DNA of 64,000 nt from assembly GCA_021773395.1 (NCBI GenBank), contig JAJFKB010000014.1, positions 124,001 through 188,000 on the forward strand. The letters are read 5' to 3'. Source of the DNA: Gammaproteobacteria bacterium. GTDB taxonomy: Bacteria; Pseudomonadota; Gammaproteobacteria; Pseudomonadales; IMCC2047. The position numbers were made by a program, and so were the translations under genes. This document shows, one piece after another, positions 1 through 64,000 of this stretch (position 1 is its first letter; each line of letters opens with the position of its first letter). The notes beneath the pieces were generated by a model. It did no database searches. It saw only the letters and a program-made list of their open reading frames with translations, and was not told the origin of the DNA.

Positions 1-60
1 AGTTGGAGTGGCAGCAAGCAAAAACACAGGACGTTGAATAAATTTGCTGAATCGGGACAT
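1..60 (-). CDS. Possible 5' end of a divergent gene, cut by the window edge
   Basis: An open frame of 20 codons begins with ATG (reverse complement of the bases ending at 60) and runs off the left edge. The visible residues are MSRFSKFIQRPVFLLAATPT, a basic start followed by a short hydrophobic stretch, as in a signal peptide or membrane protein. No clear Shine-Dalgarno is visible, and the gene would be divergent from adk. Function cannot be stated, and the reading could be chance. Confidence 0.25.
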   Translation of the reverse strand, partial: MSRFSKFIQRPVFLLAATPT

Positions 61-121
61 TTTGATAAAGGGATTTTAACCCACACTAAAAGCAGTTATA
101 GTCATTCAGGATTAAAATTGA

Positions 122-796
<675 letters not shown>

Positions 797-828
797 GCCT
801 TTTGTTAAGGAACTAACGGAGAAGTGCT

Positions 829-1824
829 ATGTCCCCAGCTAAAAAACCTACGGGTAAAAAAACAGCTGACTCAGCAGTTGATAAGATGTTAGCGAAAATA
901 CAAAAAGAACTAGCGTTGATCAAAAAGAAAGTAGCGCAGGCACAGGTGAAAGCCAAAGCAACCAGTAATAAGGCTGCAACTGCCGCCTCTGCTGCCAACA
1001 AGCGTAACGTTGAGAAAGCAAAGGTTGAGCTGGCCAAGCTGGAAAAGTCAATGTCTGAATTGCATATTAACGAACAGCTGACGAAAATCAAGCAGGAAGC
1101 CGAGAAGGTTGAGGCAAAAGTAAAGGCGATTGAGGCAGAGGTTGAGGAAAGGTTAAAGCACTACGGGCATAAGTTGGTAGAAGTTGCAGAGAAAGACTGG
1201 AAAAAGGCTGTAGCAGCCTATGAGCGGACATGGCGTGCGCAGCGAGAGAAACATAATCTCACTAAGCATAAGGAGCAAGCTAAAAAAGAGCTCGCTAAGA
1301 TTAATAAAGCATCTGATCAAGCCGCAAAAAAACTGTCGGAATTAAAGGCTAAAGAAGCGCAAGTATCAGAAAAAGCTCCTGCCATTAAAAAAACAGTCCC
1401 AAGTAAGAAAAAAGTAAAGGCTGAGAAAAAGTCGACTGTGGTGACAAAGGCAGGTAAAACCGCACCGAAGAAGGCCGCACCGAAGAAGGCCGCACCGAAG
1501 AAGGCTGCACCGAAGAAGGCCGCACCGAAGAAGGCTGCACCGAAGAAGGCCGCACCGAAGAAGGCTGCACCGAAGAAGGCCGCACCGAAGAAGGCTGCAC
1601 CGAAGAAGGCTGCACCGAAGAAGGCTGCACCGAAGAAGGCTGCACCGAAGAAGGCCGCACCGAAGAAGGCCGCACCGAAGAAGGCCGCACCGAAGAAGGC
1701 CGCACCGAAGAAGGCCGCACCGAAGAAGGCTGCACCGAAGAAAGCTGCACCGAAGAAGGCCCCTGCTCAGAAGCCGGTCGTAGGATCTGAAGCGGCAGTC
1801 GCGCCAGCGCCAAAGGATGCTTAG
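829..1824 (+). CDS. AlgP/histone H1-like lysine-rich protein
   Basis: A 331-residue, extremely basic protein. Residues 1 to about 180 are a lysine/alanine/glutamate-rich helical, coiled-coil-like region. The C-terminal third is an uninterrupted array of APKKA pentapeptides, ending in a short acidic/proline tail. This is the architecture of Pseudomonas AlgP (AlgR3) and other histone H1-like bacterial proteins, which bind DNA non-specifically. In P. aeruginosa AlgP is linked to alginate gene control. The start ATG has the Shine-Dalgarno AACGGAGAAG. A DNA-compacting or regulatory role is inferred from composition and family resemblance only. The repeat number is likely to vary between strains. 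Confidence 0.8.
   Translation: MSPAKKPTGKKTADSAVDKMLAKIQKELALIKKKVAQAQVKAKATSNKAATAASAANKRNVEKAKVELAKLEKSMSELHINEQLTKIKQEAEKVEAKVKAIEAEVEERLKHYGHKLVEVAEKDWKKAVAAYERTWRAQREKHNLTKHKEQAKKELAKINKASDQAAKKLSELKAKEAQVSEKAPAIKKTVPSKKKVKAEKKSTVVTKAGKTAPKKAAPKKAAPKKAAPKKAAPKKAAPKKAAPKKAAPKKAAPKKAAPKKAAPKKAAPKKAAPKKAAPKKAAPKKAAPKKAAPKKAAPKKAAPKKAAPKKAPAQKPVVGSEAAVAPAPKDA
1462..1761 (+). repeat. 20 tandem copies of a 15-bp coding repeat
   Basis: The unit GCACCGAAGAAGGCY is repeated 20 times without interruption inside the AlgP-like gene and encodes APKKA each time. Units differ almost only at the third base of the last alanine codon (GCC or GCT); the penultimate copies carry one AAA for AAG. Because the unit is a multiple of three, slippage changes protein length without shifting frame. 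Confidence 0.97.
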
Positions 1825-1970
1825 CGGCTAAGGTTTATTGGCAATTGACGATAGCTGAATGCCGAAAGGCAGCTAAAGGCGCATAACAAAGCCATGTGTC
1901 TGGGTTTGCGAGTGCACACAGCTAAAGATTTCATGAGGAATAGCAGCTTGCGGACGGTAACCAGGAAATA

Positions 1971-2432
1971 ATGCCGGTTTATAATTTAGAAAAATTAATG
2001 GACGAAACGCGGCGAATTGCTTCGGAATACCGCCAGTCAACAGGTAACACACTGCCGGTCAGTGCTGAGTTGGCAAAGTATGACGCGATAAGCTTGCTTG
2101 GGTTGAAACCAGCCACTGAGCCTGAGCGAGCAGTGGATGCCTGGATGGCTACACCTGAGGGTGACAGGAAAGTTCAGGTTAAAGGGCGAGTGGTCTTTGA
2201 CCCTAAAAAGTCGGGGTATCGTGTGGGCCAGCTTAATCTGGACGCAAACTGGGATATTCTACTGTTAGTGATTATGAACGATAGGTATGAAACTTCAGAA
2301 ATCTATAAAGTATCACGCGAAAAAATACTTGGGGTTCTGTCTGAGGCGCGTGATCAAGGACAAAAATCACGAGGTGCAATCTCTGTTAAAAAATTTCAAG
2401 CAATTTCGGAAGTCTGCTGGCGCAGAGGCTAG
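1971..2432 (+). CDS. Conserved hypothetical protein, DUF6998-like
   Basis: A 153-residue soluble protein without signal peptide or membrane segment. The ATG follows AGGAAATA, a usable Shine-Dalgarno. Recognisable blocks are AKYDAISLLGLKP near residue 35, VQVKGRVVFDP near residue 70 and DANWDILLLVIMND near residue 95. This resembles the DUF6998 family, in which a KxKGR-type strand recalls restriction-endonuclease-like folds. The family assignment is from memory of the pattern and is moderate. No function can be assigned. It lies between the AlgP-like gene and tsaB. Confidence 0.75.
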   Translation: MPVYNLEKLMDETRRIASEYRQSTGNTLPVSAELAKYDAISLLGLKPATEPERAVDAWMATPEGDRKVQVKGRVVFDPKKSGYRVGQLNLDANWDILLLVIMNDRYETSEIYKVSREKILGVLSEARDQGQKSRGAISVKKFQAISEVCWRRG

Positions 2433-2494
2433 TGCGGTTTTGCTTGCTCGCCAGTCACACACTCCACTGTATAAATAGCCCGCCTGCTTAATTT

Positions 2495-3193
2495 ATGCCC
2501 CGACTATTAGCCATCGACACCTCAAGCAACGCCTGCTCAGTTGCATTAAATGATAATGGTTCTCTGATTGAAGAATATGCGGTAATTCCGAAGCTGCATG
2601 CAAGGCAAGTGTTGCCGATGGTTGAGCGGTTGATGAATGAGTCAGGATATAGTCTTAGTGAACTGGATGGTATTGCGTTTGCCAATGGACCTGGTTCCTT
2701 TACGGGCATCCGTATTGCTACAGGTGTAGCTCAGGGGCTGGCGTTTGGCTCGGGGCTACCCATGTTACCAGTTTCATCATTGGCCGTTTTGGCGCAAACC
2801 TATTGTCGTGAAAACGATGCAAATAACTCGATGGTGGTAATTGATGCCCGCATGAATCAGGTCTACTGGGGCTGCTATAGCAGGATCGGTGAGCTGGTGG
2901 AACTTAAGGGCGAAGAGGGGCTTTCTGCCCCGGAACTGATTGTTCCGGAGACAATTTTGGGCTCACGGACAGATTGGGTTGGTGTGGGAGATGGCTGGAA
3001 GTACGCTGATGACTTGGCGGCAGAGATATTGGCAAATATTGTAAAATTTGAGCTGGAATGTTACCCGCACGCGCAAGATGCTGCACGGCTAGCGATGCGG
3101 GATTTCAATATGGGACATTCGCTCGACGCAGCACAAGCGCAGCCTAATTATCTGCGAGGCAAAAATGCCTGGAAAAAATCAGCAAAATCATAA
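2495..3193 (+). CDS. tsaB: tRNA threonylcarbamoyladenosine biosynthesis protein TsaB
   Basis: TsaB is the non-catalytic partner of TsaD and TsaE in forming t6A at position 37 of ANN-decoding tRNAs. The 232-residue product has the ASKHA-fold opening LAIDTSSNACSVAL, then KLHARQVLPMVERL and the family block FANGPGSFTGIRIATGVAQGLA near residue 65. Length fits the family (about 230). It sits close upstream of uppP, with a 5-bp gap, so the two are probably co-transcribed. The start ATG follows a weak Shine-Dalgarno. Confidence 0.95.
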   Translation: MPRLLAIDTSSNACSVALNDNGSLIEEYAVIPKLHARQVLPMVERLMNESGYSLSELDGIAFANGPGSFTGIRIATGVAQGLAFGSGLPMLPVSSLAVLAQTYCRENDANNSMVVIDARMNQVYWGCYSRIGELVELKGEEGLSAPELIVPETILGSRTDWVGVGDGWKYADDLAAEILANIVKFELECYPHAQDAARLAMRDFNMGHSLDAAQAQPNYLRGKNAWKKSAKS

Positions 3194-3198
3194 TCAAT

Positions 3199-3996
3199 AT
3201 GGATAACATTCAGACCACAATTCTGGCCTTGTTGCAGGGATTAACGGAGTTCCTGCCCATCTCGAGTTCGGCGCACTTAATTCTCCCTTCGCAGATTCTA
3301 GGCTGGAGTGACCAAGGGCTGGCCTTTGATGTGGCAGTGCATGTTGGCACCCTGACAGCGGTAGTGCTGTATTTTAGACAAGATCTGTGTGAGATGGGCC
3401 GAGCATGGATCAAGTCAGTGCGAGGCGAACCGGCATCAGCACAAAGTCGAATGGCCTGGTTTGTTTTGCTGGCTACCCTGCCAGCAGTGGCGGCCGGGTA
3501 TCTTGTCAATGGTGTACTGGAGGAATCGTTAAGGGATACCCGGGTTATTGCTTGGGCAACACTGCTATTTGGATTTTGCCTCTATTTTGTAGACAGATGG
3601 GGTTCGCAAAAACGCGAAATGGGGCAGTTGGGCATTCGCGATGCGCTACTTATTGGGGTTTCCCAGGCACTTGCTTTGATTCCAGGCACTTCTAGATCGG
3701 GTATCACTATTACCTGCGCATTAGCATTGGGTTTTACTCGAACCGCTGCCGCTCGCTTTTCCTTTTTATTATCCGTTCCGATTATCAGTGCGGCAGGGTT
3801 ACTCAAATTTATCGAATTGATAAAGCTTGGTGAGAGCGTTGATTGGCATAGCATTGTTCTAGGTATCGCGGTGTCATTCATCAGTGCTTTTCTCTGTATC
3901 GGCTGGTTTTTAAGAATTATTGAACGAATTGGTCTGCTGCCATTTGTGCTGTATCGGTTAACATTAGGTGTGATTTTACTTTTCTTTTTCACCTAG
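3199..3996 (+). CDS. uppP: Undecaprenyl-diphosphatase UppP (BacA)
   Basis: This integral membrane phosphatase recycles undecaprenyl diphosphate to the monophosphate carrier needed for peptidoglycan and O-antigen export. The 265-residue protein is very hydrophobic, with about eight predicted membrane segments. It carries both signature loops, GLTEFLPISSSAHLIL near the N terminus and PGTSRSGITIT near residue 170. Length matches E. coli BacA (about 273). It starts 5 bp after tsaB. uppS, which makes the same lipid carrier, lies in the large operon at 19 kb. Confidence 0.97.
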   Translation: MDNIQTTILALLQGLTEFLPISSSAHLILPSQILGWSDQGLAFDVAVHVGTLTAVVLYFRQDLCEMGRAWIKSVRGEPASAQSRMAWFVLLATLPAVAAGYLVNGVLEESLRDTRVIAWATLLFGFCLYFVDRWGSQKREMGQLGIRDALLIGVSQALALIPGTSRSGITITCALALGFTRTAAARFSFLLSVPIISAAGLLKFIELIKLGESVDWHSIVLGIAVSFISAFLCIGWFLRIIERIGLLPFVLYRLTLGVILLFFFT

Positions 3997-4015
3997 AAAA
4001 TTTAGTCTACAAAAT

Positions 4016-4348
4016 ATGATAATTAATTCGGCGCTCCCGGTTGTCTACTCTTCCCCTAAGGGGGCGGCGGTCCCTGTGTTGGAGGCAGTCGCAGAGGGAA
4101 GGGCCAAACTCAAAGAGGCTGTCGTTCAGGAGAGTCGATCTCAACTGACTTCCAAGTTCGATAGCGGCACGCGAAATAGTGATCGATCCTCTGCTCCTCT
4201 ACCAGCTTTAACAATTGATTTGCGCGTACTAAAGAACGAATCTGATTCGTTCCCTAACCGACAGGCAATCAATGCCTACCGAACCATTGAGACTTTTAAC
4301 GAACCAGCGTTGCTGGCGGCAAACCAGGGTCTGGATTTGATCGTTTAA
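4016..4348 (+). CDS. Hypothetical protein, 110 residues
   Basis: A small, probably soluble protein of low complexity in its middle (rich in Ser, Arg, Asp) with a more conserved-looking tail, NRQAINAYRTIETF followed by GLDLIV. The tail pattern, a helix and then a short hydrophobic C terminus, recalls small uncharacterised proteins of pseudomonads, but I cannot name a family. It lies between uppP and rsmJ on the same strand, 19 bp after uppP. No clear Shine-Dalgarno precedes the ATG. I believe it is real because it fills the gap with intact coding on the operon strand. Confidence 0.6.
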   Translation: MIINSALPVVYSSPKGAAVPVLEAVAEGRAKLKEAVVQESRSQLTSKFDSGTRNSDRSSAPLPALTIDLRVLKNESDSFPNRQAINAYRTIETFNEPALLAANQGLDLIV

Positions 4349-4377
4349 GCGATTCACAGAAGTAGTGGGCACGCGAT

Positions 4378-5160
4378 TTGAGTGAGCAAAAAGTATGGGT
4401 GGTTGCCGAGTCCGGGTCTCACAAAGAGCGAGCCGAACAGGTTGCTGCTCGTCTAAACTTACGCTGCATACTCGCGCAGGAATCTAGCTGTAGTAATTTT
4501 GTACCTCTATGGCTTTGGGTAGGGAAAAAGGGTATCGGGCTAAAAGCTGCAGCAGATCAGCAGGCGAACCCGGTGATTGTCGATTTTATATCTGGCGCAA
4601 TGGGTTATCGAAAGCAACATCTATCTTTTAAAAATGAGCTTATTGCAAAAGCGATTGCGATTAAATCAAGTCTCAAACTGCAGATCGTAGATGCAACGGC
4701 AGGTTTTGGTCGAGATGCCTTCGTGCTTGCGAGTTTGGGCTGTAAAGTACGGATGCTTGAGCGAAACCCCCTAGTCGCATTGATGCTGGAAGACGGTATG
4801 GCGAGGGCGCAGTATGATGTAGATTGTCGGCCAACTATTGATCGAATGCGTTTATATTTGGAAGATTCAAAAATATATTTGTCACGCATAGAAGGTGAGG
4901 ATTTGCCTGACGTGATATATCTAGACCCAATGTTTCCGCCGCGCCGGAAAGCCGCCAAGGTAAAAAAAGAGATGCAATTGTTGCATTTGTTATTGGAAAA
5001 GCCTGATAGTCAGGAGGGGTTGCTTTCATTAGCTAGAGAGAAAGCAGTCAGGAAGGTGGTTGTAAAAAGACCACGACACGCGCCATTTCTTGATGATCAG
5101 CAGCCCAATTATCAGGTGGAGGGGAAATCAAGTCGTTATGATATCTATCTAACTGTTTGA
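4378..5160 (+). CDS. rsmJ: 16S rRNA (guanine1516-N2)-methyltransferase RsmJ
   Basis: RsmJ (formerly YhiQ, UPF0341) methylates G1516 of 16S rRNA using S-adenosylmethionine. The 260-residue protein has the SAM-binding motif VDATAGFGRDAFVLASLG near residue 100. The family-specific block VIYLDPMFPPRRKAAKVKK near residue 180 is the catalytic DPMFP loop. The start is TTG in this reading (MSEQKVWVV). There is no in-frame ATG upstream before a stop, and the N terminus aligns in length with the family. Confidence 0.93.
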   Translation: MSEQKVWVVAESGSHKERAEQVAARLNLRCILAQESSCSNFVPLWLWVGKKGIGLKAAADQQANPVIVDFISGAMGYRKQHLSFKNELIAKAIAIKSSLKLQIVDATAGFGRDAFVLASLGCKVRMLERNPLVALMLEDGMARAQYDVDCRPTIDRMRLYLEDSKIYLSRIEGEDLPDVIYLDPMFPPRRKAAKVKKEMQLLHLLLEKPDSQEGLLSLAREKAVRKVVVKRPRHAPFLDDQQPNYQVEGKSSRYDIYLTV

Positions 5161-5283
5161 TTTTTTTACAAAACCACGCTGTTATTTTCTTGGAATTATG
5201 TTGTAAAAGTGTTAAAACTACACCGCTGTTTAAACCAGAGATGTACAAATATGATGTTTCTTCAAATTAAGGATGGTGAAACT

Positions 5284-5628
5284 ATGAGTAATCGAGGTTT
5301 ATTTCATTTTTTAGCGACGGTATTGTTTTCGTTTGTTTTAGCTGCCTGTGGATCGGATAGTGATTCAGCCAAATCAGATGCAGCGCAGAAAGCAGCTTCT
5401 GGTGAACAGGACGCTGGCTCTATGATGGATGATGCCAAAGCCACAGCAGGCAAAGTTGCAGAATCGGCCGAAAATACTGTTAAGGAAGGCGTTGAAGCGG
5501 GTAAGGAAGCACTTGAGGAGATGGCTGAAGATGCAGAGGGTATGATGGAAGAAGGAATGGAAGATCTGGAGGAAGAGTCAGAGGAGGTGAAAGGACAGTT
5601 GCAAGGAGCTATGGATAATATGAAGTAG
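5284..5628 (+). CDS. Small acidic lipoprotein
   Basis: The frame is open from 5209, but the ATG at 5284 is preferred. It follows GGATGGTG and gives a clean lipoprotein signal MSNRGLFHFLATVLFSFVL with lipobox LAAC and lipidated Cys22. The 114-residue product has a mature part rich in Glu, Asp, Ala and Met, arranged as amphipathic helices (repeated EEGMEDLEEE-like stretches). This suggests an elongated helical periplasmic protein. No Lol-avoidance aspartate is at +2 (residue Gly23), so outer-membrane sorting is expected. Function is unknown. Confidence 0.75.
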   Translation: MSNRGLFHFLATVLFSFVLAACGSDSDSAKSDAAQKAASGEQDAGSMMDDAKATAGKVAESAENTVKEGVEAGKEALEEMAEDAEGMMEEGMEDLEEESEEVKGQLQGAMDNMK

Positions 5629-5850
5629 TCTCCCGGAGACACCTAGTGATAACAGTAAATCCACTTAGCTTGTAGCGGTAATTAATTAACACTACTTTGA
5701 GTCGCAACGGACAGGTTGAGGTATCGCTTAAAGACTCCTTAAATCAGGCGGCCATTGAGACATTAGTGATTCGATGTTTCATGGCCGCTTTCCAATTTAA
5801 TGAGGACCACCGGCTTTCTATCAGCTCTTTATTAGTTCCATTTAGCATTT

Positions 5851-6873
5851 TCAGGCAGCACTCAGTGCTTTGTTTCTCCCGTTTTCTTTGGCTTGATAAA
5901 GAGCTGAATCAGCACGTGAAATGATACTGGAAGCTGTTTCAAGCGGTTGCCACTGAGCAACCCCCAGCGAAGTGGTAATCTGATCAATCTGTTCGTCAGA
6001 GCCCCTTTTCTTGATTTTCATCGTTTCAACTGTTTTGCGTAGTTGCTCGGCCAGCTTCATTGCACTTTCAATGTTATGGTTTGGTAACAGAATTACAAAT
6101 TCCTCACCACCATAACGTGCAGGAAATCCATTTTCATGAAATAGTCCGGATAGAACTTTCGCAAAAGACTGTAATACCTTGTCTCCGGTAACATGTCCGT
6201 AAGTGTCGTTACATTTTTTGAAATGGTCGATATCCGTAATAATGAGACTCAGTGGGCTTTGTTGTGTGTGTGCTTCAGACATCAATCGCTGCAACTCCTT
6301 ATCAAAGGCGCGGCGATTATGAATTTGTGTCAATGGATCCAAAGAAGCTTCATGTGATAGCTCTTTCAGGTCACGGCGTAAGGACTCTATTTCACTATGG
6401 GCTTTGCTGATTTCGCCACGAAAATCTTCGGCTATAACAGTAGCTTGCCTTGTATGCTCGATGAGTGAATGAACCACGTTTTCAATGTTGCTTTTACCCG
6501 TATCCTGTTGCAGTAGCGAAAGATTTTGATTGAGCAGATCTTCGTAATTATGCTCGTCATTAATGGTTTTGCCAGTTTTTTCAGAAAGGCTACTAACGAT
6601 ATCAGCGATCTGCTCGCGGATATCATTCGAGAAGTCAACTTCTTCGTCAATAATATAGCGACGGAACAGGTCAGCACTGATATTAGGTGGGCAGGTATCA
6701 TGTTTTTGGATAGCGTTATCGAGCTCTTTGATGAGATCCGGTTTGCTCTTTGAAACATAACCGTACCAAAGGGCAAAATTACGAGGGTTGGGTTGTATGT
6801 TATATTTTACCATGAGAGGGATTGCCTCGCGGAGGTAATGTGCCGCTTGGGTTGCGTCTTCTGGATACTTCAT
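5851..6873 (-). CDS. Diguanylate cyclase (GGDEF domain)
   Basis: A 340-residue soluble protein. Residues 1-170 are a helical regulatory region ending in a coiled coil. Residues 175-340 form a GGDEF domain that makes cyclic di-GMP from two GTP. Visible motifs are DPLTQIHNRRAF at 179, ITDIDHFKKCNDTYGH at 212 and the active site RYGGEEF with GGEEF at 255-259. The inhibitory I-site (RxxD five residues before GGEEF) is replaced by HENG, so product feedback is probably lost. No membrane segments are seen. The N-terminal input ligand is unknown. Monocistronic, on the opposite strand to its neighbours. Confidence 0.93.
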   Translation of the reverse strand: MKYPEDATQAAHYLREAIPLMVKYNIQPNPRNFALWYGYVSKSKPDLIKELDNAIQKHDTCPPNISADLFRRYIIDEEVDFSNDIREQIADIVSSLSEKTGKTINDEHNYEDLLNQNLSLLQQDTGKSNIENVVHSLIEHTRQATVIAEDFRGEISKAHSEIESLRRDLKELSHEASLDPLTQIHNRRAFDKELQRLMSEAHTQQSPLSLIITDIDHFKKCNDTYGHVTGDKVLQSFAKVLSGLFHENGFPARYGGEEFVILLPNHNIESAMKLAEQLRKTVETMKIKKRGSDEQIDQITTSLGVAQWQPLETASSIISRADSALYQAKENGRNKALSAA

Positions 6874-7189
6874 TTTTTGTTATAGCCTTATCTAATAATT
6901 ATTTACCACAGCGCACTTTCGATGCAATCTAGGGCAGCTAACAAAAATATAGACAAGCTTTTCATTTTTCTCCATAAATAACATTAATAAATATTGTTAT
7001 TCGTTAGTGCAATCGAAAGATTGAGCTTGAACAAATGCCGGAGCGTATGTTTATATAAGTGCGCGCGAAATAGGGTGCCGGTGTAAAACCCTTTAATATG
7101 ATCTTGATCTAAAAAAGACAGGGGCGGTTCATACCATCTGATCTGCCAACACTATTACCAGCTGTCTAAATTAATAACAGGTTGAAGTA
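6874..7189. other. Divergent intergenic region with promoter-like elements
   Basis: About 316 bp between the divergent diguanylate cyclase and cold-shock-domain genes, with no credible ORF. It contains the inverted repeat AATAACA / TGTTATT at 6977-7001 (11-nt spacer). A plausible plus-strand sigma70 promoter has TTGAAC near 7028 and TTATAT near 7052. A long leader of about 130 nt then precedes the cold-shock-domain gene, as is common for cold-shock genes. Promoter assignment is by eye. Confidence 0.35.
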
Positions 7190-7615
7190 ATGACTTTAAA
7201 TATTTTGCTAAGAAGTGTTTTCTTTGGATTTTTGTTGGCGATTCCTGCGCCTTTTATATTTGAATGGCTATCACAGACGGACGCCATGAATGTAAAACTG
7301 TTGCAGTTTTTTACAGTTTACCTATTAGTATTTGTTGGATGCCTTGTTATGGGGCTGACAGGCATAAAAACAGAATCTGATGAGAAGCCAGTTTCTGAAG
7401 AGGATGCTAACCGAGAGAAAGGTACCGTTAAATGGTTTAATGTCTCCAAGGGATTTGGATTTATCACCAGAAGTTCTGGCGAGGATATTTTTGTGCATTA
7501 TCGCTCGATAAGAGGTAGCGGAAGGCGCTCGTTGAGTGATGGTCAACAAGTCAGGTTTAAAGTGACGGAGGGCGAGAAAGGGCTTCAGGCGGATGATGTC
7601 TCGGTAGACCGCTAA
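7190..7615 (+). CDS. Membrane-anchored cold-shock-domain protein
   Basis: The 141-residue protein joins two N-terminal membrane segments (about residues 5-25 and 37-57) and a charged linker to a complete cold-shock domain from residue 78. The domain carries GTVKWFNVSKGFGFI (RNP1-like KGFGFI) and DIFVHY (RNP2-like). Cold-shock domains bind single-stranded RNA or DNA. The membrane anchor would place this domain on the inner face of the cytoplasmic membrane. The family is known in gammaproteobacteria but its role is not defined. The ATG follows GGTTGAAGTA, a weak Shine-Dalgarno. Confidence 0.88.
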   Translation: MTLNILLRSVFFGFLLAIPAPFIFEWLSQTDAMNVKLLQFFTVYLLVFVGCLVMGLTGIKTESDEKPVSEEDANREKGTVKWFNVSKGFGFITRSSGEDIFVHYRSIRGSGRRSLSDGQQVRFKVTEGEKGLQADDVSVDR

Positions 7616-7636
7616 CGGGCAGCCTATGAGCCGCTT

Positions 7637-7669
7637 CGATCAAGCTTCGTTTCCGGTGTTGATCGTTTT
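7637..7669 (+). terminator. Probable terminator after the cold-shock-domain gene
   Basis: Inverted repeat CGATCAA / TTGATCG with a 15-nt loop, followed by TTTTGTG, just downstream of the stop codon and before the convergent small membrane-protein gene. The loop is long and the T-run short, so it is a moderate candidate. Confidence 0.4.
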
Positions 7670-7681
7670 GTGTAGCCACCG

Positions 7682-7966
7682 TTAGTCGTCGCGAAAGAAC
7701 TTAATCAAGCGGAAGATGCTTAAACCAAGATAGCCAGTAAGCGCTGTGACGCAGCCGACAAAACATAGGATGATGGCGCCCACAGCTATTAGCTCCTGTT
7801 GAACGGAAGAAGGAACTGATTTTTCCGTCCACACGAGTATGCCTGCGCCTACAAAGAAAACGCCGGCCCCGATAACTACAAGCTGTAGATTATTTTTGTG
7901 GTCTTCACCTCGTTTGGCCAGCCAGGCCACAATTTTCTGGCGTAGAGACTGATGATCTGGAGACAT
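7682..7966 (-). CDS. Small two-pass membrane protein
   Basis: About 94 residues from the ATG (MSPDHQ); a TTG four codons upstream could also start it. A basic N-terminal segment is followed by two hydrophobic helices (LVVIGAGVFFVGAGILVW and LIAVGAIILCFVGCVTALTGYLG) and a basic tail FRLIKFFRDD. It follows dapE on the same strand with about 16 bp between them and is likely co-transcribed. It resembles uncharacterised small membrane proteins that sit beside dapE in related gammaproteobacteria, but I cannot assign a function. Confidence 0.7.
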   Translation of the reverse strand: MSPDHQSLRQKIVAWLAKRGEDHKNNLQLVVIGAGVFFVGAGILVWTEKSVPSSVQQELIAVGAIILCFVGCVTALTGYLGLSIFRLIKFFRDD

Positions 7967-7982
7967 TGGCTGATACAAAATA

Positions 7983-9128
7983 TTAATTAGTTTGGCAATG
8001 GAACATGCGGGTTATTAACTGCTCGTAGATCAATGCCAGCTTATCCAGATCACTGATTTTAACGCATTCATTGACTTTATGAATGCTTCGGTTGCATGGC
8101 CCAAGTTCGATAACCTGAGCACCTGTCGGCGCTATAAACCGGCCATCGGAAGTGCCGCCGCTAGTGGAAAGCTGGCAGGTTTCTCCGGTTATTTCTGCAA
8201 TTGATTGCAGCGCTGTAGCAACAAGCTCACCTGAATCCGTCAGGAATGGTTGGCCATGCTTGGTCCACTGGAGGGTGTAATCTACTTTGTGCTTAGCCAA
8301 AACCGCTTCTACTTTGTTAATGAGCTGATCTGCGGTGATTTCGGTTGAAAACCGAAAATTAAAAACGACTTCCAGCTCTCCGGGAATGACGTTAGTAGCG
8401 CCGGTTCCAGCGTTAATGTTGGAAATTTGAAACGAGGTGGCCGGGAAGAAATCATTTCCCTGATCCCACTCCTCGTTGGTAAGTTCGGTGAGTGCCGCCA
8501 GTGCAGAGTGGATCGGGTTTGACGCCTTTTCTGGATAAGCGATATGTCCCTGAATACCTTTTGCTCTCAGCAAACCACCCAGTGAGCCACGCCTCCCATT
8601 CTTGATCGTATCTCCCAGCCTGTCGCCGCTGGAAGGCTCTCCGACAACACACCAGTTTATTTGATCATCCTGTTGTTGTAGGTGTTGTATGACTCTTGCC
8701 GTCCCGTCTATTGCCGGTCCCTCTTCGTCACTGGTAATCAGGTAAGCCAGTTTACCCTGATAATTTGGGTGGCGAGCGATAAAACGTTCTGTAGCCACAA
8801 TCATTGCAGCAAGACTCCCTTTCATATCAGCTGCTCCACGCCCGTACAAATAGTCGCCCCTAATGCTCGGTTCGAAAGGTGGAGAGTCCCACTCTTCTGC
8901 AGGACCAGTGGGTACTACATCTGTGTGTCCCGCAAACGCTAAAATCGGACCAGACTCGCCTCTAATAGCCCAAAAATTGGAGACGTCACAAAAGTGTAGT
9001 GGCACGATTTTGAAGTCCATCGCTTTGAGCCGTTCAATCATAAGCGCCTGGCATCCCTCGTCCCTGGGTGTAATGGATGGCCGGCTGATTAGTTGCATTG
9101 CAAGTTGCAGTACGGGACTATTATTCAT
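7983..9128 (-). CDS. dapE: Succinyl-diaminopimelate desuccinylase
   Basis: DapE hydrolyses N-succinyl-LL-2,6-diaminopimelate to LL-diaminopimelate and succinate in the lysine/peptidoglycan pathway. The 381-residue protein is an M20-family dinuclear zinc enzyme. It shows the metal-binding motifs AGHTDVVPTG (His), GRGAADMKGSLAAM (Asp) and SDEEGPAIDGT (catalytic Glu), with the C-terminal zinc histidine in GPCNRSIHKVNE. Length equals the family norm (about 377). dapD, the preceding enzyme but one in the pathway, lies 1 kb away on the same strand, separated by one opposite-strand gene. Confidence 0.97.
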   Translation of the reverse strand: MNNSPVLQLAMQLISRPSITPRDEGCQALMIERLKAMDFKIVPLHFCDVSNFWAIRGESGPILAFAGHTDVVPTGPAEEWDSPPFEPSIRGDYLYGRGAADMKGSLAAMIVATERFIARHPNYQGKLAYLITSDEEGPAIDGTARVIQHLQQQDDQINWCVVGEPSSGDRLGDTIKNGRRGSLGGLLRAKGIQGHIAYPEKASNPIHSALAALTELTNEEWDQGNDFFPATSFQISNINAGTGATNVIPGELEVVFNFRFSTEITADQLINKVEAVLAKHKVDYTLQWTKHGQPFLTDSGELVATALQSIAEITGETCQLSTSGGTSDGRFIAPTGAQVIELGPCNRSIHKVNECVKISDLDKLALIYEQLITRMFHCQTN

Positions 9129-9333
9129 AGGTCTCTGGATTATTCGCTGTAAGTGGGTAAAGGCTAACTGTATACCAGTTGATTAACCATCTCAAAAAGA
9201 TTCCAAATACCTCTCATTTGAAAAGCCTGGAAATGAAAACGCAGATTTACATTTTTTTGTTAAGCCCTTATAGTGGTAACGGTTTTCATAGGATTGAGAA
9301 CAAATACACATAATTGCATACAAGGAGGTTTCC

Positions 9334-10074
9334 ATGCGAACAGTTTTCTCTGTTCAGTCACTTTTTCTAAGTTTTTTCGTAGGTTTTTTGTGGGTTCAGT
9401 TCGCTCATGCACAGCCTGTGTTTATCAATGAAATACATTATGACAACTTAAGCGCTGATCAAGAGGAAGGCGTTGAGTTGGCGGGTCCTGCCGGCACTGA
9501 TTTAGCGGGGTGGGAGTTGGTCTTCTATAATGGTGGAAATGGCAGTCCTTATCTGTCAAAACCCCTGGAGGGCTTGATTGGTAATCAAAGTAATGGTTTT
9601 GGAGTGCTTGCGTTCGCAATTCCTGGCATTCAAAATGGCGCGCCTGATGGTATTGCTTTGGTGAACGCCTTAAGCGAGGTGCTCCAGTTCTTAAGTTATG
9701 AGGGCTCGTTCGTCGCGGCCACCGGAATTGCCGCAGGACTGACGAGTTTGGACATAGAGGTTTCTGAAAGCGCGTCGACAGCTCCCGGGCTATCGCTACA
9801 ACTCATTGGTACAGGTGAAGGTTCTTCCGGTTTTTCCTGGGGTGCTGCACAATCCAGCAGTTTCGGGGCCATTAATGATGGACAAGAATTTCGAGCTGTT
9901 GGGGCGGGCGAGCTGCCCGTATCAGGAACGCTATGGTTGATACTATGGGCGGCGGTCAGCTGGCTAATCTATTCGAGGCTGCGAATGCGTAAGGCAAGTT
10001 CTCCAGGCATTTGCAGGCAGGTGATAAAGGCGCTGTTTATGGGTGGCATCCATACCAGATGCCGATGTTGCTAG
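9334..10074 (+). CDS. Secreted lamin-tail-domain protein with a PEP-CTERM-like tail
   Basis: A 246-residue exported protein with a strong Shine-Dalgarno (AAGGAGG) and a signal peptide cleaved after AHA at about residue 26. Residues 27-185 look like a lamin tail domain, a small beta-sandwich also found at the N terminus of extracellular nucleases such as ExeM (INEIHYDN start, DLAGWELVFYNGGNG, FGAINDGQEF end). From residue 194 comes LPVSGTLWL, a hydrophobic helix and the basic cluster RLRMRK. This is the layout of an exosortase-type (PEP-CTERM) sorting signal. Unusually, 26 further residues including several cysteines follow, which may be an unprocessed extension or the product of a late frameshift. 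No catalytic domain is present. Confidence 0.75.
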   Translation: MRTVFSVQSLFLSFFVGFLWVQFAHAQPVFINEIHYDNLSADQEEGVELAGPAGTDLAGWELVFYNGGNGSPYLSKPLEGLIGNQSNGFGVLAFAIPGIQNGAPDGIALVNALSEVLQFLSYEGSFVAATGIAAGLTSLDIEVSESASTAPGLSLQLIGTGEGSSGFSWGAAQSSSFGAINDGQEFRAVGAGELPVSGTLWLILWAAVSWLIYSRLRMRKASSPGICRQVIKALFMGGIHTRCRCC

Positions 10075-10108
10075 TCCGGTTAAAGGTCTGCAAAAACCAG
10101 GCTAATAG

Positions 10109-10136
10109 TGTCGGGCGATTTAATAACCGCCCGACA
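10109..10136. terminator. Hairpin between convergent genes
   Basis: Perfect 9-bp inverted repeat TGTCGGGCG / CGCCCGACA with a 10-nt loop, between the ends of the lamin-tail gene and dapD. It is GC-rich and placed as a shared terminator would be, but lacks a good T-run on either strand. Confidence 0.45.
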
Positions 10137-10146
10137 GCATCAAATA

Positions 10147-11187
10147 CTAGTTATTGGCATGTAGTTCTTCATTGAGTGCAATTGCCGACTTGTTGGTTTT
10201 GCATTCAATACGCCCGTTTTGTGAATTGCGGCGCAACAGCAAGTCAGGCTTTCCTGCCAGATCACGAGCTTTTATATCTTTTATAGGCTGGTTGTTTTCG
10301 TCCAGTACAGTAACCTTTGAGCCGGCTGTAACATACAGCCCGGCTTCCACTGTGCAGCGATCACCTAGCGGTATCCCTATACCTGCATTTGCCCCAATTA
10401 GGCACTCGTCGCCAACGTAAATAATCACGTTGTTGCCGCCGGAAAGTGTACCCATTGTGCTGCAGCCTCCCCCCAGATCACTGCCGTGGCCGACCACAAC
10501 ACCTGCTGAAATACGTCCTTCGACCATGCTGGTGCCCAAGGTTCCCGCATTAAAATTCACGAACCCTTCATGCATGACGGTAGTTCCGTCTCCCAGGTGT
10601 GCACCCAGTCGCACACGATCGGTGTCGGCCACTCGAACTCCTGAAGGCATTGTATAATTTGCCATTTTAGGAAACTTATCAACCGACATAACTTCCAATA
10701 GTTCTCCGTTAAGTCTCGCGTCCAGCTGCCGTTCTGGTAATTCATCGATAGCGATTGCACCTTTGTTGGTCCAGGCAACGTTGGGAAGCAGGCCGAACAT
10801 ACCAGTTAGATTCGTTTCGTGTGGTTTGACCAGGCGGTGTGATAACAGGTGTAGCTTGAGGTAGACTTCCGGGACTGTTTCAGGAGCTATATCTTCAGCG
10901 ATCATAGTAATGACAATAGACTGGGCGCTTTGCTGCAAGCGTTTGCATAGCGCAGCATCTCCATTCATACCTGCGGCAGACAGGTTTGACGCCAGTTTTT
11001 CAAGCTGTTCGCTACTGGGCTCTACAGCGGCATTCCCTTCTTGATAGCCCAGAGTTGTGGTGACAATATCCATCAACTTGTCGTCTGGTTGGAATGCTGG
11101 TGAAGGGTAAAAAACTTCCAGCCAATTGCCTGAGTTGCTTTTAGTGCCTACGCCAAATGCGAAGCTGTAGAATTTATTTTTACTCAT
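10147..11187 (-). CDS. dapD: 2,3,4,5-tetrahydropyridine-2,6-dicarboxylate N-succinyltransferase
   Basis: DapD transfers succinyl from succinyl-CoA to tetrahydrodipicolinate in the diaminopimelate/lysine pathway. At 346 residues it is the long form found in Pseudomonas and actinobacteria rather than the 274-residue enteric form. The second half is a left-handed beta-helix of hexapeptide repeats with GHGSDLGGGCSTMGTLSGG and IGANAGIGIPLG. The N-terminal third is the extra helical domain of the long form. It is followed 18 bp upstream (transcriptionally earlier) by the ArsC/Spx-like gene, the usual pseudomonad arrangement. Confidence 0.96.
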   Translation of the reverse strand: MSKNKFYSFAFGVGTKSNSGNWLEVFYPSPAFQPDDKLMDIVTTTLGYQEGNAAVEPSSEQLEKLASNLSAAGMNGDAALCKRLQQSAQSIVITMIAEDIAPETVPEVYLKLHLLSHRLVKPHETNLTGMFGLLPNVAWTNKGAIAIDELPERQLDARLNGELLEVMSVDKFPKMANYTMPSGVRVADTDRVRLGAHLGDGTTVMHEGFVNFNAGTLGTSMVEGRISAGVVVGHGSDLGGGCSTMGTLSGGNNVIIYVGDECLIGANAGIGIPLGDRCTVEAGLYVTAGSKVTVLDENNQPIKDIKARDLAGKPDLLLRRNSQNGRIECKTNKSAIALNEELHANN

Positions 11188-11205
11188 AAAAAACCTCTTG
11201 TATTG

Positions 11206-11550
11206 CTATCCTAAAATCTTTTCATATTCCGATGGATTAAAGCCCAAAATTCTAAGCTCTCCAGTGTCCAGAATAGGTCGTTTAATCATTGCTGGATTAG
11301 TCTGCATCAGGCTGATTGCCTTTTTTTCATTTAAATCTGATTTATCTTCGTTTGGAAGTTTTCTCCAGGTCAAACCGCGGCGGTTAATGAGCTGCTCCCA
11401 GCCTAATTCATTGCACCAAAGCTGTAATTGGATGTCAGTAATTCCATCAACGCGATAGTCATGAAATTGATATTTAATGTGTGAATTTTTTAGCCAATCC
11501 CGGGCGTTTTTTATGGTATCGCAATTTTTGATGCCATAGAGCTTAATCAT
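11206..11550 (-). CDS. ArsC/Spx family protein (YffB type)
   Basis: A 114-residue thioredoxin-fold protein of the arsenate reductase/Spx superfamily. The N terminus MIKLYGIKNCDTIKNARDWL carries the single conserved cysteine at residue 10, and MIKRPILDTG holds the conserved arginine and cis-proline. These features match YffB, which sits beside dap genes in many gammaproteobacteria and whose physiological substrate is not established. There is no second resolving cysteine, so glutathione-dependent chemistry is possible. It lies between glnD and dapD on the same strand with gaps of 10 and 18 bp. Confidence 0.92.
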   Translation of the reverse strand: MIKLYGIKNCDTIKNARDWLKNSHIKYQFHDYRVDGITDIQLQLWCNELGWEQLINRRGLTWRKLPNEDKSDLNEKKAISLMQTNPAMIKRPILDTGELRILGFNPSEYEKILG

Positions 11551-11560
11551 TAAGAAATTC

Positions 11561-14278
11561 CTAGATTACTGTCACAGAATTGCCGGTACCGGACTCATGT
11601 TGAGCCCACTGATCCAGTTGACTACATATTTCAAATTCTATTTTTTTGCACAGTTTCTCGTCAATGATAGCCTCCCGATGCTCCGTGGAGACGAAGAAAA
11701 CATCCTCAACTCTTTCTCCAAGTGTGGTGATTTTTGCTTTTTGCAGAATGAGTTTGTTTTCCAGCAAGATGCGGCCGATACGCGCTAATAGGCCCGGACG
11801 ATCCGGGGTAACCACTTCTATGACGGTACAGTTGAGAATACTGTCAGAATAGATATGCGCTTCGGTTGGCATGGTGAAATGCTGCAGTCTGCGCGGGGTG
11901 TGGCGTTTAATAATCGTAGGCATTTGTTTGGGGTTCTGTAGTGCACTGGTTAGCGCGGCTTTTATTTTTGCCAGCCGCAGCTGATTATCACCTATTGGCT
12001 GGCCATTCTCTTCCAGCACTATATACGAATTAAGATTAAAATTATTAGGCGACGTGCTTATTCTTGCGTCAACAATATTAAGTTCAAGCTGTTCCAAAAT
12101 GGCTGCCGTGGTCGCAAAAAGGTGATGTTCCGTTTGTGAATAAATAAAGATCTGGGTGCCGCCTGCACCCTCCTGCATGCTCAGCTCTTTGATCATCACC
12201 AGAGGCTTCCCCGGCTCAGTGTGTTCTAATATTGCTTGTGTGTGCCACGCAATATCTTCATGTGAATGCTGTATAAAATATTCATCTCCCAGTTGGTGCC
12301 ACAGCGACTCAACGATGACCGGATTAAACGATAATAATGCCAACGCCTGGCATTGTTTTTTATTTATCGCATTTTTTCGGTCAATCGGGTTTTCCAGCCC
12401 TCGGCTAAGAGCACGCTTGGTTTCCAGATAAAGCTGTCGCATTAAGGTGGCTCGCCAGCTGGTCCAGAGATTGGGGTTGGTGGCGTTGATGTCGGCAACG
12501 GTTAATAGGAAAAGGTAATCAAGGTGAAGCTGATCCTGCATTTTCTCTGCAAACTGTTGGATAATGTCTGGATCGGAGATGTCCTTACGTTGTGCAGTGA
12601 TAGACATGATTAGATGGTTCTCTACCAACCACGCAACGAGGCTCGCGTCCCAATTACTTAAGCGATGACGCATGCAGAATTCGCGTGCATCGGTGGCTCC
12701 AAGTTTTGAGTGGTCGCCACCGCGACCTTTGGCGATGTCGTGATACAGGCCGGCTATATAAAGTAGCTCAAGTTTGGGTATCTGGCGGATTATCTTGATG
12801 GCCAGAGGAAACCTGTCAGACTCGGTGCGCAAATAAATACGACGTAAATACTGGAGTAGCAACAGTGTATGAGCGTCTACTGTATAAAGATGGAACAGGT
12901 CATGCTGCATTTTTCCGATTATTTTCCCAAATTCTGGAAGGTACCGCCCGAGTACCGCATAACGGCGCATGCGTTGCAGTTGCGTTACCATTCGATTGGG
13001 GGAGCGTAGCAACTCCATAAAGATTGAAATGTTGCGTATATCCAGGCGAAAGTCATCATCTATCAGATGTCGACTTTCGCGTATCAAGCGAATTGTGGAG
13101 GCCCGTACACCCTGTATATCCAGATTTTGCGCCATGAGCAAAAAAATCTCCATAAGCGCAAAGGGCGTGCGTTTAAATACCTGGTCGTTGGTGACTTCTA
13201 TATAGCCATTAGTGATTTTAAAACGGGAATTAATTGCGATACCGACAGGCTTTTCCTTTGCGCGCAAGATGGCTTCATCAAAGTGTTGCAGAAGCATGTC
13301 GTTCAGCACCATGGTGCGCAATACAACACGGTAAAACTGCTGCATCAGCTGCTCGATGGCTAATGATTCGTCGGTATCCTTAAAGCCAAAAAGTCTGGCA
13401 AGCGGCTCCTGGTAGTCAAAAAGAAGTCGATCTTCAGCTCGGCCAGCGAGCATATGCAAGCCGTATCGCACCCTCCACAAATAATTTTGTCCTTCGCTAA
13501 GCAGACCAAATTCGGTTTCCGTAAGAAACTTGTTGGAAACCAGGTCTTGCAGGTCATTTCCGCCAAAATGTCTCTTTGCAACCCACGTGATCATCTGAAT
13601 ATCCCGCAGCCCACCTGGAGACTCTTTTACATTTGGTTCCAGGTTATGTTCAAGTTCATTGAACTTTTTATGGCGGGCAATCTGTTCTTCCCTTTTTGCA
13701 GTAAAGAAGGGTTGTTCTGGCCAGATTTTATTGGGCCCGACTTTTTTTTGCATCTGCGCTAATAATTCAGGTTCGCCAACAATGGAGCGCGACTCCATTA
13801 GGCTTGTCGCTATGGTGATATCTCTTCTGGCATCATCTTTACATTGGTTTAACGAGCGAACGCTGTGACCCACCTTTAGCCCGATATCCCATAGGAAAGT
13901 GACAAATTTCTCTATGTGACGGTGTTGTTTCCTGATGCCAAAGCCCCGGTAGAGTATGAGAATGTCGATATCAGAATGTGGGTGTAATTCGCCTCGCCCG
14001 TAACCGCCCACGGCGACCAGACTTAAATTTTTATTACGAAAAGGAATCTGGCGCCATGCCATCACCAATATCTGATCGATCAGCCAGGCTCGGGCGTAAA
14101 TTAATAAATGGGTTGGGGTGCCATCACAAAAATGCTGATCAAGCTTTTGTTGTGCACTAGCCAGCGCATCTTTGAAAGTTCGAATGGGGTTATGATGCTG
14201 TTCGAGCTGTTGTGAAAACGCATCCGGATCAAATAACTCAGTCTGGATAGCTTTCAGGTCTTCAGTTTCAGTCATCAT
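11561..14278 (-). CDS. glnD: Bifunctional uridylyltransferase/uridylyl-removing enzyme GlnD
   Basis: GlnD senses glutamine and uridylylates or deuridylylates PII proteins (GlnB/GlnK), controlling nitrogen assimilation. The 905-residue protein has the nucleotidyltransferase motif GGYGRGELHPHSDIDIL near residue 95. The HD hydrolase motif GLYHDIAKGRGGDHSKLGA is near residue 510. Two C-terminal ACT domains follow (ELSMQEGAGGTQIFIYSQ and VIEVVTPDRPGLLARIG). Length equals family members (about 890-900). It starts 9 bp after map on the same strand, the canonical map-glnD pair. Confidence 0.98.
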   Translation of the reverse strand: MMTETEDLKAIQTELFDPDAFSQQLEQHHNPIRTFKDALASAQQKLDQHFCDGTPTHLLIYARAWLIDQILVMAWRQIPFRNKNLSLVAVGGYGRGELHPHSDIDILILYRGFGIRKQHRHIEKFVTFLWDIGLKVGHSVRSLNQCKDDARRDITIATSLMESRSIVGEPELLAQMQKKVGPNKIWPEQPFFTAKREEQIARHKKFNELEHNLEPNVKESPGGLRDIQMITWVAKRHFGGNDLQDLVSNKFLTETEFGLLSEGQNYLWRVRYGLHMLAGRAEDRLLFDYQEPLARLFGFKDTDESLAIEQLMQQFYRVVLRTMVLNDMLLQHFDEAILRAKEKPVGIAINSRFKITNGYIEVTNDQVFKRTPFALMEIFLLMAQNLDIQGVRASTIRLIRESRHLIDDDFRLDIRNISIFMELLRSPNRMVTQLQRMRRYAVLGRYLPEFGKIIGKMQHDLFHLYTVDAHTLLLLQYLRRIYLRTESDRFPLAIKIIRQIPKLELLYIAGLYHDIAKGRGGDHSKLGATDAREFCMRHRLSNWDASLVAWLVENHLIMSITAQRKDISDPDIIQQFAEKMQDQLHLDYLFLLTVADINATNPNLWTSWRATLMRQLYLETKRALSRGLENPIDRKNAINKKQCQALALLSFNPVIVESLWHQLGDEYFIQHSHEDIAWHTQAILEHTEPGKPLVMIKELSMQEGAGGTQIFIYSQTEHHLFATTAAILEQLELNIVDARISTSPNNFNLNSYIVLEENGQPIGDNQLRLAKIKAALTSALQNPKQMPTIIKRHTPRRLQHFTMPTEAHIYSDSILNCTVIEVVTPDRPGLLARIGRILLENKLILQKAKITTLGERVEDVFFVSTEHREAIIDEKLCKKIEFEICSQLDQWAQHESGTGNSVTVI

Positions 14279-14287
14279 GGCGGGCAG

Positions 14288-15064
14288 TCATAGGCCGTGT
14301 TCTTCACCTCGCCGAGTGAGAATCTCATGACCGGTTTCAGTAACCAAAATGGTATGCTCCCATTGCGCCGATAGTCTTTTGTCTGTCGTTTCTACGGTCC
14401 AGCCGTCTCGCGAGGACAGTTTAACATGACGCTTGCCGGCATTAATCATGGGTTCAATCGTAAAAATCATACCAGGCTTTAATTGTACTCCTGTTTTGGG
14501 CCTGCCATAGTGCAGTACCTGTGGGTCTTCGTGAAAGTTACTGCCGATGCCATGGCCACAGTATTCTCTAACAACAGAGTAGTGATGATTTTGTGCGTAG
14601 TTTTGTATGACGTGCCCAATGTCGCCCAGGTAAGTTCCCGGTTTTACCAGTGCGATACCCATATACAGGCACTCTTGTGTAACTTTAACCAGTCTTTGAG
14701 CATGTGGCGTTATATTCCCAACAAAAAACATTTTGCTGGTGTCGCCATGGTAGCCGTCCTTAATCACGGTGATATCAATATTGATGATGTCGCCACTCTT
14801 TAATATTTTCTTGTCGCTGGGTATCCCATGACAGACTACTTGGTTGACGGAAGTACAAATGGACTTTGGGAAACCTTTGTAATTAAGCGGTGCTGGAATG
14901 GCTTTCTGTCTATTCACAATATATTCGTGGCAGATGCGGTCCAGTTCGCCGGTTGATACACCCGGTATGACCTTGTCCTCGATCATTTCCAGAACTTCGG
15001 CAGCGAGTTTGCCAGCCACTCGCATTTTTTTAATTTCTTCGGGTGTCTTGATGGATATGCTCAT
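14288..15064 (-). CDS. map: Methionine aminopeptidase type I
   Basis: MetAP removes the initiator methionine from nascent proteins. The 258-residue protein is a type Ia enzyme without N-terminal extension. Metal ligands are visible: the two aspartates in NIDITVIKDGYHGDTSKMF, histidine in REYCGHGIG, and glutamates in TIEPMI and WEHTILVT. It is divergent from rpsB, as in E. coli and Pseudomonas, with about 500 bp between the starts. Confidence 0.98.
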   Translation of the reverse strand: MSISIKTPEEIKKMRVAGKLAAEVLEMIEDKVIPGVSTGELDRICHEYIVNRQKAIPAPLNYKGFPKSICTSVNQVVCHGIPSDKKILKSGDIINIDITVIKDGYHGDTSKMFFVGNITPHAQRLVKVTQECLYMGIALVKPGTYLGDIGHVIQNYAQNHHYSVVREYCGHGIGSNFHEDPQVLHYGRPKTGVQLKPGMIFTIEPMINAGKRHVKLSSRDGWTVETTDKRLSAQWEHTILVTETGHEILTRRGEEHGL

Positions 15065-15215
15065 ATATCTACCGAGATTAATTTTGTAACGTTACGGGTA
15101 AGGTATAAAGGGGCGGCCTTTTTACCATAATTAGAAGTTGATTATAACCGTTTTTTTAAAAGAGAGGTGGGTGCCGACGTTACTTCAGGTTGTCTTGGCT
15201 TAATTGAGGTTAATC

Positions 15216-15323
15216 ATGAGCAGAATCCCTGGTTTTTTTAACAGCTGGAGTGAATCGGTATTCTTGCTAGCGAAAGAAATTCTAAACTCTTTTCAGGGTG
15301 AAAAAATACTGGCATTGTATTAA
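15216..15323 (+). CDS. Candidate 35-residue small protein upstream of rpsB
   Basis: ATG after GAGG with a 6-nt spacer, then 35 codons to TAA. The start reads MSRIPGFFNSWSES and continues as a likely amphipathic helix (VFLLAKEILNSF) ending in KILALY. It lies in the map-rpsB divergent region and ends about 20 bp before the rpsB promoter, so it would need its own promoter. The good ribosome site and helix-like composition are the only support. Confidence 0.3.
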   Translation: MSRIPGFFNSWSESVFLLAKEILNSFQGEKILALY

Positions 15324-15345
15324 GGCTATTTGTTGATTGATGCCT

Positions 15346-15373
15346 TTTACTTGGGAGGTATTTGTGGTATAAA
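15346..15373 (+). promoter_or_regulatory. rpsB promoter with extended -10
   Basis: The -35 TTTACT (15346-15351) is followed after 16 bp by the -10 TATAAA (15368-15373), preceded by TGTGG. This matches the conserved rpsB promoter described for gammaproteobacteria (extended -10 TGTGGTATAAA). It gives a leader of about 180 nt before rpsB, the region in which ribosomal protein S2 represses rpsB-tsf in E. coli. The promoter is seen directly; S2 autoregulation here is inferred. Confidence 0.7.
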
Positions 15374-15560
15374 TCAGCCCGCTTGTGACAGCCCGCGTCT
15401 TTGTATGAATGCAGCCTGTTCGAGCAGAGAAATTGAACAGTTAAATCGTTCTACTAAATCACACACGTACCGACACTTTGTTCCGGGTGCTTTCTGTGAA
15501 AACAGTTGGTTGGAATAACGGGGTATGTGGAGGCCTAACCCAAACTTAAAGAAGGTTATT

Positions 15561-16322
15561 ATGTCAAGAGTTTCAATGAGAGACCTGCTGCAGGCAGGTG
15601 CACATTTTGGTCACCAAACACGTTACTGGAATCCGAAAATGGGTCCCTATATTTTCGGTGCGCGTAACAAGATTCATATTATCAATTTAGAGCATACGGT
15701 ACCGGCGCTGAATGGGGCGCTCGATCTCGTACAAAAACTCGCTTCCAACAAAAACAAAATTTTATTTGTTGGTACCAAAAGAGCTGCGAGCAAAATCATC
15801 AAAGACGAAGCGGAGCGAGCAGGTATGCCTTATGTGCATCACCGCTGGCTGGGTGGCATGCTCACCAACTATAAAACAATCAGGCAGTCGATTAAGCGAT
15901 ATCGGGATTTGCAGGTGCAGAAAGAAAATGGCACTTTTGAACAAATCACCAAGAAAGAACAACTGATGCTTACTCGTGAGATGGAAAAGCTCGAGCGCAG
16001 CATTGGTGGTATTAAAGATATGGGTGGCTTGCCCGATGCATTGTTTGTGATCGATGTGGATCATGAGCGTATTGCCGTGAATGAAGCAAATAAGCTGGGT
16101 ATTCCAGTGATTGGTGTGGTTGACACTAATAGTGACCCGGATGGGGTGGATTATGTAATTCCAGGTAACGATGATGCGATCCGTTCTATTGGGATCTACG
16201 TTAAAGCGGTTGCAGACACCATTCTGGAAGGTGTCGGAGCTGATATGAGCGGGACAGATGAGTTTGTTGAAATAACCGCAGAAGCAGCGCCAGGCGGGGC
16301 AGAGGAAGTTTCAGCAAGCTAG
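15561..16322 (+). CDS. rpsB: 30S ribosomal protein S2
   Basis: Structural protein of the small ribosomal subunit, required for binding of S1. The frame is open further upstream (from 15525), but the ATG at 15561 after AAAGAAGG gives [20 protein letters not shown], aligning exactly with the family N terminus. The 253-residue product carries [31 protein letters not shown] and [23 protein letters not shown]. The C-terminal tail is acidic and low complexity. tsf follows after a terminator-like hairpin. Confidence 0.98.
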
Positions 16323-16383
16323 AAATACCAGGTAAGGGTGATTTGTCAGAAGCAAACCCCGGCATTAAAAATTAAAGTAAAAA

Positions 16384-16404
16384 GGGGCGAGAGCCCCTTT
16401 TTTT
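16384..16404 (+). terminator. Intrinsic terminator/attenuator between rpsB and tsf
   Basis: Stem GGGGC / GCCCC with a GAGA loop, followed by seven Ts, 60 bp after rpsB. A partial terminator in the rpsB-tsf gap is known in E. coli and lets S2 be made in excess of or independently from EF-Ts. The short five-base-pair stem suggests incomplete termination here too. Confidence 0.75.
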
Positions 16405-16436
16405 AAGTTAAGTATAAGATTTAGAGGTGATTCGAA

Positions 16437-17303
16437 ATGGCAGCAATAACAGCCGCAATGGTTAAAGAGTTACGGGAACGTACTGGACTGGGTATGATGG
16501 ATTGCAAAAAAGCCCTGTCTGAAAATGAAGGTGATATTGATAAAGCAATAGAACACCTCAGAAAGTCAAGCGGTATGAAGGCCGCGAAGAAAGCATCGCG
16601 CACCGCGGCAGAAGGCATTGTTGCGACGCAAGTTGCAGAAGATGGGAGCTATGCTGTGTTGGTCGAGGTCAATAGTGAAACTGATTTTGTTGCCCGCGAC
16701 GATAACTTTAAGTCGTTTGTGGATAAGGTGGTTTCAAAGGCTTTTACTGATCGTCAGACAGATGTTGAGGCGCTGATGCAATCTGGCCTTGAAGATGAAC
16801 GTCAGGCATTAGTTCAAAAAATCGGCGAAAATGTCAGTGTGCGACGAATTCAGGAATTTTCGGCTCAGGATGGTGTTGTGGGTTCCTATGTTCACGGTAA
16901 TAACCGTATTGGCGTTTTAGTCTCTTTGCAAGGTGGCGATGATCAGTTGGCGAAAGATGTTGCGATGCATGTGGCCGCATTAAATCCGATGGTAGTTAAT
17001 CCTGATGACGTATCCCAGGATGTAATTGCCCAGGAACGTGATATTTACACTGCCCAGGCTCAGGATAGCGGTAAACCTGCGGAAATCGTTGAGAAGATGA
17101 TCGATGGACGGCTGCGTAAGTTCCTTGCCGAGATTAGCATTGTTGAACAACCCTTTGTTAAAGACCCCGACACAAAAGTGGGTGCATTGGTCAAAAAGTC
17201 CGGGGCTAAAATTTTAGCGTTTATGCGCTATGAGGTGGGAGAAGGTATCGAGAAGGAAGAGGTCGATTTTGCAACTGAAGTTGCTCAGCAAGCAGGTTTG
17301 TAG
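16437..17303 (+). CDS. tsf: Elongation factor Ts
   Basis: EF-Ts exchanges GDP for GTP on EF-Tu. The 288-residue protein begins with the UBA-like segment [19 protein letters not shown]. It has the core signature [15 protein letters not shown] near residue 80, whose Thr-Asp-Phe-Val contacts EF-Tu. Length fits the family (283 in E. coli). The start ATG follows TTAGAGGTGATTCGAA with GAGGTG as ribosome site. It is second in the rpsB operon; pyrH follows 90 bp downstream. Confidence 0.98.
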
Positions 17304-17393
17304 TAGTAGGTTAAAACTGAGGGGTGGAACTGTTTCGTCCTGACAATACGCTATCCCTTTGTAGTGGGCTATTAATTTGGAGTTTTAAAATCT

Positions 17394-18122
17394 ATGCCGA
17401 GTTCTGATCGCCAAGCGAAGTATCAGCGAATATTACTTAAACTCAGTGGTGAAGCATTGATGGGGAATGAGGTGTTTGGCATCGACCCCCGGGTGCTGGA
17501 TCGTATGGCGCTGGAAATAGGGCAACTGGTAGGGATTGGAGTGCAAGTGGGCTTGGTCATAGGCGGTGGTAATCTGTTTCGTGGTGCTGCATTGAATAAG
17601 GCAGGTATGGACCGAGTGACGGGTGATCACATGGGCATGCTGGCAACAGTGATGAATGCATTGGCAATGAGAGATGCATTAGAAAGATCTAACATTGCCA
17701 CCCGAGTGATGTCAGCTATTCCAATGAGTGGTGTCGTTGAGCATTATGACCGGCGAAGCGCAATGCGGTATTTAGGCTCTGGGGATGTAGTCATATTTTC
17801 TGCCGGTACTGGCAATCCTTTCTTTACGACTGACTCCGCGGCCTGTTTGCGAGGTATTGAGATAGAATCGGATGCGGTACTGAAGGCTACCAAAGTAGAT
17901 GGCGTTTACTCAGCGGATCCTGTGACTAATCCAGACGCAACTAAATATGAGCGGTTGACCTATGATGAGGTCATAGAAAAGCAGCTCGAAGTAATGGATT
18001 TAACGGCGATCTGCTTGGCACGTGATCACAATATGCCGATCAAGGTGTTTAATATGAACAAACCAGGAGCATTAGCAACAGTTGTTGTTGGTGGAAATGA
18101 AGGAACGCTGATTGAAAAATAG
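17394..18122 (+). CDS. pyrH: Uridylate kinase
   Basis: PyrH phosphorylates UMP to UDP, a hexameric enzyme regulated by GTP and UTP. The 242-residue protein shows the amino acid kinase motifs [11 protein letters not shown] near residue 15, [12 protein letters not shown] near residue 55 and [15 protein letters not shown] near residue 140. Length equals the E. coli enzyme (241). frr follows after 12 bp, the standard order tsf-pyrH-frr. Confidence 0.98.
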
Positions 18123-18134
18123 GGTGCTTTGATC

Positions 18135-18692
18135 ATGATTAATGAAATAATGAAAGATACAAAAGACCGAATGGAGAAAGCTTTGGTCGCATTGGCCGCT
18201 GCGTTTAACAAAATACGTACCGGGCGAGCCCATCCCAGCATTCTCGATAGCGTCAAAGTGTCATACTATGGATCGGATATGCCAATCAACCAGGTGGCTA
18301 ATATTGGCGTTGAGGATGGTCGCACTTTGAATATTACGCCTTGGGAGAAAGCGATGATTCCAGAAATTGAAAAGGCGATACATAAATCTGATTTAGGTTT
18401 AAACCCGGTTACTTCTGGTGAAATTATTCGTGTGCCCATGCCTGCATTGACGGAGGAAACGCGCAAGGACTATATCCGTCAAGCAAAACATGAAGCTGAG
18501 AATGCAAGAGTGTCGGTGCGCAATGCGCGGCGTGATGCTAATAGTGATTTCAAAGAATTGCTTAAAGAGAAGGATATTAGTGAAGATGAAGAGCGTAAAG
18601 CCATTGATGATGTACAAAAACTGACCGATAAATATGTCGCGGCAGTTGATGAGGCGTTAAAGCATAAAGAGACGGATCTTATTGAAATATAG
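18135..18692 (+). CDS. frr: Ribosome recycling factor
   Basis: RRF, with EF-G, splits post-termination ribosomes. The frame can be read from a TTG at 18129, but the ATG at 18135 (MINEIMKDTKDRMEKA) gives exactly 185 residues, the length of E. coli RRF. Signature stretches are FNKIRTGRAHPSILD, PWEKAMIPEIEKAI, PMPALTEETRKD and VRNARRDAN, spanning the coiled-coil domain I and the beta-sandwich domain II. It is followed by uppS after about 220 bp. Confidence 0.98.
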   Translation: MINEIMKDTKDRMEKALVALAAAFNKIRTGRAHPSILDSVKVSYYGSDMPINQVANIGVEDGRTLNITPWEKAMIPEIEKAIHKSDLGLNPVTSGEIIRVPMPALTEETRKDYIRQAKHEAENARVSVRNARRDANSDFKELLKEKDISEDEERKAIDDVQKLTDKYVAAVDEALKHKETDLIEI

Positions 18693-18915
18693 GCAGTTTT
18701 TTAGACTGAATATTATTTGTGATCGATATTCGTGTGTAAAGAAAGACGGGAAAAATTAAGGCGACAATAAGCCGTTTTTACGGTGTATTGAGTTTGCCGA
18801 TCGTCGAATGTAGTTGCTCACCTTCGCGCCTTACGGCACAAAAAGATGGCCAGAAAACAATGTTAAACAGTATTTGTTGGCAGAGTTTGAATTGAAGAAA
18901 AGTTCTAGGGGATAT

Positions 18916-19677
18916 ATGCAAAGTGAAACTCCCATAGAGGCAACCTCTGATTTGCAGCTTGGCAATATACCAGAGCATGTTGCCATTATCATGGATGGCA
19001 ACAACCGCTGGGCGAAGGCGCGAAATTTGCCGGGTGGTGCGGGCCACAAAGCAGGCGTTGACTCCGTACGGAATATCATTGAGGCCTGTGCCAAGCACAA
19101 AATCAAAGTTCTTACATTGTTTGCCTTTAGCAGTGAAAACTGGCGCCGCCCCAAGGCTGAAGTCAGCGCGCTGATGAGGCTATTCCTTAATGCCCTAAAA
19201 CGCGAAGCCAATAAGCTCAATAAGAATAATATTCGTCTGCGGGTGATAGGCAATAGGCACCGCTTTAGCGAAGGTATACAAAAGCATATGGCCGAAGTGG
19301 AGCAGCTAACGGTGGATAATAATGGCTGCACTGTGATTATAGCAGCTGATTATGGAGGGCAATGGGATATTGCCCAAGCTGTAAGGAAGATCGCTGAAAA
19401 AGTAGTAGCGGGAGATCTGCAGCTATCCGATATTAATCCTGATTCGGTTAATGACGAGATTAGTATCGGTGACTTGCCGCCACCAGATTTATGCATCAGA
19501 ACCGGCGGAGAGCATAGAATAAGCAACTTCCTCCTTTGGCAAATGGCTTATACCGAGCTTTATTTTACCGATCTTTTTTGGCCAGATTTCGATGAAAAAG
19601 CGTTTCTGGATGCTCTAAAGGATTATAGTAGTCGCGAGCGCCGTTTTGGCCATACTAGTAATTCGGTAGAGAAATAG
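18916..19677 (+). CDS. uppS: Undecaprenyl diphosphate synthase (cis-prenyltransferase)
   Basis: UppS adds eight isoprenyl units to farnesyl diphosphate, giving the C55 carrier lipid for wall synthesis. The frame is open from 18814, but the ATG at 18916 follows AGGGGATAT and gives 253 residues, the family length. The catalytic P-loop IIMDGNNRWAKAR is near residue 22. Other motifs are FAFSSENWRRP, ADYGGQWDIAQA and LCIRTGGEHRISNFLLWQ. It ends one base before the cdsA start, so the genes are translationally close. Confidence 0.97.
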   Translation: MQSETPIEATSDLQLGNIPEHVAIIMDGNNRWAKARNLPGGAGHKAGVDSVRNIIEACAKHKIKVLTLFAFSSENWRRPKAEVSALMRLFLNALKREANKLNKNNIRLRVIGNRHRFSEGIQKHMAEVEQLTVDNNGCTVIIAADYGGQWDIAQAVRKIAEKVVAGDLQLSDINPDSVNDEISIGDLPPPDLCIRTGGEHRISNFLLWQMAYTELYFTDLFWPDFDEKAFLDALKDYSSRERRFGHTSNSVEK

Positions 19678-19678
19678 T

Positions 19679-20500
19679 TTGCTGAAACAACGAATTATCA
19701 CCGCAGTGATCTTGGCGCCCATAGTCGTGGCGGCGATTTTGCTGGTGCCTGCAACGGGTTTTAACTTGATTGCATTGGCGATCTTTACGCTTGCTGCTTG
19801 GGAGTGGGCGGATCTTTCCGGATTTTCTAGCGTCTATAGGATAGTTTACGCGCTGCTATTCATCGGATTTTGTATTGCCCCGTATCAATTAGCTTTGAGT
19901 ATATGGGAATACGCTCTGTGGTTTGCGATGGCCGTGTGGTTGTGCGCGCTGATTTGGGTAATCCGATTTCCGGCGTCAATTCAATGGTGGGGTGGACGAT
20001 TGCAGCGTGCAATTCTAGGTCTGGCGATCTTGATTCCGGCTTGGCTGGCAATGGTTTACCTAAAGCAAGCGAGAGAGGGGGGCATGCTGGTTCTGATGCT
20101 CCTGTTGATTATTTGGGGGGCTGATATTGGCGCTTATTTCAGTGGTAGAGCCTGGGGTAAGGTCAAGTTGGCACCTTTGGTGAGTCCTGGTAAGACTTGG
20201 GCGGGCGCACTAGGTGGTTTAGCCTCAGCGACCCTGATCTGTTGGTGCGTAGCCTCTTTTTCCGGCCTAATGAATCCTGGGCTGCTGTGGCACTGGGGTG
20301 GCTTTGGATTGTTGGCGTTGATAACTGCAGCGGTATCCATACTTGGAGACTTAACGGTAAGTATGGTAAAGCGGCATCGTGGTGTTAAGGACAGTGGTAA
20401 CCTGTTGCCGGGACATGGTGGGTTGCTGGACCGCATAGATAGTCTGGTGGCGGGGTTGCCTTTGTACTGTCTGCTGGTTGTAAAGTTGGGGTTGAGTTAA
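19679..20500 (+). CDS. cdsA: Phosphatidate cytidylyltransferase
   Basis: CdsA makes CDP-diacylglycerol from phosphatidic acid and CTP, the branch point of phospholipid synthesis. The 273-residue protein is polytopic (about seven membrane helices) and ends with the CdsA signature KRHRGVKDSGNLLPGHGGLLDRIDS split over residues 230-255. The start is TTG one base after the uppS stop; no ATG is nearby in frame. Its stop abuts the dxr GTG. Confidence 0.96.
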   Translation: MLKQRIITAVILAPIVVAAILLVPATGFNLIALAIFTLAAWEWADLSGFSSVYRIVYALLFIGFCIAPYQLALSIWEYALWFAMAVWLCALIWVIRFPASIQWWGGRLQRAILGLAILIPAWLAMVYLKQAREGGMLVLMLLLIIWGADIGAYFSGRAWGKVKLAPLVSPGKTWAGALGGLASATLICWCVASFSGLMNPGLLWHWGGFGLLALITAAVSILGDLTVSMVKRHRGVKDSGNLLPGHGGLLDRIDSLVAGLPLYCLLVVKLGLS

Positions 20501-21694
20501 GTGATTGAGTCAGTAAAGCAGATTAGTATTCTTGGATCCACTGGTTCCATCGGTATTAGCACTTTAGATGTCATATCAAGGCACAAGAATCAATACCCGG
20601 TGTTTGCGCTTACGGCCAATAACAACGTTGAGCTGATGCTGAAACAAGTGTTGGAGTTTCAACCGAAATTTGCAGTGCTGCTAGATGTATCCGCGGCTGA
20701 ACTTCTGCGCCAAAGGTTGTCCAAAAAACAGGTTTCAACAGAGGTGCTCTCAGGAAAAGACGCACTTGAGTATGTAGCGTCCCATGAAAAAGTGGATTAC
20801 GTAATGGCCGCGATTGTTGGCGCTGCGGGATTGCTACCAACTTTGGCTGCTGTCTCGACAGGCAAGAGGGTGCTATTGGCCAACAAGGAAGCGCTGGTCA
20901 TGTCGGGTGATCTTTTTATGCAGCAGGCTAAGCTTTCCGGGGCTCAGGTGCTACCAATTGATAGCGAACATAATGCCATTTTTCAATGTATGCCGGAAAA
21001 CGATACGAGCGATTTGCAAACGTCCGGCGTGAGAAGGATACTCCTGACTGGTTCGGGAGGGCCTTTTCGCAGCCTGCCGCTTGGTTCACTTGAATCCGTT
21101 ACACCGGAACAGGCCTGTGCTCATCCGAATTGGTCAATGGGGCAGAAAATATCCGTAGATTCAGCCACGATGATGAATAAGGGGCTGGAGTTGATTGAAG
21201 CCTGCTGGCTTTTTAATACCACGCAGGATTTTATTGATATCGTCATACATAAACAGAGCGTGATACATTCAATGGTAGAGTACAATGACGGATCAGTTTT
21301 AGCGCAGATGGGTAACCCCGATATGAGAACGCCGATTGCTTACGGGCTAGGCTGGCCGAAGCGCATTGATTCGGGGGTAAGCTCGCTAGACTTGATTCAG
21401 GTTTCGCAGTTGGACTTTGAACCGCTGGATCGCGAGCGTTTCCCCTGTGTGGGACTGGCAGAACATGCAATAAAGCAGGGTGGAACGGGGACCACTGCCC
21501 TGAATGCAGCGAATGAAGTAGCGGTATCAGCGTTTCTTAATAGGCAGATACCTTTTACAGCTATCGCCAGCGTGGTTGCTGGCGTAATGGATCGATATCA
21601 ACGGGTAGACGCCGACAGTATTGATATTATTTTGGAGCAAGATCTGTTGGCGCGGCGGCTGGCCGACGAGCAGGTCAAGTGCCGAGCCTGCTAG
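20501..21694 (+). CDS. dxr: 1-deoxy-D-xylulose 5-phosphate reductoisomerase
   Basis: Dxr (IspC) converts DXP to 2-C-methyl-D-erythritol 4-phosphate with NADPH, the committed step of the MEP isoprenoid pathway. The 397-residue protein has the nucleotide-binding start ILGSTGSIGISTLDV, then NKEALVMSG, the metal site LPIDSEHNAIFQ and the substrate loop SVDSATMMNKGLELIEA. The GTG start follows the cdsA stop directly. Together with uppS it supplies and uses isoprenoid units within one operon. Confidence 0.97.
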   Translation: MIESVKQISILGSTGSIGISTLDVISRHKNQYPVFALTANNNVELMLKQVLEFQPKFAVLLDVSAAELLRQRLSKKQVSTEVLSGKDALEYVASHEKVDYVMAAIVGAAGLLPTLAAVSTGKRVLLANKEALVMSGDLFMQQAKLSGAQVLPIDSEHNAIFQCMPENDTSDLQTSGVRRILLTGSGGPFRSLPLGSLESVTPEQACAHPNWSMGQKISVDSATMMNKGLELIEACWLFNTTQDFIDIVIHKQSVIHSMVEYNDGSVLAQMGNPDMRTPIAYGLGWPKRIDSGVSSLDLIQVSQLDFEPLDRERFPCVGLAEHAIKQGGTGTTALNAANEVAVSAFLNRQIPFTAIASVVAGVMDRYQRVDADSIDIILEQDLLARRLADEQVKCRAC

Positions 21695-21712
21695 GGACGG
21701 CTAGAGTTAAGC

Positions 21713-23071
21713 ATGAGTGTAATTCAAATTCTGTTTGCTACCATTGTAACCCTGGGACTCTTGGTTACTGTGCATGAGTACGGCCATTTTTGGGTGGCAC
21801 GCAAGTGTGGAATCAAGGTGTTGCGCTTTTCTGTTGGTTTTGGAAAAGCTCTTTTTACACGGGTTGATCGTCACGGAACAGAATTCGTCATTGCCGCTAT
21901 CCCGCTGGGAGGCTACGTCAAAATGCTTGACGAGCGGGAAGCGGAGGTTGCGCAAGAGGATCTGCCATTTGCCTTTAATCGTCAATCTGTTGGTAAACGG
22001 ATTGCCGTTGTAGTTGCGGGGCCGGCAGCTAACTTTGCTTTTGCTATCTTCGCGTACTGGTTGCTGTTTGTAGTGGGTGTAACAACATTGGTGCCAGTCG
22101 TGGGCGCGGTTGCACCAGACTCGATTGCTGCGCTGGCCGGCATTGATGAAAAAGAAGAAATTATTTCGATCGATGGTGCGGCTACCGCTACCTGGCAGGC
22201 TCTGAATGTACAGTTGTTGGGCTATGTTGGGGAAACTAGAGAAATTTCTTTGATCACTCGTCCGATTGGCCCGCAAAGTGATCAGCGCGAATACCTGTTA
22301 GTTCTGAGAAACTGGTTAGCAGGGGAGGAACGCCCTGATCCGATAAAATCGCTGGGAATCACGCCGTACCTGCCGGATATCCCGGCGACGGTTGGGCAGG
22401 TTGAGCCACAGGGAGCGGGGGCACGTGCCGGATTGGCGCCTGGTGACCGAGTGCGCAGGATTGCGGGTACGCACGTCTACTATTGGCCAGAGTTAGTGCA
22501 GCAAGTTCAGAGCAATCCCGGTAAGACCGTCATGGTAGAAATTGAGCGCGACGGTACGATACTGGAGTTCAGGGTGCAGCCTGATGAAAAGATACTGGAA
22601 GACGGTACTACTATCGGTTATCTGGGTGTGGCCGCAATGCCAGTACCCTGGCCGGAGGAATTAACACGGGAGATTAAATATTCTATCTTTGGAGCCTGGG
22701 TTCCTGCGCTGGAAAAAACCTGGGATATGACCGTTTTAACCTTGGTTTCTCTGAAGAAGATGCTGGTCGGCTTGATTTCAATTAAAAACTTGAGTGGGCC
22801 GATCACCATTGCTAAAGTTGCAGGTGCTTCGGTGGATAAGGGGGCTGAAACCTTCCTGAATTTCCTGGCTTATCTAAGTATAAGTCTCGGTTTGATTAAT
22901 ATTCTGCCAATACCCGTGCTCGACGGTGGTCATTTGATGTATTATCTCGTTGAGCTGGTGCGGGGCAGACCTGTGTCGGAAAAAATACAGGGTATGGGTC
23001 TGAGAATTGGCATGAGTATTATCCTGGCTCTAATGGTACTAGCGATCTATAACGATTTAACTAGGCTTTAA
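21713..23071 (+). CDS. rseP: Site-2 protease RseP
   Basis: RseP is the intramembrane zinc metalloprotease that cleaves RseA and releases sigma E during envelope stress. The 452-residue protein has the zinc motif HEYGH at residues 21-25 in the first membrane helix. Two periplasmic PDZ domains follow (one containing VGQVEPQGAGARAGLAPGD). The second active-site motif NILPIPVLDGGH is in a later helix. Length matches E. coli RseP (450). It precedes bamA by 23 bp. Confidence 0.97.
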   Translation: MSVIQILFATIVTLGLLVTVHEYGHFWVARKCGIKVLRFSVGFGKALFTRVDRHGTEFVIAAIPLGGYVKMLDEREAEVAQEDLPFAFNRQSVGKRIAVVVAGPAANFAFAIFAYWLLFVVGVTTLVPVVGAVAPDSIAALAGIDEKEEIISIDGAATATWQALNVQLLGYVGETREISLITRPIGPQSDQREYLLVLRNWLAGEERPDPIKSLGITPYLPDIPATVGQVEPQGAGARAGLAPGDRVRRIAGTHVYYWPELVQQVQSNPGKTVMVEIERDGTILEFRVQPDEKILEDGTTIGYLGVAAMPVPWPEELTREIKYSIFGAWVPALEKTWDMTVLTLVSLKKMLVGLISIKNLSGPITIAKVAGASVDKGAETFLNFLAYLSISLGLINILPIPVLDGGHLMYYLVELVRGRPVSEKIQGMGLRIGMSIILALMVLAIYNDLTRL

Positions 23072-23094
23072 AATAATTAGCTTATAAGAAAAAT

Positions 23095-25431
23095 ATGAAA
23101 AGAAATTTATTTATACCTCTGATTGTCACTTTAATGATGGCGAGTTGGACACAGCTTGGTATGGCTGATGATTTTACCGTTGCTGATATTCGAATTGAAG
23201 GGTTGCAGCGTGTTTCGGCTGGTTCCCTGTTTCGGGCGTTTCCGGTTAATCTTGGTGATACCGTTAACGAGCAGGTGTTGGTAGATGCCACACGCAGTCT
23301 ATTTAAAACCGGCTTTTTCAATGATATTCAAATTGCACGTGACGAGAATGTACTCATCGTTACGGTGATTGAGCGACCTTCGATTAGCGATATCCAAATC
23401 GATGGTAATAAGGCTATCAAAACGGAGGCGCTACTCGATGGTTTGAAACAGTCGGGGCTGTCGGAAGGTGAAATCTTCAAACGCGCTACACTGGAAGGGT
23501 TGGAGCAGGAGCTTTCCCGTCAATATATCGCGCAAGGTAGATATGGCGTTGATATAGAGACCGATGTTGAAGCGCAACCGCGTAACCGGGTTGCACTTTC
23601 CATCAATATTACAGAAGGGGCTCCCTCTTCTATCAAACAGATTAATATTGTAGGTAATAGTGTCTACGATGATGAGGATCTGTTGGATCTGTTTGAACTA
23701 CGTACAACCAATTGGTTAAGTTTTTATCGCAACGATGATAAGTATTCGCGGGAAAAATTATCGGGTGACTTGGAAAAGCTAAAATCAAAGTATCTGGATA
23801 ACGGATATATTAATTTTAATATTGAATCGACACAGGTCTCAATTACGCCAGACAAAGAGAAAGTTTATATCACGGTCAATTTGGTAGAAGGTGATCAGTT
23901 TACTATTGATCAGGTAACTTTTGCGGGTGACCTGGTGCTGGACGAGGAAGAACTTGAGCAGTTTTTGCTGGTCAAATCGGGTGAAATTTTTTCCAATGAA
24001 CTGCTTACTGTAACAACAGAGGCCTTAACAAATCGCCTGGGTAATGAGGGTTATACCTTTGCCAATGTTAATGGTATTCCCGAGGTCAATGATGAGGATG
24101 ATACGGTAGATATCAGTGTCTTTATCGATCCAGGTAAACGCGCTTATGTTCGGCGTATCAATTTCAAAGGCAATACGAAAACGATTGACGAAGTATTGCG
24201 CCGGGAAATGCGGCAGATGGAATCCGGTTGGGCCTCCAACCAACAGATCGAACTGTCCAAGTTGCGTTTACAGCGACTGGGGTTTTTCAAGGAAGTCAAC
24301 GTCGAAACACCGCAGGTGCCAGGCAGTACAGACCAGATTGATGTTGATTATACCGTTGAAGAGCAGCCTTCGGGCAGCGTAACTGCCAGTCTGGGCTTTG
24401 CGCAGGGTCGAGGCTTGATCCTGGGTGCGGGCGTGAGTCAGAATAATTTCCTTGGGTCCGGAAAGAGAGTTTCCATTGGCCTTAACCGAAGTCGATTCCA
24501 GTCTGCATATAATTTCTCATATCTAGATCCTTATTACACCGTAGATGGCGTAGCGCGAGGTTTTAATCTATTTTATAGAGAGCTTGATTATGACGAGGAT
24601 AATATAGCCAGTTTTACTACCGACTCCTTCGGTGGAGGAGTGTCATTTGGCTATCCGATATCGGAAACCCAGTCGCTGTCTTTCAATATCGGTTATGAAA
24701 ATACTGATATTACCGAGGGCGTATACCCCGTTCTGGAAATATCAGAGTTTTTGGATCTGGAGGGCACCACCTTTAATGAGTTTTTGTTTACAGCATCATG
24801 GCGTCAATCCAGACTTAACCGAGGTGTGTTTGCTACCCGTGGTAGTTCTCAAACTTTAGGCCTGGAACTGGCTGTTCCGGGAAGCGATCTGACCTATTAT
24901 AAGTTAACTTATAAGGGACAGATATTTTTTCCTCTGACACGAAGTTTGACGTTGAGATTGCGCTCAGAGTTGGGTTATGGCGATGCCTATGGTGATTCTA
25001 CAACCTTGCCATTCTATAAACACTTCTTCGCCGGTGGCTTTGACTCTATTCGTGGATTTAAAAATAATGAGTTGGGGCCGCGCAGTACGCCTAGTCCCTT
25101 GGATCCGGATCGAGATTTGGATCCATTCGGCGGTAACTTTCTGGTTACTGGTGGAGTCGATATAATATTCCCATTACCCTTTCTAAAAGATCAACGCTCA
25201 GTGCAGTCGACCCTGTTTGTTGATGCGGGAAATGTATTTAATACCGAATGTCCAAGCGTTAGCGTAAATTGCCTTGACTTCGACGCTGGGGAACTACGCT
25301 TTTCCGTTGGTGTCGGTGCGACATGGCTATCGGGCTTTGGTCCGCTAACCTTTAGTATTGCTCAAGCCTTTAACGAAGGGCCGCTGGACGATACGGAGTT
25401 TTTTCAATTCTCATTTGGCAAAACCTTTTAA
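23095..25431 (+). CDS. bamA: Outer membrane protein assembly factor BamA
   Basis: BamA is the essential Omp85 pore that folds beta-barrel proteins into the outer membrane. The 778-residue precursor has a signal peptide (cleavage after GMA). Five POTRA domains span about residues 25-420, opening with FTVADIRIEGLQRVSAGSLF. A 16-strand barrel contains the loop-6 motif DSIRGFKNNELGP. The C terminus ends in phenylalanine (FGKTF), the usual outer-membrane signal. skp follows after 51 bp. Confidence 0.98.
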   Translation: MKRNLFIPLIVTLMMASWTQLGMADDFTVADIRIEGLQRVSAGSLFRAFPVNLGDTVNEQVLVDATRSLFKTGFFNDIQIARDENVLIVTVIERPSISDIQIDGNKAIKTEALLDGLKQSGLSEGEIFKRATLEGLEQELSRQYIAQGRYGVDIETDVEAQPRNRVALSINITEGAPSSIKQINIVGNSVYDDEDLLDLFELRTTNWLSFYRNDDKYSREKLSGDLEKLKSKYLDNGYINFNIESTQVSITPDKEKVYITVNLVEGDQFTIDQVTFAGDLVLDEEELEQFLLVKSGEIFSNELLTVTTEALTNRLGNEGYTFANVNGIPEVNDEDDTVDISVFIDPGKRAYVRRINFKGNTKTIDEVLRREMRQMESGWASNQQIELSKLRLQRLGFFKEVNVETPQVPGSTDQIDVDYTVEEQPSGSVTASLGFAQGRGLILGAGVSQNNFLGSGKRVSIGLNRSRFQSAYNFSYLDPYYTVDGVARGFNLFYRELDYDEDNIASFTTDSFGGGVSFGYPISETQSLSFNIGYENTDITEGVYPVLEISEFLDLEGTTFNEFLFTASWRQSRLNRGVFATRGSSQTLGLELAVPGSDLTYYKLTYKGQIFFPLTRSLTLRLRSELGYGDAYGDSTTLPFYKHFFAGGFDSIRGFKNNELGPRSTPSPLDPDRDLDPFGGNFLVTGGVDIIFPLPFLKDQRSVQSTLFVDAGNVFNTECPSVSVNCLDFDAGELRFSVGVGATWLSGFGPLTFSIAQAFNEGPLDDTEFFQFSFGKTF

Positions 25432-25482
25432 TGCCAATTGTTGATAATCAGCTTATATAATTAACCATCAAGGGGATCAAGA

Positions 25483-25986
25483 GTGAAGCAATTAATACTA
25501 GGTGTGATTATGTGCGGCCTGATGGGCGCCCAATTGGCAGTAGCGGAAGGTAAAATCGCCGTCATTGATATACAGGCTGCTATTTTAGGCTCGGAACAAG
25601 CGAAAGAAAGAATTGCAGAGTTAAAAAAAGAGTATGCCCCCGATCAAAATGTGATTAAGTCTTTGGCCCAGGATATTCAAAAGCTTCAAGCGAAAATGGA
25701 GCAAGATGCTGCGGTGATGAGCGAAAGTGAAAAGAAAAAGCTGGCAAAGGATGTCGAAGAAAAGGCGGTTGACTATCAGTTCAATATCAAGAAAATCCAG
25801 AAATCTCAAAATGAAAGTCAGCAAGAATTATTGGCAGAGCTGAGCCCCAAATTGGAGGAGGCGATTCAGGAAATTATAAGCGAAGGGACTTATGCCATTA
25901 TTTTGGAAAGAAGAGCCGCAATATTTGTCGCTCCTGAGTACGATATCACTAAAAAGGTGACCGAGAAGCTTAACCTCAAGAGATAA
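25483..25986 (+). CDS. skp: Periplasmic chaperone Skp/OmpH
   Basis: Skp is a trimeric, jellyfish-shaped chaperone that holds unfolded outer-membrane proteins in the periplasm for BamA. The 167-residue precursor starts at GTG after AAGGGGATCAAGA and has a signal peptide ending near AVA. The mature part opens with KIAVIDIQAAILGSEQAK and continues into long charged helices forming the tentacles. The next gene, normally lpxD, is degraded here. Confidence 0.95.
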   Translation: MKQLILGVIMCGLMGAQLAVAEGKIAVIDIQAAILGSEQAKERIAELKKEYAPDQNVIKSLAQDIQKLQAKMEQDAAVMSESEKKKLAKDVEEKAVDYQFNIKKIQKSQNESQQELLAELSPKLEEAIQEIISEGTYAIILERRAAIFVAPEYDITKKVTEKLNLKR

Positions 25987-25995
25987 CTATCGGGG

Positions 25996-26667
25996 GTGAT
26001 GAAAGAAAGTATCCGTTATTCCTTGGCGGAATGGGCATCCTATCTAGACGCTGAGTTAGAAGAGGAGTCTCAGTATGTAACTTTGGTATTATCAGGTTAC
26101 AGAAGGCTGATGCTGGTCATCAGCCTTTTCGCTATTCCTGCATACAGGTCGATACTGGATTATACTCGTGTTTCTACGGTTCCAGTCAGTCGTAAATATG
26201 CAGCCCAACAGTCTTATTTACCCAAACCCCTATCTCGGTTATGCGCGAATTTCGAAGTTATATGAAAGAGTGGCAACCCAGTCGACCGGGAGTGAATAAA
26301 ATTGTAGTGATAGACTGTACTGAGTAGGTCGATCCAATAGCAAGTGTTGGCCCTTAAGCGGAAGTGGCAGAGGGCGCCAGAGTGGTAGTACCCGAATGGG
26401 TTGTGATGCAGAAATGTGGTTGGCAGCACTATTGATTGAGGTTTGCCTAGGGGATGCGGTTATCGGGGAAGGTATAAAATTGATAATCAGGTAATGATCG
26501 CGCATAACGTTAAAATAGGCGATTATACTGCGATAGCCGGTTGTTCCGGAATATCCGGCGGTACAAAAATGGATTAAAACTGAATGTACGCGTCAACTGG
26601 ACAATTTTGCCAAACGTATAAAAAACTGGAAAAACAGCTAAAAGAATTAAAAGGCAATCAGGTATGA
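25996..26667 (+). pseudogene. lpxD: Degraded lpxD (UDP-3-O-acylglucosamine N-acyltransferase)
   Basis: LpxD adds the second acyl chain in lipid A synthesis. Remnants appear in the correct order but in different frames. The N-terminal domain YSLAEWASYLDAELEEES and IPAYRSILDYTR is read from 25996. NPYLGYARISKLYERVATQ is in another frame from 26225, ending at a TAA at 26297. A stop-riddled part recalls CTE-VDPIASVGP and [29 protein letters not shown] is near 26485-26550. The C-terminal coiled coil LDNFAKRI / [14 protein letters not shown] is split by one more frameshift. About 670 bp remain where about 1,020 are expected, so the central left-handed beta-helix is largely deleted. The final TGA still overlaps the fabZ ATG (ATGA), a relic of translational coupling. 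Neighbours skp, fabZ, lpxA and lpxB are intact. Confidence 0.9.
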
Positions 26668-27113
26668 TGAATATCAATGAAATCCGGGAGTATCTGCCCC
26701 ACCGGTACCCATTCTTGCTAGTGGATCGTGTGGTGGAGCTAGAACTAGGGAAGTCTATTGTGGCATATAAAAATGTGACGGTGAATGAAGATTTTTTTAA
26801 TGGACACTTTCCTGATTTCCCAGTAATGCCTGGCGTGTTAATTATCGAAGCCATGGCTCAGGCCGCCGGAATCCTGGGATTCAAAACGGTGGGCAAGAAG
26901 CCAGCCGATGGGTCAATTTATTACTTTGTTGGGGCCGAAAAACTAAGATTTAAGCGTCCAGTTACACCGGGTGACCGATTGCAATTGGAAGCAGCTGTCG
27001 TTGCCGAGAAAAAAGGTATCTGGAAATTTGACTGTAAAGCGACTGTTGAAGGAGAGCTGGTCTGTTCCGGTCTAATCATCTGCGCTGACAGGGAAAAGAA
27101 TATTGATCGATAA
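26664..27113 (+). CDS. fabZ: 3-hydroxyacyl-ACP dehydratase FabZ
   Basis: FabZ dehydrates beta-hydroxyacyl-ACP in fatty acid synthesis and competes with LpxA for hydroxyacyl-ACP. The 149-residue hot-dog-fold protein shows [16 protein letters not shown] near residue 10, the catalytic histidine in [21 protein letters not shown], and the glutamate in the same helix. Length matches E. coli (151). The ATG overlaps the last codon of the lpxD remnant, and its end overlaps the lpxA start by 11 bp. Confidence 0.98.
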
Positions 27114-27873
27114 CACTGCTCGAATTGATCCTTCGGCAAAACTAGGTGCCAATGTTAGCGTAGGTCCCTGGAGTATTATTGGTCCTGATGTTGAGGTGGG
27201 AGACGGTACTGTTATCGGGCCTCACGTTATTCTAAAGGGGCCGACCAAGCTGGGACGAAATAATCAGATTTACCAATTTGCAAGCGTTGGAGAAGACTGC
27301 CAGGATAAAAAATATGCTGGGGAAGCTACGCGGTTGGAAATTGGAGATAATAATATCATTCGCGAAGCCTGTACTATTCATCGCGGAACAGCCCAGGATC
27401 GTGCTGTTACTCATATCGGTAATGATAATCTGTTTATGGTCAACGTCCACATTGCACACGACGTGGTTGTGGGCGATCATTGCATTATAGCCAATAACGC
27501 GGCTGTGGCTGGGCATGTAAAAATTGGTGATTACGCGGTGCTGGGAGGATTTGCCGGGGTTCATCAGTTTTGTCATATTGGCGCTCACAGCATGAGTGGT
27601 GTCGGCAGTGTAATTGTCAAAGATATACCGGCTTTTGTTGTCGTGAGTGGTAATACGGCGGCGTCACATGGCATTAATGTTGAGGGGCTGAGGCGGCGGG
27701 ATTTTTCTAAAGTGGCAATAGCTGCTTTGCAAAAGGCCTATAAAATTATATTTCGCCAGGGGCTGACTGTCGCCGATGCTGTTGCTAACGTAAGATCTCT
27801 TGACTATCAGGGGCCTGAAATTGATATGCTTGTCGAATCTATTCTCAATTCTACACGCGGCATTGTCCGTTAA
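27103..27873 (+). CDS. lpxA: UDP-N-acetylglucosamine O-acyltransferase
   Basis: LpxA transfers a hydroxyacyl chain from ACP to the 3-OH of UDP-GlcNAc, the first step of lipid A synthesis. The 256-residue protein is a trimeric left-handed beta-helix of hexapeptide repeats. The catalytic histidine lies in [12 protein letters not shown], and the helical C-terminal domain begins at GLRRRDFSK. The start is TTG inside the end of fabZ ([15 protein letters not shown]), which aligns with the family N terminus. It is intact, in contrast to lpxD upstream. Confidence 0.97.
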
Positions 27874-27893
27874 AAACTAGCCATCACTTTATT

Positions 27894-29036
27894 GTGCGTC
27901 CTCTACGTATCGGCATTGTCGCAGGTGAAGCTTCGGGCGACTTACTAGGTGCCGGGTTGATTGCGGCTATAAAAACTGCTTATCCTGATACTGTTTTCGA
28001 AGGTATTGGCGGCCCGAAAATGATGGCCTTGGGTTTTGATTCCCATGTTCCGATGGAAAGGCTTTCAGTAATGGGGCTATTTGAAGTATTGGGCAGGCTG
28101 TTTGAGTTGCTGGGTATTCGTCGTCGTCTGAAAAATTACTTTGTGAAGAATCCTCCTGATGTATTTATAGGTATTGATGCACCTGACTTTACGCTGGTTT
28201 TGGAGCGCCAGTTGAAAATGGCCGGTATTAAAACAGTGCATTATGTCAGCCCGCAGATATGGGCATGGCGTCAGGGTAGAGTGAAGCATATTGTTCGATG
28301 TGCAGATCTAATGTTGGCGTTATTCCCCTTTGAGAAGGAATTTTATCGGGAACATGGTATGTCGGTAGAATTTGTAGGGCATCCACTTGCAGATCAGATT
28401 CCATTTGAAAGTGAAAAACATACGCCTCGGGTTGACTTTGATTTGTCTGAAAAAGATAGTGTGTTGGCTTTGTTGCCAGGTAGTCGTATGAGTGAAGTTG
28501 GCCGATTGACTGCCACCTTCCTGGAAACCGCGCTATGGTGTCAGCGGCATCAACCCAACTGTAAAATCTTGGTAGCTGCCGTTAATTCTGCGGTAGCGGA
28601 TACCATTAAGGCAGAGTTGACAGCCTATCCGCAGCTAAAGAATGTACAGGTGATCAGCGAGCAAGCTCGTAAGGTGATGGCGGCTGCGGACGCATTGCTG
28701 GTGGCTTCGGGGACGGTAACGCTGGAGGCCATGCTTATTAAACGTCCTATGGTGGTTGCCTACAAAGTTGCGCCACTAACCTTTAAAGTCGTATCACGAC
28801 TGGTGAAAACAGATTTTATTGCGTTACCGAACCTCCTGGCTGAATGCGCTTTGGTACCTGAGTTTATTCAAGATGAGGCTATCCCGGAGCGTATCGGACC
28901 GGTGCTGTTAGACTATCTTAATCACGGAGCATCGTGTGAAATACAATTTGGCAAGTTTATGGAAATCCACAAGCAATTGGCGCAGGGAGCGAGTGACCGG
29001 GCTGCACAAGCCATATTGAAGTTGGTGGGACGGTAA
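27894..29036 (+). CDS. lpxB: Lipid-A-disaccharide synthase
   Basis: LpxB joins UDP-2,3-diacylglucosamine and lipid X to form the disaccharide of lipid A, a peripheral inner-membrane GT19 glycosyltransferase. The 380-residue product begins at GTG with [19 protein letters not shown] and carries [39 protein letters not shown] and [10 protein letters not shown], all family hallmarks. Its stop overlaps the rnhB ATG (TAATG). Confidence 0.97.
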
Positions 29037-29611
29037 TGGATTTTCTTGATGTTGAGGGCGTCGCTGGAACAGATGAAGTGGGCAGAGGGCCGCTCGCGGG
29101 CGCGGTCGTTGCTGCGGCGGTAATTTTAGATAGTAATCAGCCTATAGTTGGGCTAAAGGATTCAAAAAAACTGTCAGAGAAAAAAAGGGAGTCGCTGGCA
29201 GAGGAAATTAAGGAAAAAGCAATTTGTTGGTGTATTGCTCGTGCCGAAGTTGAAGAAATTGATCAAATTAATATACTACAGGCAAGTCTATTAGCCATGC
29301 GTCGTGCAGTTTTGGGCCTGAGCGTCGAGCCCCGCCAGGTGCTGGTTGATGGCAGGCATTGCCCTAGCTTGGAATATCCCGTTCAGGCGATTGTTAAAGG
29401 AGATTCCCTGGTGCCCGCAATCAGTGCAGCGTCGATTCTGGCCAAGGTAGCGAGAGACGGCGAGATGATGGCACTCGATGAAATCTATCCTGGTTATGGG
29501 CTGGCCAAACATAAGGGCTATCCTACTGCAGCCCATCTGGCTGCTTTACTTCGGCTAGGTCCTTCGCCGATTCATCGACGTTCTTTTGCACCGGTTAAAA
29601 AATTGTTATAA
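29036..29611 (+). CDS. rnhB: Ribonuclease HII
   Basis: RNase HII removes ribonucleotides and RNA primers from DNA-RNA hybrids. The 191-residue protein has the DEDD catalytic set: [23 protein letters not shown] (Asp-Glu) near residue 9, LVDGRHCP (Asp) near residue 103, and an aspartate in [11 protein letters not shown] near residue 140. Translation is coupled to lpxB by a one-base overlap. dnaE follows, the conserved lpxB-rnhB-dnaE order. Confidence 0.97.
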
Positions 29612-29665
29612 AACTTTCATCTCATAGCCCAGGCGCTGTTCGGTCAGTGCTTTAAATTGGAAATT

Positions 29666-32600
29666 ATGACTTCATCATTTATCCATTTAAGAAACCACAC
29701 TGAATTCTCCCTGCGAGATGGTTTGCTCAAAGTAAAACCCTTTATCAAAACTATTTCAGATTTTGGAATGCCTGCGGTTGCCGTGACCGATCTATGCAAT
29801 TTGTTTGCTTTAGTAAAGTTTTATAAAGGGGCTGTGGCTGCAGGTATTAAGCCTATCGCTGGAGCGGATTTATTATTGGAGAATCCTGATGGTGAATCTA
29901 AACCGACGCTATGTACCCTGCTGGTGCAAAACCGGGAAGGTTATGCCAATCTGACAAAATTGATATCAATGGCTTATCTTAAGGGACAGAAACAAGGTTT
30001 GGCGTTGATAAGTTATGAATGGTTGTCTGAGCATAGCGGCGGGTTGATAGCCTTGTCGGGGGCACGAGAGGGGGATGTTGGGCAAGCATTGCTGTCAAAC
30101 AATCAAAAACAGGCTCGGGAATGTATTGATTTCTGGCGTCGAGTTTTTCCTGATCGCTACTACCTTGAAATACAGAGAACAGGTCGTGAGGGAGAGCAGC
30201 AATACTTGCAGGGAGCGCTGTTATTGGCTGAGCAATTTGAGTTGCCAGTGGTGGCGACCAACGATGTCAGGTTTATTCACTCTGACGATTTTGAAGCGCA
30301 TGAGGCACGAGTCTGTATTCATGATAGCCGCACGCTGGATGACCCGCGTCGGGCACGCCTTTATAGTGAGCATCAGTATCTCAAGTCCAGTGAAGAGATG
30401 GTCGAGTTGTTCTCAGATCTTCCGGAGGCGATTGAGAATACTCTGGAGATTGCTATGCGCTGTAATCTGGAGATCGAATTAGGCGAAAATTATCTGCCTA
30501 ATTATCCGGTTCCAGAGGGATTAACGATGGATGATTTCTTCCGTCAACTGTCTCTTGAGGGGCTTGAAAAAAGGCTTGAAAAAATACTCAATCGATCAGC
30601 TGACGAGTACCCTCAACAACGGCAAACCTATATCGATCGGCTCGATTTTGAACTTAATGTCATCATTCAAATGGGATTTCCAGGCTATTTCCTGATTGTC
30701 ATGGACTTTATTAAGTGGGCTAAGGATAACCAGGTTCCAGTGGGACCAGGAAGGGGCTCTGGTGCCGGTTCGCTGGTTGCTTATGCTCTGGACATCACGG
30801 ATCTGGATCCACTGGAGTTTGATTTACTTTTTGAGAGATTTCTAAATCCTGAGCGAGTATCCATGCCGGACTTTGATGTGGATTTCTGTATGGATGGACG
30901 TGACCGGGTGATTGACTATGTGGCGCAAACCTATGGTAGAGAATCTGTTTCGCAAATTATCACTTTTGGCACTATGGCGGCCAAGGCGGTGGTGCGGGAT
31001 GTGGCTCGGGTGCAGGGAAAACCCTATGGCTTGGCGGATAAGCTATCAAAGATGATCCCGTTTGAAGTAGGTATGACCTTGAGCAAGGCCATGGAGCAGG
31101 AGCCGACGCTTGCCGATTTCGTTAAGCAGAGTGAAGAGGCGGCAGAGATTATGGAAATGGCGTTTAAGCTTGAGGGTGTGACGCGTAATGTCGGAAAGCA
31201 TGCCGGGGGTGTGGTGATTTCGCCAACAAAACTCACTGATTTTTCCCCGCTATATTGTGATGAGGCGGGCGGTAGCCTGGTAACACAGTATGACAAGGAT
31301 GATGTGGAGCAGGTTGGGCTGGTCAAATTCGACTTTCTTGGACTTAGAACACTAACGATTATTGATTGGGCCGTTGAAACCGTCAATAAGTTACGTAGGG
31401 AACAGGCTGAACAAGACCTGGATATTTCACAAATCGATCTGGAAGACAAACAGGTCTATAAACTGTTGAAAAATGCAAACACGACAGCTGTGTTTCAGCT
31501 GGAATCCAGGGGTATGAAGGATCTTATGCGAAGGCTGGAGCCAAATACCTTTGAAGATATCATTGCGCTGGTAGCGCTATTCCGACCGGGTCCTTTGCAG
31601 TCGGGCATGGTGGACGATTTTATTGCGCGCAAGAAGGGTAAAGCTGAACTCGCCTATCCCCATCCTCAATACCAGCATGAATGTCTGAAGCCTGTTTTGG
31701 AACCGTCCTACGGCATTATCCTTTACCAGGAGCAGGTGATGCAGATTGCTCAGGTAATGGGTGGTTATACACTTGGCGGCGCAGATTTGCTGCGCAGAGC
31801 AATGGGTAAGAAAAAGGCCGAAGAGATGGCCAAGCAAAGACAGATATTTATGGAGGGCGCCAGTCAGCAAGGGTTTGACGAGGATCTGGCGAGAAATATT
31901 TTTGACCTTATGGAAAAGTTTGCTGGATACGGGTTTAACAAATCACACTCCGCTGCGTATGCGCTTTTATCCTATCAGACGGCATGGCTCAAGGCATATT
32001 ACCCTGCGCCTTTTATGGCGGCTGTGTTATCGGCAGATATGCAGAATACCGACAAGGTGGTAATTCTGCTGGAGGATTGCCGGCAGATGGAGATGCCATT
32101 GGTGCTGCCGAATATTAATATCGGAGAATACCGATTCACTGCGGATGGTCACAATCAGATCGTATATGGGCTGGGTGCTATCAAAGGGTTAGGTGAAGGA
32201 CCAATCGAGTCGATCGTAGAAGCGCGCAGAAAGGGTGGAGATTTTAATGATCTGTTTGACTTTTGTGCGCGGGTTGACCTGCGCAAAGTTAATCGCAGGG
32301 CAATAGAAGCGCTGATCCGATCCGGTGCCATGGACGAAATAGCCCCCCATCGTGCGGTGTTAGTGGCCTGCCTGGAAGAAGCAATTAAGACTGCCGAACA
32401 GCATAGTAATAACGAGAAAAGTGGAATGGTAGATCTATTTGGCGGATTGCCGGGTGCTGTTGCTGAACAGGCGGGTGATGTCTATAAAGAGTATCACCAG
32501 GTGCGGCCATGGACTGAAAAAGTACGCTTGCAGGCGGAGAAGGAGACCTTGGGGTTATACTTGCGTGGGCACCCTTTCGATGAGTACGAGGCTGAGCTTA

Positions 32601-33151
32601 GGACAATTGCCAAGGAACCGCTGGTATCATTGCAAACCAAGAAATCGGATCAGATCATTGCCGGGCTGGTCGTTGCGATCAGAACAATGAAAAGCAAAAG
32701 GGGGGATAGTATTGCATTCGTCACACTGGACGACCGCACCGGTCGCGTTGAAGTGTCGGTTTTTGCCGAGGCCTATGAAACCTTTAAAGACTTTTTAATG
32801 AAGGATAATCTATTGGTGATCGAAGGAGAGGTAAGCCATGATGACTATTCTGGCGCGGTTAAAGTCAGGGCCAAGACGATTTATGATGTGGTTGGTGCAC
32901 GGGCGCGATATGCGCGTCATATTGCACTATCGATCACGAAGAATCTAAATGGCGACAAGTTGCCACATTACTTGGCAGATATACTGTCGCCGTTTCGCGG
33001 TGCAGGGTGCAAAATGCTACTTGAATATGCAAACGAGCAGGCAAGAGGTGAAATTCAACTCGGTAACGAATGGACCATAAAGCCGGACGATGAATTGCTG
33101 ACGCGCCTTAAAGACCGTTTTGGAGATGACAAAGTGTCGCTTTGTTATTAG
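29666..33151 (+). CDS. dnaE: DNA polymerase III alpha subunit
   Basis: DnaE is the replicative polymerase. A TTG three codons upstream is possible, but the ATG at 29666 (MTSSFIHLRNHTEFSL) aligns with the family start and gives 1,161 residues (E. coli 1,160). Domains in order: PHP domain; palm with GPGRGSGAGSLVAYAL and the catalytic aspartates of MPDFDVDFCMDGRD; fingers (FNKSHSAAYALLSYQT); helix-hairpin-helix; and OB fold (IAFVTLDDRTGRVEVSVF). accA follows after 116 bp. Confidence 0.98.
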   Translation: MTSSFIHLRNHTEFSLRDGLLKVKPFIKTISDFGMPAVAVTDLCNLFALVKFYKGAVAAGIKPIAGADLLLENPDGESKPTLCTLLVQNREGYANLTKLISMAYLKGQKQGLALISYEWLSEHSGGLIALSGAREGDVGQALLSNNQKQARECIDFWRRVFPDRYYLEIQRTGREGEQQYLQGALLLAEQFELPVVATNDVRFIHSDDFEAHEARVCIHDSRTLDDPRRARLYSEHQYLKSSEEMVELFSDLPEAIENTLEIAMRCNLEIELGENYLPNYPVPEGLTMDDFFRQLSLEGLEKRLEKILNRSADEYPQQRQTYIDRLDFELNVIIQMGFPGYFLIVMDFIKWAKDNQVPVGPGRGSGAGSLVAYALDITDLDPLEFDLLFERFLNPERVSMPDFDVDFCMDGRDRVIDYVAQTYGRESVSQIITFGTMAAKAVVRDVARVQGKPYGLADKLSKMIPFEVGMTLSKAMEQEPTLADFVKQSEEAAEIMEMAFKLEGVTRNVGKHAGGVVISPTKLTDFSPLYCDEAGGSLVTQYDKDDVEQVGLVKFDFLGLRTLTIIDWAVETVNKLRREQAEQDLDISQIDLEDKQVYKLLKNANTTAVFQLESRGMKDLMRRLEPNTFEDIIALVALFRPGPLQSGMVDDFIARKKGKAELAYPHPQYQHECLKPVLEPSYGIILYQEQVMQIAQVMGGYTLGGADLLRRAMGKKKAEEMAKQRQIFMEGASQQGFDEDLARNIFDLMEKFAGYGFNKSHSAAYALLSYQTAWLKAYYPAPFMAAVLSADMQNTDKVVILLEDCRQMEMPLVLPNINIGEYRFTADGHNQIVYGLGAIKGLGEGPIESIVEARRKGGDFNDLFDFCARVDLRKVNRRAIEALIRSGAMDEIAPHRAVLVACLEEAIKTAEQHSNNEKSGMVDLFGGLPGAVAEQAGDVYKEYHQVRPWTEKVRLQAEKETLGLYLRGHPFDEYEAELRTIAKEPLVSLQTKKSDQIIAGLVVAIRTMKSKRGDSIAFVTLDDRTGRVEVSVFAEAYETFKDFLMKDNLLVIEGEVSHDDYSGAVKVRAKTIYDVVGARARYARHIALSITKNLNGDKLPHYLADILSPFRGAGCKMLLEYANEQARGEIQLGNEWTIKPDDELLTRLKDRFGDDKVSLCY

Positions 33152-33267
33152 AAATAGAGTCATTTATGTGTATGCGAATCCCGGTTTCCTGCTTGTTATT
33201 ATGATTAAATATCAATACCATTGCGTAGATATATCCGAAGTAATTAAAGGTTAATCAGAACTTCCCA

Positions 33268-34221
33268 ATGAATCCGAATTATTTAGATTTTGAGCAGCCG
33301 ATTGCTGAATTGCAAATCAGAATTGAAGAATTACGCCTGGTTAGCAATGATAATGATCTCAATATTAGTGAAGAGATTAGTAAGTTAGAGAGCAAGAGCC
33401 AGGAGCTTACTAGAAATATTTTTTCCAACCTGAGCTCATGGCAGGTTGCCCAGATGGCACGACATCCGCAACGCCCTTATACGCTTGATTATATTAAAGT
33501 ACTGTTTACCGACTTTGACGAGCTGCATGGTGATCGCCATTATGCTGATGATGCGGCGATTGTTGGTGGCATGGCGCGTCTGAATGATCAGCCAGTGATG
33601 GTGATAGGCCACCAAAAAGGAAGAGATGTTAAAGAAAAGGTAAGACGTAATTTCGGGATGCCAAGGCCTGAAGGCTATCGAAAGGCTTGTCGTTTGATGG
33701 AGTTGGCTGAACGCTACAATATGCCGATTTTGACCTTTATCGACACACCGGGCGCTTATCCGGGAATAGATGCAGAGGAGCGGGGTCAAAGCGAAGCAAT
33801 TGCTTATAATCTCGGGGTTATGTCTCGTTTGAAGGTGCCAATCCTGACAACGGTGATTGGAGAAGGAGGATCGGGTGGCGCGTTGGCGATCGGAGTCTGT
33901 GATGAACTACTCATGTTACAGTATGCGACTTATTCGGTAATTTCTCCGGAAGGCTGTGCTTCCATTTTGTGGCGCAGCGCGGATCGCGCGGCTGATGCAG
34001 CTCAGGCAATGGGTATTACTGCACCGCGGCTGCACGAGCTGGGGCTTGTTGATCAGGTCATTGAGGAGCCTCTGGGAGGTGCTCATCGCGATTTTGATCC
34101 GTTGGCAATAAAGTTACAGGAAGCGTTGATTCGATCGCTAGGACGCTTGCAGGGATTAACTGTAGACGAGCTGGTTGAAAACCGCTATCAGCGCTACATG
34201 TCATATGGTATTCAAGTTTAG
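33268..34221 (+). CDS. accA: Acetyl-CoA carboxylase carboxyltransferase subunit alpha
   Basis: AccA with AccD moves the carboxyl group from biotin to acetyl-CoA, giving malonyl-CoA for fatty acid synthesis. The 317-residue protein (E. coli 319) begins [16 protein letters not shown]. It contains [51 protein letters not shown] and [17 protein letters not shown], the crotonase-fold active region. It stands between dnaE and tilS as in most gammaproteobacteria. Confidence 0.98.
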
Positions 34222-34302
34222 GCAGGTTAGGCGCTAACTAAAAGCTCTCGTTAGAAGGGTATTCCGTTCCGCGATACTAAGCTGAATACGGATTGATACA
34301 TC

Positions 34303-35625
34303 ATGAATTTCACTGCTACCCATTTGGTTAATGAATTGGCCCGTGTCGCGCCCGCGAATAAGGGGCGTTATGTCATTGCTTTTAGTGGTGGTATGGATTC
34401 GCATGTACTACTTTATGCGATGACGGAGGTTCGGAAGTATCTGGATGCAGATATTGTAGCTCTACATGTGAATCACGGAATCAGTATCGCTGCAGATCAT
34501 TGGGTAGAGCACTGCCGTCAGGTTTGCCAGCAAATGAAGGTTCAGTTGGAAGTCGTGTCCGTCAGGGTTGATCAATCACTGCCCAGTCTTGAAAACGAGC
34601 TAAGGACAGCACGTTACGCCGTATTCGAGGAAAATCTGCACGCAGAGGATGTCCTGCTCCTGGCGCACCATGCCGATGACCAGGCTGAAACGTTACTGCA
34701 AAGGCTTTTCCGTGGCAGTGGCCATAAAGGTGCAGCCGGTATGCCGAGGATGAGAGCGATCGGTAAAGCCCGGTTGCTTCGCCCCCTGCTGGATGTTCCA
34801 AGAAGCGAGCTTAGGGAATACGCAGAGCGAGCCGGTTTGCAGTGGATAGAGGATGATAGTAACACGGACGAGGTTTTCGATAGGAACTATATTCGCCACA
34901 CACTTTTACCGATAGTAGCAAATCGCTGGCCAGGTTATCGCTCAACCTTGATGAGGAATGCCGAGGTTAACGGACAGGCTGACCAATGTCTGGCGTTTTT
35001 TATGAAACGGGAAATCGAGCGACTCAATTGGAGCGGCAGGGAGTTGGACGTAGAGCAGTTGCAGCACTATGAATCACCGATCCAGCTGAATTTGCTGCGA
35101 AGCTGGATTGCTTCTTTTGGGTTTCCCACCCCAAGTTACGAACAGTTGTGCCAGATTCTATCCAGCGTGGTCAATTCACGTGTCGATGCTCAGCCGGTCG
35201 TTGAGTGGGCGGGTATTATGGTACGGCGCTACCGGGGGAAGCTTTATGCAGGTAGAAGACTGTTTGCGCATAATGCTGAGCGGATTATTCAGTGGCGATT
35301 ACCAGCAAAAATACAAGATCCAGCCTTTGGTCAGTTATCGGTAATGTCCTCATTGAGTGGTGGCATACGCATGAGTGAAGTGATAGAACCAGTGACGGTG
35401 CGTTTTCGCCGGGGAGGAGAGCGTTGTCGCCCCAAGGGCAGGCAAGGGTCTCACCCACTTAAAAAATTATTACAGGAATATGGGGTGCCACCCTGGTTGC
35501 GTGAACGCGTACCACTTGTTTATATAGGCGAAAATCTGGCTGCGGTTGCTGATTTGTGGGTATGCCACGAATATAGTGAGCACGAGGAAGTTGAATCTTA
35601 CCGGTTTGAGTGGAACAGGCCCTAA
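34303..35625 (+). CDS. tilS: tRNA(Ile)-lysidine synthetase
   Basis: TilS attaches lysine to C34 of tRNA-Ile(CAU), switching it to read AUA. The 440-residue protein has the PP-loop motif IAFSGGMDSHVLLY near residue 25, then ALHVNHGIS and LLAHHADDQAETLLQRLFRGSG. The tRNA-binding C-terminal domain ends with FRRGGERCRPKGRQGSHPLKKLLQE. Length equals the E. coli enzyme (432). It is last in the plus-strand superoperon and is convergent with the DUF3301 gene. Confidence 0.96.
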   Translation: MNFTATHLVNELARVAPANKGRYVIAFSGGMDSHVLLYAMTEVRKYLDADIVALHVNHGISIAADHWVEHCRQVCQQMKVQLEVVSVRVDQSLPSLENELRTARYAVFEENLHAEDVLLLAHHADDQAETLLQRLFRGSGHKGAAGMPRMRAIGKARLLRPLLDVPRSELREYAERAGLQWIEDDSNTDEVFDRNYIRHTLLPIVANRWPGYRSTLMRNAEVNGQADQCLAFFMKREIERLNWSGRELDVEQLQHYESPIQLNLLRSWIASFGFPTPSYEQLCQILSSVVNSRVDAQPVVEWAGIMVRRYRGKLYAGRRLFAHNAERIIQWRLPAKIQDPAFGQLSVMSSLSGGIRMSEVIEPVTVRFRRGGERCRPKGRQGSHPLKKLLQEYGVPPWLRERVPLVYIGENLAAVADLWVCHEYSEHEEVESYRFEWNRP

Positions 35626-35674
35626 GCACAATGTAATAATCCGACGGTTAGCTTTTTACACAGAGTAAGCTGGA

Positions 35675-36001
35675 TTAAATGCGATGTGCATCCAAGTGAA
35701 TACCGATACAGGTTTTGCCATGCATAATGATCTCTCCTTGATAACGGTCATCTCCGGTAGAGGCAAACTCAAAATTAAAATGTCTTAGCAACAGTAATTT
35801 CCCGGAATTCTCGCGTCTAATCTTGATGCGTTTCAAAGCCAGGCTCTCATCAAGTAATTGCACTTCCATAGTAACGCAATATGCCTTGGTCTCAACTAAG
35901 GCCAGCTGTTTAATGCCGTAAGCTGACCACCAATATATCACCGCCACGGCGAGAATCATTAACCAGAATAAATGGCTGAGATCCAAATACATTATATACA
36001 A
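35675..36001 (-). CDS. DUF3301 family membrane-anchored protein
   Basis: A 108-residue protein with one N-terminal membrane helix (LSHLFWLMILAVAVIYWW). A cytoplasmic part follows, with AYCVTMEVQLLDESLALKRI, then LRHFNFEFASTGDDRYQGEI and a C-terminal LDAHRI. This is the DUF3301 pattern, a conserved gammaproteobacterial family with no known function. It is convergent with tilS. Confidence 0.85.
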   Translation of the reverse strand: MYIMYLDLSHLFWLMILAVAVIYWWSAYGIKQLALVETKAYCVTMEVQLLDESLALKRIKIRRENSGKLLLLRHFNFEFASTGDDRYQGEIIMHGKTCIGIHLDAHRI

Positions 36002-36422
36002 TACCCTGTATGCAATTAAGTTTGAGTGTCACTCTCTCATATTGCAGATAATAAATAAACGCACTGTTTCTGTTTCGTGCGAGCTTGTTTTTTAGTCTTC
36101 GATTTATTAAGCGTGCTGATTTTGTATTGCGTGCTAAACTTTAATCCCTTAAGCGTCGGAAAAATTTACAGTTGCTTGAGTTCAGCTCGCACTGGTAATG
36201 TGGGAAAAACAATAAGTACTTGTAAAATAAAGAAAATATTGGAGCGGCATAGTTATTGCTTTTGTTTCTGTTGTGTGTAATTCGGTATCGACTGATGCTT
36301 ATTACAATAATAAATACAACCACGCTTTAGATTGTTGGCAGGGTAATCAGGAAGCTGAAGCTTACCGTACAACGAGTCATTGAACGAATAGCATAACTGT
36401 AAAAAAGACAATAGGATGAAAG
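36002..36422. other. Intergenic region, mostly unassigned
   Basis: About 420 bp upstream of the pseudokinase gene, AT-rich, with no strong terminator. The one notable item is an open frame from an ATA codon at 36249 to TGA at 36383. It sits behind GGAG and reads like a short signal peptide (IVIAFVSVVCNSVSTDAY) plus 25 residues. It lacks a standard start codon, so it is not called as a gene. Confidence 0.3.
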
Positions 36423-37724
36423 ATGGAACTATCAGGCTATCAAATAGTTGAGCCCATAGGGCGAGACGATCGCTCTGAGTCATATTTAGCAAAGCAGTCC
36501 GATTCAGGGAAGAGAGTGGTCATCAAGTGTTGGCACAAAGCCAGTTTGGAAAGTGAAGACCTGAACGAGACTATCCAAGTATTTTTAAGTGACGGAGAGT
36601 ATGCGAGCCAAATTTCTCATCCAAATATCGCTAATATCTGTGCGGTCGGGGAAACAAATGACACAATCTACTGCATAAATGACTATATTTGTGGCGATGC
36701 GCTGGAGGCTCGCGCGCCCCAAATGTGTTTGCTAGATAAAATTTATGTGATTAAAGAGATCGCGGGTGCTCTAGATTACCTGGCCAGCAAAAACATTAAT
36801 GTCCAAACCGTTTACCCCTCAAGTATTCTGTTAACAACGGACCAAAGTCGGCCCTGTTTAATCGATATCTGGCAATATCAAAAAGTTTTTAGCCGCGAAG
36901 AAACAGTATCTGTCGAAGATGATAAAACTATACTGAGCTATATGAGCCCAGAGCAGATAGCTGCTGGAGTGATGGATATCCGGTCAAACCTGTATAATTT
37001 GGGTATGATTTTGTATTATCTGCTGGCGGGCAAATCTCAATCAATGGCACTCGCTAAAGCAATAGGTGAAGATAAGAATATTGCCGAAAGTGTGGCTCAG
37101 CTGCCTTCCCATTTATCACTATTTCAGGGCGTCATTGATACTGCAGTAGCTGCTGATCCACAGAATAGATTTCAAAGCGGTAAAGATTTTATTCGCGAGC
37201 TGGAGCGGATTAGTGACGAAGAGATTATCCTGCTTGACGATGACACTCGCTCTAATGGAAAGTTAGAGAAAGAAGCATTAGCGGCGCCCGCATTCAGTAA
37301 TGCGCGGGGTATCGGTAGACAGGGTAGCAATGTGATCGCGCTTCCAGTGGTAAACCGAAATAAACACCCTGCCATGGAAGCCGATTGTGCAATCGGACAA
37401 TCATCGGCGGATGTCGAAACTGAGGTACATAGTGGCGCTCTGGATCATACCTCCGATATCGCTCCGCAAAACGCAGAGCAGGGTGATGATGGCCCACCAT
37501 TGAATTCCCAGTTGGAAGCACAGGCATCTTGTATAAGTGAGACTTGTGGTGCGGAAACACCGAAAAAAAATCTAAAACCTGCTTTTTTTGCATTGGCTTT
37601 GTTTTCGATAGTCATGGTGTTGTGGCCAGGTAGCGATTTGCAGTGGATGGAAAAAGTGGCAGAATCATGGGTTAACTTTCAAGCTTGGGTAGCGGAATTA
37701 CTTAACAGACTCCCGCAGATATAA
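36423..37724 (+). CDS. Membrane-anchored Ser/Thr protein kinase-like protein (probable pseudokinase)
   Basis: A 433-residue protein with a protein-kinase fold at residues 1-270. VVIKCW carries the ATP lysine (Lys35), and Glu59 could pair with it. ISHPNIANICAVGE, YMSPEQ and SNLYNLGMILYYLLAGK are typical kinase segments. The catalytic loop HRDxKPxN is replaced by VQTVYPSS (residues 127-134), DFG by DIW (148-150), and the glycine loop by GRDDRS. Catalytic Asp, Lys and Asn are thus all missing. A disordered linker leads to one membrane helix near residue 385 (PAFFALALFSIVMVLWPG) and a short periplasmic tail. A non-catalytic scaffold or ligand-binding role is inferred. The ATG follows AGGATGAAAG. 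Confidence 0.85.
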   Translation: MELSGYQIVEPIGRDDRSESYLAKQSDSGKRVVIKCWHKASLESEDLNETIQVFLSDGEYASQISHPNIANICAVGETNDTIYCINDYICGDALEARAPQMCLLDKIYVIKEIAGALDYLASKNINVQTVYPSSILLTTDQSRPCLIDIWQYQKVFSREETVSVEDDKTILSYMSPEQIAAGVMDIRSNLYNLGMILYYLLAGKSQSMALAKAIGEDKNIAESVAQLPSHLSLFQGVIDTAVAADPQNRFQSGKDFIRELERISDEEIILLDDDTRSNGKLEKEALAAPAFSNARGIGRQGSNVIALPVVNRNKHPAMEADCAIGQSSADVETEVHSGALDHTSDIAPQNAEQGDDGPPLNSQLEAQASCISETCGAETPKKNLKPAFFALALFSIVMVLWPGSDLQWMEKVAESWVNFQAWVAELLNRLPQI

Positions 37725-38027
37725 ACAGGTAGAACTGTGATTCTACAATCAGTCCCCCGGATTTAAACCGCCCAACGTATATTTACTCTTATTAAGGGTG
37801 ATGCCATTTTTGATGTTCTTGATATTGATGCCGGCATACACGGTGAGGCCCCTGCGGGCTGCTACAGTAAGAGCTCTCTTTAGATACCTTTAGACTATCC
37901 TTTCAAATAATCTCTAGTGCTTATTTTAGCGAGATAGTTTGTTGAATTGAAAAGGGGTTTTGTCGACTCCCTACTATCCCAGTCTTCCTTTCAGAAACAG
38001 GCCTAACTTTGCTAAACTAGCGCTCCT
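37725..38027. other. Intergenic region upstream of modABC
   Basis: About 300 bp between the pseudokinase gene and modA. A small GC hairpin GCCC-CTGC-GGGC near 37854 has no T-run. Just before modA lies TTTGCTAAACTAGCG, which could be part of a promoter. I looked for a ModE-type palindrome (CGNTATAT...) and did not find a convincing one. Confidence 0.3.
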
Positions 38028-38783
38028 ATGAAAGCACTAATACGAATTTTATTCCTCGCTCTGGCCTTTTCATCTATTATGGCCAATCCCGCAATGGCCC
38101 AGGAGATACGCGTTGCGGTTGCAAGCAATTTTAGCGGAGCGATTAACGCATTAGCGCATCGGTTTGAAATAGAAAAAGGACACAGGGTGACGCTGATTTT
38201 CGGCTCCACTGGGAAGCATTATGCGCAAATTAAAAATGGTGCGCCTTTTGATTTGTTTTTTGCTGCTGATATACAGCGACCTAAATTGTTGGATGAAGAA
38301 GGGATTGCCGTTTCAGAAAGTCGTTTTACCTATGCAATAGGCAAGTTGGTTTTGTGGAGCCCAGTATTAGTAGACGGCGACGAACCAATAGAAACAATTT
38401 TGCAGCGAGGAGATTTTGAAAAGTTGTCGATTGCCAACCCCAGGTTTGCTCCTTATGGTAAAGCTGCACAGGAGGTTCTGGAAGATTTAGGCTTATGGAA
38501 AAAATTTCAGCGAAAGATTGTCCGTGGAGAGAACATTAGTCAAGCCTTCCAGTTCGTCAAAAGTGGGAATGCTGCAATGGGGTTCGTAGCTCTTTCTCAG
38601 CTTAAGCGACCAGAGTTGCCGGTTTCGGGAACTATTTGGGATGTACCTGAGACACTTTATACTCCCATTGAGCAGCAGGCTATTCTCCTCAAAAACAGCG
38701 AAGCCGCCGCTGAATTTCTAAATTTTGTTAAAAGTGCGGAATCGTTAGAGGTTATTCGTGGTTTTGGATATAGCACCCCCTGA
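38028..38783 (+). CDS. modA: Molybdate ABC transporter, periplasmic binding protein
   Basis: ModA captures molybdate (or tungstate) in the periplasm and hands it to ModBC. The 251-residue precursor has a signal peptide cleaved after AMA. The mature part begins [22 protein letters not shown] and includes [24 protein letters not shown], where the serine and backbone groups bind the oxyanion. [15 protein letters not shown] is also typical. Its stop overlaps the modB ATG by one base, so the three genes form an operon. Confidence 0.95.
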
Positions 38784-39463
38784 TGCTTAGTGAACTGGAT
38801 ATTTTAGCGCTGCTGACCACGGTTAAGCTGGCCGGCCTAACTACAATTATTTTATTGCTGCTGGGTACCCCTTTAGCTTGGTGGTTGGCACGTACTGAGT
38901 GGCGCTATAAGTTTTTTCTGGAAGCGGTAGTGGCGCTTCCATTAGTGTTGCCGCCCACCGTTTTGGGATTCTATCTATTAATAGCTTTAGGGCCACATGG
39001 GCCAATAGGAGGGCTGATGGAGTGGGCAGGTGGGCCCTCATTGGCATTTACTTTTACCGGTCTGGTGATTGGTTCTGTATTTTATTCCATGCCTTTCGTA
39101 GTACAGCCGTTACAAAATGCTTTTTCAGCAATCGGGCCAAGGCCTTTAGAAGTTGCTGCTACTTTACGAGCATCTCCGCTGGATCGTTTTTTTAGTGTTG
39201 CTCTTCCCCTCGCTCGTTCTGGGCTTCTTACGGCTATGGTATTAGGGTTTGCTCATACAGTGGGTGAATTTGGAGTGGTCCTAATGATTGGTGGGAATAT
39301 TCCAGGAGAGACGCAGGTACTGTCCATCGCTATTTACGATCACGTTGAAGCGTTAGAGTACGGTCATGCCCACTGGTTGTCGGGAGGCCTTGTATTGCTT
39401 TCATTTGTGATGCTAACGGTCGTCTATCTCGTGAATCGTCGATTTTCGGTGATTCAGAAATGA
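38783..39463 (+). CDS. modB: Molybdate ABC transporter, permease
   Basis: ModB forms the dimeric membrane channel. The 226-residue protein has about five membrane helices. The ABC permease EAA loop appears as [29 protein letters not shown], the surface that contacts Mod[23 protein letters not shown] is the family signature. The start overlaps the modA stop by one base and the end overlaps the modC ATG by four (ATGA). Confidence 0.96.
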
Positions 39464-40527
39464 CTATTGAGGCACGTTTTAAAATTCAGCGCCGAGACTT
39501 TTTGCTGGATGTTGATCTGAGTTTTCCGAGTTCGGGTATCACTGCTATCTTTGGTCCCTCCGGTTGTGGAAAAACCACTTTGCTGAGAGCTTGTGCCGGG
39601 CTGGAGCGCTGCTCCGAGGGTTATTTTCGCTTAGGCAGCCTGATTTGGCAGACCCCTGAGGTATTTACGCCTACGCATCGTCGTAGCCTGGGATATGTGT
39701 TCCAGGATGCCGGGTTGTTTGCGCACCTGAATGTTAAACGCAATCTGGAGTATGCGGTTAAGCGTGTTCCAAAAAGCGAACGCAAGCTGACGATGCAGCG
39801 TGCGATTGAGTGGTTAGATATCGGCTCACTGCTGGAGCGCAGAGCCGATCAGCTATCAGGTGGGGAAAGGCAACGTGTTGAGATTGCTCGGGCGCTCGCG
39901 GCAAGTCCGCGAATATTATTAATGGATGAACCCTTGTCCGCACTAGATATGCCGCGCAAGCAGGAGATTATGCCTTATCTCGAGTCACTGCACGACGAGT
40001 TGGATATTCCGGTACTTTATGTTAGCCATGCTCCGGATGAAGTTGGTCGCTTGGCGGATCATTTGATACTACTCGACAAGGGCCGAGTGGTTGCTTCGGG
40101 GGCAGCCAGCGAGCTATATACAAGGCTCGATTTGCCATTGGCACACGAGGAAGATGCGGCCGCAATAATTGATGCAAGAGTTGCGGAGCATGATAAAGCG
40201 TTCGATCTCACCTATTTGGAATTTCCTGGTGGTCGGTTTGCAGTGGCGGGGAAAGAGATCGCAGTTGGACAAACTGTGCGATTGCGTGTTGCAGCTCGGG
40301 ACGTTAGCCTCACACTTGAACACCAGTCTGGCACCAGTATTCTTAACATTTTCCCAGCAAGTATAGAAGAGCTAATACCTGAGGGGGGAGCGCAGGTCAC
40401 TTTACGTCTAACAATAAGTGGAGTTCCCCTGCTGGCGAGGGTTACGCGAAAATCAGCGGCGCTATTAAATTTGACGCCCGGTAGACAAGTCTATGCTCAG
40501 GTTAAGTCGGTTGCTTTGCTGGCCTGA
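39460..40527 (+). CDS. modC: Molybdate ABC transporter, ATPase
   Basis: ModC drives molybdate import by ATP hydrolysis on the cytoplasmic face. The 355-residue protein has Walker [13 protein letters not shown] near residue 32. The ABC signature is [16 protein letters not shown], and Walker B is [13 protein letters not shown]. The switch histidine lies in [10 protein letters not shown]. Residues from about 290 form the C-terminal Mop/TOBE domain ([14 protein letters not shown]), which binds oxyanion and can regulate uptake. Confidence 0.96.
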
Positions 40528-40711
40528 AGCCAGATACGAATTCACCAGTTTAGCTGTCTCTCTAGAGCTACTGTAGCACTGCTGACAATGGTGCGACGCT
40601 ATCAAGTAGTGGGTAGCAAACAGAAAGAATCTCAACCGATTGAGCACAGTTTTATCATATTCGTCAGTCAGCAAGTAAAAGGGTTAGAGTACCCTATTTA
40701 AAAGAGGTCCT

Positions 40712-41305
40712 ATGTCACTGATTGTTGCCATGTTTGTTTTTGCCCTGTCCATGGCTATATCACCTGGGCCGGTCAATCTGATAACTTTGTCAAACGGCGC
40801 CAATCACGGGTTCAGGAAGTCGTTACCTTTTATTGCAGGTGCAGCGATTGGATTTGCTTCGTTATTACTTTTAATTGGTCTGGGTATTGTTCAGCTGGTC
40901 GCTCGCTTCCCAGCATTTTTAACTGGCCTAACTCTGGCGGGTGCGGGTCTGGTTTTCTACATGGGTTATCGAATTGCCATATCAAATCCGAAGTTGGGTG
41001 ATGGACAAGAGAGCGCTCTAAAATTTTATCAGGGTGTGTTGTTGCAATGGTTGAATCCTAAAGCCTGGATAGCAAGTGTATCAGGTGTATCAGCTTTTGC
41101 CGCTTCGGGATCCTATTGGTTGTTAGGCACCTTCACTGGTATTTGTCTGGTCATCTGTTTTGCTTCCGTGAGCTGTTGGGCCTTTGCTGGTGATCGTATC
41201 ATGGTGATTTTGAGCAATGAGTTGCGGATCAGGGTTTTTAATCTGATGATGGGTGGAGGGCTGATGCTAGTGGCAGTTTACCTGATAGGCTATCACTATC
41301 TATAG
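40712..41305 (+). CDS. LysE/RhtB family amino acid exporter
   Basis: A 197-residue inner-membrane protein with about six helices. It has the family start FALSMAISPGPVNLITLSNGANHGFRKSL, then LLQWLNPKAWIASVSG, matching LysE/RhtB-type exporters of amino acids or analogues. Substrate cannot be told from sequence. The ATG follows AAGAGGTCCT, a good Shine-Dalgarno. A strong bidirectional terminator follows the stop. Confidence 0.92.
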   Translation: MSLIVAMFVFALSMAISPGPVNLITLSNGANHGFRKSLPFIAGAAIGFASLLLLIGLGIVQLVARFPAFLTGLTLAGAGLVFYMGYRIAISNPKLGDGQESALKFYQGVLLQWLNPKAWIASVSGVSAFAASGSYWLLGTFTGICLVICFASVSCWAFAGDRIMVILSNELRIRVFNLMMGGGLMLVAVYLIGYHYL

Positions 41306-41342
41306 AACTAAATAGTTTATTCAACCCCGCGGCTTGAGCGAA

Positions 41343-41380
41343 TAACAAAGAAGCGGTATTTGTGAACCGCTTCTTTGTTA
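41343..41380. terminator. Strong bidirectional terminator
   Basis: Perfect 15-bp inverted repeat TAACAAAGAAGCGGT / ACCGCTTCTTTGTTA with an 8-nt loop, between the convergent LysE-family gene and the IPTL-tailed gene. Confidence 0.8.
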
Positions 41381-41396
41381 CAGGTTTATTGGTGGA

Positions 41397-42611
41397 TCAA
41401 GTGTCAGATTGTCGCAACCGGTGTTTGCGGGAAAGCCCAATAATAATGAATAAAATTATCAGTAGCCCGAACCCCAGCGGTCCTAGTATAGGCACACCTG
41501 AAGGAACCGCCTCGGTCATAATGGTGGAGACCACGCTTCCAGAGCCCCATATGCCAATTGAAAGCGTTGCCGACAGTAGTAACAGCGCCAAAATTGGGCC
41601 TACTTTATTGATTGGGAATCCATTAAGCTGCTGAAATTGCAGCGTTGCCAGGGTAATAACTACTGCTGCGCCAGGCCAGTAAGCAAATAGTCTTGGGTTT
41701 GAGCCAGCCGCAACAACCATGGCCATACTTGGAAAGCCGGATAGCAGGCTAACCACGCCTAATTGCAATATTTGCGCACCCAATGCGGGGTCGCTAAATG
41801 CCGCTAGTTTTACGGCACCGCTCGCCAGGAAGTACATAAAATAAAACACACCATTATAGAAAAGACTATCGGCCTCTATATAATTTGCTGACCCAGCAGC
41901 AGTACTCAGGGTTTCAAGCACAGTGGTGGTTGCTATATTATTTAGAAAACAGGTAGCGACAATATTACCCAGTAGTACGGCTGAAACCAGTTGTCGGTAA
42001 ATATGGCAGGTACGCAGGGTGGCTGGGTCAACGGCGGTTCTGGCGATGGTGGCGCCCTGAAAGGTGCTCCCTACATTGAGAATCGAATGGACAGCGACAA
42101 AATTAAGAAGCGCCAGAGTGGCCACAAGTGGGTTAGCTTGCAGAAAAAGCAGGTGATTGTCATTGGTAAGCATAGTTAAACCCAGATTGTTACCAAATAG
42201 CACCAAAGCAGTACTGACCACCAAGCCCGCCGCCGTTGGCAACAGTACTGGCGCCTCCCAGGTATTGGTGTTGAGATTAAAGCGAAAAATGCAGGCGGTA
42301 AAAGCATCGCAAACTGCGGACAGATAAACATAGTTTCCTACGTGAACCATCTTTGGGCTAATCGCGAAAATTTGCCCGCTGTAAAGGCTTTGAATTTGAA
42401 AGTTACTACTTTTGATATTGTCGCCGGCTTGATTTTGCACTGCGGCATAGAGCTGGTTGCCTGAAATGGCGCCAGCAGTGAGAAACGCAAGTACGATGCG
42501 CCCCTGGGGCGTGACCACACCAGAAGTTTCATATAGCTCGCGATCAATATCACCTTGAAAAACAGTTAACAGCAAGGAAAATATAATTTCTTTAAGGGCG
42601 ATTTCCATCAT
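41397..42611 (-). CDS. Exported protein with an IPTL-CTERM-like sorting signal
   Basis: A 404-residue protein of unknown function. AGGAGG precedes two consecutive ATGs; the second (42608) has the better spacing. The N terminus is a short hydrophobic signal-like segment (IIFSLLLTVFQ). The body is rich in Ala, Leu, Asn and Thr and recalls repeated beta-strand blades, such as NYVYLSAVCDAFTACIFRFN and NGVFYFMYFLASGAVKLAAF. The C terminus has VPILGPLGFG, a hydrophobic helix (LLIILFIIIGL) and the basic cluster SRKHRLRQ, the plan of an IPTL-CTERM cell-surface sorting tag. A second candidate sorted protein is encoded at 9.3 kb. Confidence 0.75.
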   Translation of the reverse strand: MMEIALKEIIFSLLLTVFQGDIDRELYETSGVVTPQGRIVLAFLTAGAISGNQLYAAVQNQAGDNIKSSNFQIQSLYSGQIFAISPKMVHVGNYVYLSAVCDAFTACIFRFNLNTNTWEAPVLLPTAAGLVVSTALVLFGNNLGLTMLTNDNHLLFLQANPLVATLALLNFVAVHSILNVGSTFQGATIARTAVDPATLRTCHIYRQLVSAVLLGNIVATCFLNNIATTTVLETLSTAAGSANYIEADSLFYNGVFYFMYFLASGAVKLAAFSDPALGAQILQLGVVSLLSGFPSMAMVVAAGSNPRLFAYWPGAAVVITLATLQFQQLNGFPINKVGPILALLLLSATLSIGIWGSGSVVSTIMTEAVPSGVPILGPLGFGLLIILFIIIGLSRKHRLRQSDT

Positions 42612-42859
42612 TTCCTCCTTTTCTTAACTTTTTATATGCTTGTTTTTTCGTCCTGCTTATTGAGGTGTCACTTTAAAAATTTAGTAGTTAGTTAGAAAAG
42701 TACTAACAACCTAAATTAACAATTGATTTGCTGAAATGCAGATGAGAAGCTTTAAGCATAAACGATTAAGCATCTAAATTCTATTCAGTTTTAATAGTGC
42801 GGTATATATCATTTGACGCTGTACTAATGTAAAAAAAGGCAGCACTGGGGATTAATTGA

Positions 42860-43222
42860 ATGAATGAGCATGAAAAAATAAATTATCTGGAACTACCGGC
42901 AAAAGATTTAGACCTGGCGAAGTCGTTTTTCAGCTCGGTCTTTGGTTGGTCTTTTATCGATTATGGGCCTGACTATAGCGCATTCGCCAATGCGGGTTTA
43001 GAGGGTGGATTTTACAGGTCTAATCAAAATTCCTGTGTCGAAAAGGGGAGCGTGCTTGTTGTTTTTTATAGTAATAACCTTGATAGCACGCAGTCGAAGG
43101 TAGAGCAAGCAGGAGGTCAAATTATAAAACCGCTGTTCTCCTTTCCGGGAGGCTGCCGCTTTCATTTTGCAGACCCTAATGGCAATGAGTATGCGGTTTG
43201 GTCTGAGAAAAAGAGCAACTAG
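42860..43222 (+). CDS. VOC (glyoxalase/bleomycin resistance) superfamily protein
   Basis: A 120-residue protein of one VOC module pair. The first half INYLELPAKDLDLAKSFFSSVFGWSF and the second half FPGGCRFHFADPNGNEYAVWSE are both typical betaalphabetabetabeta halves of this superfamily, which binds a divalent metal in glyoxalases, dioxygenases and resistance proteins. Metal-binding residues are not complete enough for a substrate guess. It starts divergently from the IPTL-tailed gene across 248 bp. Confidence 0.88.
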   Translation: MNEHEKINYLELPAKDLDLAKSFFSSVFGWSFIDYGPDYSAFANAGLEGGFYRSNQNSCVEKGSVLVVFYSNNLDSTQSKVEQAGGQIIKPLFSFPGGCRFHFADPNGNEYAVWSEKKSN

Positions 43223-43494
43223 CTGCAGAATATCGGCTGTTGGCAGTAGTTGTGGGGAGACTCTTGTGAGTGGAGTGTTGCAGACCACAGGGTAGATTTG
43301 CGTGGCAATATATGGAGCTGAGTTATGGAGTCCAGTTCTTACAGATTGAATGTTACAAAACTCACAAATATTAGTGTTAAAAAAATTTTGGTAAGCGCAC
43401 CAATTATTTGTATTTTATGCTAGTCTTATTTGATCCACGAAATAGGAAAATGCTAGGTGGGAATAAAAAGGGCGGACTCGGGTAGCAATTCGAA

Positions 43495-43522
43495 CTGGCC
43501 TTTGTGGGCCGGGTTTTATTTT
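43495..43522 (+). terminator. Terminator-like hairpin in an intergenic region
   Basis: CTGGCC / GGCCGG with a 6-nt loop (one G-T pair) followed by GTTTTATTTT, in the 380-bp gap between the VOC gene and the 63-residue gene. It lies 270 bp beyond the VOC stop, so it may end a separate short transcript starting near 43400. No other feature was found in this gap. Confidence 0.4.
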
Positions 43523-43602
43523 AAATCAATCCAGGCTCAGCAAGAGGGATTTTATCATTAACTAAATTAGGGGATAGCAGGCTAACGCCTGGCTAGCATG
43601 TC

Positions 43603-43794
43603 ATGGACGAGTTTCAACCATTTGCCATTACTCAACAGGATATTTACCACGACCTCAACGGTTATAGTTTGACCTTTACTTTACCCGATGGGAAAGCAGT
43701 TAAGCTTAGTCATAAAGATCAGGAAATGTTATTAAAGGCAGCCAAAGCGTTATATCAGGGTAAGTTGGTGGAGAACAAACCACGTCGCCCTTGA
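43603..43794 (+). CDS. Small hypothetical protein, 63 residues
   Basis: A compact soluble protein beginning MDEFQPFAITQQDIYHDLNG, with alternating polar and hydrophobic strands (GYSLTFTLPDGKAVKL), one helix (DQEMLLKAAKALYQG) and a basic tail KPRRP. It is not recognised as a named family. Coding appears real because the composition is balanced and the strand agrees with the neighbouring small zinc-ribbon gene. No strong Shine-Dalgarno is evident. Confidence 0.55.
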   Translation: MDEFQPFAITQQDIYHDLNGYSLTFTLPDGKAVKLSHKDQEMLLKAAKALYQGKLVENKPRRP

Positions 43795-43950
43795 GTACGC
43801 AATTAAGAGTATCTGTTTGTTCGAAGTATCTGATTTTTGTCTCTGCGCGGGCTCTATACGGGCAATTAGTTAATGCTGATTTTTATGCATTGTGCTCTCG
43901 GTTACCGGAATGGTAGGTAGAGTGCCCCTGGTTACAGATTAATACAGCAC

Positions 43951-44124
43951 ATGGCCAAAATACTGCCCTTCAAAAAACCCAATACAAAGCCGCTCGGTAT
44001 GTGTCAGCACGGTCATCATAAATGGATGGTTGTGAAGACTAACTTCGTCGATTCAAAGCAGGGCAAACTGGTGACGTTGTTTAAATGCAAACGTTGTGGA
44101 AAGCAAAAAGTAGAAGCACTTTAG
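43951..44124 (+). CDS. Small zinc-ribbon protein, 57 residues
   Basis: An ORF beginning MAKILPFKKPNTKPLGMC and ending KCKRCGKQKVEAL. The pattern Cys-x-His-x-x-His-x-Trp (CQHGHHKW), followed some 25 residues later by CKRCG, is a small zinc-ribbon layout. It resembles short conserved proteins of pseudomonads and marine gammaproteobacteria with the same MAKxLPFKKP start and CxxCGK end. Function is unknown; nucleic-acid binding is possible. It is short enough to be missed by length-filtered gene callers. Confidence 0.7.
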   Translation: MAKILPFKKPNTKPLGMCQHGHHKWMVVKTNFVDSKQGKLVTLFKCKRCGKQKVEAL

Positions 44125-44160
44125 TACTAATCTAGTGGCAAAAAATGTCATATCAATTCC

Positions 44161-44177
44161 AGAACATTCAATGTTCT
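44161..44177. promoter_or_regulatory. Perfect 17-bp palindrome, possible operator
   Basis: AGAACATTCAATGTTCT is a perfect 8-bp inverted repeat around one base, in the gap between the zinc-ribbon gene and the MFS gene end. Its position 3' of both genes argues against a simple operator; it may be part of an RNA structure. Confidence 0.3.
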
Positions 44178-44253
44178 CTAGAGAAGTACCGCCGGCTAAC
44201 GCTAAAGCCGCTTCTGGCGTTTGGCCACAGGTATGATTTGCCAATCATTAAAA

Positions 44254-44278
44254 GGCGGCACAATTTTGATGTGCCGCC
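44254..44278 (-). terminator. Terminator of the MFS transporter gene
   Basis: Nine-bp perfect stem GGCGGCACA / TGTGCCGCC with a 7-nt loop, followed on the minus strand by TTTTAA, immediately after the MFS stop codon. Confidence 0.75.
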
Positions 44279-44284
44279 ATTAGA

Positions 44285-45538
44285 TTAATGGTTGGTAAGT
44301 GGCTCTCTTTCAATCTCCTTCAACAGTTTGGGTTCACCAAAAGTTTGTTTCTCCTGTTTTATGCTATTGAAAAGCAGCACTAAAACCAAGCCAAATATTG
44401 GAGTAAATATTGCTGCCAATGCTATAAGGCTGGTTTCGACCCCCTGCTTATCCAATAGCACTCCTATGAGCGGTCCGGTGATAATAAAAATGGACCGAAA
44501 TCCCAGGCTAACGATCGAATTAACAGTGGCTCTAAATTCTGCGTCCAGTCTCTTATTCAGTCCATCAGCCAGTATGACTGAGCTTATTCCACGAGCAATC
44601 GGTAAAATAAAGGCTATATAAACACCCAGCAGACCAGGGCTTAATGCCATACCCAGCAAACCAAATAGGTTGAGCAGAGCAACTAATATCAGGGTTTTTT
44701 GTGACCCAAATAGCAATTCCACGTCGTTAGCAAATCGAGCGGCAAGTCCCCGAATAATACAGTGTACAGCCCAAAGGTAACCGAAATATGCGACCGGAAT
44801 GCCACGAGCCTGCCAAAATTTTTGATACAGCCAAAAACCATAAATTGCGGCAAGATTAAACGCAATGATGGCCAGCGCGATACTGAGCACTAGAGGTTTT
44901 TTCATCATCACCGCTTTCAAATGCAGCGCGTTTTCACGATGTCCGCTAACTGATATTTTTCGTGGGGCCTCAACTAAGGTGGCTGCTATCAAAACCGGCG
45001 CCAGGCCAATAATAGCCTGTACCAGAACGACCCATTGCAAAGACCAGAGCATCAGTACGCTTGCCAGAATTGCGGCTATTGCACCAGCCAGTCCTTCCAG
45101 TGAAATCAGCTTTGCAATATGTTGGCTGCTACGTTGGGTATCGCCTTTGCTACTGAGATGATTATTCGTATCATACAATAATGCCAGATCAGCTCCTGAG
45201 TTTAAGCTTATACCAATGCCCAGAATGAATTCGTAGGCCATGAATTCCCAGAAGGTATTCGCCAAACACAGTAAGCCAAACCCTAAGGCACTGAGAACTG
45301 CACCGCAGAGGATAGTGTTTTTTCGGCCCCAAAGATCAGCCAGGTAGCCACTGGGCACTTCGCTGATCGCGACTGTCAGTGCAAAAAGGGCCTGTGTTTG
45401 CATAACCTCTGACATGGACAGGCCGTATCCTTGTAACAAAGGTACATAGATAGCCGTAATCACCATGGCGGACTGAAAAAATGCCAGAAGATAAATTTTT
45501 GTAATGTTGAATTGTAGTTTTCTTTCCATGATCTTCAC
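44285..45538 (-). CDS. Major facilitator superfamily transporter
   Basis: A 417-residue protein with about 12 membrane helices. The MFS motif A-like loop between helices 2 and 3 is present as GYLADLWGRKNTILCG. The N terminus MERKLQFNITKIYLLAFFQSAMV and the central break near residue 200 fit the two six-helix bundles. It resembles drug/sugar-type MFS proteins with sequence SEVPSGYLADLWGRK. Substrate is unknown. The reading begins with MKIMERKL, so the second ATG could be the true start. Confidence 0.9.
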   Translation of the reverse strand: MKIMERKLQFNITKIYLLAFFQSAMVITAIYVPLLQGYGLSMSEVMQTQALFALTVAISEVPSGYLADLWGRKNTILCGAVLSALGFGLLCLANTFWEFMAYEFILGIGISLNSGADLALLYDTNNHLSSKGDTQRSSQHIAKLISLEGLAGAIAAILASVLMLWSLQWVVLVQAIIGLAPVLIAATLVEAPRKISVSGHRENALHLKAVMMKKPLVLSIALAIIAFNLAAIYGFWLYQKFWQARGIPVAYFGYLWAVHCIIRGLAARFANDVELLFGSQKTLILVALLNLFGLLGMALSPGLLGVYIAFILPIARGISSVILADGLNKRLDAEFRATVNSIVSLGFRSIFIITGPLIGVLLDKQGVETSLIALAAIFTPIFGLVLVLLFNSIKQEKQTFGEPKLLKEIEREPLTNH

Positions 45539-45675
45539 TGTTGTTTTGAGTTAAGCCTTGGAAGACAAAAAATGCTAGTTTGCAGATAGCGCAACACAGC
45601 AAATACCTAACGGTTCTGGTCCAGGAAGTCGGAGGGATTCTTTCGGATATTTAGAAAATAAATGCTTGGAAAGAA

Positions 45676-45710
45676 AAAAGCCTCCTGGATCTGAGTCCCA
45701 GGAGGCTTTT
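45676..45710. terminator. Strong bidirectional terminator not next to any large gene
   Basis: AAAAGCCTCCTGG / CCAGGAGGCTTTT, a 13-bp perfect stem with a 9-nt loop. The best T-run is on the minus strand. It lies in the 545-bp gap between the MFS gene start and the DUF1289 gene, so it must end a short transcript or attenuate one entering the MFS gene. The rest of this gap holds one weak 31-codon ORF on the minus strand (45741-45836) and nothing else I can support. Confidence 0.8.
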
Positions 45711-45740
45711 ATCTATTCTCTTATCTAGAAATTAAAACCT

Positions 45741-45836
45741 TTAGAACCGCTCCACAGGGCATCGGGCATAAATGCACACACCCACACTGCTGCGCATTAG
45801 GTGTTGAGGTCGATGTTTAAGTGTAAGAGTGTTCAT
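45741..45836 (-). CDS. Possible 31-residue peptide before an orphan terminator
   Basis: ATG and 31 codons to TAA, reading MNTLTLKHRPQHLM at the start and ARCPVERF at the end, with two cysteines. The stop is 30 nt before the strong terminator. No Shine-Dalgarno or clear promoter is seen. It could be a leader peptide, a small protein or chance within a small RNA. Confidence 0.25.
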   Translation of the reverse strand: MNTLTLKHRPQHLMRSSVGVCIYARCPVERF

Positions 45837-46083
45837 GTTTATCGATCTGTAGTAATGGATTTTAAGTTTCGCTTTCCGGATTTTGCTCACTAGTGTCTTG
45901 CGACAGATCCTCTATGGTCGTTGAAGAAAACTATTAAGTCAATGGCGGCGCTGAAAATATTTTAGATATCAACTATTTTTGGTCGGCATTAGATTTTGGG
46001 TAGTAAATTACTCTGGTTATTTGGAGAATTTTTATCCAAAATAGATATCCCTTACCAGTACACTCGTTATAAAGAAATTTTTT

Positions 46084-46278
46084 ATGGTTGAAAGTTGTGT
46101 TAAATCCCCATGCATTATGGTGTGTCGTCTGGACGACAACAAAATCTGTGTGGGTTGCTTTCGCACTGAGCAAGAGATCGAACAATGGACTGCATTGAGT
46201 GACCAAAGAAAGAATGATGTTTTGAAGAAGAGCTATAGCCGCTATAACAAAATGCGCAAAGCCGGATTGACCGAATAA
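46084..46278 (+). CDS. DUF1289 family protein
   Basis: A 64-residue protein with the DUF1289 pattern. SPCIMVCRLDDNKICVGCFRTEQEIEQW contains four cysteines (CxxxC ... CxxC) that probably hold a metal, and a basic helical tail follows. Function is unknown. It ends two bases before the dusC ATG and is surely co-transcribed with it. Confidence 0.9.
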   Translation: MVESCVKSPCIMVCRLDDNKICVGCFRTEQEIEQWTALSDQRKNDVLKKSYSRYNKMRKAGLTE

Positions 46279-46280
46279 TT

Positions 46281-47261
46281 ATGCGTGTTTTGCTGGCACC
46301 AATGCAAGGGGTGGTTGACCATGCCATGCGCGAGCTGCTCACTGGTTTAGGCGGGTATGACCGTTGTGTGACAGAATTTGTAAGGGTGACGGATCACCGT
46401 TTCCCAGAGCGGGTCTTTCAACGCTATTCTCCCGAGCTGAATCAGGGCGGTCGAACGATAGCAGGTACACCGGTTTTTATTCAGTTGTTAGGCAGTGATC
46501 CGAAATGGATGGCGGTAAATGCGGTTGAGGCAGCAAAACTTGGCGCTCCGGGCATTGATCTGAATTTCGGATGTCCGGCTAAAACGGTTAATCGAAGTGA
46601 TGGAGGCTCAGTCCTGCTGCAGGAGCCAAAGCGTGTAGCCTCGATAGTTGCCGCTGTGCGAAATGAAGTGGATGAGTCCATTCCAGTGACGGCTAAAATT
46701 CGGCTTGGATATAAAGATTCCAGCCTTTTGCAGGATATCGTTGCTGGTATTGTGGAGGCTGGTGCCACTGAACTATGTATTCATGCGCGAACCCGCGATG
46801 ATGGTTACAAGCCACCTGCGCATTGGAGCCATATAAAACGCGTGTTGGGTATAGCGCATATTCCCGTGATTGCTAACGGAGAAATTTGGAATACCAATGA
46901 CGCGCAACAGGCTCAAGCGGAAAGTGGGTGTCAGGATGTCATGTTAGGCCGGGGCGCGTTAGCTTGCCCGGACTTGGGGCGACAGATTAAATCGCAGTTT
47001 AATAATAGTAAGACTGAGGTACTTGCCTGGATGCAAATACTGGACTCAGTCGAGGCCTTTTTCGATCAGTCTGATCAATGGAGTCCGCGTTATGTGGGGA
47101 ATCGGACAAAACAATGGTTGGCGTACCTGAAGCGCCAATATGAAGGTGCTGATATATTATTCCATAAAGTCAAAGGGTTAACAAAGGTAGGGCAGATTAA
47201 AGAGGCTATTCAGCTGCATCGTGAGGTGCAAAATAAAAGGGAGGTTATAGAATGTGCCTAA
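46281..47261 (+). CDS. dusC: tRNA-dihydrouridine(16) synthase
   Basis: DusC reduces U16 in the D-loop of tRNAs with FMN and NADPH. The 326-residue TIM-barrel protein begins LLAPMQGVVDHAMRELL. It carries the catalytic cysteine in LNFGCPAKTVNRSDGGSVLL near residue 98, followed by CIHARTRDDGY and PVIANGEIWN. The MQGVVD start and overall length separate DusC from DusA and DusB. It forms a pair with the DUF1289 gene. Confidence 0.94.
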   Translation: MRVLLAPMQGVVDHAMRELLTGLGGYDRCVTEFVRVTDHRFPERVFQRYSPELNQGGRTIAGTPVFIQLLGSDPKWMAVNAVEAAKLGAPGIDLNFGCPAKTVNRSDGGSVLLQEPKRVASIVAAVRNEVDESIPVTAKIRLGYKDSSLLQDIVAGIVEAGATELCIHARTRDDGYKPPAHWSHIKRVLGIAHIPVIANGEIWNTNDAQQAQAESGCQDVMLGRGALACPDLGRQIKSQFNNSKTEVLAWMQILDSVEAFFDQSDQWSPRYVGNRTKQWLAYLKRQYEGADILFHKVKGLTKVGQIKEAIQLHREVQNKREVIECA

Positions 47262-47291
47262 AGAATAAACGGATCAGAAAAAATAGAAAAC

Positions 47292-47321
47292 CAGGAACGC
47301 AAAATAAAGATTGCGTTCCTG
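47292..47321. terminator. Bidirectional terminator between dusC and tnaA
   Basis: Perfect 11-bp stem CAGGAACGCAA / TTGCGTTCCTG with an 8-nt loop, T-rich on the minus strand (GTTTTCTATTTTTT). It serves the convergent ends of dusC and tnaA. Confidence 0.8.
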
Positions 47322-47346
47322 ATTGAGTCCTTTAGCGCTACTCCAG

Positions 47347-48717
47347 CTAGAGTGGCTTGAGTTTTGAAGTAAAGTGACGTAATGAAGTTGGTTCCCAGGT
47401 GATTTCCAGACCTCTCAGTTGATCTTTGTCCCTGACAATTTCCTCAAATACCTCAATCATGTAATCCGCCTGGCTTTGGGTATAGACGCGACGAGGCATA
47501 GCAAGGCGAACCAGTTCCATTTGTGCGGGTTTTTCGCTGCCATCCGGTTGGCGACCAAACATAAAGGATCCGATCTCAGCACCTCGAATGCCGCCATAGA
47601 TGTACATTGCTACTGCCAGTGACTGACCAGGATATTGCAGAGCAGGAATGTTGGGCAACATGGATTTCGCATCGATAAAGACAGCATGACCACCAGCAGG
47701 CTTCATCACTGGCACGCCAATCGCGTCCAATTTTTCTGTGATGTACTGGATTGACCGAATACGATACTTCAAATAGTCTTCATCAACTATTTCCTTCAAT
47801 CCCTGAGCAACACATTCCAGATCACGTCCTGAAAGTCCTCCATAAGTAGGGAATCCCTCTGTCATGATGAGTCTAGCACGGGCTTTTTCCGCCCATTCAT
47901 CATCATTCAGAGCTAGCCAGCCTCCCATATTGGAAAAAGTATCTTTTTTCCCGCTAATAGTCATGCCATCAGCGAGTGAAAACATTTCGCGCACAATATC
48001 TCTGACGGGTTTGTCCTGATAACCCTCTTCGCGCAGTTTAATAAAATAGGCATTTTCGGCAAATCGCGCGCTATCGATGTAAAGAGGTTTGTTGTATTTT
48101 TCGCAAATCTCTTTTGCCCCACGTACATTGGCCATCGAAACGGGCTGTCCGCCTCCAGCGTTATTAGTGATAGTGATCATTACTAGAGGAACCCTATCAG
48201 CTTCTTTGGCCAGCAGTGCTTCCAGCGCAACAAGATCCATATTCCCTTTAAAGGGATAATCCAATGCCGGATCTTTTCCTTCTTCAATAACCATATCCAG
48301 TGCGTTAATACCGGCATTTTCAAAATTGGCGCGTGTAGTGTCAAAATGCGTATTGTTAGGGATAATCTGGGTGCTGGTATCACCAGGCAGGATTGACGTT
48401 AAAATTTGCTCTGCCGCTCGACCCTGGTGAGTGGGAATGACATGTTTAAAAGGAAACAGATCCTTTACCGAAGCTTCAAAGCGATAAAAGGAAGGAGAGC
48501 CAGCGTAGGACTCGTCACCTTTCATGAGCGCAGCCCATTGATCGGTGCTCATTGCGGATGTTCCGGAATCTGTTAGCAGGTCAATAAGAACGTTTTCAGA
48601 TTTCAATGAAAAAACGTTGTAATTGGCTTCTTTCAGCAACTTCTCACGTTCTTCGCGCGTTGTCATCTTGATCGGTTCTACCGATTTAATTCTAAATGGT
48701 TCAAAAATGGTTTTCAC
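47347..48717 (-). CDS. tnaA: Tryptophanase (tryptophan indole-lyase)
   Basis: TnaA splits L-tryptophan into indole, pyruvate and ammonia with PLP. The 456-residue protein has LLTDSGTSAMS, IPTHQGRAAEQIL, DSARFAENAYFIK and the Schiff-base lysine at about 258 (SGKKD). Tryptophanase is preferred over tyrosine phenol-lyase for two reasons. The substrate-side motif is AEIGSF, where tyrosine phenol-lyase has MERG with a specificity arginine. The C terminus keeps LRHFTSKLK, with the histidine replaced by Phe in tyrosine phenol-lyase. The GTG start has a good ribosome site (CAGGAGC). No tnaB-type permease is adjacent, but an NSS transporter lies at 60 kb. The leader contains an intrinsic terminator. 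Confidence 0.9.
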   Translation of the reverse strand: MKTIFEPFRIKSVEPIKMTTREEREKLLKEANYNVFSLKSENVLIDLLTDSGTSAMSTDQWAALMKGDESYAGSPSFYRFEASVKDLFPFKHVIPTHQGRAAEQILTSILPGDTSTQIIPNNTHFDTTRANFENAGINALDMVIEEGKDPALDYPFKGNMDLVALEALLAKEADRVPLVMITITNNAGGGQPVSMANVRGAKEICEKYNKPLYIDSARFAENAYFIKLREEGYQDKPVRDIVREMFSLADGMTISGKKDTFSNMGGWLALNDDEWAEKARARLIMTEGFPTYGGLSGRDLECVAQGLKEIVDEDYLKYRIRSIQYITEKLDAIGVPVMKPAGGHAVFIDAKSMLPNIPALQYPGQSLAVAMYIYGGIRGAEIGSFMFGRQPDGSEKPAQMELVRLAMPRRVYTQSQADYMIEVFEEIVRDKDQLRGLEITWEPTSLRHFTSKLKPL

Positions 48718-48823
48718 GATTATGCTCCTGTCGAAGGACTTTAAATTGGGATTGCTGAGACTTTAAATAATAGTTGTAAAGAAAAATAATTGCAATATGA
48801 AATTAATATTTTATGAATGGAAA

Positions 48824-48850
48824 GGTTATAAATAAATAGTGTTTATAACC
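48824..48850. promoter_or_regulatory. Nine-bp palindrome in the tnaA leader, possible operator
   Basis: GGTTATAAA / TTTATAACC separated by 9 bases, 107-133 bp upstream of the tnaA start codon and just downstream of the leader terminator. Its form suits a dimeric repressor or an RNA hairpin. The adjacent MarR gene makes it a candidate MarR site, by inference. Confidence 0.35.
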
Positions 48851-48863
48851 GAAGATAGGGTGT

Positions 48864-48891
48864 AAAAAACAGACCCGGAAAACCGGGCCTG
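48864..48891 (-). terminator. Intrinsic terminator in the tnaA leader (attenuator)
   Basis: On the minus strand, CAGGCCCGG / CCGGGTCTG (nine pairs, one G-T) with a TTTT loop is followed by six Ts. It lies between a TATAAT promoter element (48960-48965) and tnaA, about 150 nt before the start codon, and 12 nt after an 11-codon ORF. This arrangement is an attenuator. Confidence 0.7.
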
Positions 48892-48903
48892 CTGTCTTGC
48901 GCT

Positions 48904-48939
48904 CTATCGAACGCGAGGAGGAAGATCAATCAAATGCAC
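48904..48939 (-). CDS. Candidate 11-residue leader peptide of tnaA
   Basis: GTG followed by 11 codons to TAG, reading MHLIDLPPRVR, in the short transcript between the -10 element and the intrinsic terminator. The Pro-Pro-Arg stretch could slow ribosomes. It lacks the Trp and terminal Pro of E. coli TnaC, so if it controls tnaA it does so differently. No Shine-Dalgarno is seen; translation is unproven. Confidence 0.3.
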   Translation of the reverse strand: MHLIDLPPRVR

Positions 48940-48946
48940 ATTGATT
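48928..48946. promoter_or_regulatory. Inverted repeat overlapping the tnaA leader start
   Basis: AATCAA / TTGATT with a 7-bp spacer, placed just downstream of the expected start of the leader transcript (about +7 to +25). This is a typical repressor position. MarR proteins bind such short AT-rich palindromes, so the neighbouring regulator is a candidate. Confidence 0.4.
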
Positions 48947-48959
48947 ACAAGATGAAAAA

Positions 48960-48965
48960 ATTATA
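48960..48965 (-). promoter_or_regulatory. -10 element of the tnaA leader promoter
   Basis: A perfect TATAAT on the minus strand about 245 bp upstream of tnaA. No good -35 is found at the usual distance, which suggests activator dependence. The rest of the 612-bp MarR-tnaA gap is AT-rich. Further from tnaA it holds a 41-bp palindrome at 49135-49175 and an AT-rich hairpin near 49242-49260 after the MarR stop. Confidence 0.45.
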
Positions 48966-49134
48966 CTGTGAAATATAGAATCTATTTATAATAATTGCAA
49001 TATGTAATTAAAAATATTTTTAGATAATTGCCAACTATTGAGAATTAGTCGGCTACGGAACATTGCGAATTTTCCGAAGTGGGGTTGCAACGCCAGTACG
49101 TATTCATTGATAGACTAAGCGGTGTAAACTAGCA

Positions 49135-49175
49135 CCCCTTTGATGGATGGTTGATTAACCGAATCATCAAAGGGG
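49135..49175. repeat. 41-bp palindrome with nested inverted repeat
   Basis: Outer arms CCCCTTTGATG / CATCAAAGGGG (11 bp, perfect) enclose a second repeat GGTT-GATT-AACC. It lies 155 bp past the MarR stop, without a T-run. It could be a structured RNA element, a terminator without U-tract or a repetitive extragenic palindrome. Confidence 0.5.
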
Positions 49176-49329
49176 CACGCAATGGTAAGGGTTAATGATG
49201 ACATCGTTAGTTGGCCAATCAGGCAGACTAAACTGCCATTTAAAATCTGGAATAAAATTTTATCCAGGGGCCAGCGAACATACAGGCGCTTGCTTTATCA
49301 GGTCATGCCAGGTCAGACCGCCGGGTAGA

Positions 49330-49842
49330 TTAGACTGGTGAAAGCTGGATGTTTGCCTGCTCCGAGCCAATATGCTGCTTGAGGTTGCCCAGCATTTGAA
49401 TAGCAGTGTCAGTTCCTTCTTCAGAAATTTTTGTGAATATCTCAGATAAACAGGACTCGTAGGATTGCGTCATTCTCTTAATCTGTTGCAACCCGAGATC
49501 AGTCAGTGAAAGTCTATAGGAGCGCCGGTCTGTGGCTGATACTTTGCGCTCAATAAGACCTTCCTTTTCAAGCTGGTTGGAGATACCCGTCACATTACCT
49601 GCTGATACCATCATCAGTTGTGATAATTCTCCCATGCTCAATCCCTCTGGATTTTTTTGTAATTGAGCGAGCATATCAAAGCGCGGTAGTGTGCAGCCGA
49701 ACTCCTTTCTTAGATGATTGCGTAATTTATTTTCGATCATGTTTGTACAGGTAAGCAGGCGCAGCCAAAGGCGTAAAGGCCTATGTTCATGACCTGACCC
49801 ACGAAACTCCGCATCGAGAATTCTATTATTAAGCATATACAC
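49330..49842 (-). CDS. MarR family transcriptional regulator
   Basis: A 170-residue winged helix-turn-helix regulator. The MarR core runs FDMLAQLQKNPEGLSMGELSQLMMVSAGNVTGISNQLEKEGLIERKVSATDRRSYRLSLTDLG in broken form over residues 60-125, with the wing DRRS. MarR proteins usually repress adjacent genes and release DNA on binding an aromatic ligand. It is upstream of tnaA on the same strand and divergent from the racemase gene, so both are candidate targets. Autoregulation through the palindrome at 49855 is plausible. Confidence 0.9.
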   Translation of the reverse strand: MYMLNNRILDAEFRGSGHEHRPLRLWLRLLTCTNMIENKLRNHLRKEFGCTLPRFDMLAQLQKNPEGLSMGELSQLMMVSAGNVTGISNQLEKEGLIERKVSATDRRSYRLSLTDLGLQQIKRMTQSYESCLSEIFTKISEEGTDTAIQMLGNLKQHIGSEQANIQLSPV

Positions 49843-49854
49843 CCTTATTCTTTT

Positions 49855-49867
49855 TCTGGTTACCAGA
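49855..49867. promoter_or_regulatory. Palindrome upstream of the MarR gene, candidate operator
   Basis: TCTGGTTACCAGA, a perfect 6-bp inverted repeat around one base, 12 bp upstream of the MarR start codon. It lies in the divergent region that also holds a TATAAT at 50023-50028 pointing towards the racemase gene. The placement suits MarR autorepression. Confidence 0.4.
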
Positions 49868-50109
49868 TAAATGAAGGCTGCGATTATAACTGAGGCAAGG
49901 ACTGAACTTTAAACCTAAACTAATGGGTTTTTGATTTGGATCAACAGCAAGTTCAACCCATTTTATGCGTTATACAACTACTACCGATAAGAATAAAGTC
50001 TTTGTTTTTAGACCTAAGACCCTATAATTTTTGTACCAAAATTGAATACAAGCGGCTAGGGTGTTAGCAATCAGTATTCATCAACGATGTATCACATCAT
50101 CGGCAACCT

Positions 50110-50865
50110 TTGGAATATCCTGTGGAGCAATATTATCCGGATCAAGTAGATGGGGGGCGAACTCACTATGGCCAGGTGGCCGGCATCCTGTCGCTTTGTT
50201 CTTCAATTCCAAGGTTGCCAGGGGATCCTGGGCATGCACAAACTTTTGAGTTTCCAGTATTACATGCAGTCGTTGAAAGAGTAACCATTGAGCATCTCTT
50301 AAATATCGATGAATCCTGTTTGGAACCCATCATTGCAACTGCGAGGCAGCTACAGGAAAAAGGCGTTCATTTTATAACGACCAGTTGTGGTTTATATGCT
50401 CCCTTTCAAAGACTAATCGCGGATAGCCTCGATATTCCGTTTCTCAGTTCCGGGTTGCAGATGGTACCACTGCTGAAGGGTTTTTTGCCGTCGCACCTCA
50501 AATTGGGCCTTATTACGGGGCACTCCGGGCTGTTGAGTAACGAGCACCTCCGCGCATCTGGATTCAAACTGGAAGACGTACAGGTAAAGGGAATGGAAGA
50601 TTACCCGGAGTTTCGTCGAGTTGTGCTGGAGGGGGCTCAGAATATGGATGTTAAAAAACTCAGAAGGGATGTGTCCAACGCAGCTGCATCGTTAAAAAAC
50701 TGCAGTGCCAAGCTGGGACTGGTGGTGTTGGAGTGTCCAAACCTGGTGCCCTTTAGGCTGGAGATACAGCAAGTATTAAGAGTACCGGTTTTTGACATTG
50801 TCAGTCTGGCTGCTTTTTTTGCCTCTGGATTTCGGCGCGCCGCTTTTGCCCAACAATATATTTAA
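50110..50865 (+). CDS. Aspartate/glutamate racemase-superfamily protein
   Basis: A 251-residue protein of the Asp/Glu/hydantoin racemase superfamily. The two catalytic-type cysteines are in ITTSCGLYAPFQ (Cys93) and VVLECPNLVPF (Cys209), and TFEFPVLHAVVERVT is a family-like substrate-side strand. With both cysteines it may racemise or isomerise an acid or amino acid by a two-base mechanism; arylmalonate decarboxylases and maleate isomerases are relatives. The start is TTG; the frame is open slightly upstream but offers no ATG or GTG. The class V PLP gene follows 63 bp later on the same strand. Confidence 0.8.
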   Translation: MEYPVEQYYPDQVDGGRTHYGQVAGILSLCSSIPRLPGDPGHAQTFEFPVLHAVVERVTIEHLLNIDESCLEPIIATARQLQEKGVHFITTSCGLYAPFQRLIADSLDIPFLSSGLQMVPLLKGFLPSHLKLGLITGHSGLLSNEHLRASGFKLEDVQVKGMEDYPEFRRVVLEGAQNMDVKKLRRDVSNAAASLKNCSAKLGLVVLECPNLVPFRLEIQQVLRVPVFDIVSLAAFFASGFRRAAFAQQYI

Positions 50866-50928
50866 CCGGTGACATTGAGCGTTTTCTATGGTGTTTTTGC
50901 AATATGAAGTAAGGAGCTAAGAGGTAAA

Positions 50929-52170
50929 GTGGGAAAAAACTATATTGATCAAAATTTAAACGAAATTCGTAGCGAGTTTAAGCTGACGGACTATTGGGTT
51001 TATCTAAACGCCGGGGATCAGATGATTCCAGGTAATTATTGGCTGAAAGCCGCTCGGGATTTCTATAACTTCGTTGAATATGGTCGCATGGAGGATATAC
51101 CTAACGCGGACATTGCGACCCATCCCTTTCTCACGACTGCCTGGGATGAAAGTATTACCCGTGGTGCGCGTTTTATTAATGCCGACAAAGATGAAGTGAC
51201 TAATGCTTATCGCCCGTCAATTGTTGCTAACCTGATTATGTACAACATGCTTGAATGGAAGGCAGGCGATAATATTGTCGTGAACGATCTGTCCTACCCT
51301 TCTTTTCTTTACATAGCCCAAGATATCAGCAAACGCTATGGTGTTGAGCTGCGCTTTGTTAAACACGTGAATGGTGAGATCCTGATGGAAGATCTCGAGG
51401 CGCAGGTTGACGGTAATACCAGGTTGGTGATCGTTGATCGCACCACAGCCTTCTGCGGCTTCACCTTTAACATGAAGGAGGTCTGCAAAATTGCGCATGC
51501 ACATGGTGCGCTGGTGCTTGATGATGCGATTCAGGCCTTTGGTGCTATTGATATTGACGTGAAGGACGATGATGTCGATATGATGGTCACGGGCGCATAC
51601 AAATGGCAATGTGGCCCGGAAGGCGCGGGTCTTTTTTATATCAAGAAGGAGCTGATCGAAAAAATCGACCCAAGATTCCGCAATTATATTTGGGCTCAGG
51701 TTCCGGGTCCGATCCCCTTTGGTGTGGAAAATCACGATAATATGGCGCATTGGGATTACCCACCCGTGAACACCGCTAATAAATTTTCTCAGGACATTAC
51801 CATCGGCCCATCGCTATTTGGTTGGGTTGCTACCTTAAAGTTTTACGAAAAGATCGGCATTAAAAATGTAGAGGAACGCATTAAACGTCTGGGCACCTAT
51901 GCGATTGAGCGGTTGCAGGAAATTGGCTGTACCGTCACCTCGCCCACCGACCCAGCCAAGCGCCATGGTCTGATCACATATACCAGCGGGAGCTACGAAA
52001 AGGATACAGCATTTTTTGCCAGCTGCGCGGCGCCGGGACGTTGTATGAAACCTATCAAGATTTCACTGCGTAATCTTGGTGGAGTAGGAAATCTTAGAGT
52101 TTGCACGCACTTTTTTAATACTGAAGAGGAAATTGACTATCTGATAGAACATCAGAAGCGCATGCTTTAG
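50929..52170 (+). CDS. Class V aminotransferase-family PLP enzyme
   Basis: A 413-residue fold-type I PLP enzyme of the class V group (isopenicillin N epimerase, cysteine desulfurase, kynureninase relatives). The cofactor site is LVLDDAIQAFG with the PLP-N1 aspartate near 199 and Gln202, and the Schiff-base lysine is at 225 (GAYKWQCGPEGAGLFY). The KWxxGPxGxGxxY loop is closest to the isopenicillin N epimerase/selenocysteine lyase-like subgroup. Reaction and substrate are unknown. The GTG start follows AGGAGCTAAGAGGTAAA. It probably forms an operon with the racemase gene. Joint use of the same amino acid is inferred. Confidence 0.88.
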   Translation: MGKNYIDQNLNEIRSEFKLTDYWVYLNAGDQMIPGNYWLKAARDFYNFVEYGRMEDIPNADIATHPFLTTAWDESITRGARFINADKDEVTNAYRPSIVANLIMYNMLEWKAGDNIVVNDLSYPSFLYIAQDISKRYGVELRFVKHVNGEILMEDLEAQVDGNTRLVIVDRTTAFCGFTFNMKEVCKIAHAHGALVLDDAIQAFGAIDIDVKDDDVDMMVTGAYKWQCGPEGAGLFYIKKELIEKIDPRFRNYIWAQVPGPIPFGVENHDNMAHWDYPPVNTANKFSQDITIGPSLFGWVATLKFYEKIGIKNVEERIKRLGTYAIERLQEIGCTVTSPTDPAKRHGLITYTSGSYEKDTAFFASCAAPGRCMKPIKISLRNLGGVGNLRVCTHFFNTEEEIDYLIEHQKRML

Positions 52171-52191
52171 TTAGATTTAACCCTCCCTCAT

Positions 52192-52224
52192 GGGTCGCGC
52201 AGAATTTGGTGTGACCCTTTTTTT
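52192..52224 (+). terminator. Terminator of the racemase-PLP unit
   Basis: GGGTCGCGC / GTGTGACCC (nine pairs with two G-T) with an 8-nt loop and seven Ts, 22 bp after the class V enzyme stop and before the convergent AraC gene. Confidence 0.8.
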
Positions 52225-52387
52225 GCTTAGGTTCCTTAGTAGACACGGCTTAAATTTTGTTGACGGAAATGCCGACGGTGTCTAGGTTAAAACCGTTCTC
52301 CTAAGCGTAATTTTGTGGGCGGGTTATCCGTGGGATTTTGAGACAGTGATTATTAACAGGTGCAGATTAAGCTATTGGTTGGCGTTT

Positions 52388-53359
52388 TCATTTTCTGACG
52401 TCACTTGGGTTTTTACCAAAATGTTTCTTAAAGGCTCGTGAAAAATGTGCCGGAGCGGAGAAGCCCAAGGTATAAGATATTTTCTCGATGCTATGCCCAC
52501 AATAAGTCGGATCGCTAAGTAGTTCATAGGCCCTGCGCATTCTTTTATCCAGTATCATGCTGTGTATACTTTGTTCTTCATTCTCAAAAAGTTTATTCAA
52601 ATAGCGGGTAGAGATTCCCTGAGCTGTAGCGATATGATGATTGGATAATTCCGGATTGAACAGGTTGTTGTCGATGTATTGACGAACTCGGAATTTGACG
52701 GTTTCACGGGCAACCGATTGATTGCCCGCTTCCTTAAGCATCAAAGATGAACTAAAGGCCATTGCAATCATGTTTACAAGATTTTCCGATAACTCTTCAG
52801 GTGCTTGCTGCACGTGATGTAACTCTTTCGCCAGTGAAAAGATAAAATTGGAGAGAACTGCACCCAGCCCTTGGTTTCCTGATATGGGAATTGCTGTATA
52901 TTGCTCGGGTGCCATTAAATGACGGCTTAATACTTCTTTGGGCATTTGTACAATAAATTGATGGAAATGATCTTTGAATTCCAGCGTGTATGGTCGCGTG
53001 CTGTCATAGAGTGCAAAATAACCTGGCCGGAGTATCGCCTCGCGGCCATCCTGCCTTACCAGTCCCTGCTGAGCCAACTGAAAGCTGATTAGGAATTCTT
53101 CCTCAGTTGATTTCGAAATCTGACGTTTTGAACGGCGGACTAGCTGAGGGTCTGAAATCACTTCGGAGAAGCGCAAGCTTGATACACCGACGCCGCCTCG
53201 TATCTCGCCGTGAAAGGAGCCTCGTTTAATTTCCTCGCAATCCAGCTTCACGAACTCATCGCAAATAAGGTCGCGCCAATAGTCAAACCGTTCTTTCTCA
53301 AGAATATTTGAAGTGGATTTTTGGTAACCTTCAGGAATTAGTGGAAGCATATGTATCAC
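52388..53359 (-). CDS. AraC family transcriptional regulator (NitR/FeaR-like)
   Basis: A 323-residue regulator. Residues 1-210 look like the AraC-binding-like domain of FeaR/NitR-type activators (FLISFQLAQQGLVRQDGREAILRPGYFALYDSTRPY). Residues 215-323 hold two helix-turn-helix motifs (HHIATAQGISTRYLNKLFE and IEKISYTLGFSAPAHFSRAFKKHFG). It is the last gene of the receptor-nitrilase-oxd-araC set, 33 bp after the oxd stop. In Rhodococcus and Bacillus, AraC-type regulators next to nitrilase or aldoxime dehydratase genes activate them. That role is inferred here, with the 17-bp repeats at 57883 as candidate sites. Confidence 0.9.
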   Translation of the reverse strand: MIHMLPLIPEGYQKSTSNILEKERFDYWRDLICDEFVKLDCEEIKRGSFHGEIRGGVGVSSLRFSEVISDPQLVRRSKRQISKSTEEEFLISFQLAQQGLVRQDGREAILRPGYFALYDSTRPYTLEFKDHFHQFIVQMPKEVLSRHLMAPEQYTAIPISGNQGLGAVLSNFIFSLAKELHHVQQAPEELSENLVNMIAMAFSSSLMLKEAGNQSVARETVKFRVRQYIDNNLFNPELSNHHIATAQGISTRYLNKLFENEEQSIHSMILDKRMRRAYELLSDPTYCGHSIEKISYTLGFSAPAHFSRAFKKHFGKNPSDVRK

Positions 53360-53392
53360 CTAACTAACCATAAAAGATTGGCCTTATTGATG

Positions 53393-54400
53393 TTACTCCA
53401 TTTTAGAGGTATCTGCATAACCTAATAGACCCGTGTTCACGTGACAATTAATATACTCAAATTCAGATCCTTCGCTGGGCAATACAGCGACTTCATGCCA
53501 GAGTTGGAGTTTCATTTCTTCACCAAAAACAGAAACCATTTTCATAAAATCACCAAAAATTGCTAAATGTGTTGGGTGGCTCTTGGCCCAGTTTTCAAAG
53601 GCGTAGATATCAGGCGCGTACCCCAGACCAAAGCTTTGCTCCTTAGTATCCCAGTTACTATCTTTTTTATCGACAAAGCGCAGAGCATAGCAATTAGCGT
53701 CAATTGGGTTGTCCCTTAAGAAGCGCATACCTTCCAATAACGTGGGGTGCACGTTATCCAGGTAAAAGGCCTTTTCTTCAACACTGCAGTTTGACCAGTC
53801 TTGTCCCGACTGGATTACACACATGTTTTTCGGAGGAGTAATGGTGACTCTTTTCCCTCCGGCTTTTTGCTGTGCCTTGAGCGGTTTTTGTACACTTTTA
53901 ATGTTTTTCAGGTCAGATGTTTCTGAAAGTGGAATCCGGTCTCTTGCTCCACCCGGATAACCATGCTCATCAATTGGCCCCTCAATGTCATCTGCGAAAC
54001 TTCCAATGCCGTGGGGGGTTGCTGTTGAATGCAGTGTTTCAAAGTGGTCGAATGGCATTGCAATGATTTCACGCCAATAACCAACACCCTCTTCAAGACG
54101 CTGGTCGTTCATCCACCAAGCTGCGTTTTTTATCCACCATTGCTGATAGGCAGAATTTCGCCAATATGCAACGAACAGGTGGTTGGTGATATTTTCCTGG
54201 TCTATATATTTTCCTTGCTCAAGATGTAAAGGTGCATGCTCGGAAAAAAAGGCACTTTTCGCCCACTTTTCTAGCAAAATGGGTTCGTCCCCCTGAATGC
54301 CAAAATAGCCCGTAATTAGCGGGTCATCGGTTTCCTGCCATACGGACTGCCAGGCCGGGGCCGGGGGAGTCCAATTGCTGGGCATATTATTTTTGGGCAA
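53393..54400 (-). CDS. oxd: Aldoxime dehydratase (haem lyase)
   Basis: Oxd dehydrates aldoximes (R-CH=NOH) to nitriles using ferrous haem that binds the substrate nitrogen directly. The 335-residue protein aligns with known Oxd enzymes. It has IEGPIDEHGYPGGARDRIPLSET with the conserved arginines, QSGQDWS with the serine near 198, SHPTHLAIF with the proximal haem histidine near 278, LWHEVAV with the distal histidine near 302, and FEYINCHVNTGLL. Length is slightly below P. chlororaphis OxdA (352). The start is TTG after AAAGGAG. Nitrilase lies directly upstream, making a two-step aldoxime to acid route. Natural substrate is unknown; phenyl- or indole-acetaldoxime are guesses. Confidence 0.9.
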   Translation of the reverse strand: MPKNNMPSNWTPPAPAWQSVWQETDDPLITGYFGIQGDEPILLEKWAKSAFFSEHAPLHLEQGKYIDQENITNHLFVAYWRNSAYQQWWIKNAAWWMNDQRLEEGVGYWREIIAMPFDHFETLHSTATPHGIGSFADDIEGPIDEHGYPGGARDRIPLSETSDLKNIKSVQKPLKAQQKAGGKRVTITPPKNMCVIQSGQDWSNCSVEEKAFYLDNVHPTLLEGMRFLRDNPIDANCYALRFVDKKDSNWDTKEQSFGLGYAPDIYAFENWAKSHPTHLAIFGDFMKMVSVFGEEMKLQLWHEVAVLPSEGSEFEYINCHVNTGLLGYADTSKME

Positions 54401-54469
54401 GATATTTCTCCTTTCGCATTATAATATTTCTCAGTCTCAGGTGATAAGGACTATCTAATTAATGCACGG

Positions 54470-55468
54470 TTATTTAAGGCTACTATCTTCCTGATCAGCG
54501 ACAATTTCATCCGCCAGCTCCGGCGTAAATTCCTCTACATTTTGTTGCCGCGATCGATTTAGCAATAAACGGGTGACATCCGGTCTCGCATAATGGCCCA
54601 CCGGGTCGGCGAAAGATTTTGCAATGGTGATGGCACCCAGATCAATTTCCGCAATTAACAGCCCCTCTTCTGTGTTTGCCAAAGGTTTACACATGGGGCT
54701 GCCATCGGGCGCATATATCTGCGCGTAACCACCTCCTGCACTGATAAGCTTTGCCTGCTCTTCGGTTTCAACCAATGAATCATACATTTCCTGCGATACG
54801 GTGGCACAGGGCGCTAATACAAAGCACTGTCCTTCCAGTGCATAAACCTGAGAAGCGGCGCTGTTTGCTTCTGGCCCCAGCGCATATGCCTGCGGATAGG
54901 TGCTAAAGGATGGCCACGCAGCAATATGAACCTGCTCATGCATGCTATACATGGCATATTTTGAGAGCGGTTGCAGATGCTCCCAACAACAGAGTTGACC
55001 GATACGGCCTAACTCAGTATCAAGAACATCTAAGTCACTACCGTCTCCATCACCATACACCGTTCTTTCCATATGGGTAGGTTTCAATTTTCTACGCCCT
55101 TGTAGCAGGGTTCCATTGTCGCTGAACAGAAATTGCGCAATGTACAGTGAACCATGATCCCGCTCGCTGGCACCAATGGATACAAAAATTTTATTATCCC
55201 TGGCGGCTTTCCCTAATCGATTGAAGGCATCACCACCTACCACCAGGCTGTTTTCATGATACTGCTGAAAATACCTGACATTATCTGCTGTCGGTGATAG
55301 CCATATCCACCAAGGGTATCCAGGGAACCAGCACTCTGAAAAAGCTACTATTCGAGCATCCGCTTGAGCGGCTGTCTCTATCAATCCTATGGCTTTATTC
55401 ACACAACCTTCAAGATCCATAAATATGGGAGCAGCTTGTACAACGGCAGCGTTAAATAGTTTACTCAT
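54470..55468 (-). CDS. Nitrilase
   Basis: Nitrilases hydrolyse nitriles directly to carboxylic acid and ammonia. The 332-residue protein has the Glu-Lys-Glu-Cys set. Glu45 is in FSECWFPGYPWW, the lysine near 127 is in RRKLKPTHMERTVYGDGDG, and Cys161 is in LCCWEHLQPL with its neighbouring Glu163. RKLKPTHMERT and CWEHLQPL are typical of arylacetonitrilase/aliphatic nitrilases rather than carbamoylases or amidases. It lies between the TonB receptor gene (18-bp gap) and oxd (69-bp gap), so it would consume the Oxd product. Confidence 0.94.
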   Translation of the reverse strand: MSKLFNAAVVQAAPIFMDLEGCVNKAIGLIETAAQADARIVAFSECWFPGYPWWIWLSPTADNVRYFQQYHENSLVVGGDAFNRLGKAARDNKIFVSIGASERDHGSLYIAQFLFSDNGTLLQGRRKLKPTHMERTVYGDGDGSDLDVLDTELGRIGQLCCWEHLQPLSKYAMYSMHEQVHIAAWPSFSTYPQAYALGPEANSAASQVYALEGQCFVLAPCATVSQEMYDSLVETEEQAKLISAGGGYAQIYAPDGSPMCKPLANTEEGLLIAEIDLGAITIAKSFADPVGHYARPDVTRLLLNRSRQQNVEEFTPELADEIVADQEDSSLK

Positions 55469-55486
55469 TGCTAAATCTCCGAATAA

Positions 55487-57799
55487 TCAAAATCGATATC
55501 TCAAGGTTGCACCGTACTCTCTCGGGCGGTTGTAGTTGGCTTCGTGAAATCCCAGCCCGAAGTTGGAGTCACCACTTTCAATATAGCGTTCGTCAGTTAA
55601 GTTTTTGACAAATACAACCAGGTCCAGGTCTTCGCCTATATCTAATCGGGCTGAAGCATTCCAAGTGTCGTATGAGTCCTGGAACAGAAAAGGAGAGTTT
55701 TGTGAGTCATTAAATATTTCGTCGGTATAGGCATAATCCACTCGAATAGCTAATTCGTTGCCACTTACCGGGATGCTGTATTCCAAGCCCAGGTTGAAAT
55801 TGTATTTTGGGGTGTTTACCAGCTTGGCCGATTCACTGATGGTCAGTGATAGGCCGGTAATAGGGTTGATTTTGTTATATGCCCCGTCGGTATAGCCGTA
55901 GCCCATATCCAGCTGTAGATTGTCCGACAACAGCGCCGTGATCTCTAATTCAAGGCCCTTCAGTTCAACCTCTCCAGCGTTAGCGGTAATAGGTCCGCCG
56001 AGGCTATCAAAAAAGGTAACCTGTACTTCATCATAATCCGCATAAAAGAGCGCGGCATTAATACGCACGCGATCATCCCATCCCTGCCATTTCACGCCAA
56101 TCTCATGGGAGTCAATGGTTTCCGGCTCAAACGACCGAATGTCCGGGACGGACTCAACATATCGCAACACGAAACCGCCACTTTTAAAGCCCTGAGAAAA
56201 ACTGTAATAGAGCAAGGTGTCGTCCGCAAGCTTTGCATCAATTCCGAATTTGAAAGTTGTCTCTTCAAAGGAATCTTCAGTCGAGCCACTACCATTTCCT
56301 ACCAACGGCAGCAATCCTGGCGAAAACATATCATATTGATTTATCGCGCCGGGGAAAAAAGGTAACGGGTTGCCCGCTAAATCTGCACCAATAAATTGGG
56401 TATAGTCAAAACCCTTGTCATCAGATGTGTGACGAATCCCACCGGTGATGGAAACTGTATCTGAGAGGCTCCAGCTAAGCTGCAGATAGGCTGCCTCACT
56501 GGTGTTGTCCACTTCAGCGAAATTGCTGATGGTTGCTGGGAATCCGGCAGCGAGATCCGGCGTAGGCAGGAAAACAGGTACAAATACGTTGTCTGTACCA
56601 TCTTCTTCAAAGTAATAGAACCCACCCGCGTACTTTAGTTGTCCGCCAAAGGCAGTGCCAGTGATTTGTAGTTCATGACTGATCTGTGCGTGATCATAAT
56701 CCGGATTCAGCGTATGGGTTATAGCGTGGGGTGAGTTATCCGGATCACGGAAAAACTCTCCATTGGTTTCCCTATAAGCCAGTGTATATTTAACATCGAA
56801 ATTTTCGGCGTGAAAATTGGTTGCTAGAGAAATACCGCTTATATCCAACTCAGTGCCTGTCGGCCCGGTGGCAAAACTATCGTCGTCTTCGCTATCCGTT
56901 ACATATTTGGCAAGGTCAGCCAGGCCGGAAGGGATATCGCCAAATGTTGCTAAGGCATATCCCAGTGTGCCGGCACCTGCAGTAAATCCTGCGAGCGTTG
57001 ATGCAGCACTTTGCTCATCGATTTGGCTGTGATCAACACTGAGCTGAAAATCCCAGGTATCGCTTGGTTCATAAACGAGCGTGCCCCGGAATGAAATTTT
57101 GTCCTCATCACCTAACTGGCCACCCGCTAGTACGCGATCGACATAGCCGTCACGGTTTTTTCGGGATATAGCCAGGGTAGAGAGGAGGTTTTCTGTGATG
57201 GGGATATCAATAGAACCACGAAAATCAATACGATTGAAATTGCCAGCGGTGAGATCTACCTTTCCTCCCAACACTTCAGCGGGTCGGCGTGACGTTACAT
57301 TAATTGCCCCGCCGATAGTATTGCGCCCAAAAAGTGTACCCTGCGGTCCACGCAACACTTCAATACGCTCAATATCCAGCACATCAAGTACACCACCAGC
57401 AGATCGCGACATATAAACGCCGTCAACGTAGATGCCTACACCAGGGTCAGTGGTCAAACTGAAGTCGGTATTGCCTATTCCACGAATAAAAACAACTGCA
57501 CCGGAAGAAAGACCGCTCACAGGTGAGGTCGTATCGAACACCAGGTTGGGCGTGAAACCGGCAACCTCCGATATGTTTTCAATACCTTTGTTTTCTATTG
57601 CCGATGCTGTAAATGCCGATACTGCAATGGGAGTCTCCTGTAGGCTCTCTTCCCGCTTTTGAGCGGTAACCACAACTTCCTCAAGGGTGGATTCGGCAGA
57701 GGTGATAGGTGATTGAAATGAAACTACAGTTGCTGCTACCACGATTGCCAGTGGTTTTATTTTGAACCTGGTTGTACGCATTATACTCTTATTAAGCAT
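55487..57799 (-). CDS. TonB-dependent outer membrane receptor
   Basis: A 770-residue precursor with a signal peptide (cleavage near TSA). A TonB box-like segment TLEEVVVTAQKREESLQ is followed by the plug domain (AVSAFTASAIENKGIENISEVAG, IYVDGVYMSRSAGG, LRGPQGTLFGRNTIGGAINV). The 22-strand barrel ends in YRF, the outer-membrane recognition terminus. It belongs to the large group used by marine bacteria for non-siderophore organic substrates. As first gene of the nitrilase-oxd-araC set it probably imports the substrate, by context only. A 17-bp repeat array lies 84-142 bp upstream. Confidence 0.95.
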   Translation of the reverse strand: MLNKSIMRTTRFKIKPLAIVVAATVVSFQSPITSAESTLEEVVVTAQKREESLQETPIAVSAFTASAIENKGIENISEVAGFTPNLVFDTTSPVSGLSSGAVVFIRGIGNTDFSLTTDPGVGIYVDGVYMSRSAGGVLDVLDIERIEVLRGPQGTLFGRNTIGGAINVTSRRPAEVLGGKVDLTAGNFNRIDFRGSIDIPITENLLSTLAISRKNRDGYVDRVLAGGQLGDEDKISFRGTLVYEPSDTWDFQLSVDHSQIDEQSAASTLAGFTAGAGTLGYALATFGDIPSGLADLAKYVTDSEDDDSFATGPTGTELDISGISLATNFHAENFDVKYTLAYRETNGEFFRDPDNSPHAITHTLNPDYDHAQISHELQITGTAFGGQLKYAGGFYYFEEDGTDNVFVPVFLPTPDLAAGFPATISNFAEVDNTSEAAYLQLSWSLSDTVSITGGIRHTSDDKGFDYTQFIGADLAGNPLPFFPGAINQYDMFSPGLLPLVGNGSGSTEDSFEETTFKFGIDAKLADDTLLYYSFSQGFKSGGFVLRYVESVPDIRSFEPETIDSHEIGVKWQGWDDRVRINAALFYADYDEVQVTFFDSLGGPITANAGEVELKGLELEITALLSDNLQLDMGYGYTDGAYNKINPITGLSLTISESAKLVNTPKYNFNLGLEYSIPVSGNELAIRVDYAYTDEIFNDSQNSPFLFQDSYDTWNASARLDIGEDLDLVVFVKNLTDERYIESGDSNFGLGFHEANYNRPREYGATLRYRF

Positions 57800-57882
57800 A
57801 TCGCCCCCATTGAAAATTAAATTCTGGAAGTTAGTCTATCGCGGGGGATAAATAGGGCCCATACCAAAAAGGGAACGACAGC

Positions 57883-57941
57883 TTGTCTTTATAGGAACTC
57901 TGTATTCATAGAAATTCTGCATTCATAGAAACCCTGCATTG
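57883..57941. promoter_or_regulatory. Tandem 17-bp direct repeats upstream of the TonB receptor gene
   Basis: Two near-identical 17-bp units (CTGYATTCATAGAAAYY) at 57900-57916 and 57917-57933, a weaker copy at 57883-57899 (about 12 of 17 matching) and the first eight bases of a fourth. Direct repeats of this size are typical binding sites for AraC-type activators. The AraC gene lies at the far end of the same gene set. The 263-bp gap holds no other gene. Confidence 0.6.
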
Positions 57942-58062
57942 TTGTATCGGGAGAGAGGTGCTTTGTCAGACGTGTTGGATAGCCTGTTAGTCCGCCAAAG
58001 TTTATATAAGCAACAACAAAGCGGATAGAGATGTGTGTTTAGTGCCTGTGATGATCGAGCGC

Positions 58063-59157
58063 TTATGTTGCGCGGTATATTTTCCAGATCCCTATTGTCA
58101 TAACAGGTAACACGAATACCAGCAAAAATGCATAGGTGAGGGTGCCTAAACCGTCAGCAATTAGCTGAACAAGGCCAATTTTGGTCGCTAAAAATACCGA
58201 TGCCGTAAGCGCTATTACGGCCGTTATCGGGCGCCACCAGGCCGTGATTCCGGAGCGTTTCTCTAGCTTGAAAACCACTGCAATTCGCTCATTTAGGGAA
58301 TGTATCAGGGCTGTTCCGGTTTCAATGAAGGTTCCAATGATTATTATCTGAAACAGGTAACCAAAATACTGCTGATTTAGCTGATCAAGTACGAACGTGA
58401 GCGGCAGTTTTTCAGCCGTGATGGCGGGGTAGAATCCAATCAGTAGTATATAAAATAGCAGGGCGGGAATCATAGCAATGGGACCAGCTAATAAACCGGC
58501 ACAAATGGCATCACTGCGCACCTGTAAATGCCTAAGGCTAAACAAAATGGCCGGTATCGCAGCGATATTCACCCCGGCATAAACAACGCCTCCACGGTAC
58601 CAGTTTTCTGCAATAACGGGTGTTGCAAACTCCGCTTTTATCGAATCGCCGAAAGTGTTCCAGCACCAGAGAAACAGAGCTGCATAGGCTGTATAAAGCA
58701 CCAAAGACCAGGAGGCGAATACTTTTTCAATCAGTGCAGTTCCATAGAAAGCGAGGATGCCAATCAGCAAGGCTAGTAGAAGGGTTCCGGTGTAATCAGG
58801 AATATTAAAGTGACTGCTCAACAGGGTACCAGTGGCAGATCCCAAGACTGCTAGCGAAACAATGATGAGCGCACAAAAGGGGATTTCAAAGAGAATCCAG
58901 CCTCTGCCCAACAGGTTGCGGAAAAAGGTCAGATAATCGTAGCTGCCTGTGATGCGGGCAAACTCAAAACTGACAGTTAGTACGACACTCCAAATAGTCA
59001 TGGCCAGCAACATACCTAACAGACCACCCAGCGGCCCGTTGGAAACAAAAAACTCCACCAGCTCGCGACCGGTCGCATAGCCGCCTCCAACAATCACCGA
59101 TTGAAATACCAGGCCTGGTAACAAATAACGCTGAAATCGAGTTGAAATAGCGGCCAC
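58063..59157 (-). CDS. YkvI-like APC-superfamily membrane protein
   Basis: A protein of about 364 residues with some ten membrane helices, beginning STRFQRYLLPGLVFQSVIVGGGYATGRELVEFF. This start is characteristic of YkvI-type uncharacterised membrane proteins related to amino acid permeases. The GTG chosen (MAAISTRF) lies 7 bases after the preceding gene's stop. A TTG 11 codons upstream would overlap that gene. Helices such as VVLTVSFEFARITGSYDYLTFF follow. Probably a transporter of an amino acid or small acid, paired with the D-amino acid dehydrogenase. Confidence 0.82.
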   Translation of the reverse strand: MAAISTRFQRYLLPGLVFQSVIVGGGYATGRELVEFFVSNGPLGGLLGMLLAMTIWSVVLTVSFEFARITGSYDYLTFFRNLLGRGWILFEIPFCALIIVSLAVLGSATGTLLSSHFNIPDYTGTLLLALLIGILAFYGTALIEKVFASWSLVLYTAYAALFLWCWNTFGDSIKAEFATPVIAENWYRGGVVYAGVNIAAIPAILFSLRHLQVRSDAICAGLLAGPIAMIPALLFYILLIGFYPAITAEKLPLTFVLDQLNQQYFGYLFQIIIIGTFIETGTALIHSLNERIAVVFKLEKRSGITAWWRPITAVIALTASVFLATKIGLVQLIADGLGTLTYAFLLVFVLPVMTIGIWKIYRAT

Positions 59158-59164
59158 CTTTTTA

Positions 59165-60310
59165 CTATCGGAAACGATCCGGTAGCACAAGGGTCAAATC
59201 AATTCCCACGGCCTTGGCTACCTCAGTCTCTTTCCTTTCTAGAGCAAGCGCTGCCCCAAGCTTAGCGAGTGCGGGAGCGGTCTGAATACCAAAACCACCC
59301 TGGCCGGCAAACCAGAAAAACCCCTCGGTACCGGCGTCGAACCCGACAACTGGCAGGCGATCGGGGGCAAAGGTTCTAAGCCCCGCCCACTTGCTATTAA
59401 TCTTGCTGATTTGTAGATGAGTATGCTGCTCAATATTGTATACAGCCGTAGCGACTCCCAACTCATCAGGCTGCGCATCACAGGGCGGGGAAGGGGTTTC
59501 GTCAGCAGGAGAACCTATTAATTGTCCTGCTTCCGGGATAAAGTAAAAACTGCCGGAAATATTTCCCATCATGGGCCAGGCGGAAATGTCCACATTCGCG
59601 GGTGCATCAAAGGTGATCATGGTGCGTTTTTTTGGTTCATATCCAATGGGTGTGGCCCCGGCAGCTTCCGCGACAGAGTCAGCCCATGCCCCTGCAGCAT
59701 TAATGAGCACTGGCGAGCGGAGTGAATGTTTGGATGTTTGCAGATGCCAATATCCATCGGAGCGTTTAATTTCTAATATGCTTGTACGAGTATGAGTATG
59801 ACTACCCCGCGCTCTAATACCTTTAATATAGCCCTGAAATAAGCCGTCAACATCAATATGTTGAGCCTGTGGTTCGTAGACTCCGGCAAAAATTACCTCT
59901 GGTTCTGTACGAATAAAAGGTATCCTTTTGGAGATCTCTTGCGCACTTATCATTTTAGCTTCTGTGCCATATCCAATGGCCTGCTGGAATGCTGATTCAA
60001 GCGAGTGCTGCTCGGTGATGTTTGCGGTGATAATACAGCCGCATCTTTTGAGTAGAGGGATATCCGTAAATCCGGAAGGTGGGTTATTAAGGAAACCTTT
60101 GCTGGCGCGAGATAAGGCAACTATGGTTCGATTATGTAAAAGCTCGATATAGGTTGCAGCTGAACGTCCAGTCGTGTGGTAGGCAAAGGCATCCTCACGC
60201 TCTATCAGTAAAATATTTTTGGAAAGACTGAGTTCAAAGGCAATTGATGCGCCAGCGATACCGCCACCGATTATAATAAAATCATATTCACCAGCTGTTG
60301 GTTTGCTCAA
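59165..60310 (-). CDS. FAD-dependent D-amino acid dehydrogenase (DauA-like)
   Basis: A 381-residue flavoprotein with the Rossmann motif FIIIGGGIAGASIAFELS near residue 11. It matches the D-arginine dehydrogenase DauA pattern in order: YHTTGRSAATYIE, FLNNPPSGFTDIPLL, VLINAAGAWADSVAEAAG, KKRTMITFDAP, FYFIPEAGQLIGSPADETP, WAGLRTFAPD and FWFAGQGGFGIQTAPA. DauA oxidises basic and some hydrophobic D-amino acids to keto acids. Substrate range here is unknown. It lies between an NSS transporter gene and the YkvI-like permease gene, suggesting uptake and oxidation of an amino acid. Confidence 0.88.
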   Translation of the reverse strand: MSKPTAGEYDFIIIGGGIAGASIAFELSLSKNILLIEREDAFAYHTTGRSAATYIELLHNRTIVALSRASKGFLNNPPSGFTDIPLLKRCGCIITANITEQHSLESAFQQAIGYGTEAKMISAQEISKRIPFIRTEPEVIFAGVYEPQAQHIDVDGLFQGYIKGIRARGSHTHTRTSILEIKRSDGYWHLQTSKHSLRSPVLINAAGAWADSVAEAAGATPIGYEPKKRTMITFDAPANVDISAWPMMGNISGSFYFIPEAGQLIGSPADETPSPPCDAQPDELGVATAVYNIEQHTHLQISKINSKWAGLRTFAPDRLPVVGFDAGTEGFFWFAGQGGFGIQTAPALAKLGAALALERKETEVAKAVGIDLTLVLPDRFR

Positions 60311-60339
60311 ATGGCACCCTGAATCTTGCTAGTAAGCTA

Positions 60340-61707
60340 TTAAAAAATACTGGTATAGCAGATGACGCCGATTGCAATTGGAGCGATATACCGAATACTA
60401 AAGCGCCAGAATTTATAGCCCCAATTATCGGTCAACTGTAGTTCATTCAAAGTGGAGCTTCTTGACATTATCCAGCCCGAGAACACCGCGATCAATAATG
60501 CGTTTAGCGGCAGCATCAGATTAGAGATCAAAAAATCAATTAGCTCAAATATATCTTTTTCCGCAAGTAGGGGGAAAATCGAGAGCAACCTGACATCCGA
60601 CCAGAGATTGAAGGATAGCACTGCAGCCAAACCCATAAACCAGGCGGTAGCGCCTGATACTATCGCCATTATGGGTCTGTTCATGCCGCGATCGGAAAAC
60701 CAGGAAACGATAGGCTCAAGCATTCCGATTGCGGTGGAAAAAGCGGCAAAGAAAAGCAGCACAAAGAACAATAAACCGAGAATATGGCCCCCCGGCATTT
60801 GACCAAAAGCCACTGGCAGCGTTACAAAAATAAGCCCAGGCCCTCCACCAGGGTTTAAGCCATATTGAAAAACAACCGGAAAGATTGCCAGGCCTGCTAA
60901 AATAGCCACTGCAGTATCAGCTAAAGCAATGGTTGCAGCCGAAGTGGTCAGAGAAAAGCTTTTCGGCATATAGGAGCCGTAGGTCATCAGCACACCTACA
61001 CCAATAGCAACAGAAAAAAATGCCTGACCTAAAGCGAGCACAAAAGTGGCTGGAGTCAGTTTTGAAAAATCGGGAGAGAATAGAAATTTCAATCCTGCTT
61101 CCATATCGGCAGCAACCGCGGAATTAATAACCATAATAATCAGCAGCAGGAACAGCGTTGGCATCATTATTTTGGAGATACGTTCGATGCCTCCGTGAAT
61201 ACCACGGCTTACTACAAATACGGCACCGCTGATAAAAAGTGTATGTAACAGGATAAGATTTAGAGGTGACGCCAGTAAGCGGTTAAAAGTTTGTTCAGAC
61301 TGGCTACCGTCAAAACCCTGAAAACTGTTCATCGCCGCTTTGGCTACATAGTCAATGGCCCAGCCGGCTACCACGCTATAGTAACTGAGACCGATCAGTG
61401 GAATCACAACACTTAACCAACCGACGATTTGCCATTTGGGGCTAACACCCTCTTCCCGGCTTAGTTTGCGCATCGTTGAAAGCGGGCTTCCTCCTCCGCG
61501 GCGACCGATCGAAAGCTCTGCCATCATAATGGGTACGCCCAACATCAGTACGCAGCCGAGATAAACCAGTACAAAAGCGCCTCCGCCGTTTTCTCCGGCC
61601 ACGAATGGAAAACGCCAGAGGTTGCCAAGGCCCACCGCAGCGCCAACGGTCGCGAGCAGAAAGGCGGGCTTAGAGGACCAGGTTACGGAAGATTTGCCTG
61701 TTGCCAT
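60340..61707 (-). CDS. Sodium-dependent (NSS/SNF family) transporter
   Basis: A 455-residue membrane protein with about 11-12 helices. The NSS signature is in the first helix (LLATVGAAVGLGNLWRFPFVAGENGGGAFVLVYL in part), where unwound residues bind Na+ and substrate. The family includes the bacterial amino acid symporters LeuT, MhsT and TnaT. The bacterial TnaT member carries tryptophan, which would suit the tryptophanase at 47 kb, but substrate cannot be read from sequence. It lies 29 bp before the dehydrogenase gene and 69 bp after the aminotransferase gene. Confidence 0.93.
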   Translation of the reverse strand: MATGKSSVTWSSKPAFLLATVGAAVGLGNLWRFPFVAGENGGGAFVLVYLGCVLMLGVPIMMAELSIGRRGGGSPLSTMRKLSREEGVSPKWQIVGWLSVVIPLIGLSYYSVVAGWAIDYVAKAAMNSFQGFDGSQSEQTFNRLLASPLNLILLHTLFISGAVFVVSRGIHGGIERISKIMMPTLFLLLIIMVINSAVAADMEAGLKFLFSPDFSKLTPATFVLALGQAFFSVAIGVGVLMTYGSYMPKSFSLTTSAATIALADTAVAILAGLAIFPVVFQYGLNPGGGPGLIFVTLPVAFGQMPGGHILGLLFFVLLFFAAFSTAIGMLEPIVSWFSDRGMNRPIMAIVSGATAWFMGLAAVLSFNLWSDVRLLSIFPLLAEKDIFELIDFLISNLMLPLNALLIAVFSGWIMSRSSTLNELQLTDNWGYKFWRFSIRYIAPIAIGVICYTSIF

Positions 61708-61776
61708 GTTATAGGTTCTCCGAAGTTATTGTGCTAAGGGGCATTCCAAGCTTACTATTTCCCAGACGGTGATTCC

Positions 61777-62955
61777 TTAACTATCAGCAAGTGCTACGAA
61801 GAACTTCTCCATACGATTCATGGCTTGTTCAATACGCTCGTAGGATTCCGCACCAAAGCAAATGCGCAGGTGGCCCTCACCCGCAGCGCCATAAAAAGCC
61901 CCGGTTTCTACCACGACTTGGTGTTGAGCCAGCAAACTGTCAGCGATGCTTTGCGAGGAGAGCCCGGTTGCCTCAATATTGGGGAAGGCGTAGATAGTGG
62001 CGTCTGGTATTTCGCAACTCACATTTGGCATGGCATTAAGTCTGGAGCAAACCAAGTCTCGTCTGCGTTTATCTTCAGCAACCATTTCTAGCACGCAATC
62101 CTGTGACCCGGTAATTGCTGCGTAACCGCCTTCTTGAATAAACACATTGACGTGGGCGATATCATTGATGGTTATCTTTAAAATGGCTTCCATTAAATTC
62201 CGCTGAGCGACCGCATAACCCATGCGCCATCCGTCCATGGCGTAACCTTTGGTAAAGGCGAATAGACTGATGGTGCGCTCCTGCATGCCTGGTAGCGAGG
62301 CAATGCTGATGTGCTGGTTGCCGTCATAGAGAATTTGTTCATAGACTTCGTCGGACATAACCAGTAAATCGTGTTTGATCGCTATTTCAGCTAGCGCCTG
62401 CAACTCATCGTGACTATAAACTCTCCCTGTTGGATTAGCCGGATTAACCAGAGCAATCATGCGCGTTTTTGGAGTTATTTTTTGTTCGATGGCCTGCGCA
62501 TCAATGCTAAAACCTTCGTTCCGATTTAGTGGAGCCGTGACAATTTTTCCTCCTGCGAGCTCAACCTTGTTGACGTGCTGTGGATAGTAGGGTTCCAGCA
62601 AAATGACCTCATCTCCGGGGTCAAGGGCAGCCATGCAGGTGGCGTATGCGCCGTGAGTTAGTCCGCTGGTTACGACAATCTCTTCAGGCGTTGCAATGAT
62701 GTTGTTATAGCGGGCCAATTTTTCGGAAAGTGCTTCGCGAAATTTTAACTCGCCGAAGAAATCGCCGTAATGAACCAGGCCGTCATCCAGAGCTTTTTTT
62801 GTTGCTTCCTTTATGTGATAAGGGGTATCAAAACTGGGGCGCCCCACCTCCAAATGTATGACATCTATGTTTTGCGCCATTAATTTGGCGGCCTTCTCAT
62901 ACATGCCAAAGGATTTTTTTGAACTCTTTGTAATTCTATCTGCTGGCCATTTCAT
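61777..62955 (-). CDS. Class I/II pyridoxal phosphate aminotransferase
   Basis: A 392-residue fold-type I aminotransferase. VTSGLTHGAYATCMAALDPGDEVIL is the cofactor phosphate region. NPANPTGRVYS (171-177) and the aspartate/tyrosine of MSDEVYEQILYDG bind the cofactor. The Schiff-base lysine is at 236 (AFTKGYAMDGWRMGY), and RICFG holds the carboxylate-binding arginine. The pattern is of aspartate/aromatic aminotransferase-like enzymes. Its place before the NSS transporter and dehydrogenase genes suggests amino acid catabolism. Amino donor is unknown. Confidence 0.92.
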   Translation of the reverse strand: MKWPADRITKSSKKSFGMYEKAAKLMAQNIDVIHLEVGRPSFDTPYHIKEATKKALDDGLVHYGDFFGELKFREALSEKLARYNNIIATPEEIVVTSGLTHGAYATCMAALDPGDEVILLEPYYPQHVNKVELAGGKIVTAPLNRNEGFSIDAQAIEQKITPKTRMIALVNPANPTGRVYSHDELQALAEIAIKHDLLVMSDEVYEQILYDGNQHISIASLPGMQERTISLFAFTKGYAMDGWRMGYAVAQRNLMEAILKITINDIAHVNVFIQEGGYAAITGSQDCVLEMVAEDKRRRDLVCSRLNAMPNVSCEIPDATIYAFPNIEATGLSSQSIADSLLAQHQVVVETGAFYGAAGEGHLRICFGAESYERIEQAMNRMEKFFVALADS

Positions 62956-63082
62956 TACAATGGACTCCCACTAAACAACTGTAAATGAGTTGGCAGGTGA
63001 GAAATAGTTTCACGCTGCCAATTTGATTTAAAGTGTATCTGAATAGAATACTGGAGTTGTTATTTAAATTAGGTACGGAACC

Positions 63083-63748
63083 CTAATGCTTGGTATCGGG
63101 AATGCCGCGTAAAAGCTCTGGGTGCTCGATAATCTGTTTGTATTCGATTTTCGCTTTGCTGGTGAAATAGGGCTCGAATACCTGCATGATAAGGTCAAAA
63201 CCTTCCTCAATATTCTGCTCATTCACACATTTGTCATGAAGATCGATATGGGGTAGCCACTGGTCCGTTATCAGCCAGGAAACCTGAAGTAGAGACTCCA
63301 TGGATACCGGTGGTTGTGGCTCTACCATCAGCCCGGTATTAATCATTTCATCAAAAAACAGGCTCACTTCCTTCATACGTTTTTTACGGCAGTCCATGAA
63401 CAGAAGTTTTAAGCGGGCGTCGTTTTGCAGCAGTGGGTAAAGCTCACGATAAAAAAATCGATAACGCCAGACCAGGTCGATCTGGCGAGCAAACATAAAA
63501 TGGGTATATTCCATCGATGGGTGCTGATGATCTTCATACCAGGAGCTATCCATTTCCCGATCAATACGCTGAAAAATAGTTTGGATGATCTCTTCTTTGG
63601 TGCGAAAGTGATAATGCAGATTACCTCGGCTTAGCTGACATTCGTCGGCGATCCGGTTCGTTGAAATTGCCTTGGTACCGTTATCGTTAAACAGCTGGAT
63701 CGCTGTTTCTATTATGAGGTTTTGTGTTTCGCGTGTTGCCATAATCAT
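63083..63748 (-). CDS. TetR family transcriptional regulator
   Basis: A 221-residue regulator with an N-terminal TetR helix-turn-helix (LIIETAIQLFNDNGTKAISTNRIADECQLSRGNLHYHFRTKEEII in part, residues 10-55) and a helical ligand domain. It is upstream of the aminotransferase gene on the same strand and probably controls that unit. The C terminus (EEGFDLIMQVFEPYFTSKAKIEYKQI) closely resembles that of the partial gene at the window end, so the two are likely paralogues. Confidence 0.93.
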   Translation of the reverse strand: MIMATRETQNLIIETAIQLFNDNGTKAISTNRIADECQLSRGNLHYHFRTKEEIIQTIFQRIDREMDSSWYEDHQHPSMEYTHFMFARQIDLVWRYRFFYRELYPLLQNDARLKLLFMDCRKKRMKEVSLFFDEMINTGLMVEPQPPVSMESLLQVSWLITDQWLPHIDLHDKCVNEQNIEEGFDLIMQVFEPYFTSKAKIEYKQIIEHPELLRGIPDTKH

Positions 63749-63849
63749 TCCATTGTATGCGTTTCGCTGTGATCTGCACCTGTAAAATAAAAAATATTTA
63801 GAGTGGTAGCCCTAATAACGTAATTTCAGGTTATTAATAGACTGATATG

Positions 63850-64000
63850 TTACTTCCCTCCCTGATCCGGTTGGTTCCTGTATTGAAGAACTTGCTGATA
63901 TTCGGCCATCGCTTTTGGTGTCAGGTAGGGCTCAAAGCCTTGATAAATCAGCTTGAAGCCCTTGCGAATGTTTTCGGTATTGACCTCTTTCCCCTTTAAT
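63850..64000 (-). CDS. 3' end of a second TetR-family regulator, cut by the window edge
   Basis: The last 49 codons of a minus-strand gene entering from the right edge. The reading includes NTENIRKGFKLIYQGFEPYL and TPKAMAEYQQVLQYR before TAA. It aligns with the C terminus of the complete TetR gene 100 bp away (EEGFDLIMQVFEPYFTSKAKIEYKQI), which identifies it. The intergenic gap contains TAATAAC / GTTATTA (63813-63836), which may be a weak terminator or operator. Confidence 0.75.
   Translation of the reverse strand, partial: LKGKEVNTENIRKGFKLIYQGFEPYLTPKAMAEYQQVLQYRNQPDQGGK

Follow-up and report, generated by a model that had tools for sequence, protein, structure and literature searches.

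The lipid A operon in the 64,000-nucleotide stretch of gammaproteobacterial DNA analysed here (the window) raises the question of what has become of its lpxD, a gene ordinarily required for making outer-membrane lipid A, and which protein would carry out the corresponding acylation. The initial annotation described the segment between skp and fabZ as an lpxD pseudogene inside an otherwise intact operon, and this is confirmed by comparison with relatives: window positions 25996-26667 are what is left of the lpxD native to this operon, now a pseudogene. It is very likely that this gene died after the split from the same-genus genome G001, and that its reaction was taken over by a divergent LpxD, referred to here as type 2, encoded on contig C12 of the same genome (G000). 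The remnant consists of the following features.

25996..26667, forward strand: lpxD pseudogene, the ancestral operon copy, recognised by its short interval, gaps, stops in all frames and codon-position mismatch ratio
25999..26202, forward strand: remnant of LpxD residues 1-69 (N-terminal domain) in frame 1; tblastn with G001 LpxD, 35% over 69 residues
26207..26266, forward strand: remnant of LpxD residues 74-93 in frame 2; tblastn with G001 LpxD, 60% over 20 residues
26425..26580, forward strand: remnant of LpxD residues 215-266 in frame 1; tblastn, 54% and E 2.6e-14 with G001, 57% and E 7.5e-15 with G003
26610..26667, forward strand: lpxD 3' end adjoining the fabZ start, with the ATGA overlap; base alignment to G001 and sequence

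The interval from the skp stop to the fabZ start measures 677 bp in the window as opposed to 1,052 bp in G001, where it is filled by an intact 347-codon lpxD, a net loss of 375 bp. As had been proposed, the LpxD pieces lie in the same order as in the protein and are broken by stops, which occur in every frame, and the central part is mostly missing, since searching in pieces with tblastn gave no firm match in the remnant to about residues 94-214. The proposal that the pieces occupy at least three frames holds firmly for two of them, while the third is represented by a weak match to residues 99-132 (E 0.07 with G001, 0.008 with G003). The histidine of the AHNV motif sits in the piece at 26425..26580, and the end of lpxD still overlaps the fabZ start codon in the ATGA at 26664-26667, as first noted; this 3' end has perhaps been retained for fabZ translation.

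A base alignment of the remnant with G001 lpxD scores 248.5, whereas 50 shuffles reach at most 85, and it contains 392 deleted and 17 inserted bases. Its 42 gaps, 30 of which are not multiples of three, are not a count of mutations, as part of them arises from aligning decayed sequence and even the intact lpxB, aligned in this way, shows 17 small gaps. The remnant resembles the type-2 LpxD of its own genome (37.5% over 32 residues, E 7e-5), but the canonical LpxDs of relatives match better, and therefore it represents the ancestral operon gene. What relatives hold at this place is not a conserved open reading frame of the remnant's own sequence, which the initial annotation had named as the finding that would speak against decay, but an intact lpxD at the same skp-fabZ position in all three same-family relatives compared (G001, G002 and G003). 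Mismatches to G001 at the first two codon positions, divided by those at the third, give a ratio of 0.50 in the remnant and of 0.13-0.39 in seven neighbouring genes. The third-position excess that the remnant still displays suggests that lpxD remained under constraint for some while after the two genomes separated, and hence that the loss postdates the split from G001.

The surrounding genes, compared with G001, show none of this decay, and the initial view that lpxA, fabZ and lpxB are intact is upheld. They are arranged as follows.

23095..25431, forward strand: bamA, intact; 778-aa ORF, 86% identity to G001, ratio 0.18; named by eye
25483..25986, forward strand: skp, intact; 167-aa ORF, 75% identity to G001, gap-free base alignment, ratio 0.27; named by eye
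26664..27113, forward strand: fabZ, intact; 149-aa ORF, 90% identity to G001, ratio 0.13
27103..27873, forward strand: canonical lpxA, intact; TIGR01852 score 315 against a cut-off of 231, ratio 0.21 and 81% identity to G001
27894..29036, forward strand: lpxB, intact; Pfam LpxB 361 bits, ratio 0.34 to G001
29036..29611, forward strand: rnhB, intact; 191-aa ORF, 77% identity to G001, ratio 0.27; named by eye

The seventh neighbour, rseP, has a ratio of 0.39, and of the genes compared lpxD alone is decayed. In the PDB, the operon lpxA best matches 5dem, presumably the LpxA of P. aeruginosa, with 342 bits, as against 172 bits for 3hsq, and the gene keeps histidine motifs that we take to be catalytic.

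An operon with a dead lpxD and functional-looking partners had led to the expectation of a second LpxD elsewhere, either a paralogue or a transferred copy, and a profile search of the assembly found one. A single protein exceeds the cut-off of TIGR01853, the NCBIfam equivalog model, with about 282 bits (281.7-282.1) against 242.5, and it is encoded by a stop-free ORF of 344 aa on contig C12. Its best PDB matches are LpxDs, 3eh0 among them, and its H250 and H287, which align with E. coli H239 and H276 (presumably the residue numbers of the catalytic histidines), are present in 42 of 42 type-2 rows. Thus, the type-2 protein resembles known LpxD (UDP-3-O-acyl-glucosamine N-acyltransferase; PDB 3eh0, 2iu8) in equivalog score, length, hexapeptide repeats and aligned catalytic histidines, and is a putative LpxD N-acyltransferase. 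It differs from canonical LpxD in forming a separate clade, in its identity of 27-32% to the LpxDs of G001, G002 and G003, in having NVR in place of the NPY motif of the N-domain, and in a histidine at position 247, which occurs in 42/42 type-2 rows, whereas canonical rows have mostly Q (59/84) and in part H (14/84). The N-terminal domain as a whole is divergent, scoring 24.9-28.1 bits with Pfam PF04613, under the cut-off of 30.8. No recognisable lpx gene lies near the type-2 gene (lpxD2) in the window's genome, and across 42 type-2 loci no neighbour, LpxD itself aside, is common to more than five. A recent transfer of lpxD2 was also judged by base composition and gave no signal, GC and GC3 being like those of the host.

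The type-2 proteins form a distinct group in two trees. Removal of duplicates reduced the LpxD rows from 145 to 126, and two fragments and eight Acinetobacter rows were removed before a quick tree of 116 LpxDs was built, in which a branch with a support of 99 separates 41 type-2 rows and two Bdellovibrionota rows from all others. In a careful tree of 47 rows, built after taking out fragments, most of the canonical rows and four that were long or uncertain, the 39 type-2 rows make up one clade (support 100/99). Type-2 LpxD was found in two of 38 genomes, comprising the window's own and 37 relatives, namely in the window's genome and in G001, and in six of 276 genomes of the class, with the window's genome counted. 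Outside the class, four uncultured Leptospiraceae/Leptospirales genomes have type-2 members, and viral contigs yielded two partial relatives at 34%. Two type-2 LpxDs from records titled Klebsiella pneumoniae MAG (L092) and Synechococcales MAG (L090) group with Nevskiaceae and Methylococcaceae rows, and these record names may be wrong.

G001 carries a type-2 copy in addition to the canonical lpxD in its operon. Vertical inheritance of type-2 LpxD as a gene of the genus was considered and rejected, as an AU test rejects the copies of G000 and G001 as sisters (p 0.0002); the two copies also have different surroundings. Separate acquisitions, or an old paralogy with losses, remain. The G000 copy has different neighbours in the 116-row and the 47-row trees, and a donor is therefore left unnamed. 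As a separate observation, G026 has a second full-scoring LpxD of canonical type outside the lpx operon besides its operon copy (L036 6814-7863, L035 6119-7162), and this extra gene adjoins one read as ppsA.

What a completed replacement looks like can be seen in genomes that have the type-2 protein as their only LpxD. A search with the LpxD model found a single LpxD over the cut-off in 22 of 38 type-2 genomes. Among the 22 are the window's genome and two isolates, Methylococcus capsulatus Texas (G073) and Methylocaldum sp. 14B (G045); many of the rest are bins from metagenomes, where a missing gene says less. Leaving aside the window's genome, we read the sequence ahead of fabZ in eight of the 22, and in all eight fabZ comes after skp or an ORF resembling it, at a spacing of 47-191 bp, with no lpxD between them. 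These eight are the Methylococcaceae G045, G050, G051, G057, G061 and G073, together with G056 and the Arenicellaceae genome G069, and they are spread over three distinct branches of the type-2 tree; the skp ORF was named by BLAST in four of them and by position and look in G056, G057, G069 and G073. A search of the eight junctions for lpxD remnants gave no same-strand match, and the G057 junction gave two weak antisense matches (E 0.01-0.04). Both M. capsulatus and Methylocaldum keep lpxA and fabZ, and their lpxB lies in the lpxA2 cluster. In the four genomes with both LpxD types whose operon was read (G001, G039, G040 and G046), lpxD stands between skp and fabZ. Since the operon lpxD is gone in the type-2-only genomes whose operon was read and present in those four with both types, the window's genome looks like an intermediate, a half-way stage of lpxD replacement.

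The genome of the window encodes further candidates for an unusual lipid A. A second lpxA (lpxA2) is located on contig C7, and a tandem of GFO_IDH_MocA (gnnA) and DegT (gnnB) genes on contig C17, with 58% and 61% identity to the Methylococcus pair. LpxA2 finds its best PDB match in 3hsq, which we take to be the Leptospira LpxA selective for UDP-GlcNAc3N, with 184 bits versus 171 for 1lxa. Similarly, GnnA best matches 7bvj, presumably the Acidithiobacillus GnnA, and GnnB best matches 7b0d, followed by the aminotransferase WbpE; GnnA scores 215 bits with NF040723 (UDP-GlcNAc 3-dehydrogenase), under the cut-off of 450. All four family genomes searched have lpxA2, the other three copies being 63-74% identical to that of the window's genome. 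In M. capsulatus, the second lpxA is followed by gnnA (GFO_IDH_MocA), gnnB (DegT) and lpxB, and a canonical-type lpxA exists beside it, so that this isolate has two LpxAs and one LpxD. The initial suggestion of an altered lipid A thus gains candidate genes, with gnnA, gnnB and the second lpxA all pointing towards it, and at this gene level an altered lipid A in the window's organism is likely.

The association between type-2 LpxD and gnnA extends beyond single genomes. A gnnA match (E up to 1e-35) was found in 29 of 32 genomes with type-2 LpxD, taken from the 38 such genomes and picked by that very gene, versus four of 15 without it, taken from 36 relatives (p 2e-5), although matches reach down to about 40% identity and some are perhaps not true GnnA. 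In the class-wide draw, searched at E up to 1e-60, all six type-2 genomes have a gnnA match versus 95 of 270 others (Fisher p 0.0022), and the two samples are not independent, for two of the six share a genus and three are also among the 32, namely G000 and two with the same coordinates as G047 and G066. Exceptions occur in both directions. Type-2 LpxD is present and a gnnA match absent in G001 (83% complete), G052 and G061, the last of which has type 2 as its only LpxD and gave no lpxA2-like match either; conversely, G002, G003, G010 and G012 have gnnA without type-2 LpxD, and in G010 and G012 a gnnA-gnnB pair occurs with a canonical LpxD. Therefore, the tie between type-2 LpxD and diamino lipid A is not strict.

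Taken as a replacement for the operon enzyme, the type-2 LpxD would N-acylate the LpxC product that derives from the operon LpxA, and it would also acylate the product of the second LpxA, fed by GnnA and GnnB. The outcome would be a lipid A with some 2,3-diamino-2,3-dideoxyglucose, and an enzyme that covers both streams could have made the operon lpxD redundant and open to decay. We infer a single LpxD for both LpxA streams because the operon lpxA is constrained and because of the two LpxAs and one LpxD of M. capsulatus. A wider reading, which we put forward tentatively, is that type-2 LpxD may be a horizontally moving class that is tied to a module for diamino-sugar lipid A and has, on repeated occasions, taken the place of the operon lpxD. 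The window would then hold a half-decayed intermediate, and one type-2 LpxD would now serve two LpxAs and give rise to lipid A whose position-3 chains are a mixture of ester and amide.

A different view of the same genes is a switch of the backbone, in which lipid A would be made solely from the diamino sugar by GnnA, GnnB, LpxA2 and type-2 LpxD, while the glucosamine branch that starts with the operon lpxA is dying and lpxD was its first casualty. The intact candidate genes of the diamino route and the occurrence of lpxA2 in the rest of the family genomes searched are compatible with this. However, the constraint on the operon lpxA and its retained histidine motifs indicate that its product seems to be used, and the canonical-type lpxA beside lpxA2 in M. 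capsulatus points the same way, which makes a complete switch unlikely.

Less probable still is that the C12 protein acylates another nucleotide sugar and is not an LpxD for lipid A. Its divergent N-terminal domain and its gene surroundings, with no lpx gene recognised nearby and any one neighbour recurring in at most five of the 42 type-2 loci, would fit such a role, but the protein passes the LpxD equivalog cut-off, its best structural matches are LpxDs, and M. capsulatus and Methylocaldum, which have kept lpxA, fabZ and lpxB, yielded no LpxD other than one of this type.

The remaining doubts concern the assembly. Although rated 98.9% complete, the assembly of the window's genome gave no match to lpxC, to ftsZ, for which the same search was positive in three other genomes, or to secA, which was searched in that genome alone with no positive control. 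As ftsZ and secA are absent alongside lpxC, the absence of lpxC looks like an assembly gap, and several genes are probably missing at the division cluster. For the same reason, it is not fully certain that the genome lacks a second canonical lpxD, and this incompleteness is what could be said for an intact lpxD in the unassembled part, or for an artefact at the locus. Both are highly improbable. Sequencing error, which the initial annotation had called unlikely because of several independent lesions, is disfavoured by the net loss of 375 bp, the many frame-breaking gaps, the relaxed codon pattern and the intact neighbours, and the clean loss in Methylococcaceae suggests that an operon lpxD is dispensable when type 2 is present.

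That lipid A has been wholly lost and the remaining lpx genes are relics is scarcely credible, for the missing lpxC and the dead canonical lpxD that might suggest it are set against the probable gap shared with ftsZ and secA, the constraint on lpxA, lpxB and fabZ, the intact LpxD on C12 and an intact lptD. The last is an 871-codon frame, and together with the constrained lpxA and lpxB it favours lipid A still being made; the same search gave no lptD match in the less complete G001 and G003. A separate case is the order-level relative G011, rated 100% complete, in which no matches to lpxA, lpxC or lpxD were found and lptD is present. On its contig C28 (L200), an M23 peptidase and secA come after ftsZ, and no lpxC match lies in between; G011 is possibly a gammaproteobacterium without the early lipid A steps.

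Replacement and duplication of lipid A genes have precedents. LpxH and LpxI replace one another, lpxH2 and lpxL have been lost, and lpxA and lpxD have been independently duplicated (PMC3087551, in the passages available). These are likewise non-orthologous or paralogous replacements in the same pathway, whereas displacement of the operon lpxD does not appear in those passages (PMC3087551). Francisella and Leptospira have LpxD1/LpxD2 pairs, which in Francisella deal with different acyl chains (PMC10248169, in the part available). Two lpxD genes are likewise found here, but the operon copy is a pseudogene and one LpxD is left; the likeness lies in gene number and does not imply that those LpxD2s belong to type 2. 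In the open-licence PMC literature, no report of an operon lpxD displaced by a type-2 LpxD was found.

The analysis goes beyond the initial annotation by identifying the replacement, by finding that it recurs and by noting the diamino-lipid-A genes that accompany it. An lpxD replacement seems to be caught half-way in this operon, and its end state is visible in Methylococcus. This predicts which bacteria depend on a divergent LpxD that might escape inhibitors directed at the canonical enzyme, and it becomes directly testable whether LpxD type goes with diamino-sugar lipid A.

The reactions of GnnA, GnnB and LpxA that lead to 2,3-diaminoglucose lipid A have been described with rhizobial examples (PMC5644692, in the part available). 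The window's genome shares with this pathway a candidate GnnA-GnnB pair and a Leptospira-like LpxA, and differs in that gnnA-gnnB, lpxA2 and lpxD2 lie on three contigs outside the window, beside a canonical lpxA-lpxB operon with a dead lpxD. The gene context of gnnA offers two smaller observations. It stands near a gene read as topA in G003 (L232 7057-8028), in G002 (L239 3-668) and on C17 of the window's genome (L231); in G003 no gnnB follows it, and gnnA is probably ancestral in the family. In addition, a lone GnnA-like gene with no adjoining gnnB is placed directly before lpxB in G039 (L236 6559-8680) and in G038 (L235 5552-7755).
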